Positions 1 to 64,000 of a stretch of 64,000 bases of DNA are shown piece after piece (positions within the stretch are counted from its first letter, which is position 1; every line of letters starts with the position of its first letter). This DNA comes from Limosilactobacillus caccae (lineage in GTDB: Bacteria > Bacillota > Bacilli > Lactobacillales > Lactobacillaceae). The stretch covers positions 186,001 to 250,000 of the forward strand of contig NZ_FTOY01000011.1 of assembly GCF_900156885.1 (NCBI RefSeq), in the 5' to 3' direction. Under the pieces are notes generated by a model. It was given only the letters and a program-made list of their open reading frames with translations. It searched no databases and was not told the DNA's origin. A program made the translations under genes and the position numbers.

Positions 1-1358
1 GCTGTGAGATGGAAATTGATGAGCAAGGGCGGATTGTTAAGCATGATATCTTCCAAAGTGTGATGAAGTCGCATGCGCGGATGACTTATAAAGCGGTCAA
101 CCGGATCTTGGAGGCTCATGATGCGAAGACCATTAAGCAGTACCAGGAATTAGTTCCAATGTTTGAAACGATGGGGGAATTACACAAGATCTTGCTCAAG
201 AGCCGGAAGCGGCGAGGGGCAATTGATTTTGAAGCCCCAGAAGCAAAGATCATTGTTGATGATAAGGGGCACCCGATTGACATCCAGCTTCGCGAGCGGG
301 GCTTGGCGGAACGGATGATTGAGTCATTTATGCTTGCTGCTAACGAAACGGTGGCGGAACACTACTTCAAAGAACATGTGCCGTTCCTTTACCGGATCCA
401 CGAAACACCTGATACTGACCGGGTTAAGTCTTTCATCGACTTCCTTAGTGTCTTCGGGATTAATGTCCACGGGGATATTAACAATATCAAGCCCAAGATG
501 TTACAACAGGTCTTAAAGGACGTTGCCGGCAAGCCGGAAGAACAGATGGTTCAGGTGATGATGTTGCGGAGTATGCAACAGGCAAAGTACGCGGATGAAG
601 AGTTGGGTCACTTTGGACTCGGTGCAAAGTATTACACCCACTTCACCTCACCAATTCGGCGGTACCCTGATGATACCGTTCACCGCTTAATCAAGTGGTA
701 TGACCAACACGGCAAGGATGAGAGTGCTAAGGCCCACTGGCGGGAGAAATTGCCAGAGATTGCGGAACATACGTCAGTGACAGAGCGGCGGGGGATTGAT
801 ACCGAACGTGATGTCGATAGTATGAAGAAGGCTGAATACATGGAAGATCACGTTGGTGAGACCTTTGATGCCGTTGTCAGTTCAGTAATGAAGTTTGGCC
901 TGTTCGTTGAGCTTGAAAACACGGTTGAAGGGTTGATCCACATTAGCGTTATGAAGGACGACTTCTATGAGTATTCAGAGAAGCACTTGGCGTTAATCGG
1001 CCGGCGCTCCCACCGGATTTTCCAGATTGGGCAGCCGGTTAAAGTTAAGCTGTTGCGGGCAGATAAGGATCTCCGGGAAGTTGACTTTGAGTTGATCAAT
1101 CCGGAAACTGCCCCGAAGACCAAGATTCGGATTCCACATAATGATGACCGGCGTGGTGGTCGCGGCCGTGGTCGTGGTTGGCGTAATAATAATGGCGAGC
1201 ACCGCGGTCATTACCGTAATACACAGGGTAAGTGGCGCCACAGCAATGAAGAGAATGGTCACCAAAACAACCGGCAAATCAACCGTGGACAGACCCGTCA
1301 CCACAATAATTCACGTGACCACGAAGGTAATAATAACCGTCGTCGTCGCCGTCATTAA
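1..1358 (+). CDS. rnr: Ribonuclease R, 3' part of gene (5' end outside window)
   Basis: Processive 3'-5' exoribonuclease of the RNB/RNase II family; it degrades structured RNA and, with tmRNA-SmpB, non-stop mRNA. The reading frame is open from the left edge, so about the last 450 residues are visible of a family length near 780. Seen in order: the second half of the RNB catalytic domain, including the motif [17 protein letters not shown] (about visible residues 211-227); an S1 RNA-binding domain (about 280-360, [19 protein letters not shown]); and a roughly 70-residue low-complexity tail rich in Arg, Gly, Asn and His. Basic tails are known in RNase R, but this one is RGG-like and long. smpB follows 17 bp downstream, a common operon arrangement. 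Confidence 0.96.
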
Positions 1359-1375
1359 AAACGGGGAGGGATAAC

Positions 1376-1849
1376 ATGGCTAAGAAATCCCAGCAAGAAA
1401 ATAACCGGAACTTAGTTGCTCAAAATAAAAAGGCCCGTCACGATTACTTTGTGACGGACACATTTGAAGCCGGCTTAGTTCTGACGGGGACAGAGATTAA
1501 GTCTGTCCGGGCACACCGGGTTAACTTGAAGGACGGTTTTGCCCAGGTGCGCAACGGCGAAGCATGGTTAATGAATGTTCATATTAGCGAATATGATAAT
1601 GGAACCTACTTCAACCAGGACCCGTTGCGCAATCGAAAGCTGCTTTTGCATAAGAAAGAAATCAATAAACTTACTGGTGCGTTGCAGGATAAGGGGGTTA
1701 CCCTTATTCCACTTAAAATGTACATTAAGCATGGCTATGCAAAGGTCTTGCTTGGCTTGGCGAAGGGTAAACACCAGTATGATAAGCGTGAAGCAATCAA
1801 GCGGCGCGAACAAAACCGAGAAATTGAACGGGTAATGAAACACTATTAG
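1376..1849 (+). CDS. smpB: SsrA-binding protein SmpB
   Basis: 157-residue OB-fold protein that binds the tRNA-like domain of tmRNA and brings it to stalled ribosomes. Length and sequence fit the family: N-terminal [16 protein letters not shown], the core [13 protein letters not shown], and the basic C-terminal tail with [16 protein letters not shown] that enters the mRNA channel. SD GGGAGG lies just before the ATG. It is probably cotranscribed with rnr and ends at a strong bidirectional terminator. Its RNA partner ssrA is in the same window, about 19 kb downstream. Confidence 0.97.
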
Positions 1850-1864
1850 TGTCTTCTAGACGTT

Positions 1865-1910
1865 AAAAGGTAAGAGACCAGGGAAATGGCTCCCTGGTCT
1901 CTTACCTTTT
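1865..1910. terminator. Bidirectional intrinsic terminator
   Basis: A perfect 20-bp inverted repeat (left arm begins AAAAGGTAAGAGACC, right arm ends GGTCTCTTACCTTTT) around a 6-nt loop. The terminal A/T runs allow use from both strands. The right arm includes the last two codons and the stop of the minus-strand gene at 1902, so the terminator is partly coding. Confidence 0.9.
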
Positions 1911-2483
1911 AAATTTATTAACTGGGTTATTTAACTGATTGCTGATTGAAAATGACATGCTGGTTCCCCAGGTGGGATTGCACTTGCGTAAGCGGGCCAG
2001 GAGTGGTTCCTGGTCGCCGCGGCGGGCCCAGTGGTTGAGGATGCTAGCGACTAAGATCGCTAAGGGCTCGTCCGCTTCATTACTGACCTTTAACTCGTGA
2101 CAATATCCCCCGGAGAACTCGACGGGCTGAATTGAAAAAACAAGGTGACTGCCCCGGAAAACCTTATACCGGCTAGTCAGCGGTGAACCTACAATGATCC
2201 AATTGATTCCCCGGATATAGACAACTTGTTGCATAAAGCCGAGACCCTTGCCGATTGTACCGACACGCTGGCGGTTAACGTATAGTGCAAATTTAGGAAG
2301 GAGACCAAGGGTGAGTTGCTTTACTTCCGCAAGCAGCTCCCCGCTGATTGCATAGAGGGATAACGCATCGTGGTGCATCCCCCATTTGCCAACGAGTAGG
2401 TAGCAAGACTGCCCTTTTTGATCACGAATGACGGTTGTCCCGTGAAGGTCAGTCGAACGGTCTCGAATATATAATTGTCGCAC
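1902..2483 (-). CDS. LURP-one/YxjI (tubby-like) family protein
   Basis: 193 residues from a GTG start at 2483, chosen because family members begin with MRQLYI-like sequence; the frame stays open to an ATG at 2537, but that extension looks non-family. The fold is predicted to be a tubby-like beta-barrel. Seen are the typical early segment TVIRDQKGQSCYLLVGKWG and the later HLVFSIQPVE strand pattern. The biochemical role of bacterial members is unknown. It stands alone on the minus strand, convergent with smpB and divergent from ung. Confidence 0.75.
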   Translation of the reverse strand: MRQLYIRDRSTDLHGTTVIRDQKGQSCYLLVGKWGMHHDALSLYAISGELLAEVKQLTLGLLPKFALYVNRQRVGTIGKGLGFMQQVVYIRGINWIIVGSPLTSRYKVFRGSHLVFSIQPVEFSGGYCHELKVSNEADEPLAILVASILNHWARRGDQEPLLARLRKCNPTWGTSMSFSISNQLNNPVNKFKR

Positions 2484-2633
2484 TTTACCACCACCATTCT
2501 TCGGTAATCTATCCTTTATTTTACCAGCTTCTTGCAAAAATTGGTAAATAAACTACAGTTCTAAAAAACGCTTTCATTTTATCGCACGGCTTTGTTTACT
2601 TATGCTAAAATAAGAAATGAGGTGCTGATAATC

Positions 2634-3338
2634 GTGAAACAATTAATTCATAATGACTGGTGGGAAGTTTTAAAACCCCAGTTTGAGAGTGCGTACTATG
2701 CACAGTTGCATAACTTTTTAAAGGAAGAATATACTCATCAGACGGTTTATCCCGAGATGCATCATATTTTTGAGGCATTTGAATGGACGCCTTTTAGTAA
2801 GGTTAAGGTCGTCATCTTAGGCCAAGACCCGTACCACGGTCCACACCAGGCTCATGGGTGTAGTTTTTCCGTCTTGCCGGGGGTACCGGTACCGCCGTCC
2901 TTGCAAAATATTTATAAAGAACTGCAGGCAGACCTCGGTTGTACACCGGTTAACCACGGCTACTTAAAGAAGTGGGCGGACCAGGGGGTCTTGTTATTAA
3001 ACTCAGTGCTGACAGTCCGTGATGGGCAGGCATTTTCCCATAAAGGTCATGGCTGGGAACGGCTAACGGATGCTGCAATCCATGCCTTGTCAGAACGACC
3101 ACAGCCAGTTGTCTTTATATTATGGGGCCGGGCAGCACGTAATAAGAAGACCTTGATCAATCTAAAGACGAATATTGTCCTTGAATCGGCCCACCCGAGT
3201 CCCCTTTCTGCTAACCGCGGATTTTTCGGCTCCCGCCCATTTTCAAAGACAAATGAAGCACTTCAGGCAATGGGAGAACAGCCAATTGACTGGCAACTCC
3301 CCGCCACCCCAACTATCGATAAAGGCGTGACTGCCTAA
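2634..3338 (+). CDS. ung: Uracil-DNA glycosylase
   Basis: Family 1 UDG; removes uracil from DNA to start base-excision repair. 234 residues from a GTG start at 2634, preceded by SD GAGGTG at 2619-2624; an upstream in-frame start at 2592 is less likely because it lacks an SD. The water-activating loop GQDPYHG (about residues 63-69) and the DNA-intercalating loop [17 protein letters not shown] near residue 187 are both intact. It stands before pta with a separate SD and no visible terminator between them. Confidence 0.96.
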
Positions 3339-3393
3339 CCAGTAGTCACAACTTTAAAAAATGTTTAGTAACCATTAAGGAGGTACTTGCATT

Positions 3394-4368
3394 ATGGAAT
3401 TATTTGATGAGATTGCTGCAAAGGTAAAGGGACAAGACAAGACGATTGTTTTCCCTGAAGGTGAAGATAAGCGGGTTCTAGGCGCTGCTATCCGGCTGAA
3501 AAAAGATGGCCTCGTAGAGCCAATCTTACTCGGTAAGAAGGCCGAGATCGACGAGACGGCAGAAGAAAACAGTCTTGACCTTGCCGGATTACAAATCATT
3601 GATCCAGCGACGTATCCAGAAGCAGATAAGAAGGCAATGTTTGATGCTCTGCTTGAACGGCGGAAGGGGAAGAACACCCCTGAACAAGTTCACAAGATGC
3701 TTGAAGACGTTAGCTACTTTGGGACGATGCTGGTTTACATGGGCAAGGCTGACGGAATGGTTTCCGGCGCGGTTCACTCCACGGGTTCTACTGTTCGTCC
3801 AGCATTGCAGATCGTTAAGACTAAGCCAGGCGCTCACCGGATCAGCGGGTCCTTCTTAATGATTAAGGGCGACCAACGTTACATCTTTGCTGACTGTGCA
3901 ATCAACATCGAACTCGATGCACCAACGATGGCCGAAGTAGCAGTGCAAAGTGCTGACACTGCTAAATTATTCGGCATTGATCCCAAGGTTGCCCTCCTAA
4001 GCTTCTCTACTAAGGGTTCTGCTAAGGGTGACATGGTTACTAAGGTTGCCGAAGCGACAAAGCAAGTTCATGAATTGGCACCAGACTTACCTGCCGATGG
4101 TGAACTGCAATTTGATGCGGCCTTTGTTCCAGAAGTTGGGGAATTAAAGGCGCCTGGCTCAACAGTTGCTGGTCATGCGAACGTGTTTATCTTCCCAAGC
4201 CTTGAAGCTGGTAATATCGGCTACAAGATTGCCCAACGGTTTGGTGGCTTCACCGCTGTTGGCCCAATCTTGCAAGGACTTAATGCCCCAATCGCTGACT
4301 TATCACGGGGCTGCAACGAAGATGACGTATACAAGGTTGCCCTGATTACGGCGGCGCAAGCACTATAA
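3394..4368 (+). CDS. pta: Phosphate acetyltransferase
   Basis: 324 residues; interconverts acetyl-CoA and acetyl phosphate. In heterofermenters it serves acetate or ethanol formation from acetyl phosphate made by phosphoketolase. The single PTA_PTB domain covers the whole protein, from VKGQDKTIVFPEGEDKRVL at the N-terminus to VGPILQGLNAPIADLSRGC near the C-terminus. SD AAGGAGGT precedes the ATG. A terminator-like hairpin follows at about 4386. Confidence 0.96.
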   Translation: MELFDEIAAKVKGQDKTIVFPEGEDKRVLGAAIRLKKDGLVEPILLGKKAEIDETAEENSLDLAGLQIIDPATYPEADKKAMFDALLERRKGKNTPEQVHKMLEDVSYFGTMLVYMGKADGMVSGAVHSTGSTVRPALQIVKTKPGAHRISGSFLMIKGDQRYIFADCAINIELDAPTMAEVAVQSADTAKLFGIDPKVALLSFSTKGSAKGDMVTKVAEATKQVHELAPDLPADGELQFDAAFVPEVGELKAPGSTVAGHANVFIFPSLEAGNIGYKIAQRFGGFTAVGPILQGLNAPIADLSRGCNEDDVYKVALITAAQAL

Positions 4369-4385
4369 TTACTACTGACTTAACT

Positions 4386-4416
4386 GAGGTTGGGATTAGT
4401 CCAGCCTCTTTGTTGT
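4386..4416 (+). terminator. Intrinsic terminator after pta
   Basis: GAGG/CCTC and TGG/CCA arms around a 7-nt loop, followed by TTTGTTGTTTT. It separates pta from tsaE, whose own possible -10 (TACAAT) lies near 4501. Confidence 0.65.
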
Positions 4417-4533
4417 TTTAAAAGTAAGTCGATGCAAGTATACTCCAGCGACCGGCTAGTCATTTGCGACTGAATAGTTCACTTCACTTCCCTAATAGGC
4501 TACAATAAGGTTAATTATTTAGCGAGGAGAAAA

Positions 4534-4995
4534 ATGATGAAGGAATTAACTTTAACTAGTCGTGAGAAGACGATTGAACTGGGGAAAAGAATCGGTGAGC
4601 AGCTGCAATCGGGGGACGTCCTTGTCCTTGATGGTGACCTTGGAGCGGGCAAGACGACCTTTACGAAGGGGATTGCTGCTGGATTGGCAATTCCAGACAT
4701 TATTAAGAGTCCAACCTTTACCATTATTCATGAATACCAGGATGGGCGGCTACCGTTGTACCACATGGATGCCTACCGGTTAGAGAATGGTGGTGCCGCG
4801 GATCTTGGCCTTGAAGAATATTTTGATGGCGATGGCGTCTGTGTTGTTGAATGGGCCGAGTTTGTTGCAGAAGAACTTCCGGCTGACTTTTTAGCGATTC
4901 ACTTCAAGCGAACGGCTGATGATGAGACACGGATTTTAGCATTTGAGCCTCACGGGGCCCACTTTACGCAAATTGTAAAAGATGTGACAGCATAA
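4534..4995 (+). CDS. tsaE: tRNA threonylcarbamoyladenosine biosynthesis ATPase TsaE
   Basis: 153-residue P-loop ATPase needed by the TsaB-TsaD-TsaE complex for t6A37 synthesis on ANN-decoding tRNAs. The Walker A motif GDLGAGKTTFTKG is at about residues 35-47, followed by SPTFTIIHEYQDG and the LYHMDAYR and CVVEWAE motifs. SD GCGAGGAG precedes tandem ATGs; the first is used here. Its stop overlaps the start of the next gene by one base, so the two are translationally coupled. The earlier step of the pathway (YwlC/TsaC type) is encoded at 60011. Confidence 0.95.
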   Translation: MMKELTLTSREKTIELGKRIGEQLQSGDVLVLDGDLGAGKTTFTKGIAAGLAIPDIIKSPTFTIIHEYQDGRLPLYHMDAYRLENGGAADLGLEEYFDGDGVCVVEWAEFVAEELPADFLAIHFKRTADDETRILAFEPHGAHFTQIVKDVTA

Positions 4996-5492
4996 TGGCA
5001 GATGAAGTAACAATTAAATTAGCTCAAAGTACTGATGCCGCAGCTGTGTTGCGCTTTCTTCGCGAAGCCGCGACTGAGAGTGATGCAGTCCTAATTCCCC
5101 ACTTGCAGGACGTTAGTGTTGACCAGGAGGCTCATAACATTGACCTGATTAACACCTTTGATGACTGTGTGATGCTGTTGGCGGTGCTGGGCGAGGAGAT
5201 CGTTGGCCTGGTGACCATCATGGTGCTTGCTGACCAACCGACGACCGGCGAGCTAGGGGTAGTTGTCCGGAAGAAATACTGGCGGAATGGCATCGGCCAG
5301 CTCCTCGTTGACGAAGCAGAGTACTGGTTTGACCATTATTCCAGCTTGGAAACGCTGATCTTATCAGTTTTTCAAGAAAATCTCCCGGCAATTAAGCTTT
5401 ACCAGAAGATGAACTTTGTCCAAACCGGGGCCGCCGACGAGGAAGGCCACCATGCTATTCAGATGAAATATGTTAAAGAAGAAAAAGAGTGA
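4995..5492 (+). CDS. GNAT-family N-acetyltransferase
   Basis: 165 residues with an acetyl-CoA-binding GNAT fold: GELGVVVRKKYWRNGIGQLLVDEAEYW (about residues 87-113) carries the R/Q-x-x-G-x-G/A pyrophosphate loop, and VFQENLPAIKLYQKMNFVQTG is the usual C-terminal strand-helix. The substrate is unknown. It is coupled to tsaE by a 1-bp overlap, but the sequence is not clearly RimI, so a role in ribosomal protein acetylation should not be assumed. The stop codon lies inside the left arm of a terminator. Confidence 0.85.
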   Translation: MADEVTIKLAQSTDAAAVLRFLREAATESDAVLIPHLQDVSVDQEAHNIDLINTFDDCVMLLAVLGEEIVGLVTIMVLADQPTTGELGVVVRKKYWRNGIGQLLVDEAEYWFDHYSSLETLILSVFQENLPAIKLYQKMNFVQTGAADEEGHHAIQMKYVKEEKE

Positions 5493-5527
5493 AAAGCCAC
5501 CGGTGACTTTTTCACTCTTTTTATTTT
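5482..5527. terminator. Bidirectional terminator overlapping two gene ends
   Basis: Left arm AAAAAGAGTGAAAAG (5482-5496) and right arm CTTTTTCACTCTTTTT (5507-5522) around CCACCGGTGA. The left arm holds the stop of the plus-strand GNAT gene and the right arm reaches the stop of the minus-strand PAS gene at 5521. Confidence 0.85.
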
Positions 5528-5943
5528 TTATTAAACATCTGCTTAATGTTTCGCCAGAGGGAACCACGCTGTTGGTGGTTGCTGACATCTTGGGTGACCT
5601 CAACGCAACCGACATAGTTATTATCGTCATCGCGAAGGGCATAGAAAGAAATATTGATTGGCTTATCGTGGTGTATGATTGTGATGCTGATGGAATCACG
5701 GTCACCACTGTGCATATCATGGAGGACCTGCTTAACCCGGCCTTCACTGTGGCCAGGATGGACTTCCAGGACGTGCTTACCGAGGTCGTCGTCGGTCCGT
5801 TTGAAGATCCGGTGACGGTTAGCTGACGACCAGCGGACAATGTCATTTTCATCAATGAAGTCGAACTCCTGGGGAATCGTTTCAAAAATTGTGTTTAGTT
5901 GTTTGCGGGTGAGCTGACCACCCTTAAGATTAATCTCAGTCAT
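5521..5943 (-). CDS. PAS-domain protein, DUF438-type
   Basis: 140 residues from the ATG at 5943, which has SD AAAGGAG; longer in-frame starts lie inside the exonuclease gene and are rejected. The body (about residues 25-125) resembles the PAS domain found at the C-terminus of DUF438 proteins: IPQEFDFIDENDIVRWSS, then HVLEVHPGHSEGRVKQVL and ISFYALRDDDNNYVGCVEVTQDV. No output domain is fused, so it may act as a stand-alone ligand or redox sensor; the ligand is unknown. It starts 13 bp after the DnaQ-like gene on the same strand. Confidence 0.8.
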   Translation of the reverse strand: MTEINLKGGQLTRKQLNTIFETIPQEFDFIDENDIVRWSSANRHRIFKRTDDDLGKHVLEVHPGHSEGRVKQVLHDMHSGDRDSISITIIHHDKPINISFYALRDDDNNYVGCVEVTQDVSNHQQRGSLWRNIKQMFNKK

Positions 5944-5956
5944 TATTGAAGCTCCT

Positions 5957-6493
5957 TTAGCCAACCATGTTAATAAAGGGTTGAATTTGTTGAGGGGTAA
6001 AGTGATGACTCTGGTAAAGCAGGATGTTGGCGCAAGCCTGAGCGTCATCAAGGGCATTATGGTGGTGGTGCAAGTCGATGTCTAAAGCATCACAGATGGT
6101 ATTTAGCTTATAGTTGGCTAAACCGGGGATGAGCTGGCGACTACTCTTGACGGTATCAAGGGTCTGGTAGGCCGGTGCTTCGATCCCGTAATGTTCCAGG
6201 GTGCTTTTGAGGACGCTATTATCAAAGCGGTTATTATGCGCAATCACCAGTTTATCCGGGGTATAGAAGTTTTTGATGTGTTCCCATACTTCGGGAAAGT
6301 CCGGGGCATCTTGAACGTCACGTTCATGAATCCCGTGAATTTGGACGTTCCGCCAGAAAAAGTCAGTATGGGGGTTAATTAAGGTGTAGAATTCATCAGC
6401 GATCTGTCCGTTGCGGACGATTGTGAGAGCTAATGAACAAGCGCTGTAACGTTTGCCGCTAGCGGTTTCAAAATCCATTGCCACAAAGTTCAT
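5957..6493 (-). CDS. DnaQ-like 3'-5' exonuclease (DEDDh)
   Basis: 178 residues covering one RNase T/DNA polymerase III epsilon-type exonuclease domain. The DEDDh residues are visible: D and E in AMDFETAS (residues 7 and 9), the middle D in AHNNRFDNSVL, and the H and D in HHHNALDDAQA. No BRCT or polymerase domain is fused. It could be a proofreading subunit or an independent repair or RNA-trimming exonuclease. It is the first gene of a two-gene minus-strand unit with the PAS gene and is divergent from murB. Confidence 0.88.
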   Translation of the reverse strand: MNFVAMDFETASGKRYSACSLALTIVRNGQIADEFYTLINPHTDFFWRNVQIHGIHERDVQDAPDFPEVWEHIKNFYTPDKLVIAHNNRFDNSVLKSTLEHYGIEAPAYQTLDTVKSSRQLIPGLANYKLNTICDALDIDLHHHHNALDDAQACANILLYQSHHFTPQQIQPFINMVG

Positions 6494-6617
6494 CGATTAT
6501 CCTCCTCGTAAAAGGTTAATACTTTTATTGTACAGAGCAAGAGGAATTTTTTCAAAACTTTTAAGTAAAAATGATACAATAGCTGAGGAGAGAATTAAAT
6601 GAAAAGGAAGACTAATA

Positions 6618-7517
6618 ATGGCTAACTTAATGAATGAATTTCCAGAGATTGATATTAAACAAGATGAACCATTGATGAATTATACTTATACCCACACTGG
6701 CGGGCCAGCAGATTGGTTGGCTTTTCCCACGAGCGTGGCGCAGGTAAAAGAACTTGTCGACTACGTGCGGGCAAATGAGATGCCGCTGACTGTTCTAGGC
6801 AATGCCAGCAACTTGATTGTTGGGGATGGGGGTATTGATGGGTTGACCATTATCCTTACCCGTCTTGATAATATTGAAGTAAATGGTAATGAGATTACTG
6901 CGCAGGCCGGAGCGTCGTACATCAATACGACCCGGGCAGCGTTAGATCATAAGTTAACCGGCCTTGAATTTGCGGCAGGAATCCCCGGGAGTATTGGTGG
7001 AGCAATCTTTATGAATGCTGGCGCTTACGGTGGCGAGACTAAGAATGTTGTTACTGATGTGACGGTGATGTTGCCGGATGGCACGATTGAACACCTTAAC
7101 AATGAAGAATTAGACTTTGGCTACCGGCACAGTAGCGTTCAGGATAACCATGGCGTGGTCTTAGATGCCACCTTTACCCTTGAACCTGGCGATTACGATG
7201 AGATCAAGGCAACGATGGACGACTTAAATGAACGGCGGGCTGCTAAGCAACCACTTGAATTGCCTTCTTGTGGAAGTGTCTTTAAGCGGCCAAAAGGCTA
7301 CTTTGCCGGTAAGCTGATCCACGATGCCGGCTTGCAAGGTTACACTTCTGGTGGAGCCCAGGTTTCTACTAAGCATGCTGGATTTATCGTGAACATTGAC
7401 CACGGGACGGCAGCCGACTATGTCAACGTAATTCACCATGTGCAAAAGACAGTTAAAGAAAAATTCGGCGTTGATTTGGAAACAGAAGTCCGGATCATCG
7501 GCCGCCAAGATTATTAA
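6618..7517 (+). CDS. murB: UDP-N-acetylenolpyruvoylglucosamine reductase
   Basis: 299-residue FAD-dependent enzyme making UDP-MurNAc for peptidoglycan. FAD-binding segments [18 protein letters not shown] and [25 protein letters not shown] are seen in the first half, and the type II C-terminal domain carries [10 protein letters not shown] and HAGFIVN. SD AAGGAAG precedes the ATG; a TACAAT -10 lies about 45 bp upstream in the divergent region. A terminator follows at once, so it is probably monocistronic. Confidence 0.96.
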
Positions 7518-7526
7518 TGTTAATTG

Positions 7527-7556
7527 ACTAGCGCAAATTTCGGCGCTAGTTTTTTA
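7527..7556 (+). terminator. Intrinsic terminator after murB
   Basis: ACTAGCGC/GCGCTAGT 8-bp stem with an 8-nt loop, followed by TTTTT. Confidence 0.85.
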
Positions 7557-7609
7557 AGTTTAAAGGAAGTTGCTCACAATTTGCTCATCAAAAAATAATA
7601 ATCAGCGCG

Positions 7610-7682
7610 GAAAAGCGATTTCATGCCTTTTTAAGGTATATCGTTTTATGCATTTAGACGTAAAGCTTTGTAATCGCTTTCA
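7610..7682 (+). promoter_or_regulatory. cre/LacI-type operator pair upstream of rbsK
   Basis: TTGTAATCGCTTTCA at 7668-7682 matches the CcpA consensus WTGNAANCGNWNNCW at every position. A second site at 7610-7624, read on the minus strand (ATGAAATCGCTTTTC), has one mismatch. The two sites are inverted (AAAAGCGATT and AATCGCTTT), about 60 bp apart. They may be CcpA sites, or operators of a LacI-family RbsR that is not encoded nearby. Confidence 0.65.
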
Positions 7683-7744
7683 GAGTATGATAGGATATTT
7701 GGGTCACGTTTTTGAGAGAAGTTCACAAAGTTAGGAGAAGAGTT

Positions 7745-8668
7745 ATGAGCAATAATGTAGTTGTTTTAGGAAGTATAAATGTTGATACAACTTACCACGT
7801 GGAGCGTTTCCCCCAACCTGGTGAGACGATTTCAGCGGTAAGCAAGAGTTCTGCACCAGGTGGAAAGGGTGCTAACCAGGCGGTTGCTGCTGCACGGTCA
7901 GGAGCAAAGACGGCCTTTATCGGGGCGGTTGGTTCTGATAAGGAAGGGGCATACATGCGCGAAGCCCTTGAAAATGACAACATTGATATCCACCACATTA
8001 CTACTGACAAGTTACATGGGACCGGTAGTGCAGCGATCACCCTTGATGCTAACGGGCAAAATGACATCATGGTATACGGTGGTGCTAACCAGGCGATGAC
8101 TACTGATGTATTAGCCGGAATTGACGACATCCTTGAAGGAGCAGACTTCTTGATCAGTCAATTTGAGACACCACAAGAAGTGACCTTAGAAGCATTTAAG
8201 CAGGCTAAGCAACACGGGGTTACGACAATCCTAAACCCGGCTCCTGCCCACAAGATCATTCCTGAATTATTACACTACACTGATGTAATCGCCCCTAACG
8301 AGAGTGAATGTGCGCTACTTACTGGTATTGAGATCACTGATGAAGACTCAATGGCAAAGAGTGCTGACTACTTCCATGAGCAAGGGGTAAAACACTTATT
8401 GATTACGCTTGGCTCAAAGGGTGTTTACTACAACACACCGGCTGGTCAAGGATTAGTACCAGCATTTAAGGTTAAGGCGGTTGATACGACGGCTGCTGGT
8501 GATACCTTTATTGGGGCATTGAGTTCACAACTTCAAAATGACCTTTCAAATGTTGCTACTGCCCTGGTATACGCACAACGAGCTTCAAGCTTGACCGTTC
8601 AACAAATGGGTGCAATGCCATCAATTCCAACCAATGATGAAGTTGAAAAGGCATTAGCAGAAAAATAA
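7745..8668 (+). CDS. rbsK: Ribokinase
   Basis: 307-residue PfkB-family kinase that phosphorylates D-ribose to ribose-5-phosphate. The start at 7745 has SD TAGGAGAAG; the open frame extends upstream to 7712 without an SD. Seen are the N-terminal GGKGANQAVAAAR sugar-binding signature (about residues 38-50) and the C-terminal catalytic signature VDTTAAGDTFIGA with its base Asp. It is the first gene of the ribose locus, 13 bp from rbsD and downstream of cre-like sites. Confidence 0.95.
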   Translation: MSNNVVVLGSINVDTTYHVERFPQPGETISAVSKSSAPGGKGANQAVAAARSGAKTAFIGAVGSDKEGAYMREALENDNIDIHHITTDKLHGTGSAAITLDANGQNDIMVYGGANQAMTTDVLAGIDDILEGADFLISQFETPQEVTLEAFKQAKQHGVTTILNPAPAHKIIPELLHYTDVIAPNESECALLTGIEITDEDSMAKSADYFHEQGVKHLLITLGSKGVYYNTPAGQGLVPAFKVKAVDTTAAGDTFIGALSSQLQNDLSNVATALVYAQRASSLTVQQMGAMPSIPTNDEVEKALAEK

Positions 8669-8681
8669 GGAGGAATAGACG

Positions 8682-9077
8682 ATGAAGAAGACGGGAATTA
8701 TTAATTCAGAAGTTTCCGCAGTTGTTGCCAACATGGGACACATGGACTGGTTGTCAATTGGGGATGCTGGGATGCCTGTTCCAGCGGGCACCAAGAAGAT
8801 TGACCTGGCAGTTGACAAGGACTTACCAAGTTTCATGGACGTTTTAAACAACGTCTTAAAGGAAATGGCGGTCCAAAAGATCTACTTAGCTGATGAGATC
8901 AAGGACCAAAACCCAACCCAGTTGGAAAACATCAAAAAGGTATTGCCAGGTGTGGAAATTGAATTTATGCCCCACAGTGATTTAAAAAAGGACCTTGCAA
9001 AGACCCATGCCTTTATCCGGACTGGTGAGATGACACCATATTCCAACATCATCCTCGAATCCGGGGTTACATTCTAA
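8682..9077 (+). CDS. rbsD: D-ribose pyranase
   Basis: 131 residues; catalyses interconversion of beta-pyranose and furanose ribose so that ribokinase can use it. Family features: [20 protein letters not shown] with the catalytic His near residue 20, GDAGMPVP, and the C-terminal [28 protein letters not shown] sits before the ATG. It lies between ribokinase and the permease. Confidence 0.96.
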
Positions 9078-9166
9078 ATAAATTAATTGCATAGGAGAGA
9101 AGAGAGAATAACGAAAAACAACAAAGTTGGGTTCAGCTACCAGATGGGTACCTGAACCGGACACCG

Positions 9167-10456
9167 ATGTTTCAGTTTGTTATTTTATGTTTGATTTTCC
9201 CGTTATGGGGAGCTGCTGCGAGTCTTAACGATATTTTGATTACCCAGTTTAAGACTGTTTTCACATTAAATGATACCGCCACTGCCTTTGTGCAGAGTGC
9301 ATTCTATGGTGGTTACTTCTTGATGGCAATTCCTGCCTCAATCTTGATTAAGAAGACATCCTACAAGTTAGCAATTTTAACCGGACTTTTATTCTATATT
9401 ATTGGTTGTGGAATGTTCTTCCCAGCTTCACACGTTGCAACTTATAGTATGTTCTTAGCGGCGATCTTTGCGATTGCGATTGGTTTGAGTTTCTTGGAGA
9501 CTTCTTGTGACACCTATGCCACGATGTTTGGTCCCAAGGAAACGGCTAACAAGCGGTTAAATGTTGCAAACGTGTTGATCCCGCTGGGAGACATCATGGG
9601 GATCGTCCTCGGTAAATACCTGATCTTTGGTGAAGGTGGTAACATTGCCGATAAAGTTGCGGGAATGTCGAAGGCGGAAGCGGAAGCCTATAACCAGCAC
9701 TTATTGCAGCTGACTTTACGGCCGTATAAGTACATCTTGATTGTCTTGATTATTATCTTTATTGTCCTGGCAGTCACTAAGATGCCGCGGGCAAAGGCAC
9801 TGGCAACGGCAGAAGAAGCGCAAGAAGCACCCGAAGAACAACCATCACTTGGTGAAACGCTCAATTACTTGTTCCATAATAAGCGGTACATGAAGGGGGT
9901 TCTTTGCCAATTTATCTATGCCGGGATGCAGACAACGGTATGGTCATTCACCATCCGGTTAGCATTACGGTTGGACTCACACATTTCTGATGCTGCTGCT
10001 TCAACGTTCATGATTTACAGTTACATCGCCTGGTTCTTTGGTAAGTTGGTAGCCAACTGGTTCTTAAACCGGTACTCAATCACGAAAGTGCTTACCTGGT
10101 TCTCCCTTCTCGGAACAATCTCGCTGATTATTACTTTTACCATTCCAAACATGACGGCGGTTGTTGCGGCAATCGTGACGAGTTTCTTCTTTGGTCCAGA
10201 ATGGCCAACAATTTATGCCCACACCCTGGATCAGATTCATGAAAAGAAGTACACCGAAACTGGTGGGGCAATTATCGTAATGTCCTTGATCGGTGGGGCA
10301 ATTGTACCAACCATCCAAGGACGGGTATCCGACCTTACTGGTTCAATGCAATTTTCATTTATCGTTCCAGCTATCTGTTTTGCCCTTATTACGATTTACT
10401 TCTGGACAGAACACCGGTGGGAAAAGGCCCATCCTGAACAAGTACAGGAACATTAA
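9167..10456 (+). CDS. FucP-type MFS sugar permease (probable ribose importer), start codon damaged
   Basis: At least 429 residues, 12 predicted TM segments, resembling the fucose:H+ symporter family (LNDILITQFKTVF, QSAFYGGYF, LSFLETSCDTYA). Context in an rbsK-rbsD operon suggests ribose. The first usable ATG, 9167, falls at the start of TM1 and has no SD. The frame is open upstream to 9095 and would encode a family-like N-terminus (NNEKQQSWVQLPDGYLNRTP), but no ATG, GTG or TTG occurs there. The sequence at 9106-9118 reads AATAACGAAAAAC, as if the G of an ATG-AAC start had been deleted; an AGGAG SD lies 11 bp before. It may be poorly translated, or this may be a sequencing error. Confidence 0.85.
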   Translation: MFQFVILCLIFPLWGAAASLNDILITQFKTVFTLNDTATAFVQSAFYGGYFLMAIPASILIKKTSYKLAILTGLLFYIIGCGMFFPASHVATYSMFLAAIFAIAIGLSFLETSCDTYATMFGPKETANKRLNVANVLIPLGDIMGIVLGKYLIFGEGGNIADKVAGMSKAEAEAYNQHLLQLTLRPYKYILIVLIIIFIVLAVTKMPRAKALATAEEAQEAPEEQPSLGETLNYLFHNKRYMKGVLCQFIYAGMQTTVWSFTIRLALRLDSHISDAAASTFMIYSYIAWFFGKLVANWFLNRYSITKVLTWFSLLGTISLIITFTIPNMTAVVAAIVTSFFFGPEWPTIYAHTLDQIHEKKYTETGGAIIVMSLIGGAIVPTIQGRVSDLTGSMQFSFIVPAICFALITIYFWTEHRWEKAHPEQVQEH

Positions 10457-10482
10457 TAATATTTCCCAGGAAATAATTTAAA

Positions 10483-10529
10483 GAGGCTGAGAAGAAACAG
10501 AAGTTTCTTCTCAGCCTCATGTTTTTTTT
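10483..10529 (+). terminator. Intrinsic terminator of the ribose operon
   Basis: 16-bp perfect stem (GAGGCTGAGAAGAAAC and its complement) with an AGAA loop, then GTTTTTTT after CAT. Confidence 0.9.
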
Positions 10530-10588
10530 ATCTCCGAATATTACACAGCAATCGCGGGAAACCAATAGGCTAGCTCCGCGTCGAAAGC

Positions 10589-10667
10589 GAGCCCCTCAAG
10601 GGTAACTACGGACAAACGTCGGCCCGTGCCGTGCCAACGCCCGTCCTAGGTTACCCCACCGGGGCTC
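10589..10667 (+). other. GC-rich long imperfect hairpin, possible structured RNA
   Basis: The gap 10457-10760 holds the ribose terminator, this block and the cdaA promoter. The block is far more GC-rich than its surroundings. It folds into one long hairpin of four nested helices: GAGCCCC (10589-10595) with GGGGCTC (10661-10667); GGGTAAC (10600-10606) with GTTACCC (10650-10656); GGAC (10610-10613) with GTCC (10643-10646); and CGT.GGC (10617-10623) with GCC.ACG (10633-10639). AGCTTTTTT follows at 10673. I do not recognise it as SRP, 6S or RNase P RNA. It could be an unknown ncRNA or the right end (omega-RNA-like) of a lost IS200/IS605 element. Confidence 0.5.
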
Positions 10668-10721
10668 CGAGAAGCTTTTTTCCCAGCTTGCTCTTTTCTT
10701 TAAGTCAAACTAGTGATGAAA

Positions 10722-10730
10722 TGATATAAT
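10722..10730 (+). promoter_or_regulatory. Extended -10 promoter of cdaA operon
   Basis: TGATATAAT, a consensus extended -10 about 30 bp before cdaA; no good -35 is visible. Confidence 0.6.
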
Positions 10731-10760
10731 ATGAACGTGATTTAGAGGATGGTGAATGCG

Positions 10761-11609
10761 ATGCAATTTTTAGTTTCGCTTTTGACATGGCAGAATCTGA
10801 TTCACTTAATTGATATCTTAGTAATTTGGTTTTTAATTTACGAATTGTTAATGCTAATTCGTGGAACAAGGGCGGTACAGCTTTTCCGGGGAATTTTAAT
10901 TATTATCCTGGTAAAGATTATTAGTTGGTATGTTGGACTGAGTACCGTTTCCTGGGTGATGGACCAGATTATTAACTGGGGTGTTATCGCAATCGTTGTT
11001 ATTTTTCAGCCAGAAATTCGGCGAGGATTGGAACACCTTGGTCGCGGTAGCTTCTTTACCCATAACCAGACGGCTAATGAGAAAGAAGAAGATATGATTA
11101 AGCAGCTGGACCAGGCAATTCAATATATGTCAAAGCGACGGATCGGTGCGCTGATCAGTATTCAGATGAATACGGGACTTGAGGAATATATTGAGACCGG
11201 GATCCCGCTTGATGCTGACATTTCTGGCGCCCTCTTGATTAACACGTTTATTCCTAATACCCCGCTACATGATGGGGCGGTAATCATTAAGAATAATCGC
11301 ATTGCAGTTGCTGCGGCGTACCTACCGCTTTCTGACAGTAAGTTGATCCCGAAGGAATTAGGGACCCGTCACCGGGCAGCCGTAGGTATTAGTGAGGTGA
11401 CTGATGCGTTAACCGTGGTAATCTCAGAAGAAACTGGTGAGGTTTCGATTACAAAGGATAACGAGTTAATCCGCAACCTATCCCGGGAAGACTATTTGAA
11501 ATTCTTCCGGGCACAGTTGTATACCCATGAGCCGCAGCGTGAAAACCTGTTGACTAAGGTTTATGCAAAGCTGCAAGGTAAGGGAGGTGGCCGTCATGGA
11601 CAAGGATAA
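10761..11609 (+). CDS. cdaA: Diadenylate cyclase CdaA (c-di-AMP synthase)
   Basis: 282-residue membrane enzyme making c-di-AMP from two ATP. Three N-terminal TM segments (about residues 10-85) precede the DAC domain, which shows the substrate motifs LHDGAVIIKN and GTRHRAAVGISE. The frame is open to an ATG at 10749; the ATG at 10761 fits family N-termini (MQFLVSLL) better, with SD GAGG somewhat far away. Its end overlaps cdaR by 14 bp. The conserved cdaA-cdaR-glmM order links c-di-AMP to amino-sugar synthesis. Confidence 0.95.
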   Translation: MQFLVSLLTWQNLIHLIDILVIWFLIYELLMLIRGTRAVQLFRGILIIILVKIISWYVGLSTVSWVMDQIINWGVIAIVVIFQPEIRRGLEHLGRGSFFTHNQTANEKEEDMIKQLDQAIQYMSKRRIGALISIQMNTGLEEYIETGIPLDADISGALLINTFIPNTPLHDGAVIIKNNRIAVAAAYLPLSDSKLIPKELGTRHRAAVGISEVTDALTVVISEETGEVSITKDNELIRNLSREDYLKFFRAQLYTHEPQRENLLTKVYAKLQGKGGGRHGQG

Positions 11610-12483
11610 GAAGGGCTTCTTCCGGCGCAAGTGGTTCTTGCGTCTTACCTCACTGGTGTTAGCACTATTTCTATTCATGTATGTCAATGGAAGCAAGAGT
11701 GGTTTTTTACGGCAAAATACCCGGAATAACAACCAGAGTAGTGCATTGATGTCAAATAAGTCGGCAACGATCAAGATGCCGTTAGACGTGACAGTCGATA
11801 ATTCAAAATATATTGTCAGTGGCTACCCGCAATATGTTAAGGTAAAGGTCAATGGGCCGTCAGCATTAGTAACGACGACCATGAACACCCAAAACTTTAA
11901 GGTTTACGCTGACCTATCCGACCTCGGACCTGGTAAGCACAAGGTGAAGCTTAAGACGAGCGGCCTTAACTCAGAGTTAAAGTCGACAATCTCCCCGTCA
12001 ACAATTACGGTTAACGTGCAACCACGGAAGACGATTACGATGCGGGTAAGCATTCGCTTAAGTAATAAGAGTCTGGATGATGGTTACCAACTGGGGCACC
12101 CTCGTAGCGATATTCAGAATGTTCAAGTTACTGGATCACGTGAACAGGTTAACCGGGTAGACCGGATTGTGGCCTTTGTGGCGGTACCACGAGATACTAA
12201 GAACACCATTTCCCGCCAGGTAACACTTCAGGCGGTCGACAAGAATGGTCAGATCCTTAATGTCGTTATTTCGCCAGCAACGACCAACATTGAGATTCCG
12301 GTCGTTTCTGGTGACAGCAGTAGCAGCAGCACGGATAATAATAGCAGCAGTGATGCAAAGGAAAGTAATAGTAACCGGGCGACGAGGTCATCAACCGCAT
12401 CGTCGACCCAGACATCACAGGCATCAAGCAGTTCTAGTGCTGCCGATGAAAATGATTCAAGTACGAGTAATACGAATGAGTAG
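11596..12483 (+). CDS. cdaR: YbbR-domain protein CdaR, regulator of CdaA
   Basis: 295 residues from the ATG at 11596 (SD AAGGGAGGTGG). One N-terminal TM segment (about residues 13-32), then extracytoplasmic YbbR-type repeats, and a Ser/Asn/Asp-rich low-complexity C-terminal tail of about 60 residues. In other Firmicutes CdaR binds CdaA and tunes its activity. The gene overlaps cdaA and precedes glmM by 23 bp. Confidence 0.92.
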   Translation: MDKDKKGFFRRKWFLRLTSLVLALFLFMYVNGSKSGFLRQNTRNNNQSSALMSNKSATIKMPLDVTVDNSKYIVSGYPQYVKVKVNGPSALVTTTMNTQNFKVYADLSDLGPGKHKVKLKTSGLNSELKSTISPSTITVNVQPRKTITMRVSIRLSNKSLDDGYQLGHPRSDIQNVQVTGSREQVNRVDRIVAFVAVPRDTKNTISRQVTLQAVDKNGQILNVVISPATTNIEIPVVSGDSSSSSTDNNSSSDAKESNSNRATRSSTASSTQTSQASSSSSAADENDSSTSNTNE

Positions 12484-12506
12484 GTTAGATTAAAGGAGAA
12501 TATTCA

Positions 12507-13862
12507 ATGAAGTTAAAATATTTTGGTACTGATGGAGTACGCGGAGTAGCAAACCAAGATCTTAGTCCCGAGCTCGCGTTTCGCGTTGGCCGGGCCGGGG
12601 GATATGTCCTTACCCGTCACTCCGACCGGAAACAACCACAAGTATTGGTTTCCCGTGACACCCGGATTTCTGGTCAAATGCTAGAAAACGCATTAGTTGC
12701 CGGACTGCTTTCAGTTGGGATCGAGGTTTTGCGGCTAGGGGTCGTAACTACCCCTGGTGTGGCTTACCTAGTGCGCGCCCAAGAAGCGGATGCGGGGGTA
12801 ATGATCACTGCTAGTCACAACCCAATCAAGTACAACGGGATTAAGTACTTTGGGGGTAACGGCTTTAAGCTTTCTGATGACTTAGAATACGAAATTGAAC
12901 AATTGCTAGATGCCGAAGAAGATACTTTGCCCCGTCCATCTGATGAGGGCCTCGGGACAGTTGCTGATTACCACGAAGGTGCCTTGAAGTACACTTCCTT
13001 CTTAGAGCAGACTGTTTCAACCGACTTGGCTGGCTTGAAGGTTGTTGTTGATGCGGCCAACGGGGCAACTAGTGGATTTGTTTCCAACCTCTTTGCTGAC
13101 ATGAACGTTGACTTTATTCCGATTAATGACCAGCCTAACGGGTTAAACACTAACTTAGATTGTGGTTCAACCCACCCGGAGGGCTTGCAAAAGGCCGTCG
13201 TTGAAAATGGTGCGGACTTAGGGTTAGCCTTTGATGGTGATGGTGACCGGTGTATTGCTGTTGATAATGAAGGAAATATTGTCGACGGTGACAAGATCAT
13301 GTACATCTGTGGTAAGAAGATGGATGAAAAGGGCCTATTGAAGAAGGACACCGTGGTTACAACTGTGATGAGTAACTTGGGGATGTACAAGGCCCTTGAG
13401 GCGCACGGGATGAAGAGTGTTAAGACCAAGGTTGGTGACCGGTACGTTGTTGAAGAAATGCTTAAGAACGGCTACAACCTTGGTGGTGAACAGTCCGGCC
13501 ACATCATCTTCCTTGACCACAACACGACTGGTGATGGGATGTTGACGGCCTTACAGCTATTATCCGTAGTTAAGGATTCTGGCAAGGCCCTGGCAGAATT
13601 GGCTAGTGATGTAACGACTTACCCGCAAGAATTATTAAACATTAAGGTTGCTGATAAGGCAGCAGCGATGGAAAACGAAAAGCTAAAAGCGGTTATCGAA
13701 GAAGTCGAAAATGAAATGAACGGCGACGGGCGAGTACTTGTCCGCCCAAGTGGGACTGAACCATTGTTACGGATCATGGCCGAAGCGGCAACCCCTGAGC
13801 TGGTCCACCAATACGTTGAAAAGATTGCTGACGTTGCGCGGGCAGAATTAGAAGTTAAATAG
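12507..13862 (+). CDS. glmM: Phosphoglucosamine mutase
   Basis: 451 residues; converts glucosamine-6-P to glucosamine-1-P for UDP-GlcNAc. Begins [13 protein letters not shown]. The phosphoserine loop [12 protein letters not shown] (about residues 98-109), the Mg-binding DGDGDR (about 245-250), the sugar loop GGEQSGH and the phosphate-binding [10 protein letters not shown] are all intact. SD AAAGGAG. In other bacteria GlmM can bind and inhibit CdaA, which fits its place in this operon. Confidence 0.97.
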
Positions 13863-13887
13863 CGAAGCTGGTAAAACAGCAAAACAA

Positions 13888-13925
13888 AGAGACCTGGAGA
13901 AAATAATTTCTCTTGGTCTTTTTTA
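13888..13925 (+). terminator. Intrinsic terminator of cdaA-cdaR-glmM
   Basis: AGACC/GGTCT and GAGAAA/TTTCTC helices with a small internal loop, followed by TTTTTT. Confidence 0.8.
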
Positions 13926-14014
13926 TATTCTTAATTTTGCTAAAGTCAGCTGACGGGGACATGAGCAGCAACTTGGGTGAAAAAATCTGACAATAGACCA
14001 ATTAGACAAAATGA

Positions 14015-14080
14015 TTGACAATTAAAATCAAAAACTGTACTATACAATACAGTTGCTTAGGGCTAGCGGTTGCGCTAGTT
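14015..14080 (+). promoter_or_regulatory. glmS promoter and 5' hairpin
   Basis: TTGACA (14015-14020), 17-bp spacer, TACTAT (14038-14043). The mRNA start region then carries the hairpin CTAGCG-GTTG-CGCTAG. No glmS ribozyme core is visible in the 255 bp upstream of glmS, so the usual Firmicute GlcN6P control seems absent. Confidence 0.75.
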
Positions 14081-14117
14081 ATCTATACCAATTTTATTTA
14101 AAGGATGGAATTTAATT

Positions 14118-15938
14118 ATGTGTGGAATTGTTGGAGTTACCGGGACTGACAAGAGTTTGTCAATCTTGATTAATGGTTTGAAGCGGCTTGAGTACCGTGG
14201 TTATGACTCAGCGGGTGTTTATGTCAACGACCAGCAGGGGCATGACTACCTAGTTAAGCGTCCTGGACGGATTAGTAACTTGGAAGCGGCATTGACTGAT
14301 GATGTGCAGGGAATGGCCGGGATTGGTCATACCCGGTGGGCTACGCATGGTGAACCAAACGAAGCCAATGCACACCCACAGTACTCCCAAGATGAACGTT
14401 TTTACCTGGTGCACAACGGGGTAATTGAAAACTATACTGAATTAAAGAAGGAATACCTCGCTGACGTTAAGTTTGTCAGCCAAACAGATACTGAAGTGAT
14501 TGTTCAGTTAGTTGATAAGTTCGTTGTCGAGTCCCAAATGTCAACGGAAGCAGCATTATTAAAGGTTCTCCACTTGATTAGTCCAGATTCATCATACGCC
14601 TTTGTGTTAATGGATAAGGAGACGCCGGATACTCTCTATGTTGCCAAGAACAAGAGCCCATTATTAGTGGGGGTTGCTGATGGCTACAACATGGTTGGTT
14701 CTGATGCAATGTCAATGATCAAGGAAACCGACACCTTCATGGAAATCGGTGACCACGAATTAGTGATTGTTAAGCCAGACCACGTGACAATCAAGGACTT
14801 TGAAGGTAATGAAGTTCACCGGGACACCTTTAAGGTTGACATGGACGCCAATGCTGCTGACAAGGGGACTTACCCATACTACATGTTAAAAGAAATTGAC
14901 GAACAACCTGCGGTAATGCGGAAGCTCGTGCAAAATTACTTTGGCGACCACGATACGGCGCAAATTGATGAGCAGCTATTGAAGGACATGGCTGCTGCTG
15001 ACCATATCTACATTATCGGTGCGGGGACTAGTTACCATGCCGGTTTAGTGGGTGCCCGGATCTTTGAGCGGCTTTGCGGTATTCCAACTTCTGTTCACAT
15101 TTCTTCTGAATTTGCATATGAACAACCACTGCTTTCCAAGAAGCCATTCTTTATCTTCCTGAGTCAAAGTGGTGAGACCGCTGATAGTCGGGAAGTATTG
15201 GTTAACGTTAATAAGAATAACTGGCCAAGTTTGACGATCACCAACGTTGATAAGTCAACCTTGTCACGGGAAGCTACGTACACTGAATTACTTTACGCTG
15301 GTCCTGAAATCGCGGTGGCATCAACGAAGGCTTACACTGCCCAAATTGCTGTTGAAGCGATCTTAGCTCAAGCCCTCGGTATCTACATGGGAAAGGATGC
15401 TGCCAAGAAATTTGATGTTAAGCACCAGTTAGGCCTCGTTGCCAACGGCATGCAAGCCATCACTGACAGCAAGGACAAGATTGAAGAAATTGCTTCTCGC
15501 TACCTTTCTAAGACGCCAAATGCCTTCTACATTGGTCGGGGCATGGACTGGTCAGTTTCACTTGAAGCAGCCCTCAAGCTTAAGGAAATTTCCTACGTTC
15601 AGGCAGAAGGCTTTGCTTCTGGTGAATTGAAGCACGGGACGATTGCATTGATTGAGGAACACACGCCGGTAATCGGGATCATCACCCAGGACCGGACTGC
15701 TGGTTTGACCCGGAGTAACCTTGAAGAGACTGAGGCCCGGGGAGCAAGCACGATCACGATTGTTTCCCGCCACCTTGCCCAAGAAGACGACACGATTGTC
15801 TTACCAGATGTCGATGAAGTATTGATGCCATTGCTCAGTGTAATCCCTGCCCAACTGTTGGCATACTACACTAGTCTTGGCAAGGGCTTGGACGTTGATA
15901 AGCCACGGAACTTAGCAAAGTCCGTTACAGTTCAATAA
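14118..15938 (+). CDS. glmS: Glutamine-fructose-6-phosphate aminotransferase
   Basis: 606 residues; makes glucosamine-6-phosphate from fructose-6-P and glutamine. The N-terminal class II amidotransferase domain begins MCGIVGVTG with catalytic Cys2. Two SIS domains follow (GAGTSYHAGLVGAR near residue 302, SQSGETADS near 350, ASTKAYTAQ near 400), and the C-terminus DVDKPRNLAKSVTVQ is intact. SD AAAGGATGG. It has its own promoter and terminator, separate from the cdaA operon just upstream. Confidence 0.97.
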   Translation: MCGIVGVTGTDKSLSILINGLKRLEYRGYDSAGVYVNDQQGHDYLVKRPGRISNLEAALTDDVQGMAGIGHTRWATHGEPNEANAHPQYSQDERFYLVHNGVIENYTELKKEYLADVKFVSQTDTEVIVQLVDKFVVESQMSTEAALLKVLHLISPDSSYAFVLMDKETPDTLYVAKNKSPLLVGVADGYNMVGSDAMSMIKETDTFMEIGDHELVIVKPDHVTIKDFEGNEVHRDTFKVDMDANAADKGTYPYYMLKEIDEQPAVMRKLVQNYFGDHDTAQIDEQLLKDMAAADHIYIIGAGTSYHAGLVGARIFERLCGIPTSVHISSEFAYEQPLLSKKPFFIFLSQSGETADSREVLVNVNKNNWPSLTITNVDKSTLSREATYTELLYAGPEIAVASTKAYTAQIAVEAILAQALGIYMGKDAAKKFDVKHQLGLVANGMQAITDSKDKIEEIASRYLSKTPNAFYIGRGMDWSVSLEAALKLKEISYVQAEGFASGELKHGTIALIEEHTPVIGIITQDRTAGLTRSNLEETEARGASTITIVSRHLAQEDDTIVLPDVDEVLMPLLSVIPAQLLAYYTSLGKGLDVDKPRNLAKSVTVQ

Positions 15939-15943
15939 GATCA

Positions 15944-15975
15944 AAAAAAGCTACAGCAAGACTGTAGCTTTTTTA
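15944..15975 (+). terminator. Intrinsic terminator after glmS
   Basis: AAAAAAGCTACAG/CTGTAGCTTTTTT, a 13-bp stem with a 5-nt loop. Confidence 0.92.
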
Positions 15976-16031
15976 ATATCTAGCAACCGGCAGTCAACTT
16001 GATAAAAAAAGAAATTTTGTTAATAAAACGG

Positions 16032-16060
16032 TTGACTTATTTAGATGAAACCGCTATCAT
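16032..16060 (+). promoter_or_regulatory. Strong sigma-A promoter of candidate small RNA
   Basis: TTGACT, 17-bp spacer, TATCAT; transcription would start near 16067. Confidence 0.75.
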
Positions 16061-16066
16061 AATAGT

Positions 16067-16149
16067 TGCAAGGTATTAAGTATTTACCTTCTAATCAATT
16101 CTCTTTCTCTCTTATGCCAATCATCGTCTTACAGACGATGATTTTTTGG
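16067..16149 (+). ncRNA. Candidate small RNA of about 80 nt
   Basis: A near-consensus promoter is followed, about 50 nt after the predicted start, by an 11-bp perfect hairpin (AATCATCGTCT, loop TAC, AGACGATGATT at 16119-16143) and a T-run. No SD-preceded ORF lies between. The next gene (16195) has its own TATAAT. The element may be a free small RNA or a terminated leader of that gene. Confidence 0.5.
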
Positions 16150-16194
16150 TTTAAACTCGCTATAATTAAAAGGGTTGAAAGGGGCAAGCAAAAA

Positions 16195-16506
16195 GTGGAA
16201 GAACAACATGAAACTTTAACGTTGATTGAAGAAATTACCCGTAACGACGGGTCGAAATATTATGAGATTGGTAACATGGTGCAAAATGGCCGGGCAGAAC
16301 TAGCGGCCGAACGTGGCTTTATCAAGGAAGTACGGATCCTTGAGCTAAATATTCCCCATTCAAAAAATGTTATTAAATATGAGCACTTTATCAATACCCA
16401 TTACAAGATGCAAGACGAATCAATGGATCACTGGGAAGAATGGAAACGCCCAGCAGAGATTGATGATGTTGTAAAAGCCATCTTGAAAGAAAATCACGTC
16501 GGTTAA
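16195..16506 (+). CDS. Hypothetical protein, 103 aa
   Basis: Not recognised. A GTG start at 16195 with SD AAAGGGG is chosen because the upstream open frame crosses a terminator. The protein is small, soluble, acidic and charged: a beta-rich first half (ETLTLIEEITRNDGSKYYEIGN) and a C-terminal EMDHWEEW-like acidic-aromatic stretch. It sits alone between the candidate small RNA and the oatA-like gene. Similar short proteins of unknown role are common in lactobacilli. Confidence 0.65.
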   Translation: MEEQHETLTLIEEITRNDGSKYYEIGNMVQNGRAELAAERGFIKEVRILELNIPHSKNVIKYEHFINTHYKMQDESMDHWEEWKRPAEIDDVVKAILKENHVG

Positions 16507-16604
16507 CCAAAATAACCTAAGACTAATTTATGATAAAATCTGGCAATTAGCCTTGGGCCTTTTTAGTTAAATTACTATTGAAAAATTTATGTGGAGGTCT
16601 GGCA

Positions 16605-18470
16605 ATGAAGCCAAATTTTAATCCGTCGGCAGGGATGCATTCCCGGCATTTCATTACGGGAATTGATGGGCTGCGAACGTTAGCGGTTCTCGGTGTAATC
16701 ATCTATCATCTCTTACCGAACGTATTGCAAGGGGGGTACCTTGGTGTACCGCTATTCTTATTAGTTTCTGGTTATTTTATAACCTATCAATTTAGCCAGC
16801 AGTTGACTTATGGTGGGCGAATTAATGTCGGTCATTTTTACGCTAAACGCTTTCGGAAGCTTTACCCGACGCTAATTGCGATGCTGGTGCTGACAACGGC
16901 GTATATCACCTTGTTTGCCCGTGAGTTGCTCCATAATATCCGGGTAACGATTATCACCAACCTTGCCTGGGTTTACAACTGGTGGGAGATCAGTCACGGG
17001 CAGTCTTACTTTGACCAGTTTGGGGGAGCCTCCCCATTTACCCACCTGTGGACACTTGGGGTTGAGGCACAGTTTTACATTTTGTGGCCGTTAATCATTA
17101 CGTTGCTATTTTGGCTATTTAAAAATGCCAAAAACGTTCGGCGGGTCATCTTTGGGTTGGCAGTTTTGTCAGCAATTGAGATGGCAGTCCTATACGATCC
17201 CGCCAATATCAACCGGGTATATTACGGGACGGATACCCGGGCATTTTCCCTCTTATTAGGGTCCTGGCTGGGGCTTGCCTGGCCATTAAACCGCCTGCGG
17301 GCCAACTTACAGCGAAATAGCCAGCAGATGCTTAACGCTGTCGGGATTATCATGACAATCGTAACCCTAATTGGCTTCTTTACCTTAAACGGCCAGTCCC
17401 CATTCACTTATCGGGGCGGGATGTTTATCTACAGCCTGGTGGGGATGGTGTTAATGGCGACAATCCTTCACCCGGGTGCCAAGATGAATAACTGGTTTTC
17501 CAACCCGGTCTTTCACTGGGTAGGCCAGCGTTCCTACGGGATTTATGTCTACCAGTATCCGGTGATGATTTTTTACGAACGGCTAGTTAAAGTTGGGACG
17601 CATCCGCTGTTAAACGCGATTATTGAGATTGCAATTATCCTCGTGGTGAGTGAACTTTCTTACCGGCTAATTGAGCAGCCATTCGCCCATTACCACTGGG
17701 CAAACCTCGGCGCTGATATTAAGCAGCTTACCTCGCGGAGGGATGTTTCCTGGCAGGCATGGACGCGGCTGGGGGCCGGCCTAGTTGTCTTTGTCATCGC
17801 CGTAGTTGGTTTTTGCCAGCCAAACCGGGCACCGCAAAAGACGGATGTTCAACAACGGATTGAACAAAACCACCAGGCAGCCGAAAAGCACAACCAGGAG
17901 ATTGCTAAGGGGAAGAAGGTTGAAAATACAGATAGCGATAACGATAAGCTGCAAAAGCAGTACGATCTCAGTCCGGCAGAGGTTAAAGCAGCCCAGAAAC
18001 TACAGGTAACTGCGATTGGGGACTCGGTGATGGCCGATGCAGCCAGCAGCATCCAGAAGTTGATGCCTAATGCATACGTCGATGCGCAAGTCGGCCGCCA
18101 GGGGTCAGCAACGCCAGCAGTAATCAAGCAGTTAAAGGCGAATGGTAACCTGAACCAAATCGTCGTCCTTAACCTGGGGACAAACGGGGCGATGACGTCG
18201 CAGACAATCAACCAGATTCTGGATGAAATTGGGCCGGGACACCAGGTTTACTGGGTGACCGCTCACGTTCCAACAAAGCCATGGCAACAGACGGTTAATA
18301 ATCAGATTAAGGATGCGGCAAAGAAGCATAAGAATGTCCATGTGGTTGACTGGTACAAGGTGAGTCAAGGACACCCAGAGTGGTTTGCCAAGGATAGCGT
18401 CCACATGGGGCAAAGCGGGAACGAGAGCTTTGCCCGGCTAGTTGCGAAGTCAATCCTGGCTAACCAGTAG
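16605..18470 (+). CDS. oatA: OatA-like peptidoglycan O-acetyltransferase
   Basis: 621 residues. The N-terminal acyltransferase-3 domain has about ten TM segments and starts with FITGIDGLRTLAVLGVIIYHL; THLWTLGVEAQFY carries the family His and Glu. After a last TM segment near residue 395 and a charged linker comes an extracellular SGNH esterase-like domain: GDSVMAD (Ser near 472), the GTNG block, and DSVHMGQSG with the catalytic Asp and His near 594-597. Such enzymes acetylate muramic acid and give lysozyme resistance. SD GGAGGT at 16590 decides the start. The MarR gene follows 11 bp later. Confidence 0.88.
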   Translation: MKPNFNPSAGMHSRHFITGIDGLRTLAVLGVIIYHLLPNVLQGGYLGVPLFLLVSGYFITYQFSQQLTYGGRINVGHFYAKRFRKLYPTLIAMLVLTTAYITLFARELLHNIRVTIITNLAWVYNWWEISHGQSYFDQFGGASPFTHLWTLGVEAQFYILWPLIITLLFWLFKNAKNVRRVIFGLAVLSAIEMAVLYDPANINRVYYGTDTRAFSLLLGSWLGLAWPLNRLRANLQRNSQQMLNAVGIIMTIVTLIGFFTLNGQSPFTYRGGMFIYSLVGMVLMATILHPGAKMNNWFSNPVFHWVGQRSYGIYVYQYPVMIFYERLVKVGTHPLLNAIIEIAIILVVSELSYRLIEQPFAHYHWANLGADIKQLTSRRDVSWQAWTRLGAGLVVFVIAVVGFCQPNRAPQKTDVQQRIEQNHQAAEKHNQEIAKGKKVENTDSDNDKLQKQYDLSPAEVKAAQKLQVTAIGDSVMADAASSIQKLMPNAYVDAQVGRQGSATPAVIKQLKANGNLNQIVVLNLGTNGAMTSQTINQILDEIGPGHQVYWVTAHVPTKPWQQTVNNQIKDAAKKHKNVHVVDWYKVSQGHPEWFAKDSVHMGQSGNESFARLVAKSILANQ

Positions 18471-18481
18471 GAGGAGTAGAA

Positions 18482-18940
18482 ATGGCAGTCGAAGATGAAC
18501 TATTAGACCAGGCAATCAGTATCTATTTGACGGGGCTTAAGGGCCTTGATACCTTTATTTCCGAGCCGGCTAGCGAGTATGAGTTATCCTTTGAGCAATT
18601 TCTGATCTTACGGACAATTACCAAGCAACCGAAGATTAAGCTGATGGATATTGCCGAACAGCGGCAGGTCACCCGAAGCGCTGTTTCCCGGCAGCTGAAG
18701 GTCTTGTTGCAACATGACTATGTTAACCAAGAGGCAGACCCTGCTGACCGGCGGCGGATGTTTTTGGTGCCAACCGATACCGGTAAGCAGGTTGAGGCAA
18801 AAATCTGGCAAAAAATTAATCACCGCTTCTCCCGATGGGTTAAAATCTATGGTGAGGACCGGGGAAGAGAATTCCTCAACCTTTTTGAGGATTTTAACAA
18901 GCAGATTATCCAGGGAACGGCAAAGAGTAAGGAGAAGTAG
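18482..18940 (+). CDS. MarR-family transcriptional regulator
   Basis: 152 residues with a winged helix-turn-helix: LMDIAEQRQVTRSAVSRQLKVLLQHDYV (recognition helix) followed by the wing ADPADRRRMFLVPTDTG with the family D-x-R-R motif. Terminal helices probably form the dimer interface. SD GGAGGAG. It lies between oatA and the HAD gene and probably shares their transcript, so it may regulate them; the ligand is unknown. Confidence 0.92.
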   Translation: MAVEDELLDQAISIYLTGLKGLDTFISEPASEYELSFEQFLILRTITKQPKIKLMDIAEQRQVTRSAVSRQLKVLLQHDYVNQEADPADRRRMFLVPTDTGKQVEAKIWQKINHRFSRWVKIYGEDRGREFLNLFEDFNKQIIQGTAKSKEK

Positions 18941-18943
18941 AAA

Positions 18944-19750
18944 ATGATTAAGATGATCGCACTAGACTTAGATAACACGCTCTTAAACAGCAATAAGGAA
19001 ATTAGTCAGCGGAACGAAAAGGTACTGAAAAAGCTCCATGAGAAGGGAATCCACGTTGTATTATGCACGGGCCGGCCGATTAACGCTATCTGGCCATACA
19101 TTGAGCAGCTCGGGCTGACTGCGCCAGATGACTTTACCATCACTTTTAACGGGGGTCTGGTAATCAATAATGTTACGAAGGACCACCTGTTTGAACTGGG
19201 GATGCAAAAATCTGACTTACAACCGTTATTTGACTACGTAAGCGACAAACAGATTCCACTTGATGTCTTGGACTTTGAACGGGTCTATGAACTAACCGAC
19301 AATCCGGGGTCGATTTACCGGACAGTTTTGAAGAATATTGAATTCCAAGATACCGCGCTGAAAGACTTACCGACAACAACCTACAGTAAGGCGGTAATGG
19401 CTATTCCGGCGGAAAAGTTGACGCCGATTATTAAGGCCTTACCAACCGACCTCACAGCTCACTATCACGCAGTCCAGTCACAGCCAATGATTATGGAGTT
19501 TCTTCCCCAGAACGTCGATAAGGCAGTCGGCCTTAAGGCGTTACTAGGTCACTTCGGTTTGGACTTTAGTAACCTGATGAGCTTTGGCGATGCCGATAAT
19601 GACCTGGGGATGATTAAGGCCGCAAGCCAGGGGATTGTAATGGCAAACGGTTTGCCTGCGGTAAAGAAAGCGGCTACTGCTTTGACAGATAGTAATGATG
19701 ATGACGGGGTCGCTACTTATTGTGAGCAATATTTTGCAACAATTCTGTAA
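18944..19750 (+). CDS. Cof-type HAD hydrolase
   Basis: 268-residue sugar-phosphatase-like HAD protein of the YidA/Cof group. Motif I DLDNTLLNSNKEI (nucleophile D8), motif II VLCTGRP, and motif IV GDADNDLGMIKAA are intact, with a C2-type cap between. Substrate unknown; relatives dephosphorylate sugar phosphates or flavin intermediates. It begins 3 bp after the marR stop and ends before a large terminator. Confidence 0.92.
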   Translation: MIKMIALDLDNTLLNSNKEISQRNEKVLKKLHEKGIHVVLCTGRPINAIWPYIEQLGLTAPDDFTITFNGGLVINNVTKDHLFELGMQKSDLQPLFDYVSDKQIPLDVLDFERVYELTDNPGSIYRTVLKNIEFQDTALKDLPTTTYSKAVMAIPAEKLTPIIKALPTDLTAHYHAVQSQPMIMEFLPQNVDKAVGLKALLGHFGLDFSNLMSFGDADNDLGMIKAASQGIVMANGLPAVKKAATALTDSNDDDGVATYCEQYFATIL

Positions 19751-19773
19751 CAAAAGGACTATTTTGGGACAAT

Positions 19774-19829
19774 AAAAGGACCACTTCAACGAAAAATATG
19801 AATTTTTCTTGAAGAATTGGTCCTTTTTA
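19774..19829 (+). terminator. Intrinsic terminator after HAD gene
   Basis: Long nested stem: AAAAGGACCA/TGGTCCTTTT, CTTCAA/TTGAAG and GAAAAAT/ATTTTTC, then TTTTT. Confidence 0.88.
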
Positions 19830-19927
19830 TTGCCCTTTTTTAGTAAAAGGCCACGAAATGTTATGTCTACCGAAACCCCTTGTTGCCAAAGGGATTGCGA
19901 GCGAAAATGATTTAAGTTTTCGTTAAA

Positions 19928-19997
19928 TGTTACAAATAGGTTACGAATAAGAGAAGGAGAATGGAAAATAGAAATGGCGTTGTTACAGGTTAGTAAT
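19928..19997 (+). promoter_or_regulatory. WalR-box-like sites upstream of LysM gene
   Basis: The 324-bp gap before the LysM gene holds the terminator above and two sequences like the WalR consensus TGTWAH-N5-TGTWAH: TGTTAC-AAATA-GGTTAC (19928-19944) and TGTTAC-AGGTT-AGTAAT (19981-19997), each with one mismatch in the second half. WalRK controls cell-wall hydrolase genes in many Firmicutes. Nothing else clear is seen in the gap. Confidence 0.4.
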
Positions 19998-20073
19998 ATT
20001 GGGAGTGTAGTATATAGGGTGTTGAAACGGAAATAAATAATTTGCTAAATAATAAAGGATGGTTGTTTAATTT

Positions 20074-20682
20074 ATGATTTCTAAGAAAAACTTTGCTAAA
20101 GTATCTGCTACTCTTGGTGCAGTGGCCTTAGGTGTGGGTGCAACTGCTAATGTTGCCAACGCCGACGCAATCTACACCGTGCAAAGTGGTGACACACTTT
20201 CAGGTATTTCTTACAAATTTGCTAAGGACAACAGCATGATCAATGATCTTGCTAAGAAGAACAATATCTCTGACATTAACAAGATCTACGTTGGTCAAAA
20301 GTTAATCATTAAGAGCGATGGTGAAATCCAAGAATACAACGCTCAAAATGCTGCAAAGGCAAACCTCAATAACTCACAACAAGCTGCTCAACAAAACACC
20401 CAGGCAGCACAAAGTCAACAAGGCCAAGCTAGCCAAGGCTACACTTCAAATGCTTCTGGTTCAGAAGCCGCTGCAAAGGCATGGATCGCTGCGCGTGAAT
20501 CTGGTGGTAACTACAACGCTACCAACGGTCAATACATTGGTAAGTACCAATTATCAGCTTCATACCTTGGTGGTGACTACTCACCAGCCAACCAAGAACG
20601 GGTTGCTGACCAATACGTTGCAAGTCGTTACGGCTCATGGCAAAACGCTCAAGCCCACTGGCAAGCAAACGGTTGGTACTAA
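20074..20682 (+). CDS. Secreted LysM protein, Apf / transglycosylase-like
   Basis: 202 residues. Signal peptide of about 32 residues ending ANVANADA; LysM domain (about residues 32-77, YTVQSGDTLSGISYKF ... YVGQKLIIK) for peptidoglycan binding; a Gln/Ala/Ser-rich linker; and a C-terminal lysozyme-like domain (from about 127, AKAWIAARESGGNYNATNG, ending HWQANGWY) like aggregation-promoting factors of lactobacilli. The Glu in ARESGG is the likely catalytic residue. Expected role: cell-wall remodelling or shape. SD AAAGGATGG. Possible WalR sites lie upstream. Confidence 0.88.
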   Translation: MISKKNFAKVSATLGAVALGVGATANVANADAIYTVQSGDTLSGISYKFAKDNSMINDLAKKNNISDINKIYVGQKLIIKSDGEIQEYNAQNAAKANLNNSQQAAQQNTQAAQSQQGQASQGYTSNASGSEAAAKAWIAARESGGNYNATNGQYIGKYQLSASYLGGDYSPANQERVADQYVASRYGSWQNAQAHWQANGWY

Positions 20683-20704
20683 AATTAACCGAAGAAATAA
20701 AACG

Positions 20705-20734
20705 AAGCACATCGAAAACGGTGTGCTTTTTTGT
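20705..20734 (+). terminator. Intrinsic terminator after LysM gene
   Basis: AGCACA/TGTGCT stem followed by TTTTTT, directly before the tmRNA promoter. Confidence 0.8.
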
Positions 20735-20753
20735 ATGCAAGGGATTGGAGATA

Positions 20754-20762
20754 TGGTAAGAT
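20754..20762 (+). promoter_or_regulatory. Extended -10 promoter of ssrA
   Basis: TGGTAAGAT; transcription would begin a few bases before the mature tmRNA end. Confidence 0.55.
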
Positions 20763-20775
20763 AAGAGGTGTTCAT

Positions 20776-21148
20776 GGGGATGTTTTTTGGATTCGACAGG
20801 TATAGTTCGAGTTTCAACTGCGTTTCGAAGGTTGCGTCTTCGTAAAAACGCTCAGTTTTAAATTATAACTGCAAACAATAATTCAAACTCATACGCATAC
20901 GCTGCCTAACAAGTAGCGCGCGTAGATCTGCACCGGGTTCGTCCATGATGCGGCTGTAGGTTTTATATGTTAGTGGACTACGCTTATTACTCCCGTTTGA
21001 AGTACTAAGAAGAGATTAATCAAGCTAGCTAGTCAAGTTGGCCCTGATCAACGGCGTTTTGGTTAGCGAATCTTAAATAGTTGAGATATGAACGTAGAGG
21101 TTGGAATGGCGATATGCTTGGACACGGGTTCGACTCCCGTCATCTCCA
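20776..21148 (+). ncRNA. ssrA: Transfer-messenger RNA (tmRNA)
   Basis: 5' end GGGGATG pairs with 3' CATCTCC to form the tRNA-like acceptor stem (one G-U). The conserved GGATTCGACAGG follows the 5' arm, and the T-arm GGGTTCGACTCCC lies near the 3' end; CCA is not encoded. The tag frame begins at GCA 20871 and stops at TAA 20907-20909, encoding ANNNSNSYAYAA. The YAYAA end differs from the more usual YALAA or LAA-type ends. Works with SmpB (1376) to rescue stalled ribosomes. Confidence 0.97.
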
Positions 21149-21164
21149 TTTTGTAGGTTTTTAG

Positions 21165-21212
21165 CGCTTTTGTATCTGCTTAAAACGTTGATATAAAGGC
21201 GTTTTTATTTTT
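21165..21212 (+). terminator. tmRNA terminator, copy 1 of a repeated hairpin
   Basis: Stem CGCTTTTGTATC (21165-21176) with GATATAAAGGCG (21190-21201), loop TGCTTAAAACGTT, then TTTTTATTTTTG. A near-identical hairpin with matching base changes follows tRNA-Glu at 46306. Confidence 0.85.
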
Positions 21213-21246
21213 GAAAAAACACTGAAAACAGTATTTTTACAATGTT

Positions 21247-21363
21247 TGCGACAATACTGCGACAAAATTTTCTTTTTGGTATATCCGAAAAGCTGGAAAC
21301 TGAATATAAATTTTTCTAGGCAATTGGACTCTGCTTATACTGAAGCAGTGTTTGATTGCCTAG
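21247..21363. other. Attachment-site-like scar downstream of tmRNA
   Basis: Two direct repeats TGCGACA (21247-21253 and 21258-21264), 11 bp apart, resemble integrase arm-binding sites. They are followed by a nested inverted repeat: CTAGGCAAT (21316-21324) with ATTGCCTAG (21355-21363), enclosing CTGCTT/AAGCAG. No integrase gene is present. The 250 bp after ssrA hold nothing else clear. Confidence 0.4.
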
Positions 21364-21399
21364 CTTTTAGTATTCACATCATTATCAGACAACCACATT

Positions 21400-21636
21400 T
21401 CATCCAATTACCTCAATTTTTTCCAACTCATAATCAAGCCTCATGACATAGCGTCTCGCTAAGGGGCCGACCGCTGGCACAAAGGTGATATAGGATCCCT
21501 CATCATCATTGTCCCAGCTGGAAGTTACGTCGATTAGGCGGCCTGTTAAAATTGTCCCGTCCTTAAAGATGGCCCTGATATAGGCTGGTTGTTCAAAGAT
21601 AAGGTCATAAAACTTCATTACTTCATTTTCTGTCAT
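21400..21636 (-). CDS. Hypothetical protein, 78 aa
   Basis: Not recognised. A compact, acidic, soluble protein. The middle (residues 18-50: PAYIRAIFKDGTILTGRLIDV ... YITFVP) looks like a small beta-barrel of Sm or SH3-like strand pattern, but no family can be named. Weak SD; the start ATG is at 21636. It stands between the tmRNA scar and the histidine phosphatase gene, on the same strand as the latter. Confidence 0.6.
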   Translation of the reverse strand: MTENEVMKFYDLIFEQPAYIRAIFKDGTILTGRLIDVTSSWDNDDEGSYITFVPAVGPLARRYVMRLDYELEKIEVIG

Positions 21637-21678
21637 GCGAGCACTCCCTGTATGCGGGATTTTTATTTTTGCTAAAAA

Positions 21679-22302
21679 CTAAAACTGATTATCGACCACC
21701 CGGTTGTAATAAATCAGGTGCTGGTCAAGGGTGTGGGGATCGACGACGATCTTGGAAACACTACAGTTAGTTGGTTCGAGGATTTCTAGTCCGTGAGTGT
21801 CAACTGCATTAGCGGCAAATGAACGGACGGTAAAGCCGTGGGTGACGACAACAACCCGCTCGTCAGGATGGCTGCTGACGACGTCCTCCGTAAATGAGCG
21901 GACGCGTTGCTCTACCTGGGCAAACGTCTCGCCGTGAGCCGTGGTGGCATAGTCCGGCCGCACATCCTTGATTAGCGGGTAGAAGAGGTCCGGGTACTTG
22001 GCCATCAGCTCGTTGTTTTGCTGCCCGTCCCAGTCACCGTAGGAAATCTCCAGGAGCCGTTGGTCAACCGTGACGGGTAAGTGGAGTTGGTCATTGATGA
22101 TTGCTGCCGTTTGCCGTGTCCGGTGAAGAGGGGAAACGTACAGGTTTGTTAGCTTTCCTGGATTAAAATATTTTGCAAGCCGCATTGCCTGTTCTTTTCC
22201 GGTCGCTGATAGGTGAGTCCGGTGGTCGTCGATTGTTCCCTGCTTTAAGCCAGCGGCATTAGCGGCAGTTTGCCCGTGGCGGATGATATAAAATTCTGTC
22301 AT
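21679..22302 (-). CDS. Histidine phosphatase family protein
   Basis: 207 residues, phosphoglycerate-mutase-like fold. The catalytic motif IIRHGQTAAN is at residues 6-15; the second Arg motif is YVSPLHRTRQTA; the acid LLEISYGDWDGQ and the second His VVVVTHGFTV are present. Such proteins are usually broad phosphatases rather than true mutases. SD AAGGAG. Divergent from serCA. Confidence 0.92.
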   Translation of the reverse strand: MTEFYIIRHGQTAANAAGLKQGTIDDHRTHLSATGKEQAMRLAKYFNPGKLTNLYVSPLHRTRQTAAIINDQLHLPVTVDQRLLEISYGDWDGQQNNELMAKYPDLFYPLIKDVRPDYATTAHGETFAQVEQRVRSFTEDVVSSHPDERVVVVTHGFTVRSFAANAVDTHGLEILEPTNCSVSKIVVDPHTLDQHLIYYNRVVDNQF

Positions 22303-22339
22303 TAGCGTTTCTCCTTTTTGACTTTATTATAACAAAGTC

Positions 22340-22368
22340 TTGACTAAAGATGAAAAATAGATTAGAGT
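22340..22368 (+). promoter_or_regulatory. Promoter of serCA leader
   Basis: TTGACT (22340-22345), 17-bp spacer, TAGAGT (22363-22368); start expected near 22375. Confidence 0.65.
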
Positions 22369-22410
22369 TTAATTAACGATTTTGAAGCCAACAGATAGGA
22401 GGACACCATC

Positions 22411-22467
22411 ATGCAATTAGGACATACTGTAATCGCATTAACATCCTCCCAGTCTTCTAGTAATTAG
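22411..22467 (+). CDS. Serine-rich leader peptide of serCA (18 aa)
   Basis: Short ORF MQLGHTVIALTSSQSSSN ending in TAG. A full AGGAGG SD at 22397-22402 lies 8 nt before the ATG. Five of the last seven residues are Ser, using TCC, TCC, TCT, TCT and AGT, so both main serine tRNA classes would be sampled. The ORF lies between a promoter and an intrinsic terminator upstream of serine biosynthesis genes. Its role is inferred to be sensing seryl-tRNA through ribosome stalling, not making a functional peptide. Confidence 0.8.
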   Translation: MQLGHTVIALTSSQSSSN

Positions 22468-22566
22468 AAGGCTGGTCTTTTGGCGCGGCCTTCACTTATG
22501 AGTGTGGGGGCCGATTAACGGCGATAAATATCATACGCCCCCACTTTCACCGGTGGGGGCTTTTTT
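22449..22566 (+). promoter_or_regulatory. Ribosome-mediated transcription attenuator of serCA
   Basis: Five mutually exclusive helices: 1:2 CCAGTCTTCTA (22449-22459) with TAGAAGGCTGG (22465-22475); 2:3 GAAGGCTG (22467-22474) with CGGCCTTC (22486-22493); 3:4 CGGCCTTCAC (22486-22495) with GTGGGGGCCG (22504-22513); 4:5 GTGGGGGC (22504-22511) with GCCCCCAC (22537-22544); 5:6 terminator GCCCCCAC with GTGGGGGC (22553-22560) plus TTTTTT. Arm 1 includes serine codons. Predicted logic: ribosomes stalled at Ser block 1:2, so 2:3 then 4:5 form and transcription continues; when serine is plentiful 1:2, 3:4 and 5:6 form and it stops. Confidence 0.78.
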
Positions 22567-22590
22567 AATACTATTTTGGAGGAAAGACAG

Positions 22591-23664
22591 ATGACAGGAT
22601 ATAACTTTGCTGCAGGGCCGGCAGTCTTACCACGGCCAGTGTTAAAGAAAGTTCAAGCAGAACTATTAAATTATCATGATACCCAGATGAGTATTCTGGA
22701 GATCTCTCACCGGTCAGCACTGTTCGATGAGATTTATACGGCAGCTAAGGAACGGGTCCTTAAGTTATTAAAATTAGCTAGTGATGATTATGACGTCTTG
22801 TTCCTGCAGGGCGGGGGAACTCTCCAGTTTGCGATGGTCCCGCTCAACCTGGCAGTTAACCATCACCGCGTGGCCTATGCCAATACCGGGCACTGGTCAA
22901 CACGGGCAATTGCGGAAGCAAAGAGAATTCCCGGACTGCAGGTCGATGAGGTAACCAATGCTGGCCCAGACTTTACCACAATTCCGGAAGTACCTGCTTT
23001 AGCGGCTGGAAAGTACGACTACTTGCATATCACGACCAACAACACAATTCACGGGACCGCTTATCAGGATTTGCCCGTGACTGATGTTCCCTTGGTTGGT
23101 GACCTATCGTCAAACTTCCTGGGGCAAGTCTATGACTTTACTAAGTTTGACCTGCTGTATGCTGGTGCCCAGAAGAACTTGGCCCCGGCCGGGTTGACAA
23201 TTGTGGTAGTCAAACGCGAACTGTTAAATAAAGAGAGTAACTTGCCAAGCATGCTCAACTATCCGGCCCTCGCAAAGAAAAATTCAACCTTGAACACGCC
23301 GCCAGTATTTCAGATTTACGTTGCCAACCTTGTTTTGCAGTGGTTAGACGAGCAAGGTGGGGTTGCCGCGGCAGAAGAACAAAACAAGCGGAAATCAGCG
23401 CTGATCTATGACTTCCTCGATAACTCAAAGTTATTTACCAATAAGGTGGTTCCAGATGCCCGGTCACTGACGAACATTCCGTTTACCACGGGGAAGGAAG
23501 AACTGGATCAACAATTCATTGCTGCCGCTAATCAGGCGGGCTTGCTCAACCTCAAGGGTCACCGTTCAGTTGGCGGGATGCGGGCAAGCCTCTATAACGC
23601 GATGCCATACGCGGGCGCGGTTGCGTTGCGCGATTTCATGGCAAAATTTGAACAGGAACACTAA
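22591..23664 (+). CDS. serC: Phosphoserine aminotransferase
   Basis: 357-residue PLP enzyme; second step of serine synthesis (3-phosphohydroxypyruvate to phosphoserine). Begins MTGYNFAAGPAVLP; the PLP-lysine motif is YAGAQKNLAPAG (Lys near residue 196); the C-terminal HRSVGGMRASLYNAMP is intact. The start at 22591 has SD GGAGGAAAG. It lies 25 bp after the attenuator T-run and 13 bp before serA. No serB homologue is seen in the window; a HAD or histidine phosphatase elsewhere could serve. Confidence 0.96.
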   Translation: MTGYNFAAGPAVLPRPVLKKVQAELLNYHDTQMSILEISHRSALFDEIYTAAKERVLKLLKLASDDYDVLFLQGGGTLQFAMVPLNLAVNHHRVAYANTGHWSTRAIAEAKRIPGLQVDEVTNAGPDFTTIPEVPALAAGKYDYLHITTNNTIHGTAYQDLPVTDVPLVGDLSSNFLGQVYDFTKFDLLYAGAQKNLAPAGLTIVVVKRELLNKESNLPSMLNYPALAKKNSTLNTPPVFQIYVANLVLQWLDEQGGVAAAEEQNKRKSALIYDFLDNSKLFTNKVVPDARSLTNIPFTTGKEELDQQFIAAANQAGLLNLKGHRSVGGMRASLYNAMPYAGAVALRDFMAKFEQEH

Positions 23665-23677
23665 GGGAGGAATTACG

Positions 23678-24844
23678 ATGTATCAAGTAAAGACCTACAA
23701 TGCAATCGCCCAACGCGGGTTAGACGAACTGACAGCTGACTACCAGGTGAATCAAGAAGGCGCGGCAGTCGATGCCTACATGATTCGGAGTGTCGACCTT
23801 CATGACCACCACTTTCCCGACTCGTTAAAAGTAATTGCCCGCTGTGGGGCTGGCTTTAATAATATTCCCCTGCATGTAGCGTCAGAAAAGGGGATCGCGG
23901 TATTCAACACTCCCGGTGGTAATGCCAACGCGGTCAAAGAACTGATTATTGCAATGATGATTGCCACTAATCGAAACCTGATTGGAGCGGCTGAATGGAG
24001 TGCCCAAGCCGCACCCGGTGCCGACATTACCCTGCGGACGGAAAAGCAAAAGACCCAGTTTAAGGGGCAAGAAATCCTCGGTAAGCGGCTTGCGGTAATT
24101 GGGCTGGGGCATGTCGGCTCGCTGGTTGCCAATGCCGCGGTTGACTTGGGGATGGACGTCATTGGTTATGACCCATACTTGTCAGTAGAGTCGGCATGGA
24201 ACCTTTCCCGGGATATTAAACGGGCCGGGACAATTGCCGAGGCAATCAAAGGAGCAGATTTTGTCACCGTCCACGTTCCCAAAAATGAAGAAACGACCGG
24301 CCTAATCGGTGTGCCCGAGTTTAATGAAATGAAGCCAACAGCGGTCCTGTTAAACTACTCTCGCTTAGGCATTGTCGATAATGCGGCGGCGGTTAAAGTA
24401 TTGGCAAACGACCAGTTACGCCACTACTGCACCGATTTTAGTGACGAGCAGATTTTGGACAATGACAAGGTAACGATCACACCCCATATCGGTGGGTCAA
24501 CCGGGGAAGCGGAAGCCAACTGTTCACTGCTGGCGGCTCGTGAAATTATGGAGTTCCTGGAAAACGGGAATACGGTCAACGCCGTCAACTTGCCAAATGT
24601 CAAGATGCCTTTTGCTAGTCCCTACCGGATTACCGTCATCCACCGTAACATCCCTAACATGCTGGGGCAGATAACAACGGTGCTTGCTGGCGCAGGGTTG
24701 AACATTGAAAACCTGGTTAACCGGGCGAAGGATGACTATGCTTATACAATGGTCGATGTCGACCGCCTTGACCAAGCGGTAGTTGCGGCGCTTGAAGAGA
24801 TTGACGCAGTGAGCCGGGTGCGGCTGATCGTGAAAGAAGGTTAG
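23678..24844 (+). CDS. serA: D-3-phosphoglycerate dehydrogenase
   Basis: 388 residues; first step of serine synthesis. Catalytic substrate domain at both ends of a Rossmann NAD domain (VIGLGHVGSLVANAA near residue 137, with D in VIGYDPY). Active-site features: the ARCGAGFNNI segment, the FVTVHVPKNEETTGL block, and PHIGGSTGEAEANC with the catalytic His. A C-terminal ACT domain (about residues 315-388, YRITVIHRNIPNMLGQI) suggests serine feedback. SD GGGAGG. Cotranscribed with serC. Confidence 0.96.
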   Translation: MYQVKTYNAIAQRGLDELTADYQVNQEGAAVDAYMIRSVDLHDHHFPDSLKVIARCGAGFNNIPLHVASEKGIAVFNTPGGNANAVKELIIAMMIATNRNLIGAAEWSAQAAPGADITLRTEKQKTQFKGQEILGKRLAVIGLGHVGSLVANAAVDLGMDVIGYDPYLSVESAWNLSRDIKRAGTIAEAIKGADFVTVHVPKNEETTGLIGVPEFNEMKPTAVLLNYSRLGIVDNAAAVKVLANDQLRHYCTDFSDEQILDNDKVTITPHIGGSTGEAEANCSLLAAREIMEFLENGNTVNAVNLPNVKMPFASPYRITVIHRNIPNMLGQITTVLAGAGLNIENLVNRAKDDYAYTMVDVDRLDQAVVAALEEIDAVSRVRLIVKEG

Positions 24845-24845
24845 G

Positions 24846-24874
24846 AAAGAGGGGCGAAAAGTCGCTCTTTTTTA
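24846..24874 (+). terminator. Intrinsic terminator after serA
   Basis: AAGAG/CTCTT with inner GCGA/TCGC around AAAG, then TTTTTT. Confidence 0.7.
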
Positions 24875-25016
24875 TTCAGTATTCTATTTATAGATTGATA
24901 ACTTTGCTTGTAAAAAATAAGATTGTGAGAATTGGAAAATGTTTTTGTAACGCACAATATTATATGGTATTTTTGAAATTGGGGGTAATCAGTTATTTAT
25001 AGGAGGATAATTTAAA

Positions 25017-25952
25017 ATGGAGAAGCAAACTAGTGAGCAGGCACAGGTGCCGTCTGCGGAGTCGTGGTTTAAGAAAAATAAGTGGCTGGCAATTATCGGC
25101 GGCATTGTTATTTTAATCGCAGTTGTCGCTTGTGGGTGGTTATTAGTCCGTCCCCGGGTATACGGGACTTATGATGGCTACATTGATGGCAAAAAGGAAG
25201 TAAAGCTGGTGATTAATAAGGAAGGCAAAGACACCAAGCAAGGGTATTTGCAGTATACTTCCTCATCAGAAACCGGCCGGGCCATCAGACGGTTCACTAA
25301 ATCACTGAATAAGAATGAGACAATTATCAATGAGTTTAGTGAATACCTGCAAGACGGTGACTCCGCAACCCTTAAGAAGATGATGCGCAGTGACCTGTAT
25401 AAGAATTACCTTGAAAAAGGTAAGATGCCAATCCTCGTAGTTAAGCACGATGGTGACTGGTACTTCCAATTAGATGAAGAAAAGTACCTTGATGCGGGCT
25501 TTGAAAAGAAGGGCCTTGATGATATCCGTAGTGGCCTTTTTAAGAAGGGCAAGTACTCTGAAGATAATAAGATTCACTATGGCTTCCACAAGTTGACGGT
25601 GGGACCAAAGGATAAAAATAATCTGTTCTACCGGGCAAATTACAAACCAAGTGACCCCGAGGACTGGGAAGATAAAAAGAATGAGCGGAAGTTAGCTAAT
25701 GACTTTAATGAACTCGCTGATGATTTGGATGAACTATCAACAATGGTGGATACAATGCGCAATGTCGCTGCTCTTGGTGAATTAAGTGATATGCTTGATG
25801 AAATGGATGATGGTGACCTTGATGATTATGCCTTAGAAGACGGCGATGATGCAGATAGCAAAGCCGCTGATAAGAGCAGTATTGATGGTGATAATGCTGA
25901 AGACATCAACTATCTTCCTGGATTTCACCAACCACGGTTAGTCCTTGAATAA
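25017..25952 (+). CDS. Membrane-anchored extracytoplasmic protein, unknown
   Basis: 311 residues; family not recognised. One TM segment (about residues 24-45, WLAIIGGIVILIAVVACGWLLV) after a short cytoplasmic tail, so most of the protein should be outside. A beta-like segment VYGTYDGYIDGKKEVKLVI follows directly. The last 80 residues are strongly acidic, with runs of Asp/Glu (DEMDDGDLDDYALEDGDDAD), and may be flexible. SD AGGAGG. Monocistronic, with its own terminator. The TM cysteine is not in a convincing lipobox. Confidence 0.72.
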   Translation: MEKQTSEQAQVPSAESWFKKNKWLAIIGGIVILIAVVACGWLLVRPRVYGTYDGYIDGKKEVKLVINKEGKDTKQGYLQYTSSSETGRAIRRFTKSLNKNETIINEFSEYLQDGDSATLKKMMRSDLYKNYLEKGKMPILVVKHDGDWYFQLDEEKYLDAGFEKKGLDDIRSGLFKKGKYSEDNKIHYGFHKLTVGPKDKNNLFYRANYKPSDPEDWEDKKNERKLANDFNELADDLDELSTMVDTMRNVAALGELSDMLDEMDDGDLDDYALEDGDDADSKAADKSSIDGDNAEDINYLPGFHQPRLVLE

Positions 25953-25971
25953 TATCAAGAAATAGCGATGA

Positions 25972-26000
25972 GGTTGACGAATTATTCGTCGGCCTTTTTT
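25972..26000 (+). terminator. Intrinsic terminator
   Basis: GGTTGACGAA/TTCGTCGGCC 10-bp stem with two G-U pairs, TTA loop, then TTTTTT. Confidence 0.85.
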
Positions 26001-26099
26001 ATTCATTCCTTTTAGGATAAATCGTCCCGTGTGTTAAAATAAGGCATGCCCGCAATGGGGTGAATAATTTCTTACTTGTAGTATAAGGATATGATAGTT

Positions 26100-26819
26100 A
26101 TGCAAATTTTGATGATCGAAGATAACCATTCCGTCTGTGAAATGATGGCAATGTTTTTTAAAAAAGAAAAATGGCAGTACGAGTTTGCCTATGATGGGGT
26201 TGAAGCAGAAGAAAAATTTAGTGCCGATCCTAATAAGTGGGATATTATCCTACTTGACCTAAACCTGCCGAAAAAGGACGGGATGCAGGTGGCGGCGGAT
26301 ATCCGGCGGGTCTCACCGACTGTTCCGCTGATCATGCTAACTGCACGGGACACAGAGAGTGACCAAGTCCTTGGCTTAGAGATTGGGGCGGATGACTATG
26401 TTACTAAACCCTTTAGTACGATTACCTTAATCGCCCGCATCAAGGCCCTCTACCGGCGGACACACTTAAATAAGTTAGAAGATGTTCAAGACACTGATAG
26501 TGATGAGACGTTTGATGTGAAGACGAAGAACTTTAAGATGAATACAAAGACCCGGGAAGTTTACCTCTATGGCAAACCAGTCAGTGACCTAACCCCGAAG
26601 GAATTTGACCTCTTAAAGACTTTGGCGGCTAAGCCACGGCAGGTATTTACCCGGTCACAACTATTACAGCTAGTCTGGGACTATGAATATTATGGGGATG
26701 AACGGACCGTTGATGCCCACATTAAGAAACTGCGGCAAAAGCTGGAAGACATCGGCCCCCAGGTTATCAAGACCGTCTGGGGGGTTGGTTACAAGTTTGA
26801 CGATGAAGGTAACGACTGA
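26100..26819 (+). CDS. OmpR/PhoB-family response regulator
   Basis: 239 residues. Receiver domain (about 1-118): acidic pocket in MIEDNH, phospho-acceptor Asp in IILLDLNLPKKDG, Thr in MLTARD and Lys in YVTKPF. The C-terminal winged helix (about 140-238) has LTPKEFDLLKTLAAKP and VDAHIKKLRQKLE. The ATG at 26100 is used; the one at 26091 is too close to the AAGGA SD. It is coupled to the kinase gene by a 1-bp overlap. Target genes unknown. Confidence 0.93.
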   Translation: MQILMIEDNHSVCEMMAMFFKKEKWQYEFAYDGVEAEEKFSADPNKWDIILLDLNLPKKDGMQVAADIRRVSPTVPLIMLTARDTESDQVLGLEIGADDYVTKPFSTITLIARIKALYRRTHLNKLEDVQDTDSDETFDVKTKNFKMNTKTREVYLYGKPVSDLTPKEFDLLKTLAAKPRQVFTRSQLLQLVWDYEYYGDERTVDAHIKKLRQKLEDIGPQVIKTVWGVGYKFDDEGND

Positions 26820-28306
26820 TGAAGTTAATGTACCGGTTGATGCTGTCGTTCTTTACGATCATCGTGACCCTAATGATTATTGTCAGTATTTCATTTATTA
26901 ACGTGACCAATAACAGCATGTACCGTAATACCTGGCAACAGTTAAAAAGCTATTCTGATAGTCTTATCCAGGACTCAATCCGTTATAACATGGCGACCCA
27001 AAACTTTGAAGGCTTTGCAACGGCGTCATTGAATAGTAACGCCAACCTGCTGACCCGGCAGAACGTGCACTTTGCGATTTATGACACAACCCAGCGGAAA
27101 ATCTTTGCCAGCAATGGCTTCGCGCCGACGATGAGCCGGGAAGACTGGAAAAAACTGCAAAAGGGTCAGACGGTTTATACTAAATTAATTACACCGAAGA
27201 TCAATACCCGGATTTCTAACACGACGGCGCCGCGGATGACCGAAGTTTCACGTCCCTATTTTTATAAGGGCAAGATGATTGCCGTCGTGTCGATCGCAAC
27301 CTTTGTTTCAACAATTGAGCAGAATATGCACCAAATAAAGGTCAACCTAATCATGGCCTTATTGATTGCCAGCCTAGTAACCTTAGCCGTCAGCTACTTC
27401 CTTGCCCGGTCAATCACCCGGCGAATTGGTCGTTTGCGGATGGCCACTCACCAAATTGCCCGGGGAAACTATAATGTAGAAGTTGATGAAAAGGGCCGTG
27501 ATGAAGTGGCCGATCTGGGGCGGAGTTTTAACCAGATGACGGCTTCACTACGGGCGTCGCAGCAGGAAATCCGTCGCCAGGAAGAACGACGGCGGCAGTT
27601 TATGGCTGACGCCGCCCACGAGATGCGGACACCATTGACGACGATCAACGGGATCCTTGAGGGCTTGCAATACGATGCGATTCCGGAAGAGGATAAGAAA
27701 CACAGTATTCAGTTAATGCAAAATGATACCCGGCGGTTAATCCGGCTGGTCAATGATAACTTGGATTATGAAAAAATCAGGACCAACCAGATTGCGATGG
27801 AGCGGAAAGTCTTTGATGCCGCCGCCGTTTTGACTAACCTGCGTGAGCAGTTATCGAAGAAGGCAACGGAAAAGGGCGATGAACTCCAACTAGCAGTGAC
27901 GCCAAACTTGCGGGTTTATGCGGATTATGACCGTTTTGTTCAGATTATGTTTAACATCATCCAAAATGCCATTCAGTTTACTGACAACGGAGTCATTAAG
28001 ATTAGCGGTAAGCGCCAGGAACACGGCAGTCAATTCCAGATTGCAGATAACGGGATTGGGATGACGAAAGACCAGCTTGATAATATCTGGGAAAGATATT
28101 ACAAGGCTGACCGTTCCCGGATGAATACTAAGTATGGGGAGTCGGGTCTTGGCCTGGCCATTGTCCACCAGCTAGTCCACCTCCACGGCGGAAAAATCGC
28201 CGTTGATAGCGAATACGGTAAGGGGACGACGTTTACCCTTTACTTCCCTGACCGGGACTATGCCCCGCACAATAACCAGCAAACCGACCATAGTGATAAA
28301 AAGTAA
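26819..28306 (+). CDS. Sensor histidine kinase (HAMP, HisKA, HATPase_c)
   Basis: 495 residues. TM1 (about 8-28), an extracytoplasmic sensor of about 145 residues, TM2 (about 176-196), a HAMP domain, HisKA with FMADAAHEMRTPLTTING (phospho-His near residue 267), and HATPase_c with N-box NIIQNAIQF, DNGIGM and GLGLAIVHQL. Signal unknown. It is the cognate kinase of the OmpR-type regulator just upstream and is followed by a terminator. Confidence 0.94.
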   Translation: MKLMYRLMLSFFTIIVTLMIIVSISFINVTNNSMYRNTWQQLKSYSDSLIQDSIRYNMATQNFEGFATASLNSNANLLTRQNVHFAIYDTTQRKIFASNGFAPTMSREDWKKLQKGQTVYTKLITPKINTRISNTTAPRMTEVSRPYFYKGKMIAVVSIATFVSTIEQNMHQIKVNLIMALLIASLVTLAVSYFLARSITRRIGRLRMATHQIARGNYNVEVDEKGRDEVADLGRSFNQMTASLRASQQEIRRQEERRRQFMADAAHEMRTPLTTINGILEGLQYDAIPEEDKKHSIQLMQNDTRRLIRLVNDNLDYEKIRTNQIAMERKVFDAAAVLTNLREQLSKKATEKGDELQLAVTPNLRVYADYDRFVQIMFNIIQNAIQFTDNGVIKISGKRQEHGSQFQIADNGIGMTKDQLDNIWERYYKADRSRMNTKYGESGLGLAIVHQLVHLHGGKIAVDSEYGKGTTFTLYFPDRDYAPHNNQQTDHSDKK

Positions 28307-28320
28307 GCCAATAATTTAAC

Positions 28321-28356
28321 AAAACGTTTTAACGCAAGTGTTAAAGCGTTTTTTAC
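28321..28356 (+). terminator. Intrinsic terminator of two-component operon
   Basis: AAAACG/CGTTTT and TTTAAC/GTTAAA arms, then TTTT. Confidence 0.8.
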
Positions 28357-28390
28357 GTAACTAGACCAATTTTAAATTTTAAACAATCGA

Positions 28391-28416
28391 ATGTAAACGG
28401 TTGCGTAAGCGTTTAC
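28391..28416 (+). promoter_or_regulatory. Overlapping cre sites upstream of GRP permease
   Basis: ATGTAAACGGTTGCG (28391-28405) matches the CcpA consensus except at the last base. GTAAACG (28393) and CGTTTAC (28410-28416) form an inverted repeat around GCGTAAGC, giving a second cre-like half. Catabolite control of the permease is inferred. Confidence 0.65.
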
Positions 28417-28476
28417 CCAGTGATAAACTATTAACTCGTAATATAAATATTGCGGATTGATAGGAGAGAATTAATT

Positions 28477-29337
28477 ATGAGTTACTTACTTGCTTTAATC
28501 CCCGCAATCGGTTGGGGAATCATGCCACTGATCACTGGTAAGATTGGTGGATCTGCTGTTAACCAGATGTTTGGGATTGGTGCGGGGGCAACACTTGTTG
28601 GATTAGTTGCCTTTATTATTGGCCACCCAACGGTTAGCACCGCTGGTTTCTGGTTCTCGGTTCTTTGTGGAGCCTTGTGGACGATTGGTCAAATCGGGCA
28701 GTTTATTTCATTCAAGCGGATGGGGGTTTCCAACACAATCCCGCTGTCAACGGTGCTCCAGTTGATCGGTAACTCCTTGATCGGGGTAATCATCTTCGGT
28801 GAATGGCGTGGTGCCCGGGCCTTGACAGTTGGTTTCATCGCCTTGGCAATCGTTGTGGTTGGGGCCTTAATGACTTCTGTTTCTGACGAGTCATCGGACC
28901 AGAAAGTGACGGCAAAAAACTTCTTATTCTTACTTGTTACGACTATTGGGTACTGGGTTTACTCCGCATTCCCCAAGATGCCAATGGTTGCTAATGATAG
29001 TTCTTTGGGGATCTTCCTTCCAGAAATGTTGGGGATCTTACTTGGTTCAATCATTTACGCAGTTTGTTCTGGCAACATTGATTCCTTCAAGCAAAAGGAA
29101 CAATACCAAAACATCCTGGGAGGGATCTCTTGGGGGATTGCGGCCTTGGCATACATCTTTGCTGGCCGGGCCCTTGGGATCAACACCGCCTTCGTCTTTA
29201 CCCAGATGAATGTTATTATCGCAACAATCGGGGGGATCTTTATCCTTCACGAAACGAAGACCAAGCGGGAAATGTCATTTACTGTTCTCGGAATTATCTT
29301 CATCGTTGCTGGTAGTATCTTGACAAACTTTGCTTAA
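28477..29337 (+). CDS. GRP-family sugar permease (RbsU/GlcU type)
   Basis: 286 residues with ten predicted TM segments, in the glucose/ribose porter family of the drug/metabolite superfamily. Family-like features: the start SYLLALIPAIGWGIMPLITGKIGG, the VSNTIPLSTVLQLIGNSLIGV segment, and the second-half LGGISWGIAALAYIFAGRALG. Proton-coupled uptake of glucose or ribose is the known role of relatives; the substrate here is unclear. The ATG at 28477 has SD AGGAGAG. Monocistronic behind cre sites. Confidence 0.9.
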   Translation: MSYLLALIPAIGWGIMPLITGKIGGSAVNQMFGIGAGATLVGLVAFIIGHPTVSTAGFWFSVLCGALWTIGQIGQFISFKRMGVSNTIPLSTVLQLIGNSLIGVIIFGEWRGARALTVGFIALAIVVVGALMTSVSDESSDQKVTAKNFLFLLVTTIGYWVYSAFPKMPMVANDSSLGIFLPEMLGILLGSIIYAVCSGNIDSFKQKEQYQNILGGISWGIAALAYIFAGRALGINTAFVFTQMNVIIATIGGIFILHETKTKREMSFTVLGIIFIVAGSILTNFA

Positions 29338-29352
29338 AGCATAAGCAACTTA

Positions 29353-29396
29353 AAAACAGGAGACTGAGAAAATATCTCAATCTCCTGTTTTTCTTT
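29353..29396. terminator. Bidirectional terminator
   Basis: AACAGGAGA/TCTCCTGTT with inner AGA/CTC region, flanked by A and T runs, between convergent genes. Confidence 0.75.
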
Positions 29397-29402
29397 ATCT
29401 AA

Positions 29403-30017
29403 TTAATATGGATAATTTTCTAGGCGGTCCTTTTCGGTAATCTGGCGGATGACTTTACCGGGGACCCCGACAACAAGAGAGTTAGCGGGAATGTCCTTCG
29501 TTACCACTGTGCCGGCACCAAGGACGCAGCCATTGCCGATCGTTACTCCTGGACAGATGGTCACGTTTGCGGCAAGCCAGCAGTTATTGCCAATCGTGAC
29601 TGGCTTCCCGTATTCATAGTCATCGATTTTCCCGTCCGCTTGTTTGCGGAGGTTCCGCTGTTGGTACATTAGGGGATGCATGGCGGTAATGATCGAAACG
29701 TTGGGGCCACACATGACATTATCGCCAATTGTTACCGGACAGGTATCGAGGACGGTGAAGTTGAAATTGGCATAGAAATTGTCACCAATTGTTGTAAAGC
29801 GTCCGTAGTCAATATTGATTGGTCCCTGAAAGTATGGCGACTTGCTGTGGTGGGGGAAAAGGCGGTCAATAATTGCTTCCCGTTCGACCGTGTCCTCATC
29901 AGCGGTCAAATTGTAGTCCCGGCATAAGCGGTGGGCGAGATGGGAAAATTCATCTAGCTCGGCAGTCCCCGGCCGGTAAGGCTTGCCGGCTAACATATCC
30001 TTAGTATTTTGCTCCAA
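29403..30017 (-). CDS. Maltose/galactoside-type O-acetyltransferase
   Basis: 204-residue left-handed beta-helix (hexapeptide) acyltransferase of the Maa/LacA/NodL group. An N-terminal Mac segment (DMLAGKPYRPGTAELDEFSHLAHRL shape) is followed by hexapeptide turns, the catalytic His in ITAMHPLMYQQRN, and PVTIGNNCWLAANVTICPGV. Acetylates sugars with acetyl-CoA, possibly for detoxification of non-metabolised sugars. Single gene, convergent with the GRP permease and divergent from pgi. Confidence 0.92.
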   Translation of the reverse strand: MEQNTKDMLAGKPYRPGTAELDEFSHLAHRLCRDYNLTADEDTVEREAIIDRLFPHHSKSPYFQGPINIDYGRFTTIGDNFYANFNFTVLDTCPVTIGDNVMCGPNVSIITAMHPLMYQQRNLRKQADGKIDDYEYGKPVTIGNNCWLAANVTICPGVTIGNGCVLGAGTVVTKDIPANSLVVGVPGKVIRQITEKDRLENYPY

Positions 30018-30194
30018 AGTAGGTCATCCTTTCTCTAGCAAAGAAAACGTTATCATAATTGTTTTAATTATGGCGACGCTGGATAAAATTGTCAATATCG
30101 TCGATTAATAAAAAATTACTGGTTCTGATTGAAACCGACTTCATTATCCGCTATCATTTAATTGTTAAAATAAAAAAAGAAAGAAGCTATTGGA

Positions 30195-31553
30195 ATGACA
30201 CACATTAAATTTGACAGTAGCGCACTGAAGCAATTTGTCCACAAAAATGAACTTGGTGAGATGCAGGCAATGGTAAATGCCGCTGACGACCAGTTGCGTA
30301 ACGGGACAGGTGCTGGTGCGGACTTCCGTGACTGGCTCCACTTGCCAACTAAGTATGACCGGGAAGAATTTGCCCGGATTAAGCAGGCGGCATTAAAGAT
30401 TCAAAAGGACTCTGACGTCCTCGTCGTTATTGGGATCGGTGGTTCTTACCTCGGTGCCCAGATGGCAATTGACTTCTTGCACAACACATTCTACCAAGCG
30501 CAAAAGGCTGAAAAGCGGCAAGCACCACTGGTTGTCTTTGCCGGTAACTCCTTGAGCTCAACTTACATTCACGACTTGATTGAGTTGATTGGAGACAAGG
30601 ACTTCTCGGTCAACATCGTTTCAAAATCTGGGACGACGACTGAACCATCCATCGCCTTCCGGATTTTTAAGGACCTCTTGATCAAGAAGTATGGCGAGAA
30701 CGAGGCTAATAAGCGGATCTATGCAACGACTGATAAGGCTAAGGGTGCCTTGAAAGTCGAAGCGGATGCTCACGGCTACGAGAGCTTTGTTATTCCTGAC
30801 GGTGTCGGTGGCCGGTACTCTGTACTGTCAGCCGTTGGGCTATTGCCAATCGCTGCTTCAGGGGCTGATATTGATAAGCTGATGGCCGGGGCTGCCCAAG
30901 CGGAAAAGGATTATGTTGATCCAGACTTGAGCGTAAACGAAGCTTACCAATACGCTGCCTACCGGAACATCTTGTACCGCAAGGGTTACGAGACCGAACT
31001 GCTCGAAAACTACGAACCCAACATGCGGATGTTTGCCGAATGGTGGAAGCAATTGGCTGGGGAGTCCGAAGGGAAGGACCAAAAGGGAATTTACCCATCG
31101 AGTGCCAACTTCACGACAGACCTCCACTCTCTTGGACAGTACATCCAAGAAGGACGCCGCTTCTTAATGGAAACGGTCGTTAAGCTTGATAAGCCAAACC
31201 ATGACGTGGAAATTCCAACAGAACCAGATGACTTGGATGGCCTTGGTTACCTTGAAGGGAAGTCAATGGACTACGTTAATACTAAGGCTTACGAAGCGGT
31301 TGTTGCTGCCCACACTGACGGTGGTGTTCCAGTAATGACGGTGCACATCCCACAAGAAGATGAATACACCCTCGGTTATTTGATCTACTTCTTTGAAGTG
31401 GCAATGGGCATTTCTGGTTACTTAAACGGGATTAACCCGTTCAACCAACCAGGTGTTGAAGCTTACAAGACCAACATGTTTGGCCTGCTCGGCAAGCCAG
31501 GCTACGAAGAAGTCGGTAAGCAATTACGGGAAAAGATGGCGAAGAACGATTAA
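30195..31553 (+). CDS. pgi: Glucose-6-phosphate isomerase
   Basis: 452 residues, the Firmicute length. Interconverts glucose-6-P and fructose-6-P. Visible signatures: [28 protein letters not shown], the [14 protein letters not shown] phosphate loop, and [16 protein letters not shown] near the C-terminus with its catalytic Lys. In this organism it would supply fructose-6-P to GlmS as well as serve hexose metabolism. Weak SD; own terminator. Confidence 0.97.
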
Positions 31554-31562
31554 TTATCATTT

Positions 31563-31602
31563 AGAGAGGTACGGGAAATCTTCCTGCTAACCTCTCTTTT
31601 TG
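31563..31602 (+). terminator. Intrinsic terminator after pgi
   Basis: AGAGAGGT/ACCTCTCT with inner GGAA/TTCC, then TTTTTG. Confidence 0.82.
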
Positions 31603-31629
31603 TTTGTTGAGAGAATTATGGAGGAAAGC

Positions 31630-31839
31630 ATGAAAAAAGCAGAACTAATCCGCCACCGTGACCGGGTGCGGACTCACTTAGTAGTGTGGATTGTCCTGGT
31701 GATTTGCTTGCGGATTCTGGCGAGTTTTCACCTGCTGGTCTTTTTAATGAATGTTGTCTGGCTAGCGGTCGCTTACTGTGCCTTGCTTATCATCCTGTGG
31801 TGCTATTTTGAGCTGCGAATTTTGAGGGCGGCAGATTAA
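31630..31839 (+). CDS. Small membrane protein, 69 aa
   Basis: Not recognised. Two predicted TM helices (about residues 17-37 and 41-62) after a basic N-terminus (MKKAELIRHRDRVRTH), which suggests an N-in orientation. The ATG at 31630 is preferred because GGAGG lies 6 nt upstream; an earlier in-frame ATG at 31618 overlaps that SD. It stands alone between pgi and the first ornithine carbamoyltransferase gene. Confidence 0.65.
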   Translation: MKKAELIRHRDRVRTHLVVWIVLVICLRILASFHLLVFLMNVVWLAVAYCALLIILWCYFELRILRAAD

Positions 31840-31929
31840 GTAGCGGTAAATAGTTGTCGAAAAAGAAAATAGTGTTAAAATTTGATTATAATCTAGTTAG
31901 AAACAGTGGACCCGAAGGAGGAAGCTATT

Positions 31930-32931
31930 ATGGCATTTAACTTACGTAACCGGAGTTTCTTAACTCTTGCAGATTTTAACACGCGGGAGATGGAGTACCT
32001 ATTGGACCTGGCAGCAAGCCTGAAAGAGGCTAAGTATGCGGGGACAGAGGGACAGCGGCTGGCCGGGAAGAATATTGCATTGATTTTTGAGAAGAGTTCA
32101 ACCCGTACCCGGTGTGCATTTGAAATCGGCGCCAAGGACGAAGGGGCGCATGTTACCTACCTCGGGCCATCTGGATCCCACATCGGCCATAAAGAATCGG
32201 TTAAGGATACTGCCCGGGTCCTCGGAGGGATGTTTGACGGCATTGAGTACCGGGGCTTTTCCCAGCGGAATGTCGAAATTTTGGCTAAGTATTCTGGCGT
32301 GCCGGTATGGAACGGCTTGACGGATGAAGACCACCCAACCCAGGTGTTAGCCGACTTTTTAACAGCTCACGAAGTATTGAAGAAGCCGTATAAGGAGATT
32401 AAGTATGCTTTTGTCGGTGACGGGCAGGATAATGTTTCGAATGCATTAATGCTCGGAGCGGCGGTGATGGGGATGGAGTATCATGTCATCACGCCAACAG
32501 AATTAGCCCCGACGGCGGAAGTCCTTGAGAGGGCAAGAGCAATTGCGGCCAAGACGGGGGCCAAGATTGTCGTCACCGATGATCTCAATGCTGGTGTTAA
32601 GGGGATGGACGTAATCGCAACCGATGTGTGGGTTTCCATGGGTGAGCCCGATGAGGTCTGGGCAGAGCGGATCAAGCTGTTGTCGCCATATCGGGTAACG
32701 ATGGCGGTCATCAAAGCGGCCCAGAACCCGGATGTAATCTTCGAACACTGCTTGCCAGCATTTCATAATACTGAAACAGAGGTTGGTCAGGAGATTGCAA
32801 AGAAGTTTGGCATAAGCGAAATGGAAGTGACCGATGAGGTGTTTGAAAGCAAGTACTCGGTTGTGTTCCAGGAAGCGGAAAACCGGATGCACACCATCAA
32901 AGCAGTAATGGTCGCGACACTTGGCGATTAG
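31930..32931 (+). CDS. argF: Ornithine carbamoyltransferase, paralogue 1
   Basis: 333 residues. Carbamoyl-phosphate motif SSTRTRCAF (about 55-63), [11 protein letters not shown], and the ornithine-binding HCLPAFHN (about 270-277) are all present, so it should be active. It is about four-fifths identical by eye to the copy at 42096. No other arginine biosynthesis gene is adjacent, so anabolic (ArgF) versus catabolic (ArcB) use cannot be decided. SD AAGGAGG at 31915. The sequence is more GC-rich at third positions than the copy at 42096. Monocistronic with its own terminator. Confidence 0.9.
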
Positions 32932-32963
32932 CGATTACTGTGTATCATTCGGAGCTAAAAACA

Positions 32964-33000
32964 AGAGGCCGTGGAAAAAAGTAGTTTTTCCACGGCCTCT
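32964..33000. terminator. Bidirectional terminator
   Basis: 16-bp perfect stem AGAGGCCGTGGAAAAA with its complement around AGTAG, between convergent argF and EamA genes. Confidence 0.9.
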
Positions 33001-33026
33001 ATTGTTTAATTTGCCAAGTAGCTTGT

Positions 33027-33938
33027 TCAGCTACCCTTTATTTTTTCGGGCACCCGGATATTAATTGCGAGGACCGCTACGATAACGAGGATTGAGCCGA
33101 TAATGTCAGCCCCGGTCATCTGCAAATGCAAGAAGATGACTGAGCCAATAGTGGCTGATAAGGGCTCAAAAGCGTCCATCAGGCTAAAGGTCGTTGCGTC
33201 GATATAACGCAAGGAGTTATTGGCTAGCTGGAAAGGAATCAGCGTCCCGATAACAAGGATGCCAAGTGAGTAGAGCCAGACTGACGGTACGTTTGGAACA
33301 TGCGGCTGGCTAGGGTGGATGGCAAGAAGGGTCAGGCCCGCGAATAAGAGCCCCCAGCCGGTAATGATAAGTGAGGGAACTTTTCCTTCCCGGAGCATAT
33401 TTTGCGGAATCAGGGTGTTAGTTGCCACCCCGACAGCAGAGATTAGCCCCCAGATCAGCACGCTCGGGGTCATGGCTAGGTGGTTAAACTGGCCATGGGT
33501 TGCAATCGTAAAGACCCCTAAAAAGGCAAAAATTGCGCAGATAATTTCAATCCGCCGGGGTGGGAGGTGGCGGAAGACTGCCTGGTAAGCAATGATAAAG
33601 AAAGGGCCGATGAACTGTAAAATAGTGGCGATCGACGCATTACCATATTGGACGGCCATGAAGTAGGCAAACTGCACGGGCACCAGGCCGAATACCCCGT
33701 ATGCAAAGATGACCCACGCCACGTGTAAGTCGGTAAAGATCCGGAATGGGTGGTCACCACGGAGCTGGCTAATGAGGACTAAGATAATTCCAGCGGAAAT
33801 CATCCTGGTCTGCGTTACCCACATTGAAGTGATTGAACTACTAACATTAAAAAGGGCCTTTGCAAAAAGCCCCGAAATTCCCCAAAAGGTACAGGCGATG
33901 ATGATCATCGCGGTCCCTAATACTTTTTTATTTTCCAT
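33027..33938 (-). CDS. EamA/DMT-family transporter
   Basis: 303 residues, ten predicted TM helices in two EamA repeats (LGTAMIIIACTFWGISGLFAKALF starts the first; SVLIWGLISAVGVATNTLIPQ the second). Family members export amino acids or metabolites, but the substrate here is unknown. Its product begins with a short basic tail and ends KIKGS. It faces the argF gene across a shared terminator; no regulator is adjacent. Confidence 0.88.
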   Translation of the reverse strand: MENKKVLGTAMIIIACTFWGISGLFAKALFNVSSSITSMWVTQTRMISAGIILVLISQLRGDHPFRIFTDLHVAWVIFAYGVFGLVPVQFAYFMAVQYGNASIATILQFIGPFFIIAYQAVFRHLPPRRIEIICAIFAFLGVFTIATHGQFNHLAMTPSVLIWGLISAVGVATNTLIPQNMLREGKVPSLIITGWGLLFAGLTLLAIHPSQPHVPNVPSVWLYSLGILVIGTLIPFQLANNSLRYIDATTFSLMDAFEPLSATIGSVIFLHLQMTGADIIGSILVIVAVLAINIRVPEKIKGS

Positions 33939-34024
33939 ATAACTACTCTTTCCAATTTTAAAATTCCATCCTTTATTTTAACATAGCAATTTTACGAACG
34001 GCGGACGGAAAAGGAACTTTTAGC

Positions 34025-34747
34025 CTAGTTACTTGCTACAGAACCGTCCGCACTGTGCTGGACCGGTTGGGGAGTCTTGCGATATAAGGAGCGGACGTGG
34101 TCGATATCTGTTGGTTGGATCGCGTAGTAGGATCCGGCCGGCTGCATGACGGATTGCTGGTTTGTATGTTCAAGGCCAATGGCGTGGCCGAGTTCGTGTT
34201 CAGCTGTATTGACAATCCGTTGTTGGGAGTAGCCAAAGACAGGGTTGAGAAGGTAGTAAGAATTAAGCTCAACATCTGCCTGGAGAAAGTAGCCAGTTGC
34301 AGCGTTCATGCTCGTATTAGTTAGCCCTGCTGCACCGTTATCTGCTTTATTAACGGCGGTGACGGTAATGTTTGCATCTTCTTTATTACTTGTTTGTTTA
34401 AAATGAAAGGCACCGCTGGCGTTCCATTGACGAATGGCAGTTTCTGCCGCGCTCTTGAGAATCTTGTTGTCGATATCAACATAAATTGTTGCAGAATTTT
34501 GCTGCCAGCGGGCATTTGCTGGCCGGTCTGTTGACTCAGTTGGTAAATCAACAGTTTGCTTGGTTGGGGCGAGACTTTGCCCGGTTAGTTTCCGGTATAG
34601 GGTTTGGGTAATGACCTGAGTATTATGGATGCCGATGTTCACCTGGGCTTGAAACGACGGGCTGTTTTGGTAAAAGTAAATGATCCCGCCGAAGAGCAAT
34701 AGGTAAACTAGCGGTAAAAGAAAACCATGTTTTTTCGTTGTCCTCAC
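34025..34747 (-). CDS. Membrane-anchored matrixin-like zinc metalloprotease
   Basis: 240 residues. One N-terminal TM or signal anchor (about residues 10-26) places the rest outside. The zinc motif HELGHAIGLEH (about 187-197), with three His and a catalytic Glu, is followed by the Met-turn SVMQPAG, as in M10A matrixins. The region ATIYVDIDNKILKSAAETAIRQW matches the first strand and helix of such folds. Substrate unknown; related lactobacillar proteins are called Zn-dependent proteases. No obvious propeptide Cys switch. SD GGAGGTG. Confidence 0.87.
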   Translation of the reverse strand: MRTTKKHGFLLPLVYLLLFGGIIYFYQNSPSFQAQVNIGIHNTQVITQTLYRKLTGQSLAPTKQTVDLPTESTDRPANARWQQNSATIYVDIDNKILKSAAETAIRQWNASGAFHFKQTSNKEDANITVTAVNKADNGAAGLTNTSMNAATGYFLQADVELNSYYLLNPVFGYSQQRIVNTAEHELGHAIGLEHTNQQSVMQPAGSYYAIQPTDIDHVRSLYRKTPQPVQHSADGSVASN

Positions 34748-34816
34748 CTCCTTGTATGCTCAAGTGTAATTAAAAAGGGCGGCAAGGTCCATTAATTTAA
34801 TGGTTAAGCTTTTGTG

Positions 34817-34872
34817 TTGACGAATGTAAACGTTAATTATAAAATTAAGGTAAGTTATAGATTACATTTGTA
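34817..34872 (+). promoter_or_regulatory. Copper-responsive promoter with CopY boxes
   Basis: TTGACG (34817-34822), 17-bp spacer, TAAAAT (34840-34845). TACATTTGTA at 34863-34872 is an exact TACANNTGTA CopY box just after the expected start. GACGAATGTA at 34819-34828, over the -35, matches KACANNTGTM with one change. The repressor CopY is not encoded in this window. Confidence 0.75.
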
Positions 34873-34894
34873 AACACAAAGGAGCGAGTAAACG

Positions 34895-35263
34895 ATGCAA
34901 GGATTAACAATTATTATTGCAATTATTTTAATCGGCTTTATTATCTGGTGGTTCTTTGGTAAGCACGAAGAAGCGGCGGGGCAATCCGCCATTACTAATG
35001 ATCAGCAGGAAGCAACAATTGTGGTTAATGGTGGTTATTCACCAAAAACGGTTGTCTTAAAAAAAGGGATTCCTGCGAAAGTAACCTTTGATATGCGTGA
35101 TAAGACTGCTTGCTTGTCCCACGTTGTTTTTGACGAATTAGGCTTGGATAAGGATCTGACTAAGCAAGCAACAACGACGGTGGAAATCCCAACAGATAAG
35201 GCAAAGGAATTTAACTTTGCTTGCGGGATGAATATGTTCCACGGGAAGGTGATTGTTAAGTAA
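34895..35263 (+). CDS. Membrane-anchored cupredoxin-domain protein
   Basis: 122 residues. N-terminal TM anchor (about 3-22), then a cupredoxin-like beta fold (about 42-122) with the copper-ligand pattern CLSH in [13 protein letters not shown] and [10 protein letters not shown] near the C-terminus, giving Cys, His and Met ligands. Probably binds copper outside the membrane and cooperates with the adjacent P-type ATPase. Its stop overlaps the ATPase start by one base. CopY boxes lie upstream. Confidence 0.85.
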
Positions 35264-37200
35264 TGAGATTATCAAATTTACAGCGCTTTTGGTTATCATT
35301 CGTGCTGGCACTGCCATTACTTATTCAAATGCTGCTGATGCCTTTTCACTGGATGATGCCAGGTTATAACTGGGTGGCATTGGTTACCACTACTTTAATA
35401 ATGCTTATTTCTGCACGAGCATACTGGACAAGTGCCTGGGCTGCCTTCCGCCATCACCGGGCAAACATGAACACCCTGGTTGCCATCGGGACCGCAGTTG
35501 CCTACTTTTACAGTGTGTTTGCGATGGTAACTGGCCGGGAAGTATACTTTGAAAGTGCGGCTTTTGTGACTGTCTTTGTGATGCTGGGGGATGCCCTAGA
35601 AGAGCGGATGCATAACAACGCCACGAATGCACTAGAGAAGCTAGCAAACCTCCAGGTGAAAACCGCGGCGGTCCTAAGGGATGGCAAGTTTGTTGAAGTG
35701 CCGCTAAGCGCAGTTCAAGTCGGTGACATTATCCAGGTTAAGCCGGGGCAAAAGTTGCCTGTTGACGGCGTAATCACCAGTGGTAAGGGATCAATTGATG
35801 AATCAATGGTGACCGGTGAGAGCATGCCAGTTGAAAAGCATGTTGGAGACGAAGTGATTGGGGCGACCCTTAACCAAGCCGCAAGCTTTACTTTCCGGGT
35901 AACGAAGGTCGGTGAAGATACTATGCTGGCGCAAATCGTTGAGATGGTTAAACACGCGCAAACCAGCCACGCACCAATCCAAAAGCTGACTGATCGGATT
36001 GCGGGAATCTTTGTCCCAATCGTTTTAATTATCTCTATCCTAACTTTCGTTGCCTGGTATGCCTTGATCGGTACCAGTGCGGTTTCGGCGATGTTATTTG
36101 CCGTTGCGGTGGTTGTGATCGCCTGTCCCTGTGCACTTGGGTTAGCCACACCGACTGCTTTGATGGTTGGCACCGCCCGGGCAGCGAAGATGGGGGTCTT
36201 GATCAAGGACGGTGAAGCCCTTGAAGAAGTAAGTCAGGTCAAAACAATCATCTTTGATAAGACGGGAACAATCACAAGCGGTAAACCAAAAGTTACGGAT
36301 ATTGTTGGTGACCCTGCTGAAGTTTTACCCTTGGCCGTGAGCCTCGAAGAACAGTCCGAGCACCCGCTGGCACGTGCAATTACTGAATATGCTAGTGAAA
36401 AGCAGGTTGCGCCATTAGCGGTGACCGACTTTGCCGTGGTCGAAGGAAAAGGGGTCCGGGCGGTCGTTGATGGGCAAACTGCCTTTGTTGGTAATAGCAA
36501 GATGATGGTTGCTGAAGAACTGGCACCTAAGTTAGCCGCTGAAATTAAGCGTCTGCAAAAGGAAGCAAAGACAGTGACGATTGTTGGTCGCGGCAAGCAA
36601 GTGATTGGGGCAATTGCCATCCAGGATACGCCCAAGCCAGGGGCAAAAGAGGCAATCGCAGCCCTTAAAAAGCAGGGGCTTAAGACCGTTATGCTGACTG
36701 GGGACAACCAGGATGTTGCCCGGGCAATTGCTGCCCAGGTTGGCATTGATGAAGTGATCGCTAATGTCTTACCAAATGAAAAGGCCGACCGGGTAGCGGC
36801 ATTCCAACAGGCCGGCAAGGTTGCCTTTGTCGGTGACGGAATTAACGATGCTCCGGCATTGACCCTTGCAGACGTTGGTATTGCGATGGGTTCCGGAACG
36901 GATATTGCGATTGCTTCTGGAAACATTGTGCTTGTCCAAAATGACCTCGCTGGTGTCGTGCGGGCGTTGAGCATTAGTCAGAAAACATTCAACCGCATTA
37001 AGCTCAACTTATTCTGGGCCTTGATATACAATGTTGTTGGAATCCCGATTGCCGCCGGATTATTTGCCGGCCTCGGAATAATGCTTAGTCCTGAATTGGC
37101 TGGGCTGGCGATGGCCTTTAGTTCTGTTTCAGTTGTCGGTTCTTCATTGTTGTTGAATAAGAGCAAGATTGCTGGGGAACCGGCAGTTGTGGAAGGATAA
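35263..37200 (+). CDS. Copper-translocating P-type ATPase
   Basis: 645-residue P1B ATPase. It lacks N-terminal HMA metal-binding domains and starts directly with TM helices. Key motifs: TGESMPVEK (actuator), CPC in [17 protein letters not shown] (near residue 288), the phosphorylation site DKTGTITSG (near 331), EHPLARAI with the HP of P1B pumps, and [10 protein letters not shown]. Probable Cu+ exporter. Translationally coupled to the cupredoxin protein; terminator follows. Confidence 0.93.
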
Positions 37201-37208
37201 ATACTAAT

Positions 37209-37246
37209 TCACGGAACTGGAAAGTGGTATTTCAGTTCCGTTTTTT
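37209..37246 (+). terminator. Intrinsic terminator of copper operon
   Basis: ACGGAACTG/CAGTTCCGT 9-bp stem followed by TTTTTTG. Confidence 0.85.
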
Positions 37247-37319
37247 GTATTCAACATCACAATGTAAAAGGGTTTTGCGGTAAAATAAAAATATAGAATA
37301 CAAACGAGGAGGGAGAAAA

Positions 37320-37799
37320 ATGGCAACAACTTTTTTGCTTCACGTTCAGTTGAGTTGGGGTGAAGAACGGGACTACCTGATTGCAAATGACGTGGAGCCG
37401 GGCTTAATGCACCGTTATCAGACGCGGGATAATTGGCAAGAGGTGATTATTGACGCATTAATCAATGTGCCCGTTGCCCCGTACCTCCCAAGTAAGGCGG
37501 TCAATCCCCCAATTGCCACCGCAAAAGTCATGTCAGTTAAAGCCATTGACCTCGCTGATGCGCAGCCAGATGTTCAGCGGACAAGGAGTCAATTTATTAT
37601 GGCCGTCGTATGGCAAAAACAAACGTCAGCAGCTAACTATAACTTTTTGCACCATGACTATGATAAGTGGACCCAGCGGCAGATTAAGGCTGATGTTGAT
37701 TACTGGTGTGAGCATAAACGCCACCCGCTAACCACCCTGGTTACAAAATGGCGCTGTGCAGAGCAACGCCGCCGTTTTCACCGGGAAATTATGGAATAA
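37320..37799 (+). CDS. Hypothetical protein, 159 aa
   Basis: Not recognised. Soluble, with no TM segment. It has a beta-rich N-terminal half (TTFLLHVQLSWGEERDYLIAND) and a C-terminal half rich in Trp, His, Arg and Gln (YDKWTQRQIKADVDYWCEHKRHP ... CAEQRRRFHREIME), probably helical and basic. SD GAGGAGGG is strong, so it is likely expressed. It lies between the copper operon and tRNA-Gln with no clear functional link. Confidence 0.65.
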   Translation: MATTFLLHVQLSWGEERDYLIANDVEPGLMHRYQTRDNWQEVIIDALINVPVAPYLPSKAVNPPIATAKVMSVKAIDLADAQPDVQRTRSQFIMAVVWQKQTSAANYNFLHHDYDKWTQRQIKADVDYWCEHKRHPLTTLVTKWRCAEQRRRFHREIME

Positions 37800-37823
37800 A
37801 TTCAAAAAAATTTGCCAAAAGAG

Positions 37824-37852
37824 TTGACTAATACGCAAGTTCCATGTATATT
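37824..37852 (+). promoter_or_regulatory. Promoter of tRNA-Gln
   Basis: TTGACT, 17-bp spacer, TATATT, 25 bp before the tRNA. Confidence 0.75.
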
Positions 37853-37877
37853 ATTTAGTGTTGTAAGTCAACATTAT

Positions 37878-37950
37878 TGGGCATTCGCCAAACTGGTAAG
37901 GCAGTGGACTCTGAATCCATAATTTACTGGTTCGAGACCAGTATGCCCAA
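37878..37950 (+). tRNA. tRNA-Gln (anticodon CUG)
   Basis: 73 nt without CCA. Acceptor TGGGCAT/ATGCCCA with the U1-A72 pair typical of tRNA-Gln; D-arm GCC/GGC; anticodon stem GTGGA/TCCAT with loop CTCTGAA, anticodon CTG; T-arm ACTGG TTCGAGA CCAGT. Reads CAG codons specifically. Confidence 0.95.
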
Positions 37951-37956
37951 CTTACT

Positions 37957-38006
37957 AAAAAAGCTGTAATGATAAGATTGCTTGACCTTATCATTACAGC
38001 TTTTAT
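37957..38006. terminator. Bidirectional terminator
   Basis: AAAAGCTGTAATGATAAG and its perfect complement around a 10-nt loop, T-rich on both sides. Ends tRNA-Gln on the plus strand and overlaps the stop of the response regulator gene (38003) on the minus strand. Confidence 0.9.
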
Positions 38007-38833
38007 TTTTTATGTTCAGCGAGTTCATCCAAGAACCGTTGGAGCTTAATCCGCCCGCCTGTTTTCCGCTTTCCCTGCTGGTAGAGCATTTCGCTATGGA
38101 CATTTTCATAGCCGAATAAGGAATTTGCTAAATCACAAAGCTGCTCGTCATAAGGATTATCAATTAGCCGGTTGGCGGTATTTGTAAGGCCAACTTTAAT
38201 TGCCCGGCGAATCCGTTGCTCAACAACTTTCTTTTCATGATCACTAAGTCCGAGGAGACCATTTAAGTCGAGTGCGCGGTAGTTCACTCCTTGGCTCTGC
38301 ATTAAGACTATTATTTGCAAGATATCAGTTGTCCCCTTTTCTGACGTCATCCCAAGGTACTTCAGGATGTCGCTTTGCTGGTTTGTCTTTGCTGGCGTAG
38401 TTGGTTGCTGGGCTGGCTGGTTATTGCTATTGATCATGTTAGAAATCGAAGTGAGTTTGGAGGCCATCCGGATACTTTGCTCGACATTTTTAAGGACGGC
38501 CTTGACTTCGATTAGGTTGATTGGCTTGCTGATAAAAAAGTCAATTCCTGATTGGTATGCTTCTGCTCGCATATCACCATCTTGTACTTTTGAAATCATT
38601 ACGAAGCGGGTATGTGGTTTGACTTTTTTGAGGTGTTTGACAAGCTCAATTCCTGATAATTCAGGCATTAAAAGGTCGACTAGCACGATATCAACATCGC
38701 GGACGAGTAACTCTTTTAATGCAGTCGTGGAGTGGTCGCTTACGCCAACTACCTCGTCGTTGAAGTTTTGTTCGATTATATTTTGTAAAACATAGATGAC
38801 CGATTGATCATCGTCAACAATAAAGTATTTCAT
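38003..38833 (-). CDS. GlnL/YcbB-like response regulator
   Basis: 276 residues. Receiver domain (about 1-115) with acidic pair in FIVDDDQS, phospho-Asp in IVLVDLLMPELSG, Ser in VMISKVQDGD and Lys in FFISKPINL. After a Gln/Pro/Thr-rich linker, the C-terminal domain (about 150-276: EQRIRRAIKVGLTNTANRLID ... INRIKLQRFLDEL-like) resembles the YcbB domain of Bacillus GlnL. GlnK-GlnL of Bacillus senses glutamine and induces glutamine use. Here it neighbours an arginine/ornithine-type permease, so its signal could be a related amino acid. It follows the kinase gene by 4 bp. Confidence 0.85.
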   Translation of the reverse strand: MKYFIVDDDQSVIYVLQNIIEQNFNDEVVGVSDHSTTALKELLVRDVDIVLVDLLMPELSGIELVKHLKKVKPHTRFVMISKVQDGDMRAEAYQSGIDFFISKPINLIEVKAVLKNVEQSIRMASKLTSISNMINSNNQPAQQPTTPAKTNQQSDILKYLGMTSEKGTTDILQIIVLMQSQGVNYRALDLNGLLGLSDHEKKVVEQRIRRAIKVGLTNTANRLIDNPYDEQLCDLANSLFGYENVHSEMLYQQGKRKTGGRIKLQRFLDELAEHKK

Positions 38834-38837
38834 GTGA

Positions 38838-40130
38838 TTATTCCCCCGTCGTTGTTAGTTTATTGCGGTCAAGAGTAACCGCAAAGGTAGTGCCAAGTTC
38901 TGGCGTTGAGTCAACCGTAATCTGGCCGCCAAATTGTTCGCGCGCAATGGTCTGGACGCTGGATAAGCCAATTCCGCGATAGATATCCCCTGAAGAATCA
39001 AACTTAGTTGAAAAGCCTGGCTTAAAAATTAAATTGATGAGGTTGGCGGGGATCCCCTTGCCATTATCCGTCACGGAAATATAAACCCACTTTGCATCCT
39101 CAGTGACCTGGATTAGGATCTCACCGTTTGGCTTCTTCTCAATTGCGTCAATCCCATTTAAGATTAAATTCGACAAGATGGTAACAAGATAGTAGTGCTG
39201 TGGGATCTTCGCATCGACCTGGTTTTGGACGACGAGGTTAATTGCCGCTTTCTTTTTCCGGATGATCATTTGCGAATAGGAAGTCACTATTTTTAAGATA
39301 TCATGCATTAGCATTGGTTCATTGCTGCTGTCATCAAAATAATCCCCAAGGCCCTTAATGACGTTTTGATAGGAATGCTTAATTTCGTGAACATGCTGGG
39401 CAATTTTGTAAGCGATCGCTTGTTCTTCTGGTCGTTGCTCATCTTTTAAGCGTTCATTTAATAGGTAGGCGTTTTTAGTTACCCGTTCAATTTCATTGAT
39501 TGTCTTTTTCATAAAATAGACTTCGCTTTTGACCGCGGACGCAACCCAGATAAAGTGGTAATACTGCCGTTCGTGACTATCACTGCTGACGGTGAGCAGG
39601 CGGACATAATGAACGCCAAAGGCCAGGGCAAAGGCAAGGGTTGAGCGGCAGAGGGCAATGATGAATAACGCTTGAATAATGTGGAGCGTAAACGGGTGGA
39701 AGTGGTTTAGAAAGGATAACTCAGCAATATTTGCCAGGTAGTCACAAATGATAATGGTTAAAAAGAAGGCAATATTATTCTGAAAAGTCCGCCGCCAATA
39801 AAGCAGGTAGTAAATTAATGTGTAGCATGCGAAAAAGATGATGTCTGCAAGGGTATAAAGCAAGACATTACTAGTGGTCGTTTCCTGGGTAATAAAGAGG
39901 TAAAAGCCCCGAAAAATTGGTGAGGCAAGGGCAATTGCCAGTCCCAGCTGTAATGGGTTTAGGTCTTGGTTAAAGTAGAGAAATAGTGGTAAAGCAAGGG
40001 CGGAGATAGCGATAATATTTCCCGGAACCAAAGCATTTACCCCAATCTGTGAGGCAAGGGCAACGCAGATTGAGGCAATAATTATCCGCTGGTATTTACG
40101 ATAACGGAGAAAATTAAGATTTCGTAACAT
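38838..40130 (-). CDS. GlnK-like membrane sensor kinase (GHKL)
   Basis: 430 residues from the ATG at 40130, preceded by GGGAG; a longer frame to 40151 lacks an SD. About six TM helices in the N-terminal 205 residues and no large extracellular domain. The kinase part has the phospho-acceptor HEIKHSYQNVIKGLGDYF (near residue 245), N-box NLILNGIDAIEK, DNGKGIP and GIGLSSVQ. Architecture and partner fit the GlnK/YcbA group. The gene pair is divergent from the YfcC-type permease, sharing a regulatory region with two cre-like sites. Confidence 0.85.
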   Translation of the reverse strand: MLRNLNFLRYRKYQRIIIASICVALASQIGVNALVPGNIIAISALALPLFLYFNQDLNPLQLGLAIALASPIFRGFYLFITQETTTSNVLLYTLADIIFFACYTLIYYLLYWRRTFQNNIAFFLTIIICDYLANIAELSFLNHFHPFTLHIIQALFIIALCRSTLAFALAFGVHYVRLLTVSSDSHERQYYHFIWVASAVKSEVYFMKKTINEIERVTKNAYLLNERLKDEQRPEEQAIAYKIAQHVHEIKHSYQNVIKGLGDYFDDSSNEPMLMHDILKIVTSYSQMIIRKKKAAINLVVQNQVDAKIPQHYYLVTILSNLILNGIDAIEKKPNGEILIQVTEDAKWVYISVTDNGKGIPANLINLIFKPGFSTKFDSSGDIYRGIGLSSVQTIAREQFGGQITVDSTPELGTTFAVTLDRNKLTTTGE

Positions 40131-40146
40131 GAGGACTCCCAACATT

Positions 40147-40229
40147 ATCACAAAGAGTTGTGATTAAAAATGATTATTTCTGAATAATTGTGTAAGCGCT
40201 TACTAGAATCATTCTTGTAAGCGGTTAAT
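40147..40229. promoter_or_regulatory. Divergent control region: palindrome, ArgR-like element, two cre sites
   Basis: ATCACAA-AGAG-TTGTGAT palindrome (40147-40164), beside the kinase start. AAAAATGATTATTTCTGAA (40166-40184) recurs upstream of arcB with one change. GTGTAAGCGCTTACT (40190-40204) and TTGTAAGCGGTTAAT (40215-40229) each match cre at 14 of 15 positions. Confidence 0.65.
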
Positions 40230-40319
40230 TAATGTTAACCTGATTACTACTCTTTAGCAACCTCCCACGGTAATTTGGTGGTTGCTAATCAAAGAAATAT
40301 TTTAGTAAGGAGTAAGGTT

Positions 40320-41864
40320 ATGGATGCTTCAGTAAAACCAAAGAAGAAGTGGAAATTAAAGATGCCTGGTGCCTTTACAATCCTCTTCTTCTTAACAGTA
40401 ATCTCTGTTTTCTTAACGTGGTTTGTTCCTGCGGGAAGCTACTCAAAACTCTCATATAGTCATGACCATCTTCAAGTCACCGCACCGAGTGGGGACAAGA
40501 CGGTCTACCCAGCGACCCAGCAAACCCTGGATAAGCTTAACGTTAAGATCGATGTTGACCAGTTTAAATCGGGGGCGATTAGTAAACCTGTCTCGGTTCC
40601 AGGAACTTATGAGCGCTTAGCCCAACATCCAGCGAGTCTCTACTCTGTCTTTACAAGTATGGTTAACGGGACGATGGAAGCAGTCGACATTATGATCTTT
40701 ATCTTTGTCCTAGGAGGATTGATCGGTGTCGTAAAGGTGAGTGGCTCGTTTGAATCTGGCCTATCCGCTTTAACAAAGAAGACCAAGGGAAAAGAGTTCA
40801 TCCTCGTCTTCATGGTGTCAGTTCTGCTGGCCCTTGGGGGGACCCTGTGTGGGATTGAGGAAGAAGCAGTTGCCTTTTACCCAATTTTGGCCCCAGTATT
40901 TATTGCAATGGGGTATGACTCGATCGTGACGGTCGGGGCTATTTTCCTTGCGAGCTCGATTGGGACGACATTTTCGGTTATTAACCCGTTCTCCGTTGTG
41001 ATCGCCTCGAATGCAGCTGGAACCCAGTTTACTGAGGGGATGCTTGGCCGGATTATCGGGTTAATCATTGCCGTTATCTGCTTGCTCTTTTACTTACATT
41101 GGTATGCGCAAAAGGTTCAAGACGACCCAACTTTCTCTTATACGTATGAAGACAAAGCCCAGTTTGATAAGATGTGGGCAATGGATTCATCTGAAGAACA
41201 AGATCAGACCTTTACCCTGAAGAAGAAGATAATCCTCATCTTGTTTGCGGCCGCCTTCCCAATTATGATCTGGGGAGTAATGGCCAAGCAGTGGGCCTTT
41301 CCACAGATGGCAGCGGCATTTTTAATCATCGCCGTAACGATTATGTTCCTGACTTGTTTTGGCAAAAAGGACGGTCTTGGCGAATACAAGACAACGACTG
41401 CCTTTGCTGAAGGGGCAGCAAGCTTAGTTGGGGTATCGTTAATCATTGGTTTAGCGCGGGGGATTAATATGATCCTCAATGAAGGATACATCTCTGACAC
41501 GATTCTTTACGCTTCATCCAAGCTAGTTGCCCATATGAGCGGGCCAATCTTTATTATCGTAATGATGCTAATCTTCTTCGTTTTAGGATTTATCGTGCCA
41601 TCTTCATCTGGATTAGCAGTTCTGGCAATGCCGATCTTAGCACCATTAGCGGATACTGTTCATATTCCGCGCTACATTGTTGTTACTGCTTACCAGTTCG
41701 GGCAATACGCAATGCTATTCTTAGCACCAACCGGTTTGGTAATGGCTACTCTCCAGATGCTCGATATGAAGTACTCCCACTGGGTTCGTTTCGTTTGGCC
41801 AGTAGTAGTCTTCGTTCTTGTCTTTGGTGGTGCCTTGCTGATTGCCGAAGTATTATTAGCATAA
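40320..41864 (+). CDS. YfcC/ArcD-type permease, probable arginine:ornithine antiporter
   Basis: 514 residues, about 12 TM helices. YfcC-family pattern: basic N-terminus with PGAFTILFFLTVISVFLTWFVPAGSYS, a long extracytoplasmic loop (about residues 35-105), ALGGTLCGIEEEAVAFYPILAPV, and SSSGLAVLAMPILAPLAD. Members next to arc genes exchange arginine for ornithine; the position upstream of arcB-arcC supports this, but sequence alone does not prove the substrate. The ATG at 40320 has SD AAGGAG. cre and ArgR-like elements lie upstream; a terminator follows. Confidence 0.85.
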   Translation: MDASVKPKKKWKLKMPGAFTILFFLTVISVFLTWFVPAGSYSKLSYSHDHLQVTAPSGDKTVYPATQQTLDKLNVKIDVDQFKSGAISKPVSVPGTYERLAQHPASLYSVFTSMVNGTMEAVDIMIFIFVLGGLIGVVKVSGSFESGLSALTKKTKGKEFILVFMVSVLLALGGTLCGIEEEAVAFYPILAPVFIAMGYDSIVTVGAIFLASSIGTTFSVINPFSVVIASNAAGTQFTEGMLGRIIGLIIAVICLLFYLHWYAQKVQDDPTFSYTYEDKAQFDKMWAMDSSEEQDQTFTLKKKIILILFAAAFPIMIWGVMAKQWAFPQMAAAFLIIAVTIMFLTCFGKKDGLGEYKTTTAFAEGAASLVGVSLIIGLARGINMILNEGYISDTILYASSKLVAHMSGPIFIIVMMLIFFVLGFIVPSSSGLAVLAMPILAPLADTVHIPRYIVVTAYQFGQYAMLFLAPTGLVMATLQMLDMKYSHWVRFVWPVVVFVLVFGGALLIAEVLLA

Positions 41865-41900
41865 ATGTTGCAAAGTTAAACAGTGAAATATACCAACCTT

Positions 41901-41936
41901 AGTTCAGGGGATTGATTTCTTCCTGAACTTTTTTAT
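41901..41936 (+). terminator. Intrinsic terminator after permease
   Basis: AGTTCAGG/CCTGAACT stem followed by TTTTTT. Confidence 0.85.
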
Positions 41937-42025
41937 TGCCAAAAAAGGCCATCGACTAGGAGTGGCTTGCTCTTGAAAGGAGTAGAAATTATCCCGGCGG
42001 TAAAATATTTTGATCTTCTTTGAAG

Positions 42026-42059
42026 AAAAATGATTATTTTTGAAAGCGCTTACTATGAT
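42026..42059 (+). promoter_or_regulatory. arcBC control region: ArgR-like element and cre
   Basis: AAAAATGATTATTTTTGAA (42026-42044) repeats the element at 40166. TTGAAAGCGCTTACT (42040-42054) is a perfect match to the cre consensus and runs up to a TATGAT -10. Expected effects: arginine response and carbon catabolite repression. Confidence 0.72.
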
Positions 42060-42095
42060 ATAACATGTAAACAACATCAAGGAGGATATTTAATC

Positions 42096-43103
42096 ATGGC
42101 ATTTAATTTACGTAACCGGAGCTTTTTGACTCTTTCAGACTTTAGCACTCGTGAAATGGAATACCTGCTCAACCTCTCTGAGGATTTAAAGAAGGCAAAG
42201 TATGCTGGAATTGAGCAACAGACCTTAAAGGGTAAGAACATTGCGTTAATTTTTGAAAAGAGTTCGACTCGTACCCGCTGTGCATTTGAAGTTGGTGCTA
42301 AGGATCAAGGTGCCCATGTTACTTATCTTGGGCCTTCTGGTTCCCACATCGGCCATAAGGAATCTGTTAAGGATACCGCCCGAGTTCTTGGGGGAATGTA
42401 TGATGGAATTGAATATCGTGGCTTTTCACAACGTAATGTTGAGATCTTAGCAGAATATTCTGGTGTACCAGTTTGGAATGGTTTGACTGATGAAGACCAC
42501 CCAACACAAGTATTAGCAGACTTCTTAACGGCGCATGAAGTACTTAAAAAGCCTTATGACCAGATTAAGTTCGCCTTTGTTGGTGATGGGCAAGACAACG
42601 TTTCAAACGCTTTGATGCTCGGTGCTGCCGTAATGGGGATGGAATACCATGTTGTAACACCGAAGGAGCTTGAACCAACAAAGGAAACCCTTGATAAAGC
42701 AAACGCAATTGCTGCCAAGACGGGTGCCAAGATTGTTGTTACTAATGACATTAAGGCCGGAGTCAAGGGAATGGACGTTATTTACGCCGATGTATGGGTT
42801 TCAATGGGTGAATCTGATGAGATGTGGGAAAAGCGGATCAAGCTTCTCAAGCCTTACCAAGTAACTAAAGAAGTGATGGACGCTACTGAAAATCCAAAGG
42901 CAATCTTTGAACACTGCTTACCTGCCTTCCATAACCTAGACACTGAAGTTGGTAAGGAAATTTACGAGAAGTTCGGCTTGAAGGAAATGGAAGTAACTGA
43001 GGAAGTATTTGAAAGTGAACGGTCAGTTGTGTTCCAGGAAGCGGAAAACCGGATGCACACTATTAAGGCGGTAATGGTCGCAACTTTAGGTGAAACTAAC
43101 TAG
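42096..43103 (+). CDS. arcB: Ornithine carbamoyltransferase, catabolic (paralogue 2)
   Basis: 335 residues. In the deiminase pathway it splits citrulline with phosphate to ornithine and carbamoyl phosphate. [18 protein letters not shown] and HCLPAFHN motifs are intact. The start at 42096 (SD CAAGGAGG) is preferred over an in-frame ATG at 42030, which lies inside the control region. arcC follows 12 bp later, which supports the catabolic role. Close paralogue of the gene at 31930. Confidence 0.95.
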
Positions 43104-43115
43104 GAGGCTAGACAG

Positions 43116-44048
43116 ATGGCTAAAGTAGTAGTTGCCCTTGGTGGGAATGCACTGGGGAAATCACCTGAAGAACAGTTAAAACTCGTAAAGAATACTGCAT
43201 CATCATTGATTGGCTTAATTGATGCCGGAAATCAAGTCGTGATTAGCCATGGAAATGGTCCGCAAGTTGGGGCAATTAACCTTGGTATGAATTTTGCGGC
43301 AGAAAATGGGAAAACTGCATCCTTCCCATTCCCAGAATGTGGTGCAATGAGCCAAGGGTACATTGGCTACCACCTGCAGCAGAGCTTGCAAAATGAACTG
43401 CACCGGCGTTGGCTAAATAAAAATGTTGCAACCATTGTGACGCAAATTGCCGTTGATCCTACAGACCCGGCATTTGATAATCCTTCCAAGCCAGTCGGGG
43501 ACTTTTACACCAAAGAGCAGGCAGACCAAATTGCAAAGGAGAAGGGCTATACCTTTAAAGAGGATGCTGGCCGGGGATACCGGCAAGTTGTCCCTTCACC
43601 ACTACCGATTAAGATTTTAGAGCTTGCTAGTATCAATACCCTAATCGAAGCTGGCGACCTTGTTGTCGCTGGTGGTGGCGGTGGTGTACCAGTAATTATG
43701 ACGGAAGACGGCTTACAGGGTGTACCTGCTGTTATTGACAAGGACCGCTCAAGTGCTTTGCTGGCGGATAAGATTGATGCGGAGACATTGATCATCTTAA
43801 CTGCGGTTGACCATGTCTTTATCAACTACGGCAAGGAAGATGAACAGGCTTTACGGCGTCTTAACGTTGCTGAGGCAGAAAAGTACATGGCAGAAGGTCA
43901 GTTTGCCGCTGGTAGCATGCTGCCAAAGATTGATGCTTGCTTGTCCTTTGTTAAGGGCCACCCTCACCGCAAGGCATTGATTACATCGCTTGATGGACTA
44001 GATGATGCCCTTGCTGGAAAAGTGGGGACAATTATTAGTGACAACTAA
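43116..44048 (+). CDS. arcC: Carbamate kinase
   Basis: 310 residues; last deiminase step, carbamoyl phosphate plus ADP to ATP, CO2 and ammonia. Amino-acid-kinase fold with [17 protein letters not shown] at the N-terminus, [11 protein letters not shown] (about 44-54), [12 protein letters not shown] near 187-198, and [24 protein letters not shown]. Cotranscribed with arcB; arcA lies 9 kb away. Confidence 0.96.
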
Positions 44049-44062
44049 ATGTGTGGGCAATA

Positions 44063-44090
44063 AAAGGCTGGGGCAACCTGGCCTTTTTGT
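44063..44090 (+). terminator. Intrinsic terminator after arcC
   Basis: AAAAGGC/GCCTTTTT stem with a 12-nt loop. Confidence 0.65.
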
Positions 44091-44185
44091 GTTGGCCGGG
44101 TAGTGTTTGGAACAACGGGCGGTTACTAATAGCTTTAACCCGTTAATATTATTTGTTATAATTGCAGGCAAGTGAGGGGAAGAAA

Positions 44186-44515
44186 ATGGCTAGTAATTCA
44201 GATTCGATATACTATGTTCTAACGAAACTTCAGCACCATCCTGAGTTGGTTAAGCAGATCACTGCCCGCTACACTAACACGGTGATGATTTTATTTGATG
44301 ATTCGCTAAAAATTGCTAATTCATCATTTTATTTTCCGGTTGACCGGCTGATGGTTAACCGCCTGGCAGGGGAATTTGTTGCCAAAAATGGTGACTTGCT
44401 TGAAGAATACTTTGCGATGACGAAGAGCACTAAGGCGAATTACCATGATGTATGGGCGACGACAAGCCATATTCCAGCAAAAAAGGTCTTTTTGTTAGAG
44501 TTATCATACGAATAG
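44186..44515 (+). CDS. Hypothetical protein, 109 aa
   Basis: Not recognised. Soluble, mixed alpha/beta, with no signal or TM segment: SIYYVLTKLQHHPELVKQITARY, then a beta-like stretch TVMILFDDSLKIANSSFYFPVD. SD GAGGGG before the ATG at 44186. Own promoter-like TATTATT and terminator, so probably monocistronic. No functional link to arcC can be shown. Confidence 0.65.
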   Translation: MASNSDSIYYVLTKLQHHPELVKQITARYTNTVMILFDDSLKIANSSFYFPVDRLMVNRLAGEFVAKNGDLLEEYFAMTKSTKANYHDVWATTSHIPAKKVFLLELSYE

Positions 44516-44528
44516 TCATAAAATGAAC

Positions 44529-44564
44529 AGAGGCTAGGGAGAAATCGCTAGTCTCTTTAATGTT
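44529..44564 (+). terminator. Intrinsic terminator
   Basis: AGAGGCTAG/CTAGTCTCT 9-bp stem with one G-U pair, then TTTAATGTTTT. Confidence 0.65.
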
Positions 44565-44606
44565 TTAAAATCGTAAATGAGCGTCGTGGTTGGGAGGAGA
44601 AAGAAG

Positions 44607-46172
44607 ATGATCGTTTCATTAGCAGTGTTGTTAGTCGCTGCTGTAATAAGCAGTATTATTGCAAGTTTTATTCCACGCTTTTCAATTAATTATCTTAGCA
44701 TTATTATCGGTGGCTTAATTGGCCTGATCATTCCCTTAAACCACCTGGTTGCACCATTTAAGTCTGAGATTTTTATGTATATTGTGGCGCCATTGATTTA
44801 CTTTGAGGGACAGACAACACGGATAAATTTAATTGGGCAGGGCGTCCGAAGAATTATTGAAATGACAGTCCTGCTAGTTGTTGTGGGGATGACCCTAGCA
44901 GGATTATCCCTAACGATGCTGGGAATTCCCCTCGCGTTTGCTTTCCTAATGGGTGCCTTGAGTACGCCGACCGATGCGACGGCGACCGAATCAGTTTCGG
45001 AAGGGTTGATTGTCCCGCAACGACAGGAAACCTTACTGAAAATGGAAGCACTATTTAATGATGCGTCAGGGATCATTCTCGTTAGTGCAACAGCGCTCTG
45101 GGTTGAAAATGGCTATCTCAATTATCGTCAAACGGGGATTGAATTTCTTCGTTCTGCTCTTGGTGGGATAGTGGTTGGAATCTTAGCGGCAATTTTAATG
45201 ATCAGTTTTCGCCAGCTCATCAATCGCTACAATTCGAGCGCAACTAATGCCCAAAACATGATCTTTATCATTGCCCCTTTCTTTATCTACTTTATTGCGG
45301 AAGAACTACATGTATCAGGGATTATTGCGGTTGTTTGTGCGGGCCTGATGCAAAATAGTGAGAGTGCACGGAGCAGGTTCATCACTTCCCGGCAGTACCA
45401 TAACGGGATTGTTCTGATGAACTTAATGCGTGAGGTGTTAAATAATATTGTTTTTGTTATTCTTGGTATTTTAATTATCCGGATCGTGCAAGCGGACCTA
45501 ATCAACGGGAATCCTAATTGGAAATGGGTTGCGATTGGGGCTATTTTATACTTGGCAAACGTGGTTGTTCGCTACGGGTACGGCCTAATGATAAAGCTAG
45601 GCTGGAAAGGGAGCCTTATTTTTGCGCTTGGCGGAGTTCACGGCGCAGTAACACTGGCGTTAGTCTATACGGTTGCTAAACGGGTTACTGATAGTCAGTT
45701 TGATGTACTCGTCTTAGCAGAAACGTTAATGATTATTTTAAGCATGGTGGTGCCGTCAGTTGTTTTTCGCTTTATTCTTAAACGTGACATCTCGGTTAAA
45801 GAGGTCAATGAGGAAACGAAGCGGTTGCGAAAAGAGATGGTTGCCCAAGGAGAGCTGGCAATTGAAAAGATTTACCTGCCTGCTGATATTCGGGAAAGTG
45901 TCTTATATGACATTCGTGACCAGAATGCTGCTAATTCGTTTAAGGAGTTTTGGCAGCAATGGGCGCAGGCAAGCCGGCGTGTTGAATGTGCACCAGAGGA
46001 GCGGGAGCTTGAACAGCGGGCCTTGCTGTGGGCTTTCCGGGCTGAACGGCAATACCTTGATATGGTGTCACAAAAGGAAAATTTGCGGCAGTATGTGTAT
46101 GAGCTGTATAACGATGTGCTGCTAGCAGAATCAATTGTGATTGATCCGGATAATAACATTACTAAAAAATGA
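44607..46172 (+). CDS. CPA1-family Na+/H+ antiporter
   Basis: 521 residues. About 12 TM helices in the first 400 residues with family motifs: the ALSTPTDATATESVSEG stretch (TD pair) and FNDASGIILV carrying the conserved ND ion-binding pair. A cytoplasmic helical C-terminus of about 120 residues (KEVNEETKRLRKEMVAQGELA) follows and could be regulatory. Exchanges Na+ or K+ for H+; pH or salt homeostasis is likely. The ATG at 44607 with SD GGGAGGAG is chosen over an upstream frame start. Confidence 0.9.
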   Translation: MIVSLAVLLVAAVISSIIASFIPRFSINYLSIIIGGLIGLIIPLNHLVAPFKSEIFMYIVAPLIYFEGQTTRINLIGQGVRRIIEMTVLLVVVGMTLAGLSLTMLGIPLAFAFLMGALSTPTDATATESVSEGLIVPQRQETLLKMEALFNDASGIILVSATALWVENGYLNYRQTGIEFLRSALGGIVVGILAAILMISFRQLINRYNSSATNAQNMIFIIAPFFIYFIAEELHVSGIIAVVCAGLMQNSESARSRFITSRQYHNGIVLMNLMREVLNNIVFVILGILIIRIVQADLINGNPNWKWVAIGAILYLANVVVRYGYGLMIKLGWKGSLIFALGGVHGAVTLALVYTVAKRVTDSQFDVLVLAETLMIILSMVVPSVVFRFILKRDISVKEVNEETKRLRKEMVAQGELAIEKIYLPADIRESVLYDIRDQNAANSFKEFWQQWAQASRRVECAPEERELEQRALLWAFRAERQYLDMVSQKENLRQYVYELYNDVLLAESIVIDPDNNITKK

Positions 46173-46201
46173 TTGACAAATAATTGTAAATAACGTATAG
46201 T
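46173..46201 (+). promoter_or_regulatory. Promoter of tRNA-Glu
   Basis: TTGACA, 17-bp spacer, TATAGT; begins directly at the antiporter stop codon. Confidence 0.8.
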
Positions 46202-46217
46202 TTATCTTGTACGTTAT

Positions 46218-46290
46218 TGCCCGCTGGTCAAATTGGTTAAGACGTCGCCCTCTCAAGGCGGAGTTACGGGTTCGATCCCCGTGCGGGTGA
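46218..46290 (+). tRNA. tRNA-Glu (anticodon CUC) with unusual first pair
   Basis: 73 nt without CCA. D-arm GTC/GAC; anticodon stem TCGCC/GGCGG with loop CTCTCAA, anticodon CTC; T-arm ACGGG TTCGATC CCCGT. The acceptor arm is TGCCCGC/GCGGGTG, giving U1-G72 and G2-U71; the usual tRNA-Glu has G1-C72 (G2-U71 is normal in Bacillus). All other arms are intact. Confidence 0.88.
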
Positions 46291-46305
46291 TTTTTTTATT
46301 TCCTA

Positions 46306-46353
46306 ATGCTTTTGTATCTGCTTAAAAGGTTGATATAAAGGCATTTTATTTTT
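46306..46353 (+). terminator. tRNA-Glu terminator, copy 2 of a repeated hairpin
   Basis: Stem ATGCTTTTGTATC (46306-46318) with GATATAAAGGCAT (46332-46344), loop TGCTTAAAAGGTT, then TTTATTTTTG. Compared with copy 1 (21165), the loop differs at one base and the outer pair C-G is T-A here. Confidence 0.82.
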
Positions 46354-46517
46354 GAAAAAATCATGCTCTTCTCCTGGCGGAAAAGTAATGGTGGATGACT
46401 GTTAGCGCGGTTTATCATGCAGTGCAAAGTTTCCCAGCGTTTCTTGCCAGTTGGTGCCACTAACGAGATAATGTAAAATATCTTTAATAAAAGGGTAAAG
46501 CATGTTACAAATGATTG

Positions 46518-46720
46518 TGGTATGATATAACATGGTTTTAACTTTGCCCATTAAAAGCAGTCACGATGGTTTATCTACCAGTGATTAGCTCCTTAACCGT
46601 ATTTTGCTAGAGCGGAAAAGTCAGAGTGCTTGTAGTGGGGAAACGTAGAGTAGGTCTGGTAAGCCCAGATGTGGCTGTCAGATTTGTTGTCTCAGCGTCA
46701 AATTAGTAATTAATATTAAG
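46518..46720 (+). other. Structured non-coding region, possible ncRNA or riboswitch-like leader
   Basis: The 500 bp between tRNA-Glu and the next gene hold no credible ORF. An extended -10 (TGGTATGAT, 46518-46526) is followed by about 180 nt with hairpins: TCAC.TGGT/ACCAGTGA near 46561-46585, GCTC/GAGC near 46589-46614, TCTGG/CCAGA near 46659-46674. A possible closing stem TAA(C)TTTG/CAAATTA joins about 46539 and 46700. I recognise no known riboswitch core (no T-box, TPP, SAM or c-di-AMP motif). A second TATGAT lies near 46740. Confidence 0.4.
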
Positions 46721-46789
46721 AAAAGGACTAATTGATGCTATGATATATTAAGTTAGAGAAATAAATAGGGAGATATTGGTGAATAAATT

Positions 46790-47626
46790 ATGCGAATAAT
46801 GAATTTGATGATCGTATTAGCAGTTATTGCGATTGTCGTGTTAGCGGCACAATACATCTCACAGTTACGTAAAAATCGTAGCGGCAATAACTTCGTCAGC
46901 GGCGGCCGAGTATTTCTTAACTGGGTACTAGCAATTGTCCTGGTTGTGTGTGTTGTCGGGATCGGAGTTGGCAGTTTTCATTCTCACAGACAAGCAGCCA
47001 AGCCAGCGGAGAGTGAAAAGACAGAAAATGTTAAATATGTGTCATCAAGTGATGAAGCCTTAGGCGATGTATCCGTCCAGTTTGATAAGAAGGTCAAGAT
47101 GGACGATAACGGCGAAGTAAAGGTCAAGTTCAAGGTATCACCACAGACAAAGCTAACGATTCGCGGTCATAAGACGAAGGGCATCGTTAAGGTGTTTAAG
47201 GCAAGCAAGGGTACTGAGATGGCTAAGCACAGTTACACCTTTGACGTTGCGGGCACCTATGACATCATTGCCCAGCGTGGTGATCAAAAGGTAACGAAGA
47301 AGCTAAAAGTTGAAGCAAATGACAACGATAATGCTAGCGATGACAGTTCATCATCAAGCAGTGTCGCAAGCAGCAGTTCTTCAACGGCATCAAGTACAAC
47401 TGCAAATTCCTCATCATCTGCTGTTAGCTCTAGCTCTAATACTACCTCAAGTACTAGACGGTCTAATGATTCAGGAAATACTGGAACGTCAACGTCACGT
47501 AATTATGGGAATGGTTATAACCGGAATCCTCAGTCAGGAACAACTCCGCGGCCAGCACACCCTGGAAATGGTAATATTACCGGTGGTCCAGAGCAACCAG
47601 TTGACCCTGTTTCAGATGAGCCGTAA
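46790..47626 (+). CDS. Membrane protein with Ser-rich extracellular tail, unknown
   Basis: 278 residues. Two TM helices (about 3-22 and 43-63) with a short basic loop; then an extracellular beta-rich domain (about 85-175, DVSVQFDKKVKMDDNGEVKVKF ... YTFDVAGTYDIIAQRGDQKV) of Ig-like strand pattern; and a Ser/Thr/Asn-rich tail (about 180-278) without an LPxTG. Weak SD; other in-frame ATGs at 46799 and 46808 could be used. Possibly a surface or envelope-stress protein; function unknown. Confidence 0.7.
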   Translation: MRIMNLMIVLAVIAIVVLAAQYISQLRKNRSGNNFVSGGRVFLNWVLAIVLVVCVVGIGVGSFHSHRQAAKPAESEKTENVKYVSSSDEALGDVSVQFDKKVKMDDNGEVKVKFKVSPQTKLTIRGHKTKGIVKVFKASKGTEMAKHSYTFDVAGTYDIIAQRGDQKVTKKLKVEANDNDNASDDSSSSSSVASSSSSTASSTTANSSSSAVSSSSNTTSSTRRSNDSGNTGTSTSRNYGNGYNRNPQSGTTPRPAHPGNGNITGGPEQPVDPVSDEP

Positions 47627-47642
47627 TATGAATTAGTGAGAG

Positions 47643-47676
47643 ACTTCACCCGTTTAGGCGAGTGAAGTTTTTATTA
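47643..47676 (+). terminator. Intrinsic terminator
   Basis: ACTTCAC/GTGAAGT stem with inner CG/CG pairs, then TTTTTATTATTTT. Confidence 0.82.
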
Positions 47677-47723
47677 TTTTAAAATCCAAGATTAATAGAG
47701 AATATAAAGGCACAACAAAAGAT

Positions 47724-47822
47724 AAAATCTTCATATGATAGAATAATCATACGAAGATTTTGTTATCGGGTGACAAGGAACGGAAACCTTAGATTATCAA
47801 GCTTTATAACAGGGAGTTATAA
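47724..47822. repeat. Two inverted repeats in the leader of the MucBP gene
   Basis: AAAATCTTCATATGAT (47724-47739) with ATCATACGAAGATTTT (47746-47761): 16-bp arms, one mismatch, 6-nt loop. Then TTATAAC (47804-47810) with GTTATAA (47816-47822). The 311-bp gap before the MucBP gene holds these, a terminator, and the promoter TTGAAA-17-TATACT (47853-47881). Confidence 0.7.
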
Positions 47823-47852
47823 CCCCCAAAAGTCGTGGATTAGTTATCAATG

Positions 47853-47881
47853 TTGAAATCAAAAATAGAGAATACTATACT
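47853..47881 (+). promoter_or_regulatory. Promoter of MucBP-protein gene
   Basis: TTGAAA, 17-bp spacer, TATACT, about 55 bp before the ATG. Confidence 0.7.
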
Positions 47882-47936
47882 CAATAATGTAATATATAGT
47901 TATCAAAGTATAAAAGAAATCTAAGGGGGATTAAAA

Positions 47937-50900
47937 ATGCTTGAGACAGATGAAAAACAAACAGGGGTAGTTAGTGTGGACCTTGTAACCACCGAGGCTG
48001 TCGGGGAAAACGTCACCGCTAAAAAGAGCATGTCTGCTTCAAGTGCTGCAACGGCAGTGTTAGGCAAAACAGCAGCAATGGAAGGAAGTGTTTCCGATTT
48101 TGCTGCCCGGCAAGCAACACTGAACGTTACAGAACCAGCAATTAAGAACAATCCAGTATTGGGGCCTTATCAACTGAACGATGAGGAAGGATTGCAGCAC
48201 GGTACTTACCTGGAAGCAACTAACCAAGAAAGTCACAAGAAGAGCCGTTCACAAGCGAGCCGCTTTGAGATGAAGGAGATTGCTTCCCTTGTTAACTATA
48301 AGGCAGCCAGTGACTTGACTGGCTTTGGTCACGTGAAGAACACGACTGATGTTGCCAAGTCAATCGAAGTGGTTTACACAATGCCATCATTTGAAACAAA
48401 CGCTAACAGCAATATCCAATTGGTAATTGATGGCGACCGGGTTAATGAATTTGATGGCTTACAATATAAGGATGAAAAGGGAAACGTTATCCCTGGCTTT
48501 GACATTACTTATAGTTACCAGGGACACGATGGTGAATATTCAACGATTGATACCCTGAAGCAACGCAATGACTTTAGCTGGGATAAGGTAACGGCAGTGA
48601 TGGTCTTTGGTTCCTTATTGCCAAATAGCTCTTACCGGATTAGTTTTCCGTTTAAGTTCGTTAAGCGTGAAGCGGCGAATACGCTTGGCCAGGCTAATTA
48701 CTCCCTTAATGAGTATGCCTTTTATGACTTAACTGCTAATAAGCACGTTAATTCCCGGCTTAACTTCCGTTTAAGTACACCAGTCTTCTCATTAAATGAT
48801 TATGGTGATACCCGGTTTGCAGGGCTTTTTGAAGAAAATGATGAATGGCAACAACTGCCAGAAGATATCCAGCAGTCAATGCCAACTCTTGCAGAAGTTC
48901 CAGCTGTTATTAGTAACTTTAGCACCACAGCAGCACTACCTACTGCAGCGGTGGAGCAAGAAGAAAAGGTATTGTGGCAAGGGGGCTACTACTTCTTTGC
49001 CCTTGCTCCGGTACAAAATATCGTGCAAGAATATGGTTACTCCGTTAACGTTAATGAGACGGGGCGGCAGTTAATGACGGCCTATGCCTTTTCTGCTGAT
49101 GTTGACCGGGCAGTTGAAAATAATCCGGAATTTACGCCATATATCGTTCTCCATCACCTATTACAAACAAAAGAATTTACGCTCAAGACTGAGAAGAAAG
49201 ATAGCTGGACACATAATGATGCAATTGTGAAGGCGTGCGGCTTAACTGCTGAAAACGACGAATTCGCCGTTGATCCGGAACAAACATTTATTGTTGATGA
49301 TTCTGAAATTGACGAAAACCAAGCTGGTGAATACCAACTTATCATCGGTTACTACCTTAATGGTAGCGAAGATGAAGAGATGCTGATTACCTGCCCAACA
49401 AAGGTCCGGTTAGTCGAAAACAAGCAGACAATCAACATTTACTACGTGGATATTGTTTCTGCTGAAGGAAAGAACAAGGATAATCTGCAACCAGCTGATG
49501 GGGCCCTTCTAAAGGAACATACCCAGTCCATGACTGGCAAAGGTGACACAAGCTACCATAACCAACTGTGGGGTGCAGCTTCCGGCTACGAGCTTTATCA
49601 GTATGATCCTGCAGCAGAAGATGGGACCTATGTCGGTGGCCAGCAAGCAAAGGACTACTACGTATACTTAACCCACAAGGTTGAAAAAGTTGCTGAAGAA
49701 CATAAAATTACCCGGGAAATAACCTTCAACATGCCCGGTGGCGCTAGGCAGGTAGTTAAGCAAGTGGGCCTTATCCAACGTAATGGGATGGTTGATAAGG
49801 CAACTGGTGAAAAGAAATGGGGCGCCTGGACGAAGGCAACTTTGCCAGCAATTACCGCGCCTGCAGTTGCTGGTTATACCAGCGATGCGGTGGAAGCGGA
49901 GCCAGTTACCTTAACCAGTAAGAGCAGCAGCTTGATGGTTGATTACCAGCCAAAGAAGGCGCGTGTGACGGTCGACTTTGTTGATGAGCAAGGGAAGTTA
50001 ATTTCCTCACAGACGCTTGAAGGGCAAACCGGCGAAGTAATTGACTTTACAGACCTGGATAAGGCCATTGAGTTAGCCGATGAAGGTTACACAGTGATTA
50101 AGAATAACCTGATCGGTGGTGCCCGCTTTACTGCTGACAGTGACCAAAAGTATGAGGTTGTCCTTAGTAATAAGAATGCTGAGGAACAGTTGGTATACGT
50201 ATACTACATTGATGTTCCGTTCGAACAATTACCACTGGTTAAGCCAACGTCAGGTAAAATGATTGAAGCACAGACCCAAAAGTTCCAGGTCACGGAGGGT
50301 GATGACTACCATAACGACCTATGGGACTTTGCGAAGGCTGGTTATGACCTCTTCCAAGCCGATGAGGGCGCCACTAGTGGTAAGTATGTGGCAGGTAGTC
50401 AGGCACAGCAATACTATGTTTACTTAACCCACAAGGTGATTCCATTGGAAGACCACCACACTGTTGAACGGACGATTAACGTTGAAATGCCGGACAAGAC
50501 GATGCAGGTTGTTTCACAAACTGCAACGGCCACTCGGGTTGGTTACCATGATGAGGTTACCAATCAAGATGTTTGGCAAGAATGGCAAAAGTCAGTCTTA
50601 CCAGAATACCAGCCAGCTAAGTTAGCCGGGTATAAAGTTGACGGGGTAGCTGAAGTGGAAGTAACCCCCGAAAGCACTGATAGTGAAGAAAAACTTAGCT
50701 ACGTTGCCCAGCCTGCCCACATGACGGTGAAGTTTGTTGACCAACAAGGGGAGACACTTACTGAAAAGAAACTGGTAGGAACTACTGGTGAGGCATTTGA
50801 ATATGATCCTAGTGATGAAATTGAAGAATTCATTACGGAGGGCTACCAGCTGGTCGAAAACCAGCTCCCCGCTGACCAGCACTTTGCTGCAGGCACACAA

Positions 50901-51062
50901 ACTTACACGATTAAGTTTAATAAGTTTGTTGCAGTTCAACCACACAGCGATGCAAAGATCGACGAAGTGACTGCTAATCCTGAAGAAGCAGTAGAAGAGA
51001 CGCCGAAGACGGATGCCGAAAGTAAAAAGGGTATTTTCTCGACACTAAAGGGCTTCTTCTAG
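47937..51062 (+). CDS. MucBP/Mub-repeat protein lacking signal peptide and anchor
   Basis: 1041 residues. The N-terminal 450 residues are of unknown fold (VVYTMPSFETNANSNIQLVI and SSYRISFPFKFVKRE-like beta segments, recalling adhesin stalks). Two tandem Mub-like units of about 250 residues follow (about 500-770 and 770-1010), each with an INIYYVDI-like strand, YHN(D/Q)LW, QAKDYYVYLTHKV, and a MucBP strand such as ARVTVDFVDEQGKLISSQTL. Unlike mucus adhesins it has no hydrophobic signal at the N-terminus (MLETDEKQTGVV) and no LPxTG or TM at the end (GIFSTLKGFF). A good SD (AAGGGGG) and a promoter argue that it is expressed as written. Confidence 0.82.
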   Translation: MLETDEKQTGVVSVDLVTTEAVGENVTAKKSMSASSAATAVLGKTAAMEGSVSDFAARQATLNVTEPAIKNNPVLGPYQLNDEEGLQHGTYLEATNQESHKKSRSQASRFEMKEIASLVNYKAASDLTGFGHVKNTTDVAKSIEVVYTMPSFETNANSNIQLVIDGDRVNEFDGLQYKDEKGNVIPGFDITYSYQGHDGEYSTIDTLKQRNDFSWDKVTAVMVFGSLLPNSSYRISFPFKFVKREAANTLGQANYSLNEYAFYDLTANKHVNSRLNFRLSTPVFSLNDYGDTRFAGLFEENDEWQQLPEDIQQSMPTLAEVPAVISNFSTTAALPTAAVEQEEKVLWQGGYYFFALAPVQNIVQEYGYSVNVNETGRQLMTAYAFSADVDRAVENNPEFTPYIVLHHLLQTKEFTLKTEKKDSWTHNDAIVKACGLTAENDEFAVDPEQTFIVDDSEIDENQAGEYQLIIGYYLNGSEDEEMLITCPTKVRLVENKQTINIYYVDIVSAEGKNKDNLQPADGALLKEHTQSMTGKGDTSYHNQLWGAASGYELYQYDPAAEDGTYVGGQQAKDYYVYLTHKVEKVAEEHKITREITFNMPGGARQVVKQVGLIQRNGMVDKATGEKKWGAWTKATLPAITAPAVAGYTSDAVEAEPVTLTSKSSSLMVDYQPKKARVTVDFVDEQGKLISSQTLEGQTGEVIDFTDLDKAIELADEGYTVIKNNLIGGARFTADSDQKYEVVLSNKNAEEQLVYVYYIDVPFEQLPLVKPTSGKMIEAQTQKFQVTEGDDYHNDLWDFAKAGYDLFQADEGATSGKYVAGSQAQQYYVYLTHKVIPLEDHHTVERTINVEMPDKTMQVVSQTATATRVGYHDEVTNQDVWQEWQKSVLPEYQPAKLAGYKVDGVAEVEVTPESTDSEEKLSYVAQPAHMTVKFVDQQGETLTEKKLVGTTGEAFEYDPSDEIEEFITEGYQLVENQLPADQHFAAGTQTYTIKFNKFVAVQPHSDAKIDEVTANPEEAVEETPKTDAESKKGIFSTLKGFF

Positions 51063-51090
51063 GACGATTACCGCTATTATCATGATATAT

Positions 51091-51132
51091 AAAAAGCAAG
51101 AGATCAGATTGTTCATTGATCTCTTGCTTTTT
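51091..51132. terminator. Bidirectional terminator
   Basis: 16-bp perfect stem AAAAAGCAAGAGATCA with its complement around a 10-nt loop, between convergent genes. Confidence 0.9.
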
Positions 51133-51143
51133 ATTATTAGCAA

Positions 51144-51638
51144 TCAGTTCTCGTAATTACCAGTGACCGGGTTCATTTCCTGCAACTGATTGGTTGTGGG
51201 ATCATACTGGTAGGTCCCGGTAAGGTGAGCGATGTTCGGGTCGCCACCTTCATTATTTCTTACTTCAATCTGGTAACTGTTGTCGTTATTTTTGTTGACA
51301 TAATAATGATTGCCATCTTGTTGCACGCCACTTGTCTTGACAAAGTTTGTTAAGACTTGTTGGTCATTGTTGTGATTACTTACCGGCTGACTTGTGTTTG
51401 CCTGCTGGTCAGGATTAGCAGCTTGATTATCGGTAGTTGTGGCAGTTGCCTGTGGGGCTGCCTTTGCGGTATTTACCTTCTTTGCGGTCTTCGTCGAGGA
51501 TTGCTTTACCACCTTTGCATTGGTAGTAGTGGTCTTACTTGTCGTGGGGGCCGCTGCGCTGTTAGCACAACCCGCTAACCCGAGCGCGGTTAAAATTACT
51601 AATGAACCTGCTAATGCTTTACTTGTCACTTTTGTCAT
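51144..51638 (-). CDS. Putative lipoprotein, unknown
   Basis: 164 residues from the ATG at 51638 (SD GAGGGGGTC); the longer frame has no SD. Lipobox LTALGLAGCANS places the lipidated Cys near residue 24. A Thr/Lys/Ala/Asn-rich linker (about 25-95) is followed by a small C-terminal beta domain (about 100-164: GNHYYVNKNNDNSYQIEVRN ... TGTYQYDPTTNQLQEM) that looks PepSY-like in strand pattern, without certainty. Common in lactobacilli; role unknown. Confidence 0.75.
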   Translation of the reverse strand: MTKVTSKALAGSLVILTALGLAGCANSAAAPTTSKTTTTNAKVVKQSSTKTAKKVNTAKAAPQATATTTDNQAANPDQQANTSQPVSNHNNDQQVLTNFVKTSGVQQDGNHYYVNKNNDNSYQIEVRNNEGGDPNIAHLTGTYQYDPTTNQLQEMNPVTGNYEN

Positions 51639-51829
51639 TTTAATGACCCCCTCAAATTCTCTCTTATGGTTATTGACTTCATTTACATTATACCGCTTTT
51701 TGAAATATTTTTGTAACATTTTTAACTTTTTTGTTACATTGATTCCTGAAAACGCGACTAATTATTTCCTATCGCTGAGAGATAGGGTAAAATAAGGGCG
51801 TTTAAATAAGTGATAAGGAGTGGTCGCTG

Positions 51830-52858
51830 ATGGAAAAGTATTCATTAACAATTACAAAACTGCGGCAAATGGTTAAGGAGGGGATCATCCCTGGAGTAAG
51901 CTATTTGATCTTTGACGGTTCCCGGGAGATTCGCGACGTGCAGGGACTGGCACAGGTGTACCCTGAACCGGCACCGCTAAAACCGGGAATGCAATACGAT
52001 CTTGCTTCATTAACAAAAGTGGTGGGGACAGTACCCGTTATCGCAATGCTCCTTCAGCAAAAGCAGCTCCAGCTAGACGACCCGGTTAATAAGTACCTTC
52101 CAGAATTTACTGATTCTCGCCCAACGATCCGCAACCTCCTTACGCACACCTCGGGAATTAGCGGCTATATTCCTCATCGCAATGAATTAACGGCTCCTGC
52201 GTTGAAGCAGGCCTTCTTAACGGAAATGCATGTCGATGATACCTTAAACCGCCAGATTAGGTATGCCGATGTTAACTACCTGTACCTTGGCTGGATTATC
52301 GAACGAATCCTATCCCTTCCCGTACAGGACGTGATTGCCCAGCGGGTATTACAACCCCTAAAAATGACCGGAGCAAGTTTTACGCCGGCCCCCGAAAACT
52401 GTGTACCGACAGAGGTCCAAGCAAAGCGGGGAGTTATTAGGGGGAAAACTCATGATCCAAAGGGGTATATTCTCGGTAAAGATTGTGGCTGTGCAGGATT
52501 ATTTGCCACCCTCGATGACTTGGCAAGATTCGGCCGGGCACTAATTGAAACAAACTTCGGGGGACTTCTGCACCCCGCGCTTGTTGACGCAATGTTTGTC
52601 GACCAGACCTTAATTCCGGGGCCACATTCGCGGTCGCTTGGCTGGAAACTGCTCCATTCCCGGGCCCGCGACAAGCACCTGTTGATTAGCCACACAGGTT
52701 TTACCGGGACCTGGATGGTTCTTGACAAGCAGACTGACCAGGGCTTTATTGTGTTGACTAACCGGGTTCACCCGACCGCCCAAAACCAAGAATACCTTGA
52801 TGCCCGCGACCACCTGCTGGCAACTTATCTTAAAGAAAAAGAAAAAATTATGGAGTAA
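51830..52858 (+). CDS. Serine hydrolase, beta-lactamase / esterase family (S12)
   Basis: 342 residues, class C beta-lactamase fold. Catalytic SxxK is SLTK in YDLASLTKVVGT (near residue 63); the second motif is YAD-V-N in RYADVNYLYLGW (near 144-149); the third is HTG in ISHTGFTGTW (near 287). No signal peptide or lipobox, so it is probably cytoplasmic. Such proteins act as esterases or D-amino peptidases; no beta-lactam role is implied. SD AAGGAG. Confidence 0.9.
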   Translation: MEKYSLTITKLRQMVKEGIIPGVSYLIFDGSREIRDVQGLAQVYPEPAPLKPGMQYDLASLTKVVGTVPVIAMLLQQKQLQLDDPVNKYLPEFTDSRPTIRNLLTHTSGISGYIPHRNELTAPALKQAFLTEMHVDDTLNRQIRYADVNYLYLGWIIERILSLPVQDVIAQRVLQPLKMTGASFTPAPENCVPTEVQAKRGVIRGKTHDPKGYILGKDCGCAGLFATLDDLARFGRALIETNFGGLLHPALVDAMFVDQTLIPGPHSRSLGWKLLHSRARDKHLLISHTGFTGTWMVLDKQTDQGFIVLTNRVHPTAQNQEYLDARDHLLATYLKEKEKIME

Positions 52859-52977
52859 ATATGCGTAATTGTGGATAAAATGGTCCGTAATATCTCCTTC
52901 GGTGGATATTTCGGAAGATTTCCTTATAATAATTATTTTCCTTTGCAAATAGTCCTACAAAAAGCGCAAAACGCCTT

Positions 52978-53006
52978 TTGACAACGCTTTCAGCTACCGA
53001 TATGAT
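52978..53006 (+). promoter_or_regulatory. arcA promoter with overlapping cre
   Basis: TTGACA (52978-52983), 17-bp spacer, TATGAT (53001-53006). TTGACAACGCTTTCA (52978-52992) matches cre at 14 of 15 positions and covers the -35, suggesting direct catabolite repression. Confidence 0.78.
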
Positions 53007-53036
53007 GAAAGGAGAATAAATAAGGAGGGAGCTAAC

Positions 53037-54263
53037 ATGCAACAGCCAATCCATGTAATGTCAGAGATCGGAAAGCTGAAAACGGTGATGCTTCACCGCC
53101 CTGGTAAGGAGATTGAGAATGTTTATCCCGCAATCTTAGAACGGATGCTGGTTGATGATATTCCGTACTTGCCAATTGCCCAACAAGAACATGATTTATT
53201 TGCGAAGACACTGCGGGAGACGGGGACCGAAGTGCTGTACTTGGAAGATTTGCTGGCGGAGTCGCTCACTAGTCACCAGGAAAAAGAGGCATTCCTAGAA
53301 ACGATTATTACGGAGTCAAACATTGGCCCTGGCCCAGTCCACGATGGTTTGCTGGCTGCCCTGCTTGACCTACCGCCGCGAAAAATGGTCGACAAGGTGA
53401 TTGCCGGGGTTCGCAAAGATGAGATTAAAACCGCCCACACCTCGCTAGCTGAGCTGGCTGAAGAGCGGGATTATCCATTTTACCTTGACCCGATGCCCAA
53501 TGTATATTTCACCCGCGATCAGCAGGCCTGTATTGGGGATGGGTTAACGATTAACCGGATGGCATTTAAAGCACGGCGGCGTGAATCCCTATTTATGGAA
53601 TACATCATTAACCACCATCCCCGTTTTGCGGGCGAACAGATTAATATTTGGCGGAATCGTTACGCCAAGGGCCGCCTTGAGGGTGGTGATGAGCTGGTAT
53701 TAAATGACCACGTACTGGCGATTGGTATTTCCCAGCGGACATCCGCAAAGGCAATTACTGAGCTAGCAGAAAGCTTATTTGCACATTCAAATTACGATAC
53801 GATTGTTGCTATTCATATTCCGCATAATCATGCAATGATGCACTTAGATACCGTCTTCACGATGATTAATTACGACCAGTTCACTGTCCACCCAGCGATT
53901 CTCAGTGACCAGGGGCACATTGATGCCTTCGTCATGCACCCGGCAAAGGATGGGGAGATCGCGATTACTCATGAACGGGACTTACAGCAGGTTCTTAAAC
54001 AAGTCCTCAACAAATCTTCAATTGATTTAATCCCTACTGGTGGTGGCGACCCGATCATTGCTCCGCGTGAGCAGTGGAATGACGGTTCCAATACCTTAGC
54101 GATTGCGCCGGGGGAAGTAATCACTTATGACCGTAACTATGTCTCCAATGAATTGCTGCGCGAACACGGCATTTTAGTTCACGAGATTCGGTCCAGCGAG
54201 TTATCCCGTGGGCGTGGTGGTCCGCGCTGTATGTCCTGTCCGCTCGTCCGGGAAGATATTTAA
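53037..54263 (+). CDS. arcA: Arginine deiminase
   Basis: 408 residues; arginine to citrulline and ammonia, first step of the deiminase pathway. Start [25 protein letters not shown]; catalytic groups seen in [11 protein letters not shown] (Glu and Asp near 218-222), [17 protein letters not shown] (His near 275), and the nucleophilic Cys in [13 protein letters not shown] (about 399). SD AAGGAGGG. It is 9 kb from arcBC but shares cre-type control. An ArgR-family gene follows. Confidence 0.97.
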
Positions 54264-54364
54264 GCAGGGAAGCAACGAAGAAGGAAAGTAGTTTAACCTT
54301 TTTTCTCATTGCTTTTTCTTGTATTATTATTAGTATCAATGAATATTTAAAGAAGGGGACGCGA

Positions 54365-54826
54365 ATGGATCGAAAGGGAAGACGTAAATTTATTGAACAG
54401 GTTGTTAACGACCAGAAGATTGAGACCCAGGACGAATTGCTGCGGTTGTTAGCGGACGCGGGGTTTGTCACGACCCAGGCAACAGTTTCGCGGGACATTC
54501 ATGCGCTAAATATTGTGAAGGCCAATGACGGTAATGGGCACACTCATTATGTCCAGTTACACGTAAAGCCGGAGCATAATTATGACCGGCTCTACCAGGG
54601 AATTTATGATAATGTGCGGACGATTGAAACAGTCCAGTTCATCAACGTCATTAAAACGGCCCTCAACTCAAGCTATGCGACGATCCTAGGGGGGATGTTT
54701 GATGAGTTGGACTTGCCAGGAGTTGTGGGGACCCTGGCGGGAAACGATACGTTGATTGTAATTAGTAAGAATAACGATGATGCTAAACAAATCTATGAAC
54801 TAATCACTAGCCATATGCGGTCCTAG
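54365..54826 (+). CDS. argR: ArgR/ArcR-family arginine regulator
   Basis: 153 residues. N-terminal winged helix (about 1-70) with the recognition region FVTTQATVSRDIHALNIVK; C-terminal oligomerisation and arginine-binding domain (about 80-150) with GGMFDELDLPGVVGTLAGNDTLIVI, including the GT(I/L)AG-D motif. Placed 100 bp after arcA, so it probably controls the deiminase genes; several ArgR paralogues are usual in lactobacilli. SD AAGAAGGGG. Confidence 0.93.
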   Translation: MDRKGRRKFIEQVVNDQKIETQDELLRLLADAGFVTTQATVSRDIHALNIVKANDGNGHTHYVQLHVKPEHNYDRLYQGIYDNVRTIETVQFINVIKTALNSSYATILGGMFDELDLPGVVGTLAGNDTLIVISKNNDDAKQIYELITSHMRS

Positions 54827-54841
54827 TGATTGTGGAAAATT

Positions 54842-54881
54842 AAAAAGTGGCTGACGAAAAATCATCGTCAGCCACTTTTTT
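54842..54881. terminator. Bidirectional terminator
   Basis: AAAAAGTGGCTGACG/CGTCAGCCACTTTTT 15-bp perfect stem. Confidence 0.92.
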
Positions 54882-54885
54882 GTAA

Positions 54886-55179
54886 TTACATTAGTTGGGA
54901 TTTTAACTGGTCCATTTGGTAAATAACCACGGTTTCAATTAGCGTAATCAAGCTTACCAGCAGCACCGTAAAATGGGTGTTTGCGACGAATAAGAGGATG
55001 ATTAATATCCACGAAAGCCAGTTCCACCGTCGCTCGTGTTGCATCACCCGGGTGAACTTGGGAGTAACCTTGGCTGGATTGTTGATTGCTAATTGCTGTA
55101 ATTGGGAAAATAAGCGAACCTCCCAAAAACTTTCGAGTAAGAAAATAATGGTAAAGATAAATGTTAATAGTTGGTCCAC
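54886..55179 (-). CDS. Small membrane protein, 97 aa
   Basis: Not recognised. Three predicted TM helices (about residues 4-22, 53-68 and 71-89) with a polar, basic loop between the first and second (KFTRVMQHERRWNW). SD AAGGAG. It starts 14 bp after the gatD stop on the same strand, so it may belong to the murT-gatD transcript, but a cell-wall role is only suggested by position. Confidence 0.68.
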   Translation of the reverse strand: MDQLLTFIFTIIFLLESFWEVRLFSQLQQLAINNPAKVTPKFTRVMQHERRWNWLSWILIILLFVANTHFTVLLVSLITLIETVVIYQMDQLKSQLM

Positions 55180-55193
55180 AATTTCTCCTTAAT

Positions 55194-55901
55194 TTAGAAT
55201 GTTGCCTTAATCTTCAGCTCCCGCTGCTTGCTAAGGTCAGCGTCAGGATACTTATGCTCAAGGGCGGCCAGTAAGATCTTCTTAGCGATTTCACCATTTC
55301 TTGTCAGAATTGGACCGTGGAAGTAGGAACAGTAGGTGTTCTTATAAATGGCGCCCTCGGTGTGGTCTTCACCATTGTTACCATTTCCTGAAACAACTTC
55401 CCCAAGCGGCCGTTCACCTTTGCCGAGAAAGGTCCGGCCGTTATGGTTCTCAAAACCGTGGTATTCTTCCCCGGTTTCTTGATTCTTGATTGTGATATCC
55501 CCGATAAAGCGGTGGTTGTCCTGGCTAAGGGTATAGTGGTCAAGGATTCCAAGGCCGGGGATCTTTTCACCATTAGCCCCGATATAATAATGACCGAGTA
55601 ACTGGTAGCCACCACAGATGGCAAGGACTGGTTTGCCAGTATTAATAAACTTCTCAAGCCCCGCTTTTTTATGTGGGAGGTCCTTTGAAACGACAAGTTG
55701 CTCGTAGTCTTGACCGCCACCAAAGAGGGCAAGGTCAAAGTCATCGGGGTTAAAGTGGTCATCAATACTGATCACCTTAACATCAATGTCGGCGTCCATT
55801 TGCTTTGCGTAGTATTTTAAGGCAATAATATTGCCGACATCACTGTAGGTGTTGAGTAAGTCGCCATACAGGTGGGCAAGTCGCAAGTGATACTTCGCCA
55901 T
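55194..55901 (-). CDS. gatD: Lipid II isoglutaminyl synthase, glutaminase subunit GatD
   Basis: 235-residue CobB/CobQ-type glutamine amidotransferase. The nucleophile Cys is in [16 protein letters not shown] (about residue 94); [11 protein letters not shown] and [10 protein letters not shown], with the second catalytic His, follow. With MurT it amidates the D-Glu carboxyl of lipid II to D-isoglutamine, needed for cross-linking in Gram-positives. The start codon overlaps the murT stop by one base. Confidence 0.95.
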
Positions 55902-57250
55902 TAGTCCATTCCTCCTTTGATGTAGCCCTTTTCCGCCAGCTGTTTCCGCAATTGTAAGACCGCCGTGTAGGTGGCAAGAATATAGACGTGTTCAGTTGGC
56001 ATGTCCTTAATCTTATCGACGACCTTTGTCAGGTCCGGCTCGTGCCACATATTTTCGATTCCGGCCATCGTCAAGCGGGTAGTGATGTCCTTGTAGCGTT
56101 CGCCCCCGGTCATGTACTGGGGAATTTCGTGCTTCGTTAGTTTTTCAAAGTCGCCGTCCCAGATCCAGCTGGTATCAATCCCGTCAGCATAGTTGGCATT
56201 TAAAAGAAAGGCAAAACTAAACGGCTTGTCGTCAGTTTCGATCATGTCGAGGACCTGGTTTAAGCCAACCGGGTTCTTAACAAGGATCAGGGTAACCTGC
56301 TTGCCGTCGACGTTAATCACCTCTTGGCGGCCGAAGACCCGTTCGTCGGCTTCAAAGGCATCCTTAATCTGCTCCTGGCTGACACCGAGAAAGCGGCCAA
56401 GTGAATAGGCAGCCAGGGCGTTATAGATGTTATAAAGACCGCCAATGCCAATTTTGTACTGCTGACCGTCGATTTCAAAGGTCGAGTTAGTCGGTGTTAG
56501 CTTGCTAATCTTGGTGACGGCGTAAGTTAATTCCGGACGGTGGAATCCGCAGTGGGGGCAAAAGTAATTACCCAGGCCAGCGTATGTCCGCATCCGGTAC
56601 TTTAAGATGTGCTGACACTTGGGGCAGAGTAAGCCGTCGGTATTCGCCGGGGCGTTAAACGCTTCTTTTTCTTCGTGGTTAAAACCATAGTAGATAACCG
56701 GGTTAGGTAAATCCTTACTATTAAAAAGCTGCTCATCCCCGTTAGCAATAATTGTTGCCTTAGGGGCTAATTTAACCCCCTGGAGAATCTTATCGTAGGT
56801 GGTGTAAATTTCACCATAGCGGTCCATTTGATCACGGAAGATATTAGTGAAGACAAAGGCAACCGGGGTGATGAACTTACAGACCTTAACGACATTGGCT
56901 TCGTCAACTTCTAAGACTGCTAACCCTTTTTGCTTTGGTCGGGGGGCAGTGATAAAGGTGGTTACAATTCCTTGTTCCATGTTGGAGCCGGTCGGATTTG
57001 TCAATACTTGATCGTATTTTTCACGCAGGACGCGAACGCTTAGAGCAGTGGTCAGCGTCTTCCCGTTAGTCCCGGTAACGATTACCAAGTCATATTTTTT
57101 ACTAAAGGCTTGAAGAATGTTGGGATCAAGCTTAAGGGTTAACTTGCCGGGAAGTGAGCTACCACCATGCATAAAGGTATGTAGAAACCAGTAGCTCGAC
57201 CGTCCAGCGAATTCAGCGATTGAACTTCGAACTGTCATGAATAAGTGCAA
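55901..57250 (-). CDS. murT: Lipid II isoglutaminyl synthase, ligase subunit MurT
   Basis: 449-residue Mur-ligase-type ATPase. P-loop [18 protein letters not shown] (about residues 59-76); [28 protein letters not shown]; a zinc-ribbon insertion with CPKC and CPHC pairs (about 206-234), typical of MurT; and a C-terminal DUF1727 domain. Partner of GatD. Divergent from tdk; SD AAAGGATTG. Confidence 0.96.
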
Positions 57251-57463
57251 TCCTTTCTGTTTGATATCTTAATTAGGTTAGTAATTTTTTGGTTGATTAA
57301 ATCACCGTTTAATTTTAAGCTTTACGATGGTAAAAAGAAAGCGATTGACCCGAAATTATTATTCAGGAACGATAAAAGGGTGATCGGCAAGTAGAACTAT
57401 TTAAATGTTAAGAATTTTTGGATATAATGAAGAGTACTATGCAAACAAAAAGGAGCAATCGTA

Positions 57464-58054
57464 GTGGCACAATTATTCTTTAAATACGGCGCGATGAATT
57501 CTGGTAAGTCAATTGATATTTTGAAGGTTGCCCATAACTATGAAGAACAGGGGAAGCCGGTTGTCTTGATGACCAGTGGGGTCGATGATCGCTCTGGTCG
57601 GGGCGTTATTGCCAGCCGGATTGGCCTTGAGCGTAAGGTCGCACCGATAATGGATGATACTAATATCTATGATTACGTCAACGAGATGGATCATAAGATT
57701 TACTGTGTGTTGATCGATGAAGCCCAGTTTTTAAAGAAAAAGCATGTCTTACAATTAATCAAAATTGTCGATGAGCTCAATATTCCAGTAATGACATTTG
57801 GCCTCAAAAACGACTTCCGGAATGAATTGTTTGAAGGGTCGAAGTACTTACTAATCTATGCCGATAAGATTGAAGAGATGAAGACAATTTGCTGGTTCTG
57901 TCCGCATAAGGCGACGATGAACCTGCGAATTAATAATGGCAAGCCGGTATATGAAGGTGAGCAGGTACAAATCGGCGGTAATGAGTCGTATTACCCCGTT
58001 TGCCGGAAACATTATTTTCATCCCCAACTAAATGATGGACAGGAGGAAAAGTAG
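57464..58054 (+). CDS. tdk: Thymidine kinase
   Basis: 196 residues; type II thymidine kinase for dTMP salvage. P-loop [12 protein letters not shown] (about 8-19), VLIDEAQFL (Walker B-like), lasso region, and zinc ligands CWFCPHKA with the later CRKHYF. SD AAGGAG. A TATAAT lies about 45 bp upstream. prfA begins 3 bp after its stop, so tdk heads the prfA-prmC-ywlC operon, an order common in lactobacilli. Confidence 0.96.
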
Positions 58055-58057
58055 AGA

Positions 58058-59146
58058 ATGGAAATGGAAGAAATTTTTGACAAGCTCCAGGCAGTTGCTG
58101 ACCGTTATGATGAATTAAACGAACTGATCAGTGACCCAGAAGTAATCGCTGATTCCCAACGGTTTATGAAGCTTTCTAAGGAAGAGGGGAGCTTGCGGGA
58201 GACCGTTGAAAAATACAACGAGTATAAGCAGGTAGCCCAGACCATTAAGGACGACGAGGAAATGTTGCGGGAGATTGACGACCCCGACCTGACCGCCATG
58301 ACCAAGGATGAGTTAGCGGAAGCAAAGGAGAAGCAGGCAACGCTGGAAAAGGAACTAGAAGTCTTGCTGATTCCGAAGGACCCTAACGACGATAAGAACA
58401 TCATCATGGAAATCCGTGGTGCTGCTGGTGGGGATGAGGCCAGTCTTTTTGCGGCCGACTTGTACAACATGTACCTCCACTACGCTGAAAAGCAAGGGTG
58501 GAACGTTGAAGTCGTTGATAAAAATGAAACCGAAGTCGGTGGTTTTAAAGAAATCGCCCTGATGATTACTGGTGATAAGGTTTACTCGAAGTTGAAGTTT
58601 GAAAACGGGGCCCACCGTGTTCAGCGGGTTCCAGTCACCGAGTCAGCCGGGCGGGTCCATACCTCAACCGCGACTGTCGGGGTTATGCCAGAAGCAGAGG
58701 ACGTTGACGTTGACATCGATCCAAAGGATATCCGGGTTGACGTTTACCGTTCTAGTGGTGCTGGTGGTCAGCACGTCAACAAGACGTCATCAGCTGTCCG
58801 GATGACCCACTTGCCGACTGGAATCGTTGTTGCGATGCAAGATGAACGATCACAGCAACAAAACCGGGCAAAGGCAATGCGGATTTTGAAGTCCCGGGTA
58901 TATGACTACTACCAACAACAAGAACAAAGTGCCTACGACCAAAAGCGGAAGGACGCAATTGGGACTGGTGACCGTTCCGAGCGGATTCGGACTTACAACT
59001 TCCCGCAAAACCGGGTTACTGACCACCGGATTGGCTTAACGTTAAATAAGCTTGATAAGATTATGGCTGGTGATTTGGATGAAATCATCGAAGCACTGAT
59101 TGTTGCTGACCAGACGCAGAAGTTGGAGCAGTTGCGTAATGAGTAG
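58058..59146 (+). CDS. prfA: Peptide chain release factor 1
   Basis: 362 residues; terminates translation at UAA and UAG. The codon-recognition region carries the PVTES variant of PxT ([18 protein letters not shown]), and the GGQ loop reads [17 protein letters not shown] (near residue 235), where PrmC methylates the Gln. C-terminal [14 protein letters not shown] is intact. SD GGAGG; tandem start codons 58058/58064 are possible. It overlaps prmC by 8 bp. Confidence 0.97.
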
Positions 59147-60005
59147 TTTTACCGCGGGCAACTACTTTATGGCCCAGCGGTGGGCAAAAGAACAACTTGC
59201 GGGGACGGATGTTGATCCACAGGCCCCACAATTTTTGCTCCAGCAGCGTCATGGCTGGGATGCGACCCACTTATTACTACACAACCGTGACCAAATGCCA
59301 GCAGACGAAGTGACGTGGTGGCAAGATGCAATTAGGCGGTTGCTAAATCATGAGCCTGCTCAATACATTATTGGGCAGGCCCCATTTTATGGTCGCCTTT
59401 TTACGGTGAATAAGGATGTCTTGATTCCTGAAGCGGAGACAGCGGAGTTGGTTGACTGGGTTCTTGAAGAGATGCCAGTGCGGCCAATGAAAGTTCTTGA
59501 CCTGGGGACCGGGAGTGGGGTAATTGGGATAACCCTTGCCCTTGAGAGACCGCAATGGCAGGTAACACTAAGTGATATTTCGTCAGCGGCAATTGCGGTT
59601 GCCAAGCGAAACATGGTCCGACAGGGCGTTGACTTAGCGATCATTGAGAGTGACCTCTTTGCAAACATTACTGACCGCTATGACTTAATTGTCACTAACC
59701 CGCCGTACATTGACCGCGATGATATTGCGGTAATGGATCAGGCGGTCTTAGAAAATGAGCCAGCCACGGCGCTCTTTGCTGACGAGCATGGTCTTGGCTT
59801 TTACCACCGGCTATTTGCCACAGTTGCTAGCCATCTCCAGCCGGGCGGCCAGCTCTTCGGTGAGACCGGCTATGACCAAGAAGAATCAATTCAACGACTA
59901 CTGCACCAAGTTGATGCACACGCACAGATAAGGCCACGGCATGACGTGGCAGGAAAAATGAGGATGATACACGCATGGGATTTTTCAGACGCAGGAGGAA
60001 GATAG
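59139..60005 (+). CDS. prmC: Release factor glutamine methyltransferase
   Basis: 288 residues; SAM-dependent N5-methylation of the GGQ glutamine of release factors. N-terminal helical domain (about 1-80), then the Rossmann core: [17 protein letters not shown] and the catalytic NPPYIDRDD (near residue 187). Start 59139 (MSSFTAGNY) overlaps the prfA end; the upstream frame inside prfA is rejected. The product is encoded next to its substrate. Confidence 0.95.
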
Positions 60006-60010
60006 CAAGA

Positions 60011-61039
60011 ATGGATACAAGAATTTATCGGCATGGTGAAATTGACCAGGCAGCCGCCGCAATTAAGCGCGGTGAGTTAGTTGCTTTTCCAACTGAAACT
60101 GTTTATGGCCTCGGGGCAGATGCCACGAATGCAGAGGCGGTCAAAAACGTTTACCTTGCAAAGGGCCGGCCAAGTGACAACCCGCTGATTGTCCATGTCA
60201 ATTCAATTGCGATGGTTGAACAGTATGCGGCGGAGATACCGGCCAATGCCCGTAAGCTAATGGAAAAGTTTTGGCCTGGTTCGTTGACGATTATTTTAAA
60301 AATAAAGAAGCGAGCCCTTTCCAAGACGGTTACCGGGGGCTTGAATACAGTTGCTTTCCGTTTTCCTGACTGCCAGCCAACCCTTGACCTGATTGAAGCA
60401 GCAGGAGTGCCAATGGTTGGCCCGTCAGCCAATACTTCGGGAAAACCTAGCCCGACGACTGCCCAGCACGTTTACCATGACCTTCACGGTAAGATTGCCG
60501 GCATCCTCGATAACGGACCAACGCGGGTGGGGGTTGAATCAACCGTCCTTGATATGTCAACTGACCAGCCGGCAATCTTGCGTCCCGGGGCGGTTACCAA
60601 GAAGGACATTGAATCCGTTATCGGCTCAATTGATGTTAACCACCATAAGGTTGGCAAGCACGAAACACCAAAGGCACCGGGGATGAAGTACAAGCACTAT
60701 GCTCCCAATGCCCAGGTTTACATCGTTGATAGTGAAAGCGACTGGGATAAAGTAGTTGCGTGGATCAAGCAGCAGCCATTCGATGTTGGAATGATGGCAG
60801 AAGAAAAAATCTTACAAAAAGAAGTCTTACCGATGAACGCCATCCAGTTTTCACTCGGTAAGAATGTCCAGGATGCTAGTGCGCGCTTGTTTGACGGCTT
60901 ACGCCAATTTGATGACCAGCCAAATGTTAAGGCAATTGTCACCCAGGCATTCCCTGACCACGACCTTGGTGGGGCGTACATGAATCGGTTAAATAAGTCT
61001 GCTGGTGGTGTTCACTTTGACCCTAATGCGGTAAAATAA
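60011..61039 (+). CDS. ywlC: L-threonylcarbamoyladenylate synthase (YwlC/Sua5 type)
   Basis: 342 residues: a YrdC-type catalytic domain (about 10-200; GELVAFPTETVYGLGADATN, KGRPSDNPLIVHV, GPSANTSGKPSPTTAQHV) plus a C-terminal Sua5 domain with the linker PGMKYKHYAPNA. Makes the TC-AMP precursor for t6A; TsaE, used in the later transfer step, is at 4534. SD GGAGGAAG decides the start. Confidence 0.95.
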   Translation: MDTRIYRHGEIDQAAAAIKRGELVAFPTETVYGLGADATNAEAVKNVYLAKGRPSDNPLIVHVNSIAMVEQYAAEIPANARKLMEKFWPGSLTIILKIKKRALSKTVTGGLNTVAFRFPDCQPTLDLIEAAGVPMVGPSANTSGKPSPTTAQHVYHDLHGKIAGILDNGPTRVGVESTVLDMSTDQPAILRPGAVTKKDIESVIGSIDVNHHKVGKHETPKAPGMKYKHYAPNAQVYIVDSESDWDKVVAWIKQQPFDVGMMAEEKILQKEVLPMNAIQFSLGKNVQDASARLFDGLRQFDDQPNVKAIVTQAFPDHDLGGAYMNRLNKSAGGVHFDPNAVK

Positions 61040-61055
61040 AATAGATGATAATGTT

Positions 61056-61098
61056 GCGGTTATTTTTCTCGTTGCTTTGGAAAAATAGCCGCTTTTTT
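61056..61098 (+). terminator. Intrinsic terminator directly before glyA SD
   Basis: 13-bp stem GCGGTTATTTTTC (61056-61068) with GAAAAATAGCCGC (61080-61092), then TTTTTT to 61098. The glyA SD AAGGAG starts at 61099. Confidence 0.82.
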
Positions 61099-61113
61099 AA
61101 GGAGATGGTATCA

Positions 61114-62349
61114 ATGAACTATGCTGAAAAAGATCCCCAATTATGGCGAGCAATTGATCGAGAAGAACAACGCCAACAAGAGACGATTGAGCTGATCGCC
61201 TCAGAAAATATTGTTTCGGATGCGGTTCGTGAAGCGCAAGGTTCAGTCTTGACGAATAAATACGCGGAAGGGTACCCGAAGAAGCGCTATTACGGTGGTT
61301 GTGAATACATTGACCAGGTTGAACAACTGGCGATTGATTACGCTAAAAAGTTGTTTGGGGCAGAATACGCGAATGTTCAGCCTCACTCTGGTTCACAGGC
61401 AAACATGGCCGTTTACCAGGCCCTCTTAAAGCCTGGTGACACAATCCTGGGGATGGGGATGGATGCCGGTGGCCACTTGACGCACGGGGCAAAGGTTAAC
61501 TTTAGCGGTAAGATGTACAAGACTTACGGTTACGGCCTTGACGCAACAACAGAAGAATTAAATTATGACGAGATCGCTGCCTTAGCACGCGAGGCGAAGC
61601 CACAGTTAATTGTTGCGGGGGCATCTGCTTACAGCCGGATTATTGACTGGCAAAAGTTCCGGGAAATTGCGGATGAGGTAGGCGCCTACTTGATGGTTGA
61701 TATGGCCCACATTGCTGGCTTGGTTGCGACCGGTGCGCACCCGAGTCCAGTTCCAGTAGCAGATGTTGTGACGACAACTACTCACAAGACGCTCCGGGGC
61801 CCACGGGGTGGGATGATCCTTTCCAAGTCAGCTGACCTTGGCAAAAAGATTAATTCTGCTGTCTTCCCGGGAACCCAGGGTGGTCCGTTAGAACACGTAA
61901 TTGCGGGGAAGGCCCAGGCATTTTACGAGGACCTGCAACCCCAGTATGCCGACTATATTGACCAGGTTGTTAAAAATGCGGCAGCAATGGCGGCCGTTTT
62001 CAACCAGACGGATGACATCCGGGTAGTATCTGGCGGAACCGATAACCACTTGCTAGTCCTTGATATAACCAAGACCGGTTTAACCGGTAAAGAAGCCCAA
62101 AACCTCCTCGACGAGGTTCATATTACGACAAATAAGGAGTCAATCCCCAATGATCCGCGAAGCCCGTTTGTAACAAGTGGGCTACGGTTGGGAACCCCAG
62201 CGGTGACGAGTCGTGGCTTCAAGGAAGATGACGTGAAAAAGGTTGCGGAAATTATCACGATGGTCTTGACCAATGCCACGGATGAAGAGAAGCGCCAAGC
62301 AGCCAGTGCAGCCGTCCATGAATTAACGACCAAGTACCCAATCGACTAG
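61114..62349 (+). CDS. glyA: Serine hydroxymethyltransferase
   Basis: 411-residue PLP enzyme interconverting serine and glycine with tetrahydrofolate; main source of one-carbon units. [19 protein letters not shown] at the N-terminus, [14 protein letters not shown], and the PLP-lysine motif [16 protein letters not shown] (Lys near residue 226). Start 61114 follows SD AAGGAG; the in-frame extension through the terminator is rejected. It consumes serine made by SerCA (22.6 kb). Confidence 0.96.
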
Positions 62350-62446
62350 TTATTTTAGTAATATATGAAAAAGTTCTTAAGATTTTTTGTCAGGCCTTGC
62401 GTTTTCTGGTAGAATAGTGAAGAAATTCAAAGGAGTGTATTTTAGC

Positions 62447-63082
62447 ATGGGTAAATTTGAAGTTATTGATCATCCGTTGATTCAACATAAGTTAACAATG
62501 ATTCGGGATAAGAATGTGGGGACAAAGTTTTTCCGTGAAACGGTAAAGGAAATCTCAACATTAATGGCATACGAAGTCGCTCGTGACATGCCAGTAAAGG
62601 ACGTTGAGATTGAGACCCCAATTGCTAAGACGACTCAAAAAGAACTAGCTGGGAAGAAAGTGGCAATTATTCCAATTCTTCGGGCTGGTTTGGGAATGGT
62701 TGATGGGATGACCAACTTAATTCCCGCTGCTAAGATCGGCTTTATCGGGATGTACCGTGACGAAGAGACGTTAAAGCCACATGAATACTTTGTTAAGCTG
62801 CCTAACGACATCACTGAACGACAATTATTTATTGTTGACCCAATGCTTGCAACTGGTGGTTCAGCCATGATGGCAATTGATGCATTGAAGAAGCGTGGCT
62901 GCAAAGAAGAAAACATGAAGTTTGCTTGCTTAGTTGCTGCTCCTGAAGGGGTCAAGGCTGTTCGGGAAGCTTACCCTGGCGTTGACCTTTATACGGCCGG
63001 CCTTGATGACCACTTAAACAAGGATGGTTACATCGTTCCTGGATTAGGGGATGCCGGTGACCGCTTGTTTGGGACCAAGTAA
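62447..63082 (+). CDS. upp: Uracil phosphoribosyltransferase
   Basis: 211 residues; uracil plus PRPP to UMP. Begins [21 protein letters not shown]-binding loop [19 protein letters not shown] (about 126-144), and the C-terminal uracil-binding [17 protein letters not shown]. Start 62447 follows SD AAAGGAG. Promoter TTGTCA-17-TAGAAT lies just upstream, so it is probably monocistronic. Confidence 0.97.
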
Positions 63083-63095
63083 GCATGAAAGTTGT

Positions 63096-63139
63096 CCGCT
63101 GCTTGTTAGATAAAGAGCTAACAAGCAGCGGATTTTTTT
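63096..63139 (+). terminator. Intrinsic terminator after upp
   Basis: CCGCTGCTTGTTAG/CTAACAAGCAGCGG 14-bp perfect stem, then ATTTTTTT. Confidence 0.93.
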
Positions 63140-63158
63140 ATTATAAAGTGTTTTGCGC

Positions 63159-63180
63159 TGAAAAGGTTTTCACTTATAAT
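63159..63180 (+). promoter_or_regulatory. ptsI promoter region with cre-like palindrome
   Basis: TATAAT at 63175-63180. TGAAAAGGTTTTCA (63159-63172), directly upstream, matches the cre core except for one central base. Confidence 0.5.
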
Positions 63181-63210
63181 AAGATTGGATTAGAAAAGAG
63201 GGATTGAGTT

Positions 63211-64000
63211 ATGGTAACCCGAATTAACGGTATTGCAGCAAGTGATGGTGTCGGCATAGCGCCAGTCTACCTGCTGACGAAGCCAAACCTAAGTTTTGAA
63301 AAATACCATATTAGTGATGCACCGGCGGAAAAGGCCCGCCTGCACCATGCTTTTGATGAGATTGTTAGTGAATTAGCAAAGTTAAAGGACCGCCTGACGG
63401 GGAAACTCAGTGATGATGACTTGGCGATCTTTGATACTCATATTGCAATCTTAAATGACCCTGAAATGATCAAACAGGTAGAAAACCGGATCACTAACCA
63501 GCGACTAAATGCCGAGTCGGCGTTTGCAGAAGTCATTTCAAAGATGGTTAAGACCTTGCAGGCGATGACGGGAAATGAATACATGCAAGAACGGGCCACG
63601 GACTTTCAAAACATCCAAGACCAGGTCCTCGCCAAGCTTGAAGGAAAGGAACTACCTAACCTCCGTTCGCTTGACCATCCGGTGGTGGTGGTTGCCCACT
63701 CGATTGGGCCGTCAGATACTTCCCAGATGGATGCCCGCTTTGTCAAGGGGATTGTAACAGACCTTGGGGGGCGGACAAGTCACGCGGCAATTATGGCCCG
63801 GTCGCTCCAAATTCCCGCCATTGTCGGCTGTAGTAATATTACCGAACGCGTTGATAATGGCGACCAGCTGATTGTCGATGGCTTCGCCGGGACAGCCATC
63901 ATTGCGCCGACACCGGATGAGGTTAAGAAGTACCAACGGGTTGCCCAGCGCTTTGCGAAAACTCGTCAGCAGTGGCAGCAAATGATTGACCAACCATCAG
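63211..64000 (+). CDS. ptsI: PTS enzyme I (partial, 3' end outside window)
   Basis: First 263 residues of an expected 570 or so; phosphorylates HPr from PEP. The N-terminal domain begins NGIAASDGVGIAPVYLL; the HPr-binding helical region FDTHIAILNDPEMIKQV follows, and the phospho-His loop GGRTSHAAIMARSLQIPAIVG has its active His near residue 192. Enzyme I usually follows ptsH, but here the gene has its own promoter after upp and no ptsH lies upstream. The N-terminal pattern does not suggest PpdK or PEP synthase. Confidence 0.88.
   Translation, partial: MVTRINGIAASDGVGIAPVYLLTKPNLSFEKYHISDAPAEKARLHHAFDEIVSELAKLKDRLTGKLSDDDLAIFDTHIAILNDPEMIKQVENRITNQRLNAESAFAEVISKMVKTLQAMTGNEYMQERATDFQNIQDQVLAKLEGKELPNLRSLDHPVVVVAHSIGPSDTSQMDARFVKGIVTDLGGRTSHAAIMARSLQIPAIVGCSNITERVDNGDQLIVDGFAGTAIIAPTPDEVKKYQRVAQRFAKTRQQWQQMIDQPS

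Follow-up and report, generated by a model that had tools for sequence, protein, structure and literature searches.

What controls the serine-synthesis genes serC and serA at this locus, and does the short Ser-rich reading frame in front of serC take part in that control? In the window, by which we mean the whole 64-kb stretch of DNA analysed, the + strand carries a leader of ~170 nt (22397-22566), followed by serC and then by a serA-like gene. The original prediction described a leader with a Shine-Dalgarno sequence (SD), an 18-codon ORF with five late Ser residues and six arms forming five helices, the last of them an 8-bp terminator with six T. Direct reading of the sequence confirmed the SD and the ORF, and the coordinates of the arms and of the terminator proved correct when each pair was checked. 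The features are as follows.

22340..22368, + strand: candidate sigma-70 promoter (TTGACT, 17-nt spacer, TAGAGT; 9/12 matches)
22397..22403, + strand: leader SD AGGAGGA (arm 0), read from the sequence, complementary to the TCC TCC codons
22411..22467, + strand: leader ORF MQLGHTVIALTSSQSSSN, 18 codons, from ATG at 22411 to the stop TAG at 22465-22467
22444..22461, + strand: Ser control codons TCC TCC (CAG) TCT TCT AGT, from the sequence and from the leaders of relatives
22449..22458, + strand: arm 1, pairs with arm 2; overlaps the Ser codons
22466..22475, + strand: arm 2, pairs with arm 1 or arm 3; overlaps the stop codon
22486..22495, + strand: arm 3, pairs with arm 2 or arm 4
22504..22512, + strand: arm 4, pairs with arm 3 or arm 5
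22537..22544, + strand: arm 5, pairs with arm 4 (antiterminator) or arm 6 (terminator)
22553..22566, + strand: intrinsic terminator, arm 6 (22553-22560) and a run of six T (22561-22566)
22591..23664, + strand: serC, phosphoserine transaminase (TIGR01364, 444 bits, cut-off 443.6)
23678..24844, + strand: serA-like gene for phosphoglycerate dehydrogenase (234 bits to its best model, TIGR01327, whose cut-off is 454)

The SD-preceded leader ORF is predicted to be translated into a peptide with a cluster of the end-product amino acid, ending in TSSQSSSN with Ser at positions 12, 13, 15, 16 and 17 (five in the last seven residues), and it precedes genes for that same amino acid, serC and serA. The claim that the Ser codons lie in arm 1 and that arm 2 lies at the leader stop is borne out by the coordinates, arm 2 beginning one base into the stop codon. 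Base-by-base checking gave helix 1:2 as 22449-22458 with 22466-22475 (10 bp, one T.G), helix 2:3 as 22467-22474 with 22486-22493 (8 bp, one T.G), helix 3:4 as 22487-22495 with 22504-22512 (9 bp, two wobbles), helix 4:5 as 22504-22511 with 22537-22544 (8 bp) and the terminator helix 5:6 as 22537-22544 with 22553-22560 (8 bp); the terminator and antiterminator helices are mutually exclusive. The fold of 22397-22570 has an energy of -67.2 kcal/mol (z = -5.9), and none of 200 shuffles was equally stable. The candidate promoter is weak when taken alone, with about one such match expected by chance in the region.

A serA homologue adjoins serC in all 35 of the longer (4-kb) loci. A histidine phosphatase gene (21679-22302, - strand) is divergent from the leader and scores best in NCBIfam against the phosphoserine phosphatase PspA, with 114 bits where the cut-off is 350. 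In 26 of the 35 loci, the 4-kb stretch that contains serC also has a homologue of this histidine phosphatase, and no SerB over its cut-off was found in this genome; the divergent gene may be the missing phosphoserine phosphatase, a candidate for the last step of serine synthesis. The tmRNA gene (20776-21151, + strand) lies ~1.2 kb upstream of the leader.

The leader is very probably a ribosome-mediated transcription attenuator that senses seryl-tRNA charging and controls serC-serA. The sequence itself shows the ORF with its Ser codons, the full set of coevolving helices, the link to serC and, in silico, a folding switch; from these we infer actual termination, ribosome stalling, a response to serine and a role for pairing of the SD. 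In the proposed mechanism, a ribosome would load on the leader SD soon after the SD is transcribed. With seryl-tRNA plentiful, it would get to the stop codon and mask arm 2, upon which arms 3 and 4 would pair and leave arm 5 free to form the 5:6 terminator, and transcription would end near 22566. With seryl-tRNA short, the ribosome would stall on the Ser codons and mask arm 1; arms 2 and 3 would then pair, and arm 4, left free, would capture arm 5 and allow the polymerase to continue into serC-serA. If no ribosome loaded, helices 1:2, 3:4 and 5:6 would form and transcription would likewise end.

Recurrence in relatives had been set as a check on the original prediction, and indeed the leader ORF, its Ser codons and the order of the helices recur across 13 Lactobacillaceae genera, tied to serC. 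SerC matches (E <= 0.001) were obtained in 11 of 50 genomes of the genus Limosilactobacillus and in 173 of 396 genomes of the family Lactobacillaceae, and upstream DNA was scanned at 117 distinct serC loci from 20 Lactobacillaceae genera, a set that does not take in all 173 SerC genomes. A Ser-rich leader precedes serC in 82 of the 117 loci and in 13 of the 20 genera, L035, L057, L077, L100 and L185 being counted as leaders after inspection or a model match. L014, which is on the same contig as L001 (Limosilactobacillus kribbianus), was dropped, and L002 (a Lactobacillus MAG, SerC 74%) and L003, both leaderless, are not among the 117. Four further loci in two genera have a shorter, divergent Ser-rich leader before serC (L106, L107, L102 and L103; SSSTRPLM, SSSPVGTHC). 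Both of these genera have a divergent tRNA-Leu(CAG) neighbour; in a third genus, which has this neighbour as well, serC is not preceded by a Ser-rich ORF of this kind.

The leader is dispensable, because 31 of the 117 serC loci are without it; all 31 were inspected, and L109 and L111, where the crude motif matched by chance, were counted as leaderless. Five genera have no leader at any locus scanned and one genus has it in one of nine. Genera g30, g33 and g3 have serC without the leader, and the nine of their 19 loci that were compared with Rfam (L112-L114, L109-L110, L082, L083, L085 and L086) gave no element at cut-off. In six other families of the order, a Ser-rich ORF was found upstream of serC at none of 38 loci. 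The leader can also be followed through its first hairpin, for which a covariance model (R1) was derived from 60 leaders out of the 74 available at that stage. It matches 98 of the 396 family genomes and, in the order-wide set, 13 of 395 genomes, every one of them from Lactobacillaceae. Of the 99 family matches, 97 share the strand of serC and precede it by 152-727 nt, which ties the leader to this gene. Of the two other matches, one is in a genome with a two-piece SerC match, its place unlisted, and the last is weak (E = 0.0046) and probably due to chance. The analyses below rest on 77 leaders for the structure tests and on 76 of them (the 77 less L027) for codon usage and the SD.

The motif TCN TCN nnn TCn served to collect the leaders, so that Ser at its three positions (76, 76 and 75 of 76 leaders) is largely built in; leaders found otherwise depart from the motif (SWAS in L027, SFSWS in L077 and SSFGS in L100). 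At position -3, outside the collecting motif, Ser is found in 45 of 76 leaders and Val in 27. The codon for this Ser is TCN in 30 leaders and AGY in 15, in different genera and also within some, and since the two codon families lie two substitutions apart, this points to selection on the serine residue itself. Subgroup g4 (peptides SSKSTR) has only three Ser left. The middle residue of the motif, x, is W, R, K, L or Q (TGG, CGG, AAG, TTG and CAG), its codon always ending in a G that pairs in arm 1. At alignment position 16:39 a T.G pair is found in 47 and a T-A pair in 9 of 56 distinct rows; a Ser-codon T wobbles with a G of arm 2, and the same G can form a Watson-Crick pair with a C of arm 3.

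The motif SS-x-S-(S/T) recurs across genera, and it could be taken for an arrest sequence, with the nascent peptide itself halting the ribosome, perhaps with free serine as the ligand, and not a shortage of seryl-tRNA. We consider this very unlikely, as the residue at x varies in step with the base pairs that arm 1 forms, the N-terminal part of the peptide is not shared between genera and the stop codon falls anywhere from 4 to 11 codons after x; in addition, high serine would raise expression, which is the wrong sign for biosynthesis.

The compensatory change called for by the original prediction was found by covariation in helix 1:2, and coevolution of the arms was seen by arm swaps in all five helices. 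In helix 1:2, 41 cells were changed on both sides against 11.2 in shuffles, and the covariation score lay beyond all 500 shuffles and all slid versions. Compensatory change in this helix was above shuffles on three of five measures; on the other two, double-change pairs and further pair types, it was not. A single alignment of the other helices was precluded by sequence divergence and variable loops, hence two tests were applied to the 77 leaders, one using dinucleotide shuffles of the spacer and the other comparing the arms of each leader with arms swapped between genera. The terminator is present in all 77 leaders taken and the expected arm order is kept in 70; against spacer shuffles, p<0.05 was reached for helix 4:5 in 63 and for helix 2:3 in 55 of 77 leaders. 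Own arms paired better than the mean of the swaps in 77/77 leaders for 1:2 (fixed windows), 67/77 for 2:3, 69/77 for 3:4 and 67/75 for 4:5 (arms set independently of the tested pair in these three), as well as in 77/77 for 5:6, a result that is partly built in because the hairpin itself was used to define arms 5 and 6. Among the control pairs, own arms exceeded swapped arms in 36/77 for 1:4, 24/77 for 2:5 and 48/77 for 3:6, the last weakly positive (p = 0.03). By this comparison, each of the five helices is better paired between arms of one genome than between arms from different genera.

The switch between these helices was followed by folding the RNA up to the start of arm 6, at equilibrium, with its 5' part masked by a ribosome. 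Helix 4:5 was favoured in 73 of 77 leaders with the ribosomal A site on the second Ser codon, and still in 33 of 77 with the A site on the stop codon. It was higher at Ser than at stop in 52 leaders, lower in one and equal within 0.05 in 24; for the window leader the calculation gave 0.82 with the ribosome at Ser and 0.06 at stop. For the 24 leaders in which stall and stop do not differ, the cause may be either that equilibrium folding falls short or that the switch is truly weak. The control codons lie in arm 1, and a ribosome positioned on the stop codon is predicted to cover at least 82% of arm 2 in 76 of the 77 leaders, 56% in L065 and the whole of it in the window leader.

A structured leader with a terminator and alternative helices would also suit a regulator protein or a small molecule that binds the folded RNA, in the manner of a riboswitch or a protein-controlled terminator, with the ORF being incidental. 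That reading is highly improbable, given that a Ser-rich ORF with SD and start codon accompanies the helices, that Ser is favoured outside the collecting motif too and that arm 2 is placed where a ribosome at the stop codon would mask it; moreover, no Rfam family is matched at gathering score, and the loops and spacers vary widely.

The statement that Firmicutes mostly use T-boxes for amino-acid genes fits this genome, where T-boxes are indeed common (24 matches, 10 of them over the curated cut-off). One match directly precedes serS (L143:1269-1458, 71 bits, below the Rfam cut-off of 93), and its specifier appears to be TCC, the codon that dominates in the serC leaders. A T-box binds tRNA directly. 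Like the serC leader, the serS T-box is expected to read tRNA-Ser charging and to control a terminator, but it is a conserved RNA fold of ~190 nt that binds the tRNA itself and needs no leader peptide. With a T-box at serS and a leader peptide at serCA, the seryl-tRNA charge signal is apparently read by two mechanisms in one genome. On the window serC leader there was no match to RF00230 (T-box) and none at gathering score to the Rfam leader families (His, Thr, Trp, Leu and serC), the best amino-acid leader match being Thr_leader, which scored 17.7 bits where the cut-off is 55. Rfam was also run on the DNA preceding serC at 20 loci of the family, of which 17 are leaderless, two carry the divergent leader and one (L100) has a leader; four tRNAs were the sole matches at gathering score, with no T-box among them. 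At 20 loci taken from the 38 in other families, nothing reached gathering score. A T-box reading tRNA-Ser, the usual device in lactobacilli and one that this genome has at serS, is scarcely credible for serC, being already refuted by the absence of a T-box match there; the leader is also too short.

The Ser-rich ORF alone is not rare and is weak evidence. In 60 simulated 64-kb windows, SD-preceded short ORFs with at least five Ser in seven codons occurred at 0.32 per window, those with five of any one residue in seven codons at about one per window, and several unrelated residue-rich SD-preceded ORFs are also present in the real window. The significance of the leader therefore comes from the ORF in combination with the helices and the recurrence in relatives, not from the ORF alone. 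That a Ser-rich ORF, of which ~0.3 are expected per random window, simply came to lie next to an ordinary terminator has almost no probability and was rejected on comparative evidence, unremarkable as the ORF alone is, since the leader is found in 13 genera with coevolving arms and is absent from the 38 serC loci of six other families.

The Ser codons of the attenuator can also pair with the SD of the leader itself. In the window, the pairing site is 22398-22403 with 22444-22449, and the SD pairs with the Ser-codon region with P = 0.79; P>0.5 was obtained in 61 of 76 leaders. Own partners exceeded swapped ones in 50 of 76 leaders (p = 8e-6), with three genera contributing little and one reversed. 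The codons at positions -2 and -1 are TCC in 125, TCA in 17 and TCT in 10 of 152 cases; the 457 Ser codons of 26 serC genes include 87 TCC, 89 TCA and 72 TCT, TCC being 87 of 309 TCN codons. SD pairing exceeded the mean of random recodings in 70 of 76 leaders (p = 9e-12), the recodings being kept within TCN, as no other Ser codons fit the collecting motif. The same isoacceptor is expected to read both TCC and TCT, yet TCC dominates over TCT in the leaders (125 against 10), unlike in serC genes, so that tRNA choice alone does not explain the bias; a rare-codon effect may lie behind the preference. Pairing of the Ser codons with the SD of serC was weaker, the leader SD being the stronger partner in 56 of 76 leaders, and may be a secondary effect.

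The leader SD and start codon are transcribed some 30 to 45 nt ahead of the Ser codons, and a first ribosome can therefore load. Pairing of TCC TCC with the SD could subsequently close the leader to a second ribosome, leaving one decision per transcript. We put forward, tentatively and with somewhat more doubt than belief, that this is a serine-specific Lactobacillaceae attenuator in which the Ser codons have three jobs, namely sensing seryl-tRNA, forming arm 1 and locking their own SD after one ribosome. The SD pairing is less certain than the attenuator itself, and the lock is its proposed function. The E. coli trp leader also hides its own ribosome-binding site.

Taken together, these data suggest that, in a family where T-boxes abound, serine synthesis is widely controlled by classical ribosome-mediated attenuation. 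The presence in one genome of serS with a T-box and of serCA with a leader peptide provides a clean pair for asking why one charge signal has two readers. The pairing of Ser codons with the SD is a specific, testable proposal on how attenuators limit re-initiation, and the compact leader could be used as a serine-responsive switch.

Among known systems, the enteric his attenuator (hisL of E. coli and Salmonella), which is drawn as six mutually exclusive arms, is similar in its design. In both, the leader encodes a peptide containing a stretch of the regulated amino acid, the control codons fall within arm 1 and arm 2 lies close to the stop codon; the terminating set is 1:2/3:4/5:6 and the antiterminating set 2:3/4:5. 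The additional 3:4/4:5 switch that the original prediction noted over the simple four-arm model is thus present, but it is not new in kind, being that of the enteric six-arm design. Unlike enteric his, the serC leader uses serine, is found in Lactobacillaceae, matches no Rfam leader family at gathering score and has Ser codons that also pair with the leader SD. The Rfam serC leader RF00517, described from another bacterial class, the alphaproteobacteria, likewise lies upstream of serC, and it was not among the Rfam matches of the window leader up to E = 10.

In 2010, leader-peptide systems outside Proteobacteria and Actinobacteria were, with the exception of ermC, unknown to the authors of PMC2965389, who described a His leader in Bacilli (hisS paralogues) with ribosome-mediated attenuation predicted by comparison. 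His leaders were later given for the B. cereus group, Erysipelotrichales and Peptostreptococcaceae, with T-boxes for the his genes of Lactobacillales (PMC9413887). The serC leader resembles these Firmicutes His leaders in that ribosome-mediated attenuation is deduced from comparison, and differs in amino acid, genes and lineages. For branched-chain genes, PMC6123439 cites ribosome-mediated control in S. aureus and L. monocytogenes, along with predictions for L. lactis; this too is Gram-positive ribosome-mediated attenuation, whereas the serC leader uses serine and Lactobacillaceae are not named in the part of that paper drawn on here. Other uORF attenuators are described in PMC8632094, and a T-box survey that includes L. 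plantarum (PMC2494555) leaves serC and serA unmentioned in its main text. The original prediction knew of no serine attenuator described in lactobacilli, and in the open-licence PMC papers searched we found neither a serine attenuator nor a lactobacillar serC leader peptide. Leader-peptide attenuators are, on the evidence of these papers, already known in Firmicutes for His and branched-chain amino acids, predicted or tested. We would therefore file the serC leader with the known ribosome-mediated attenuators, with serine as the sensed amino acid being what is new here.
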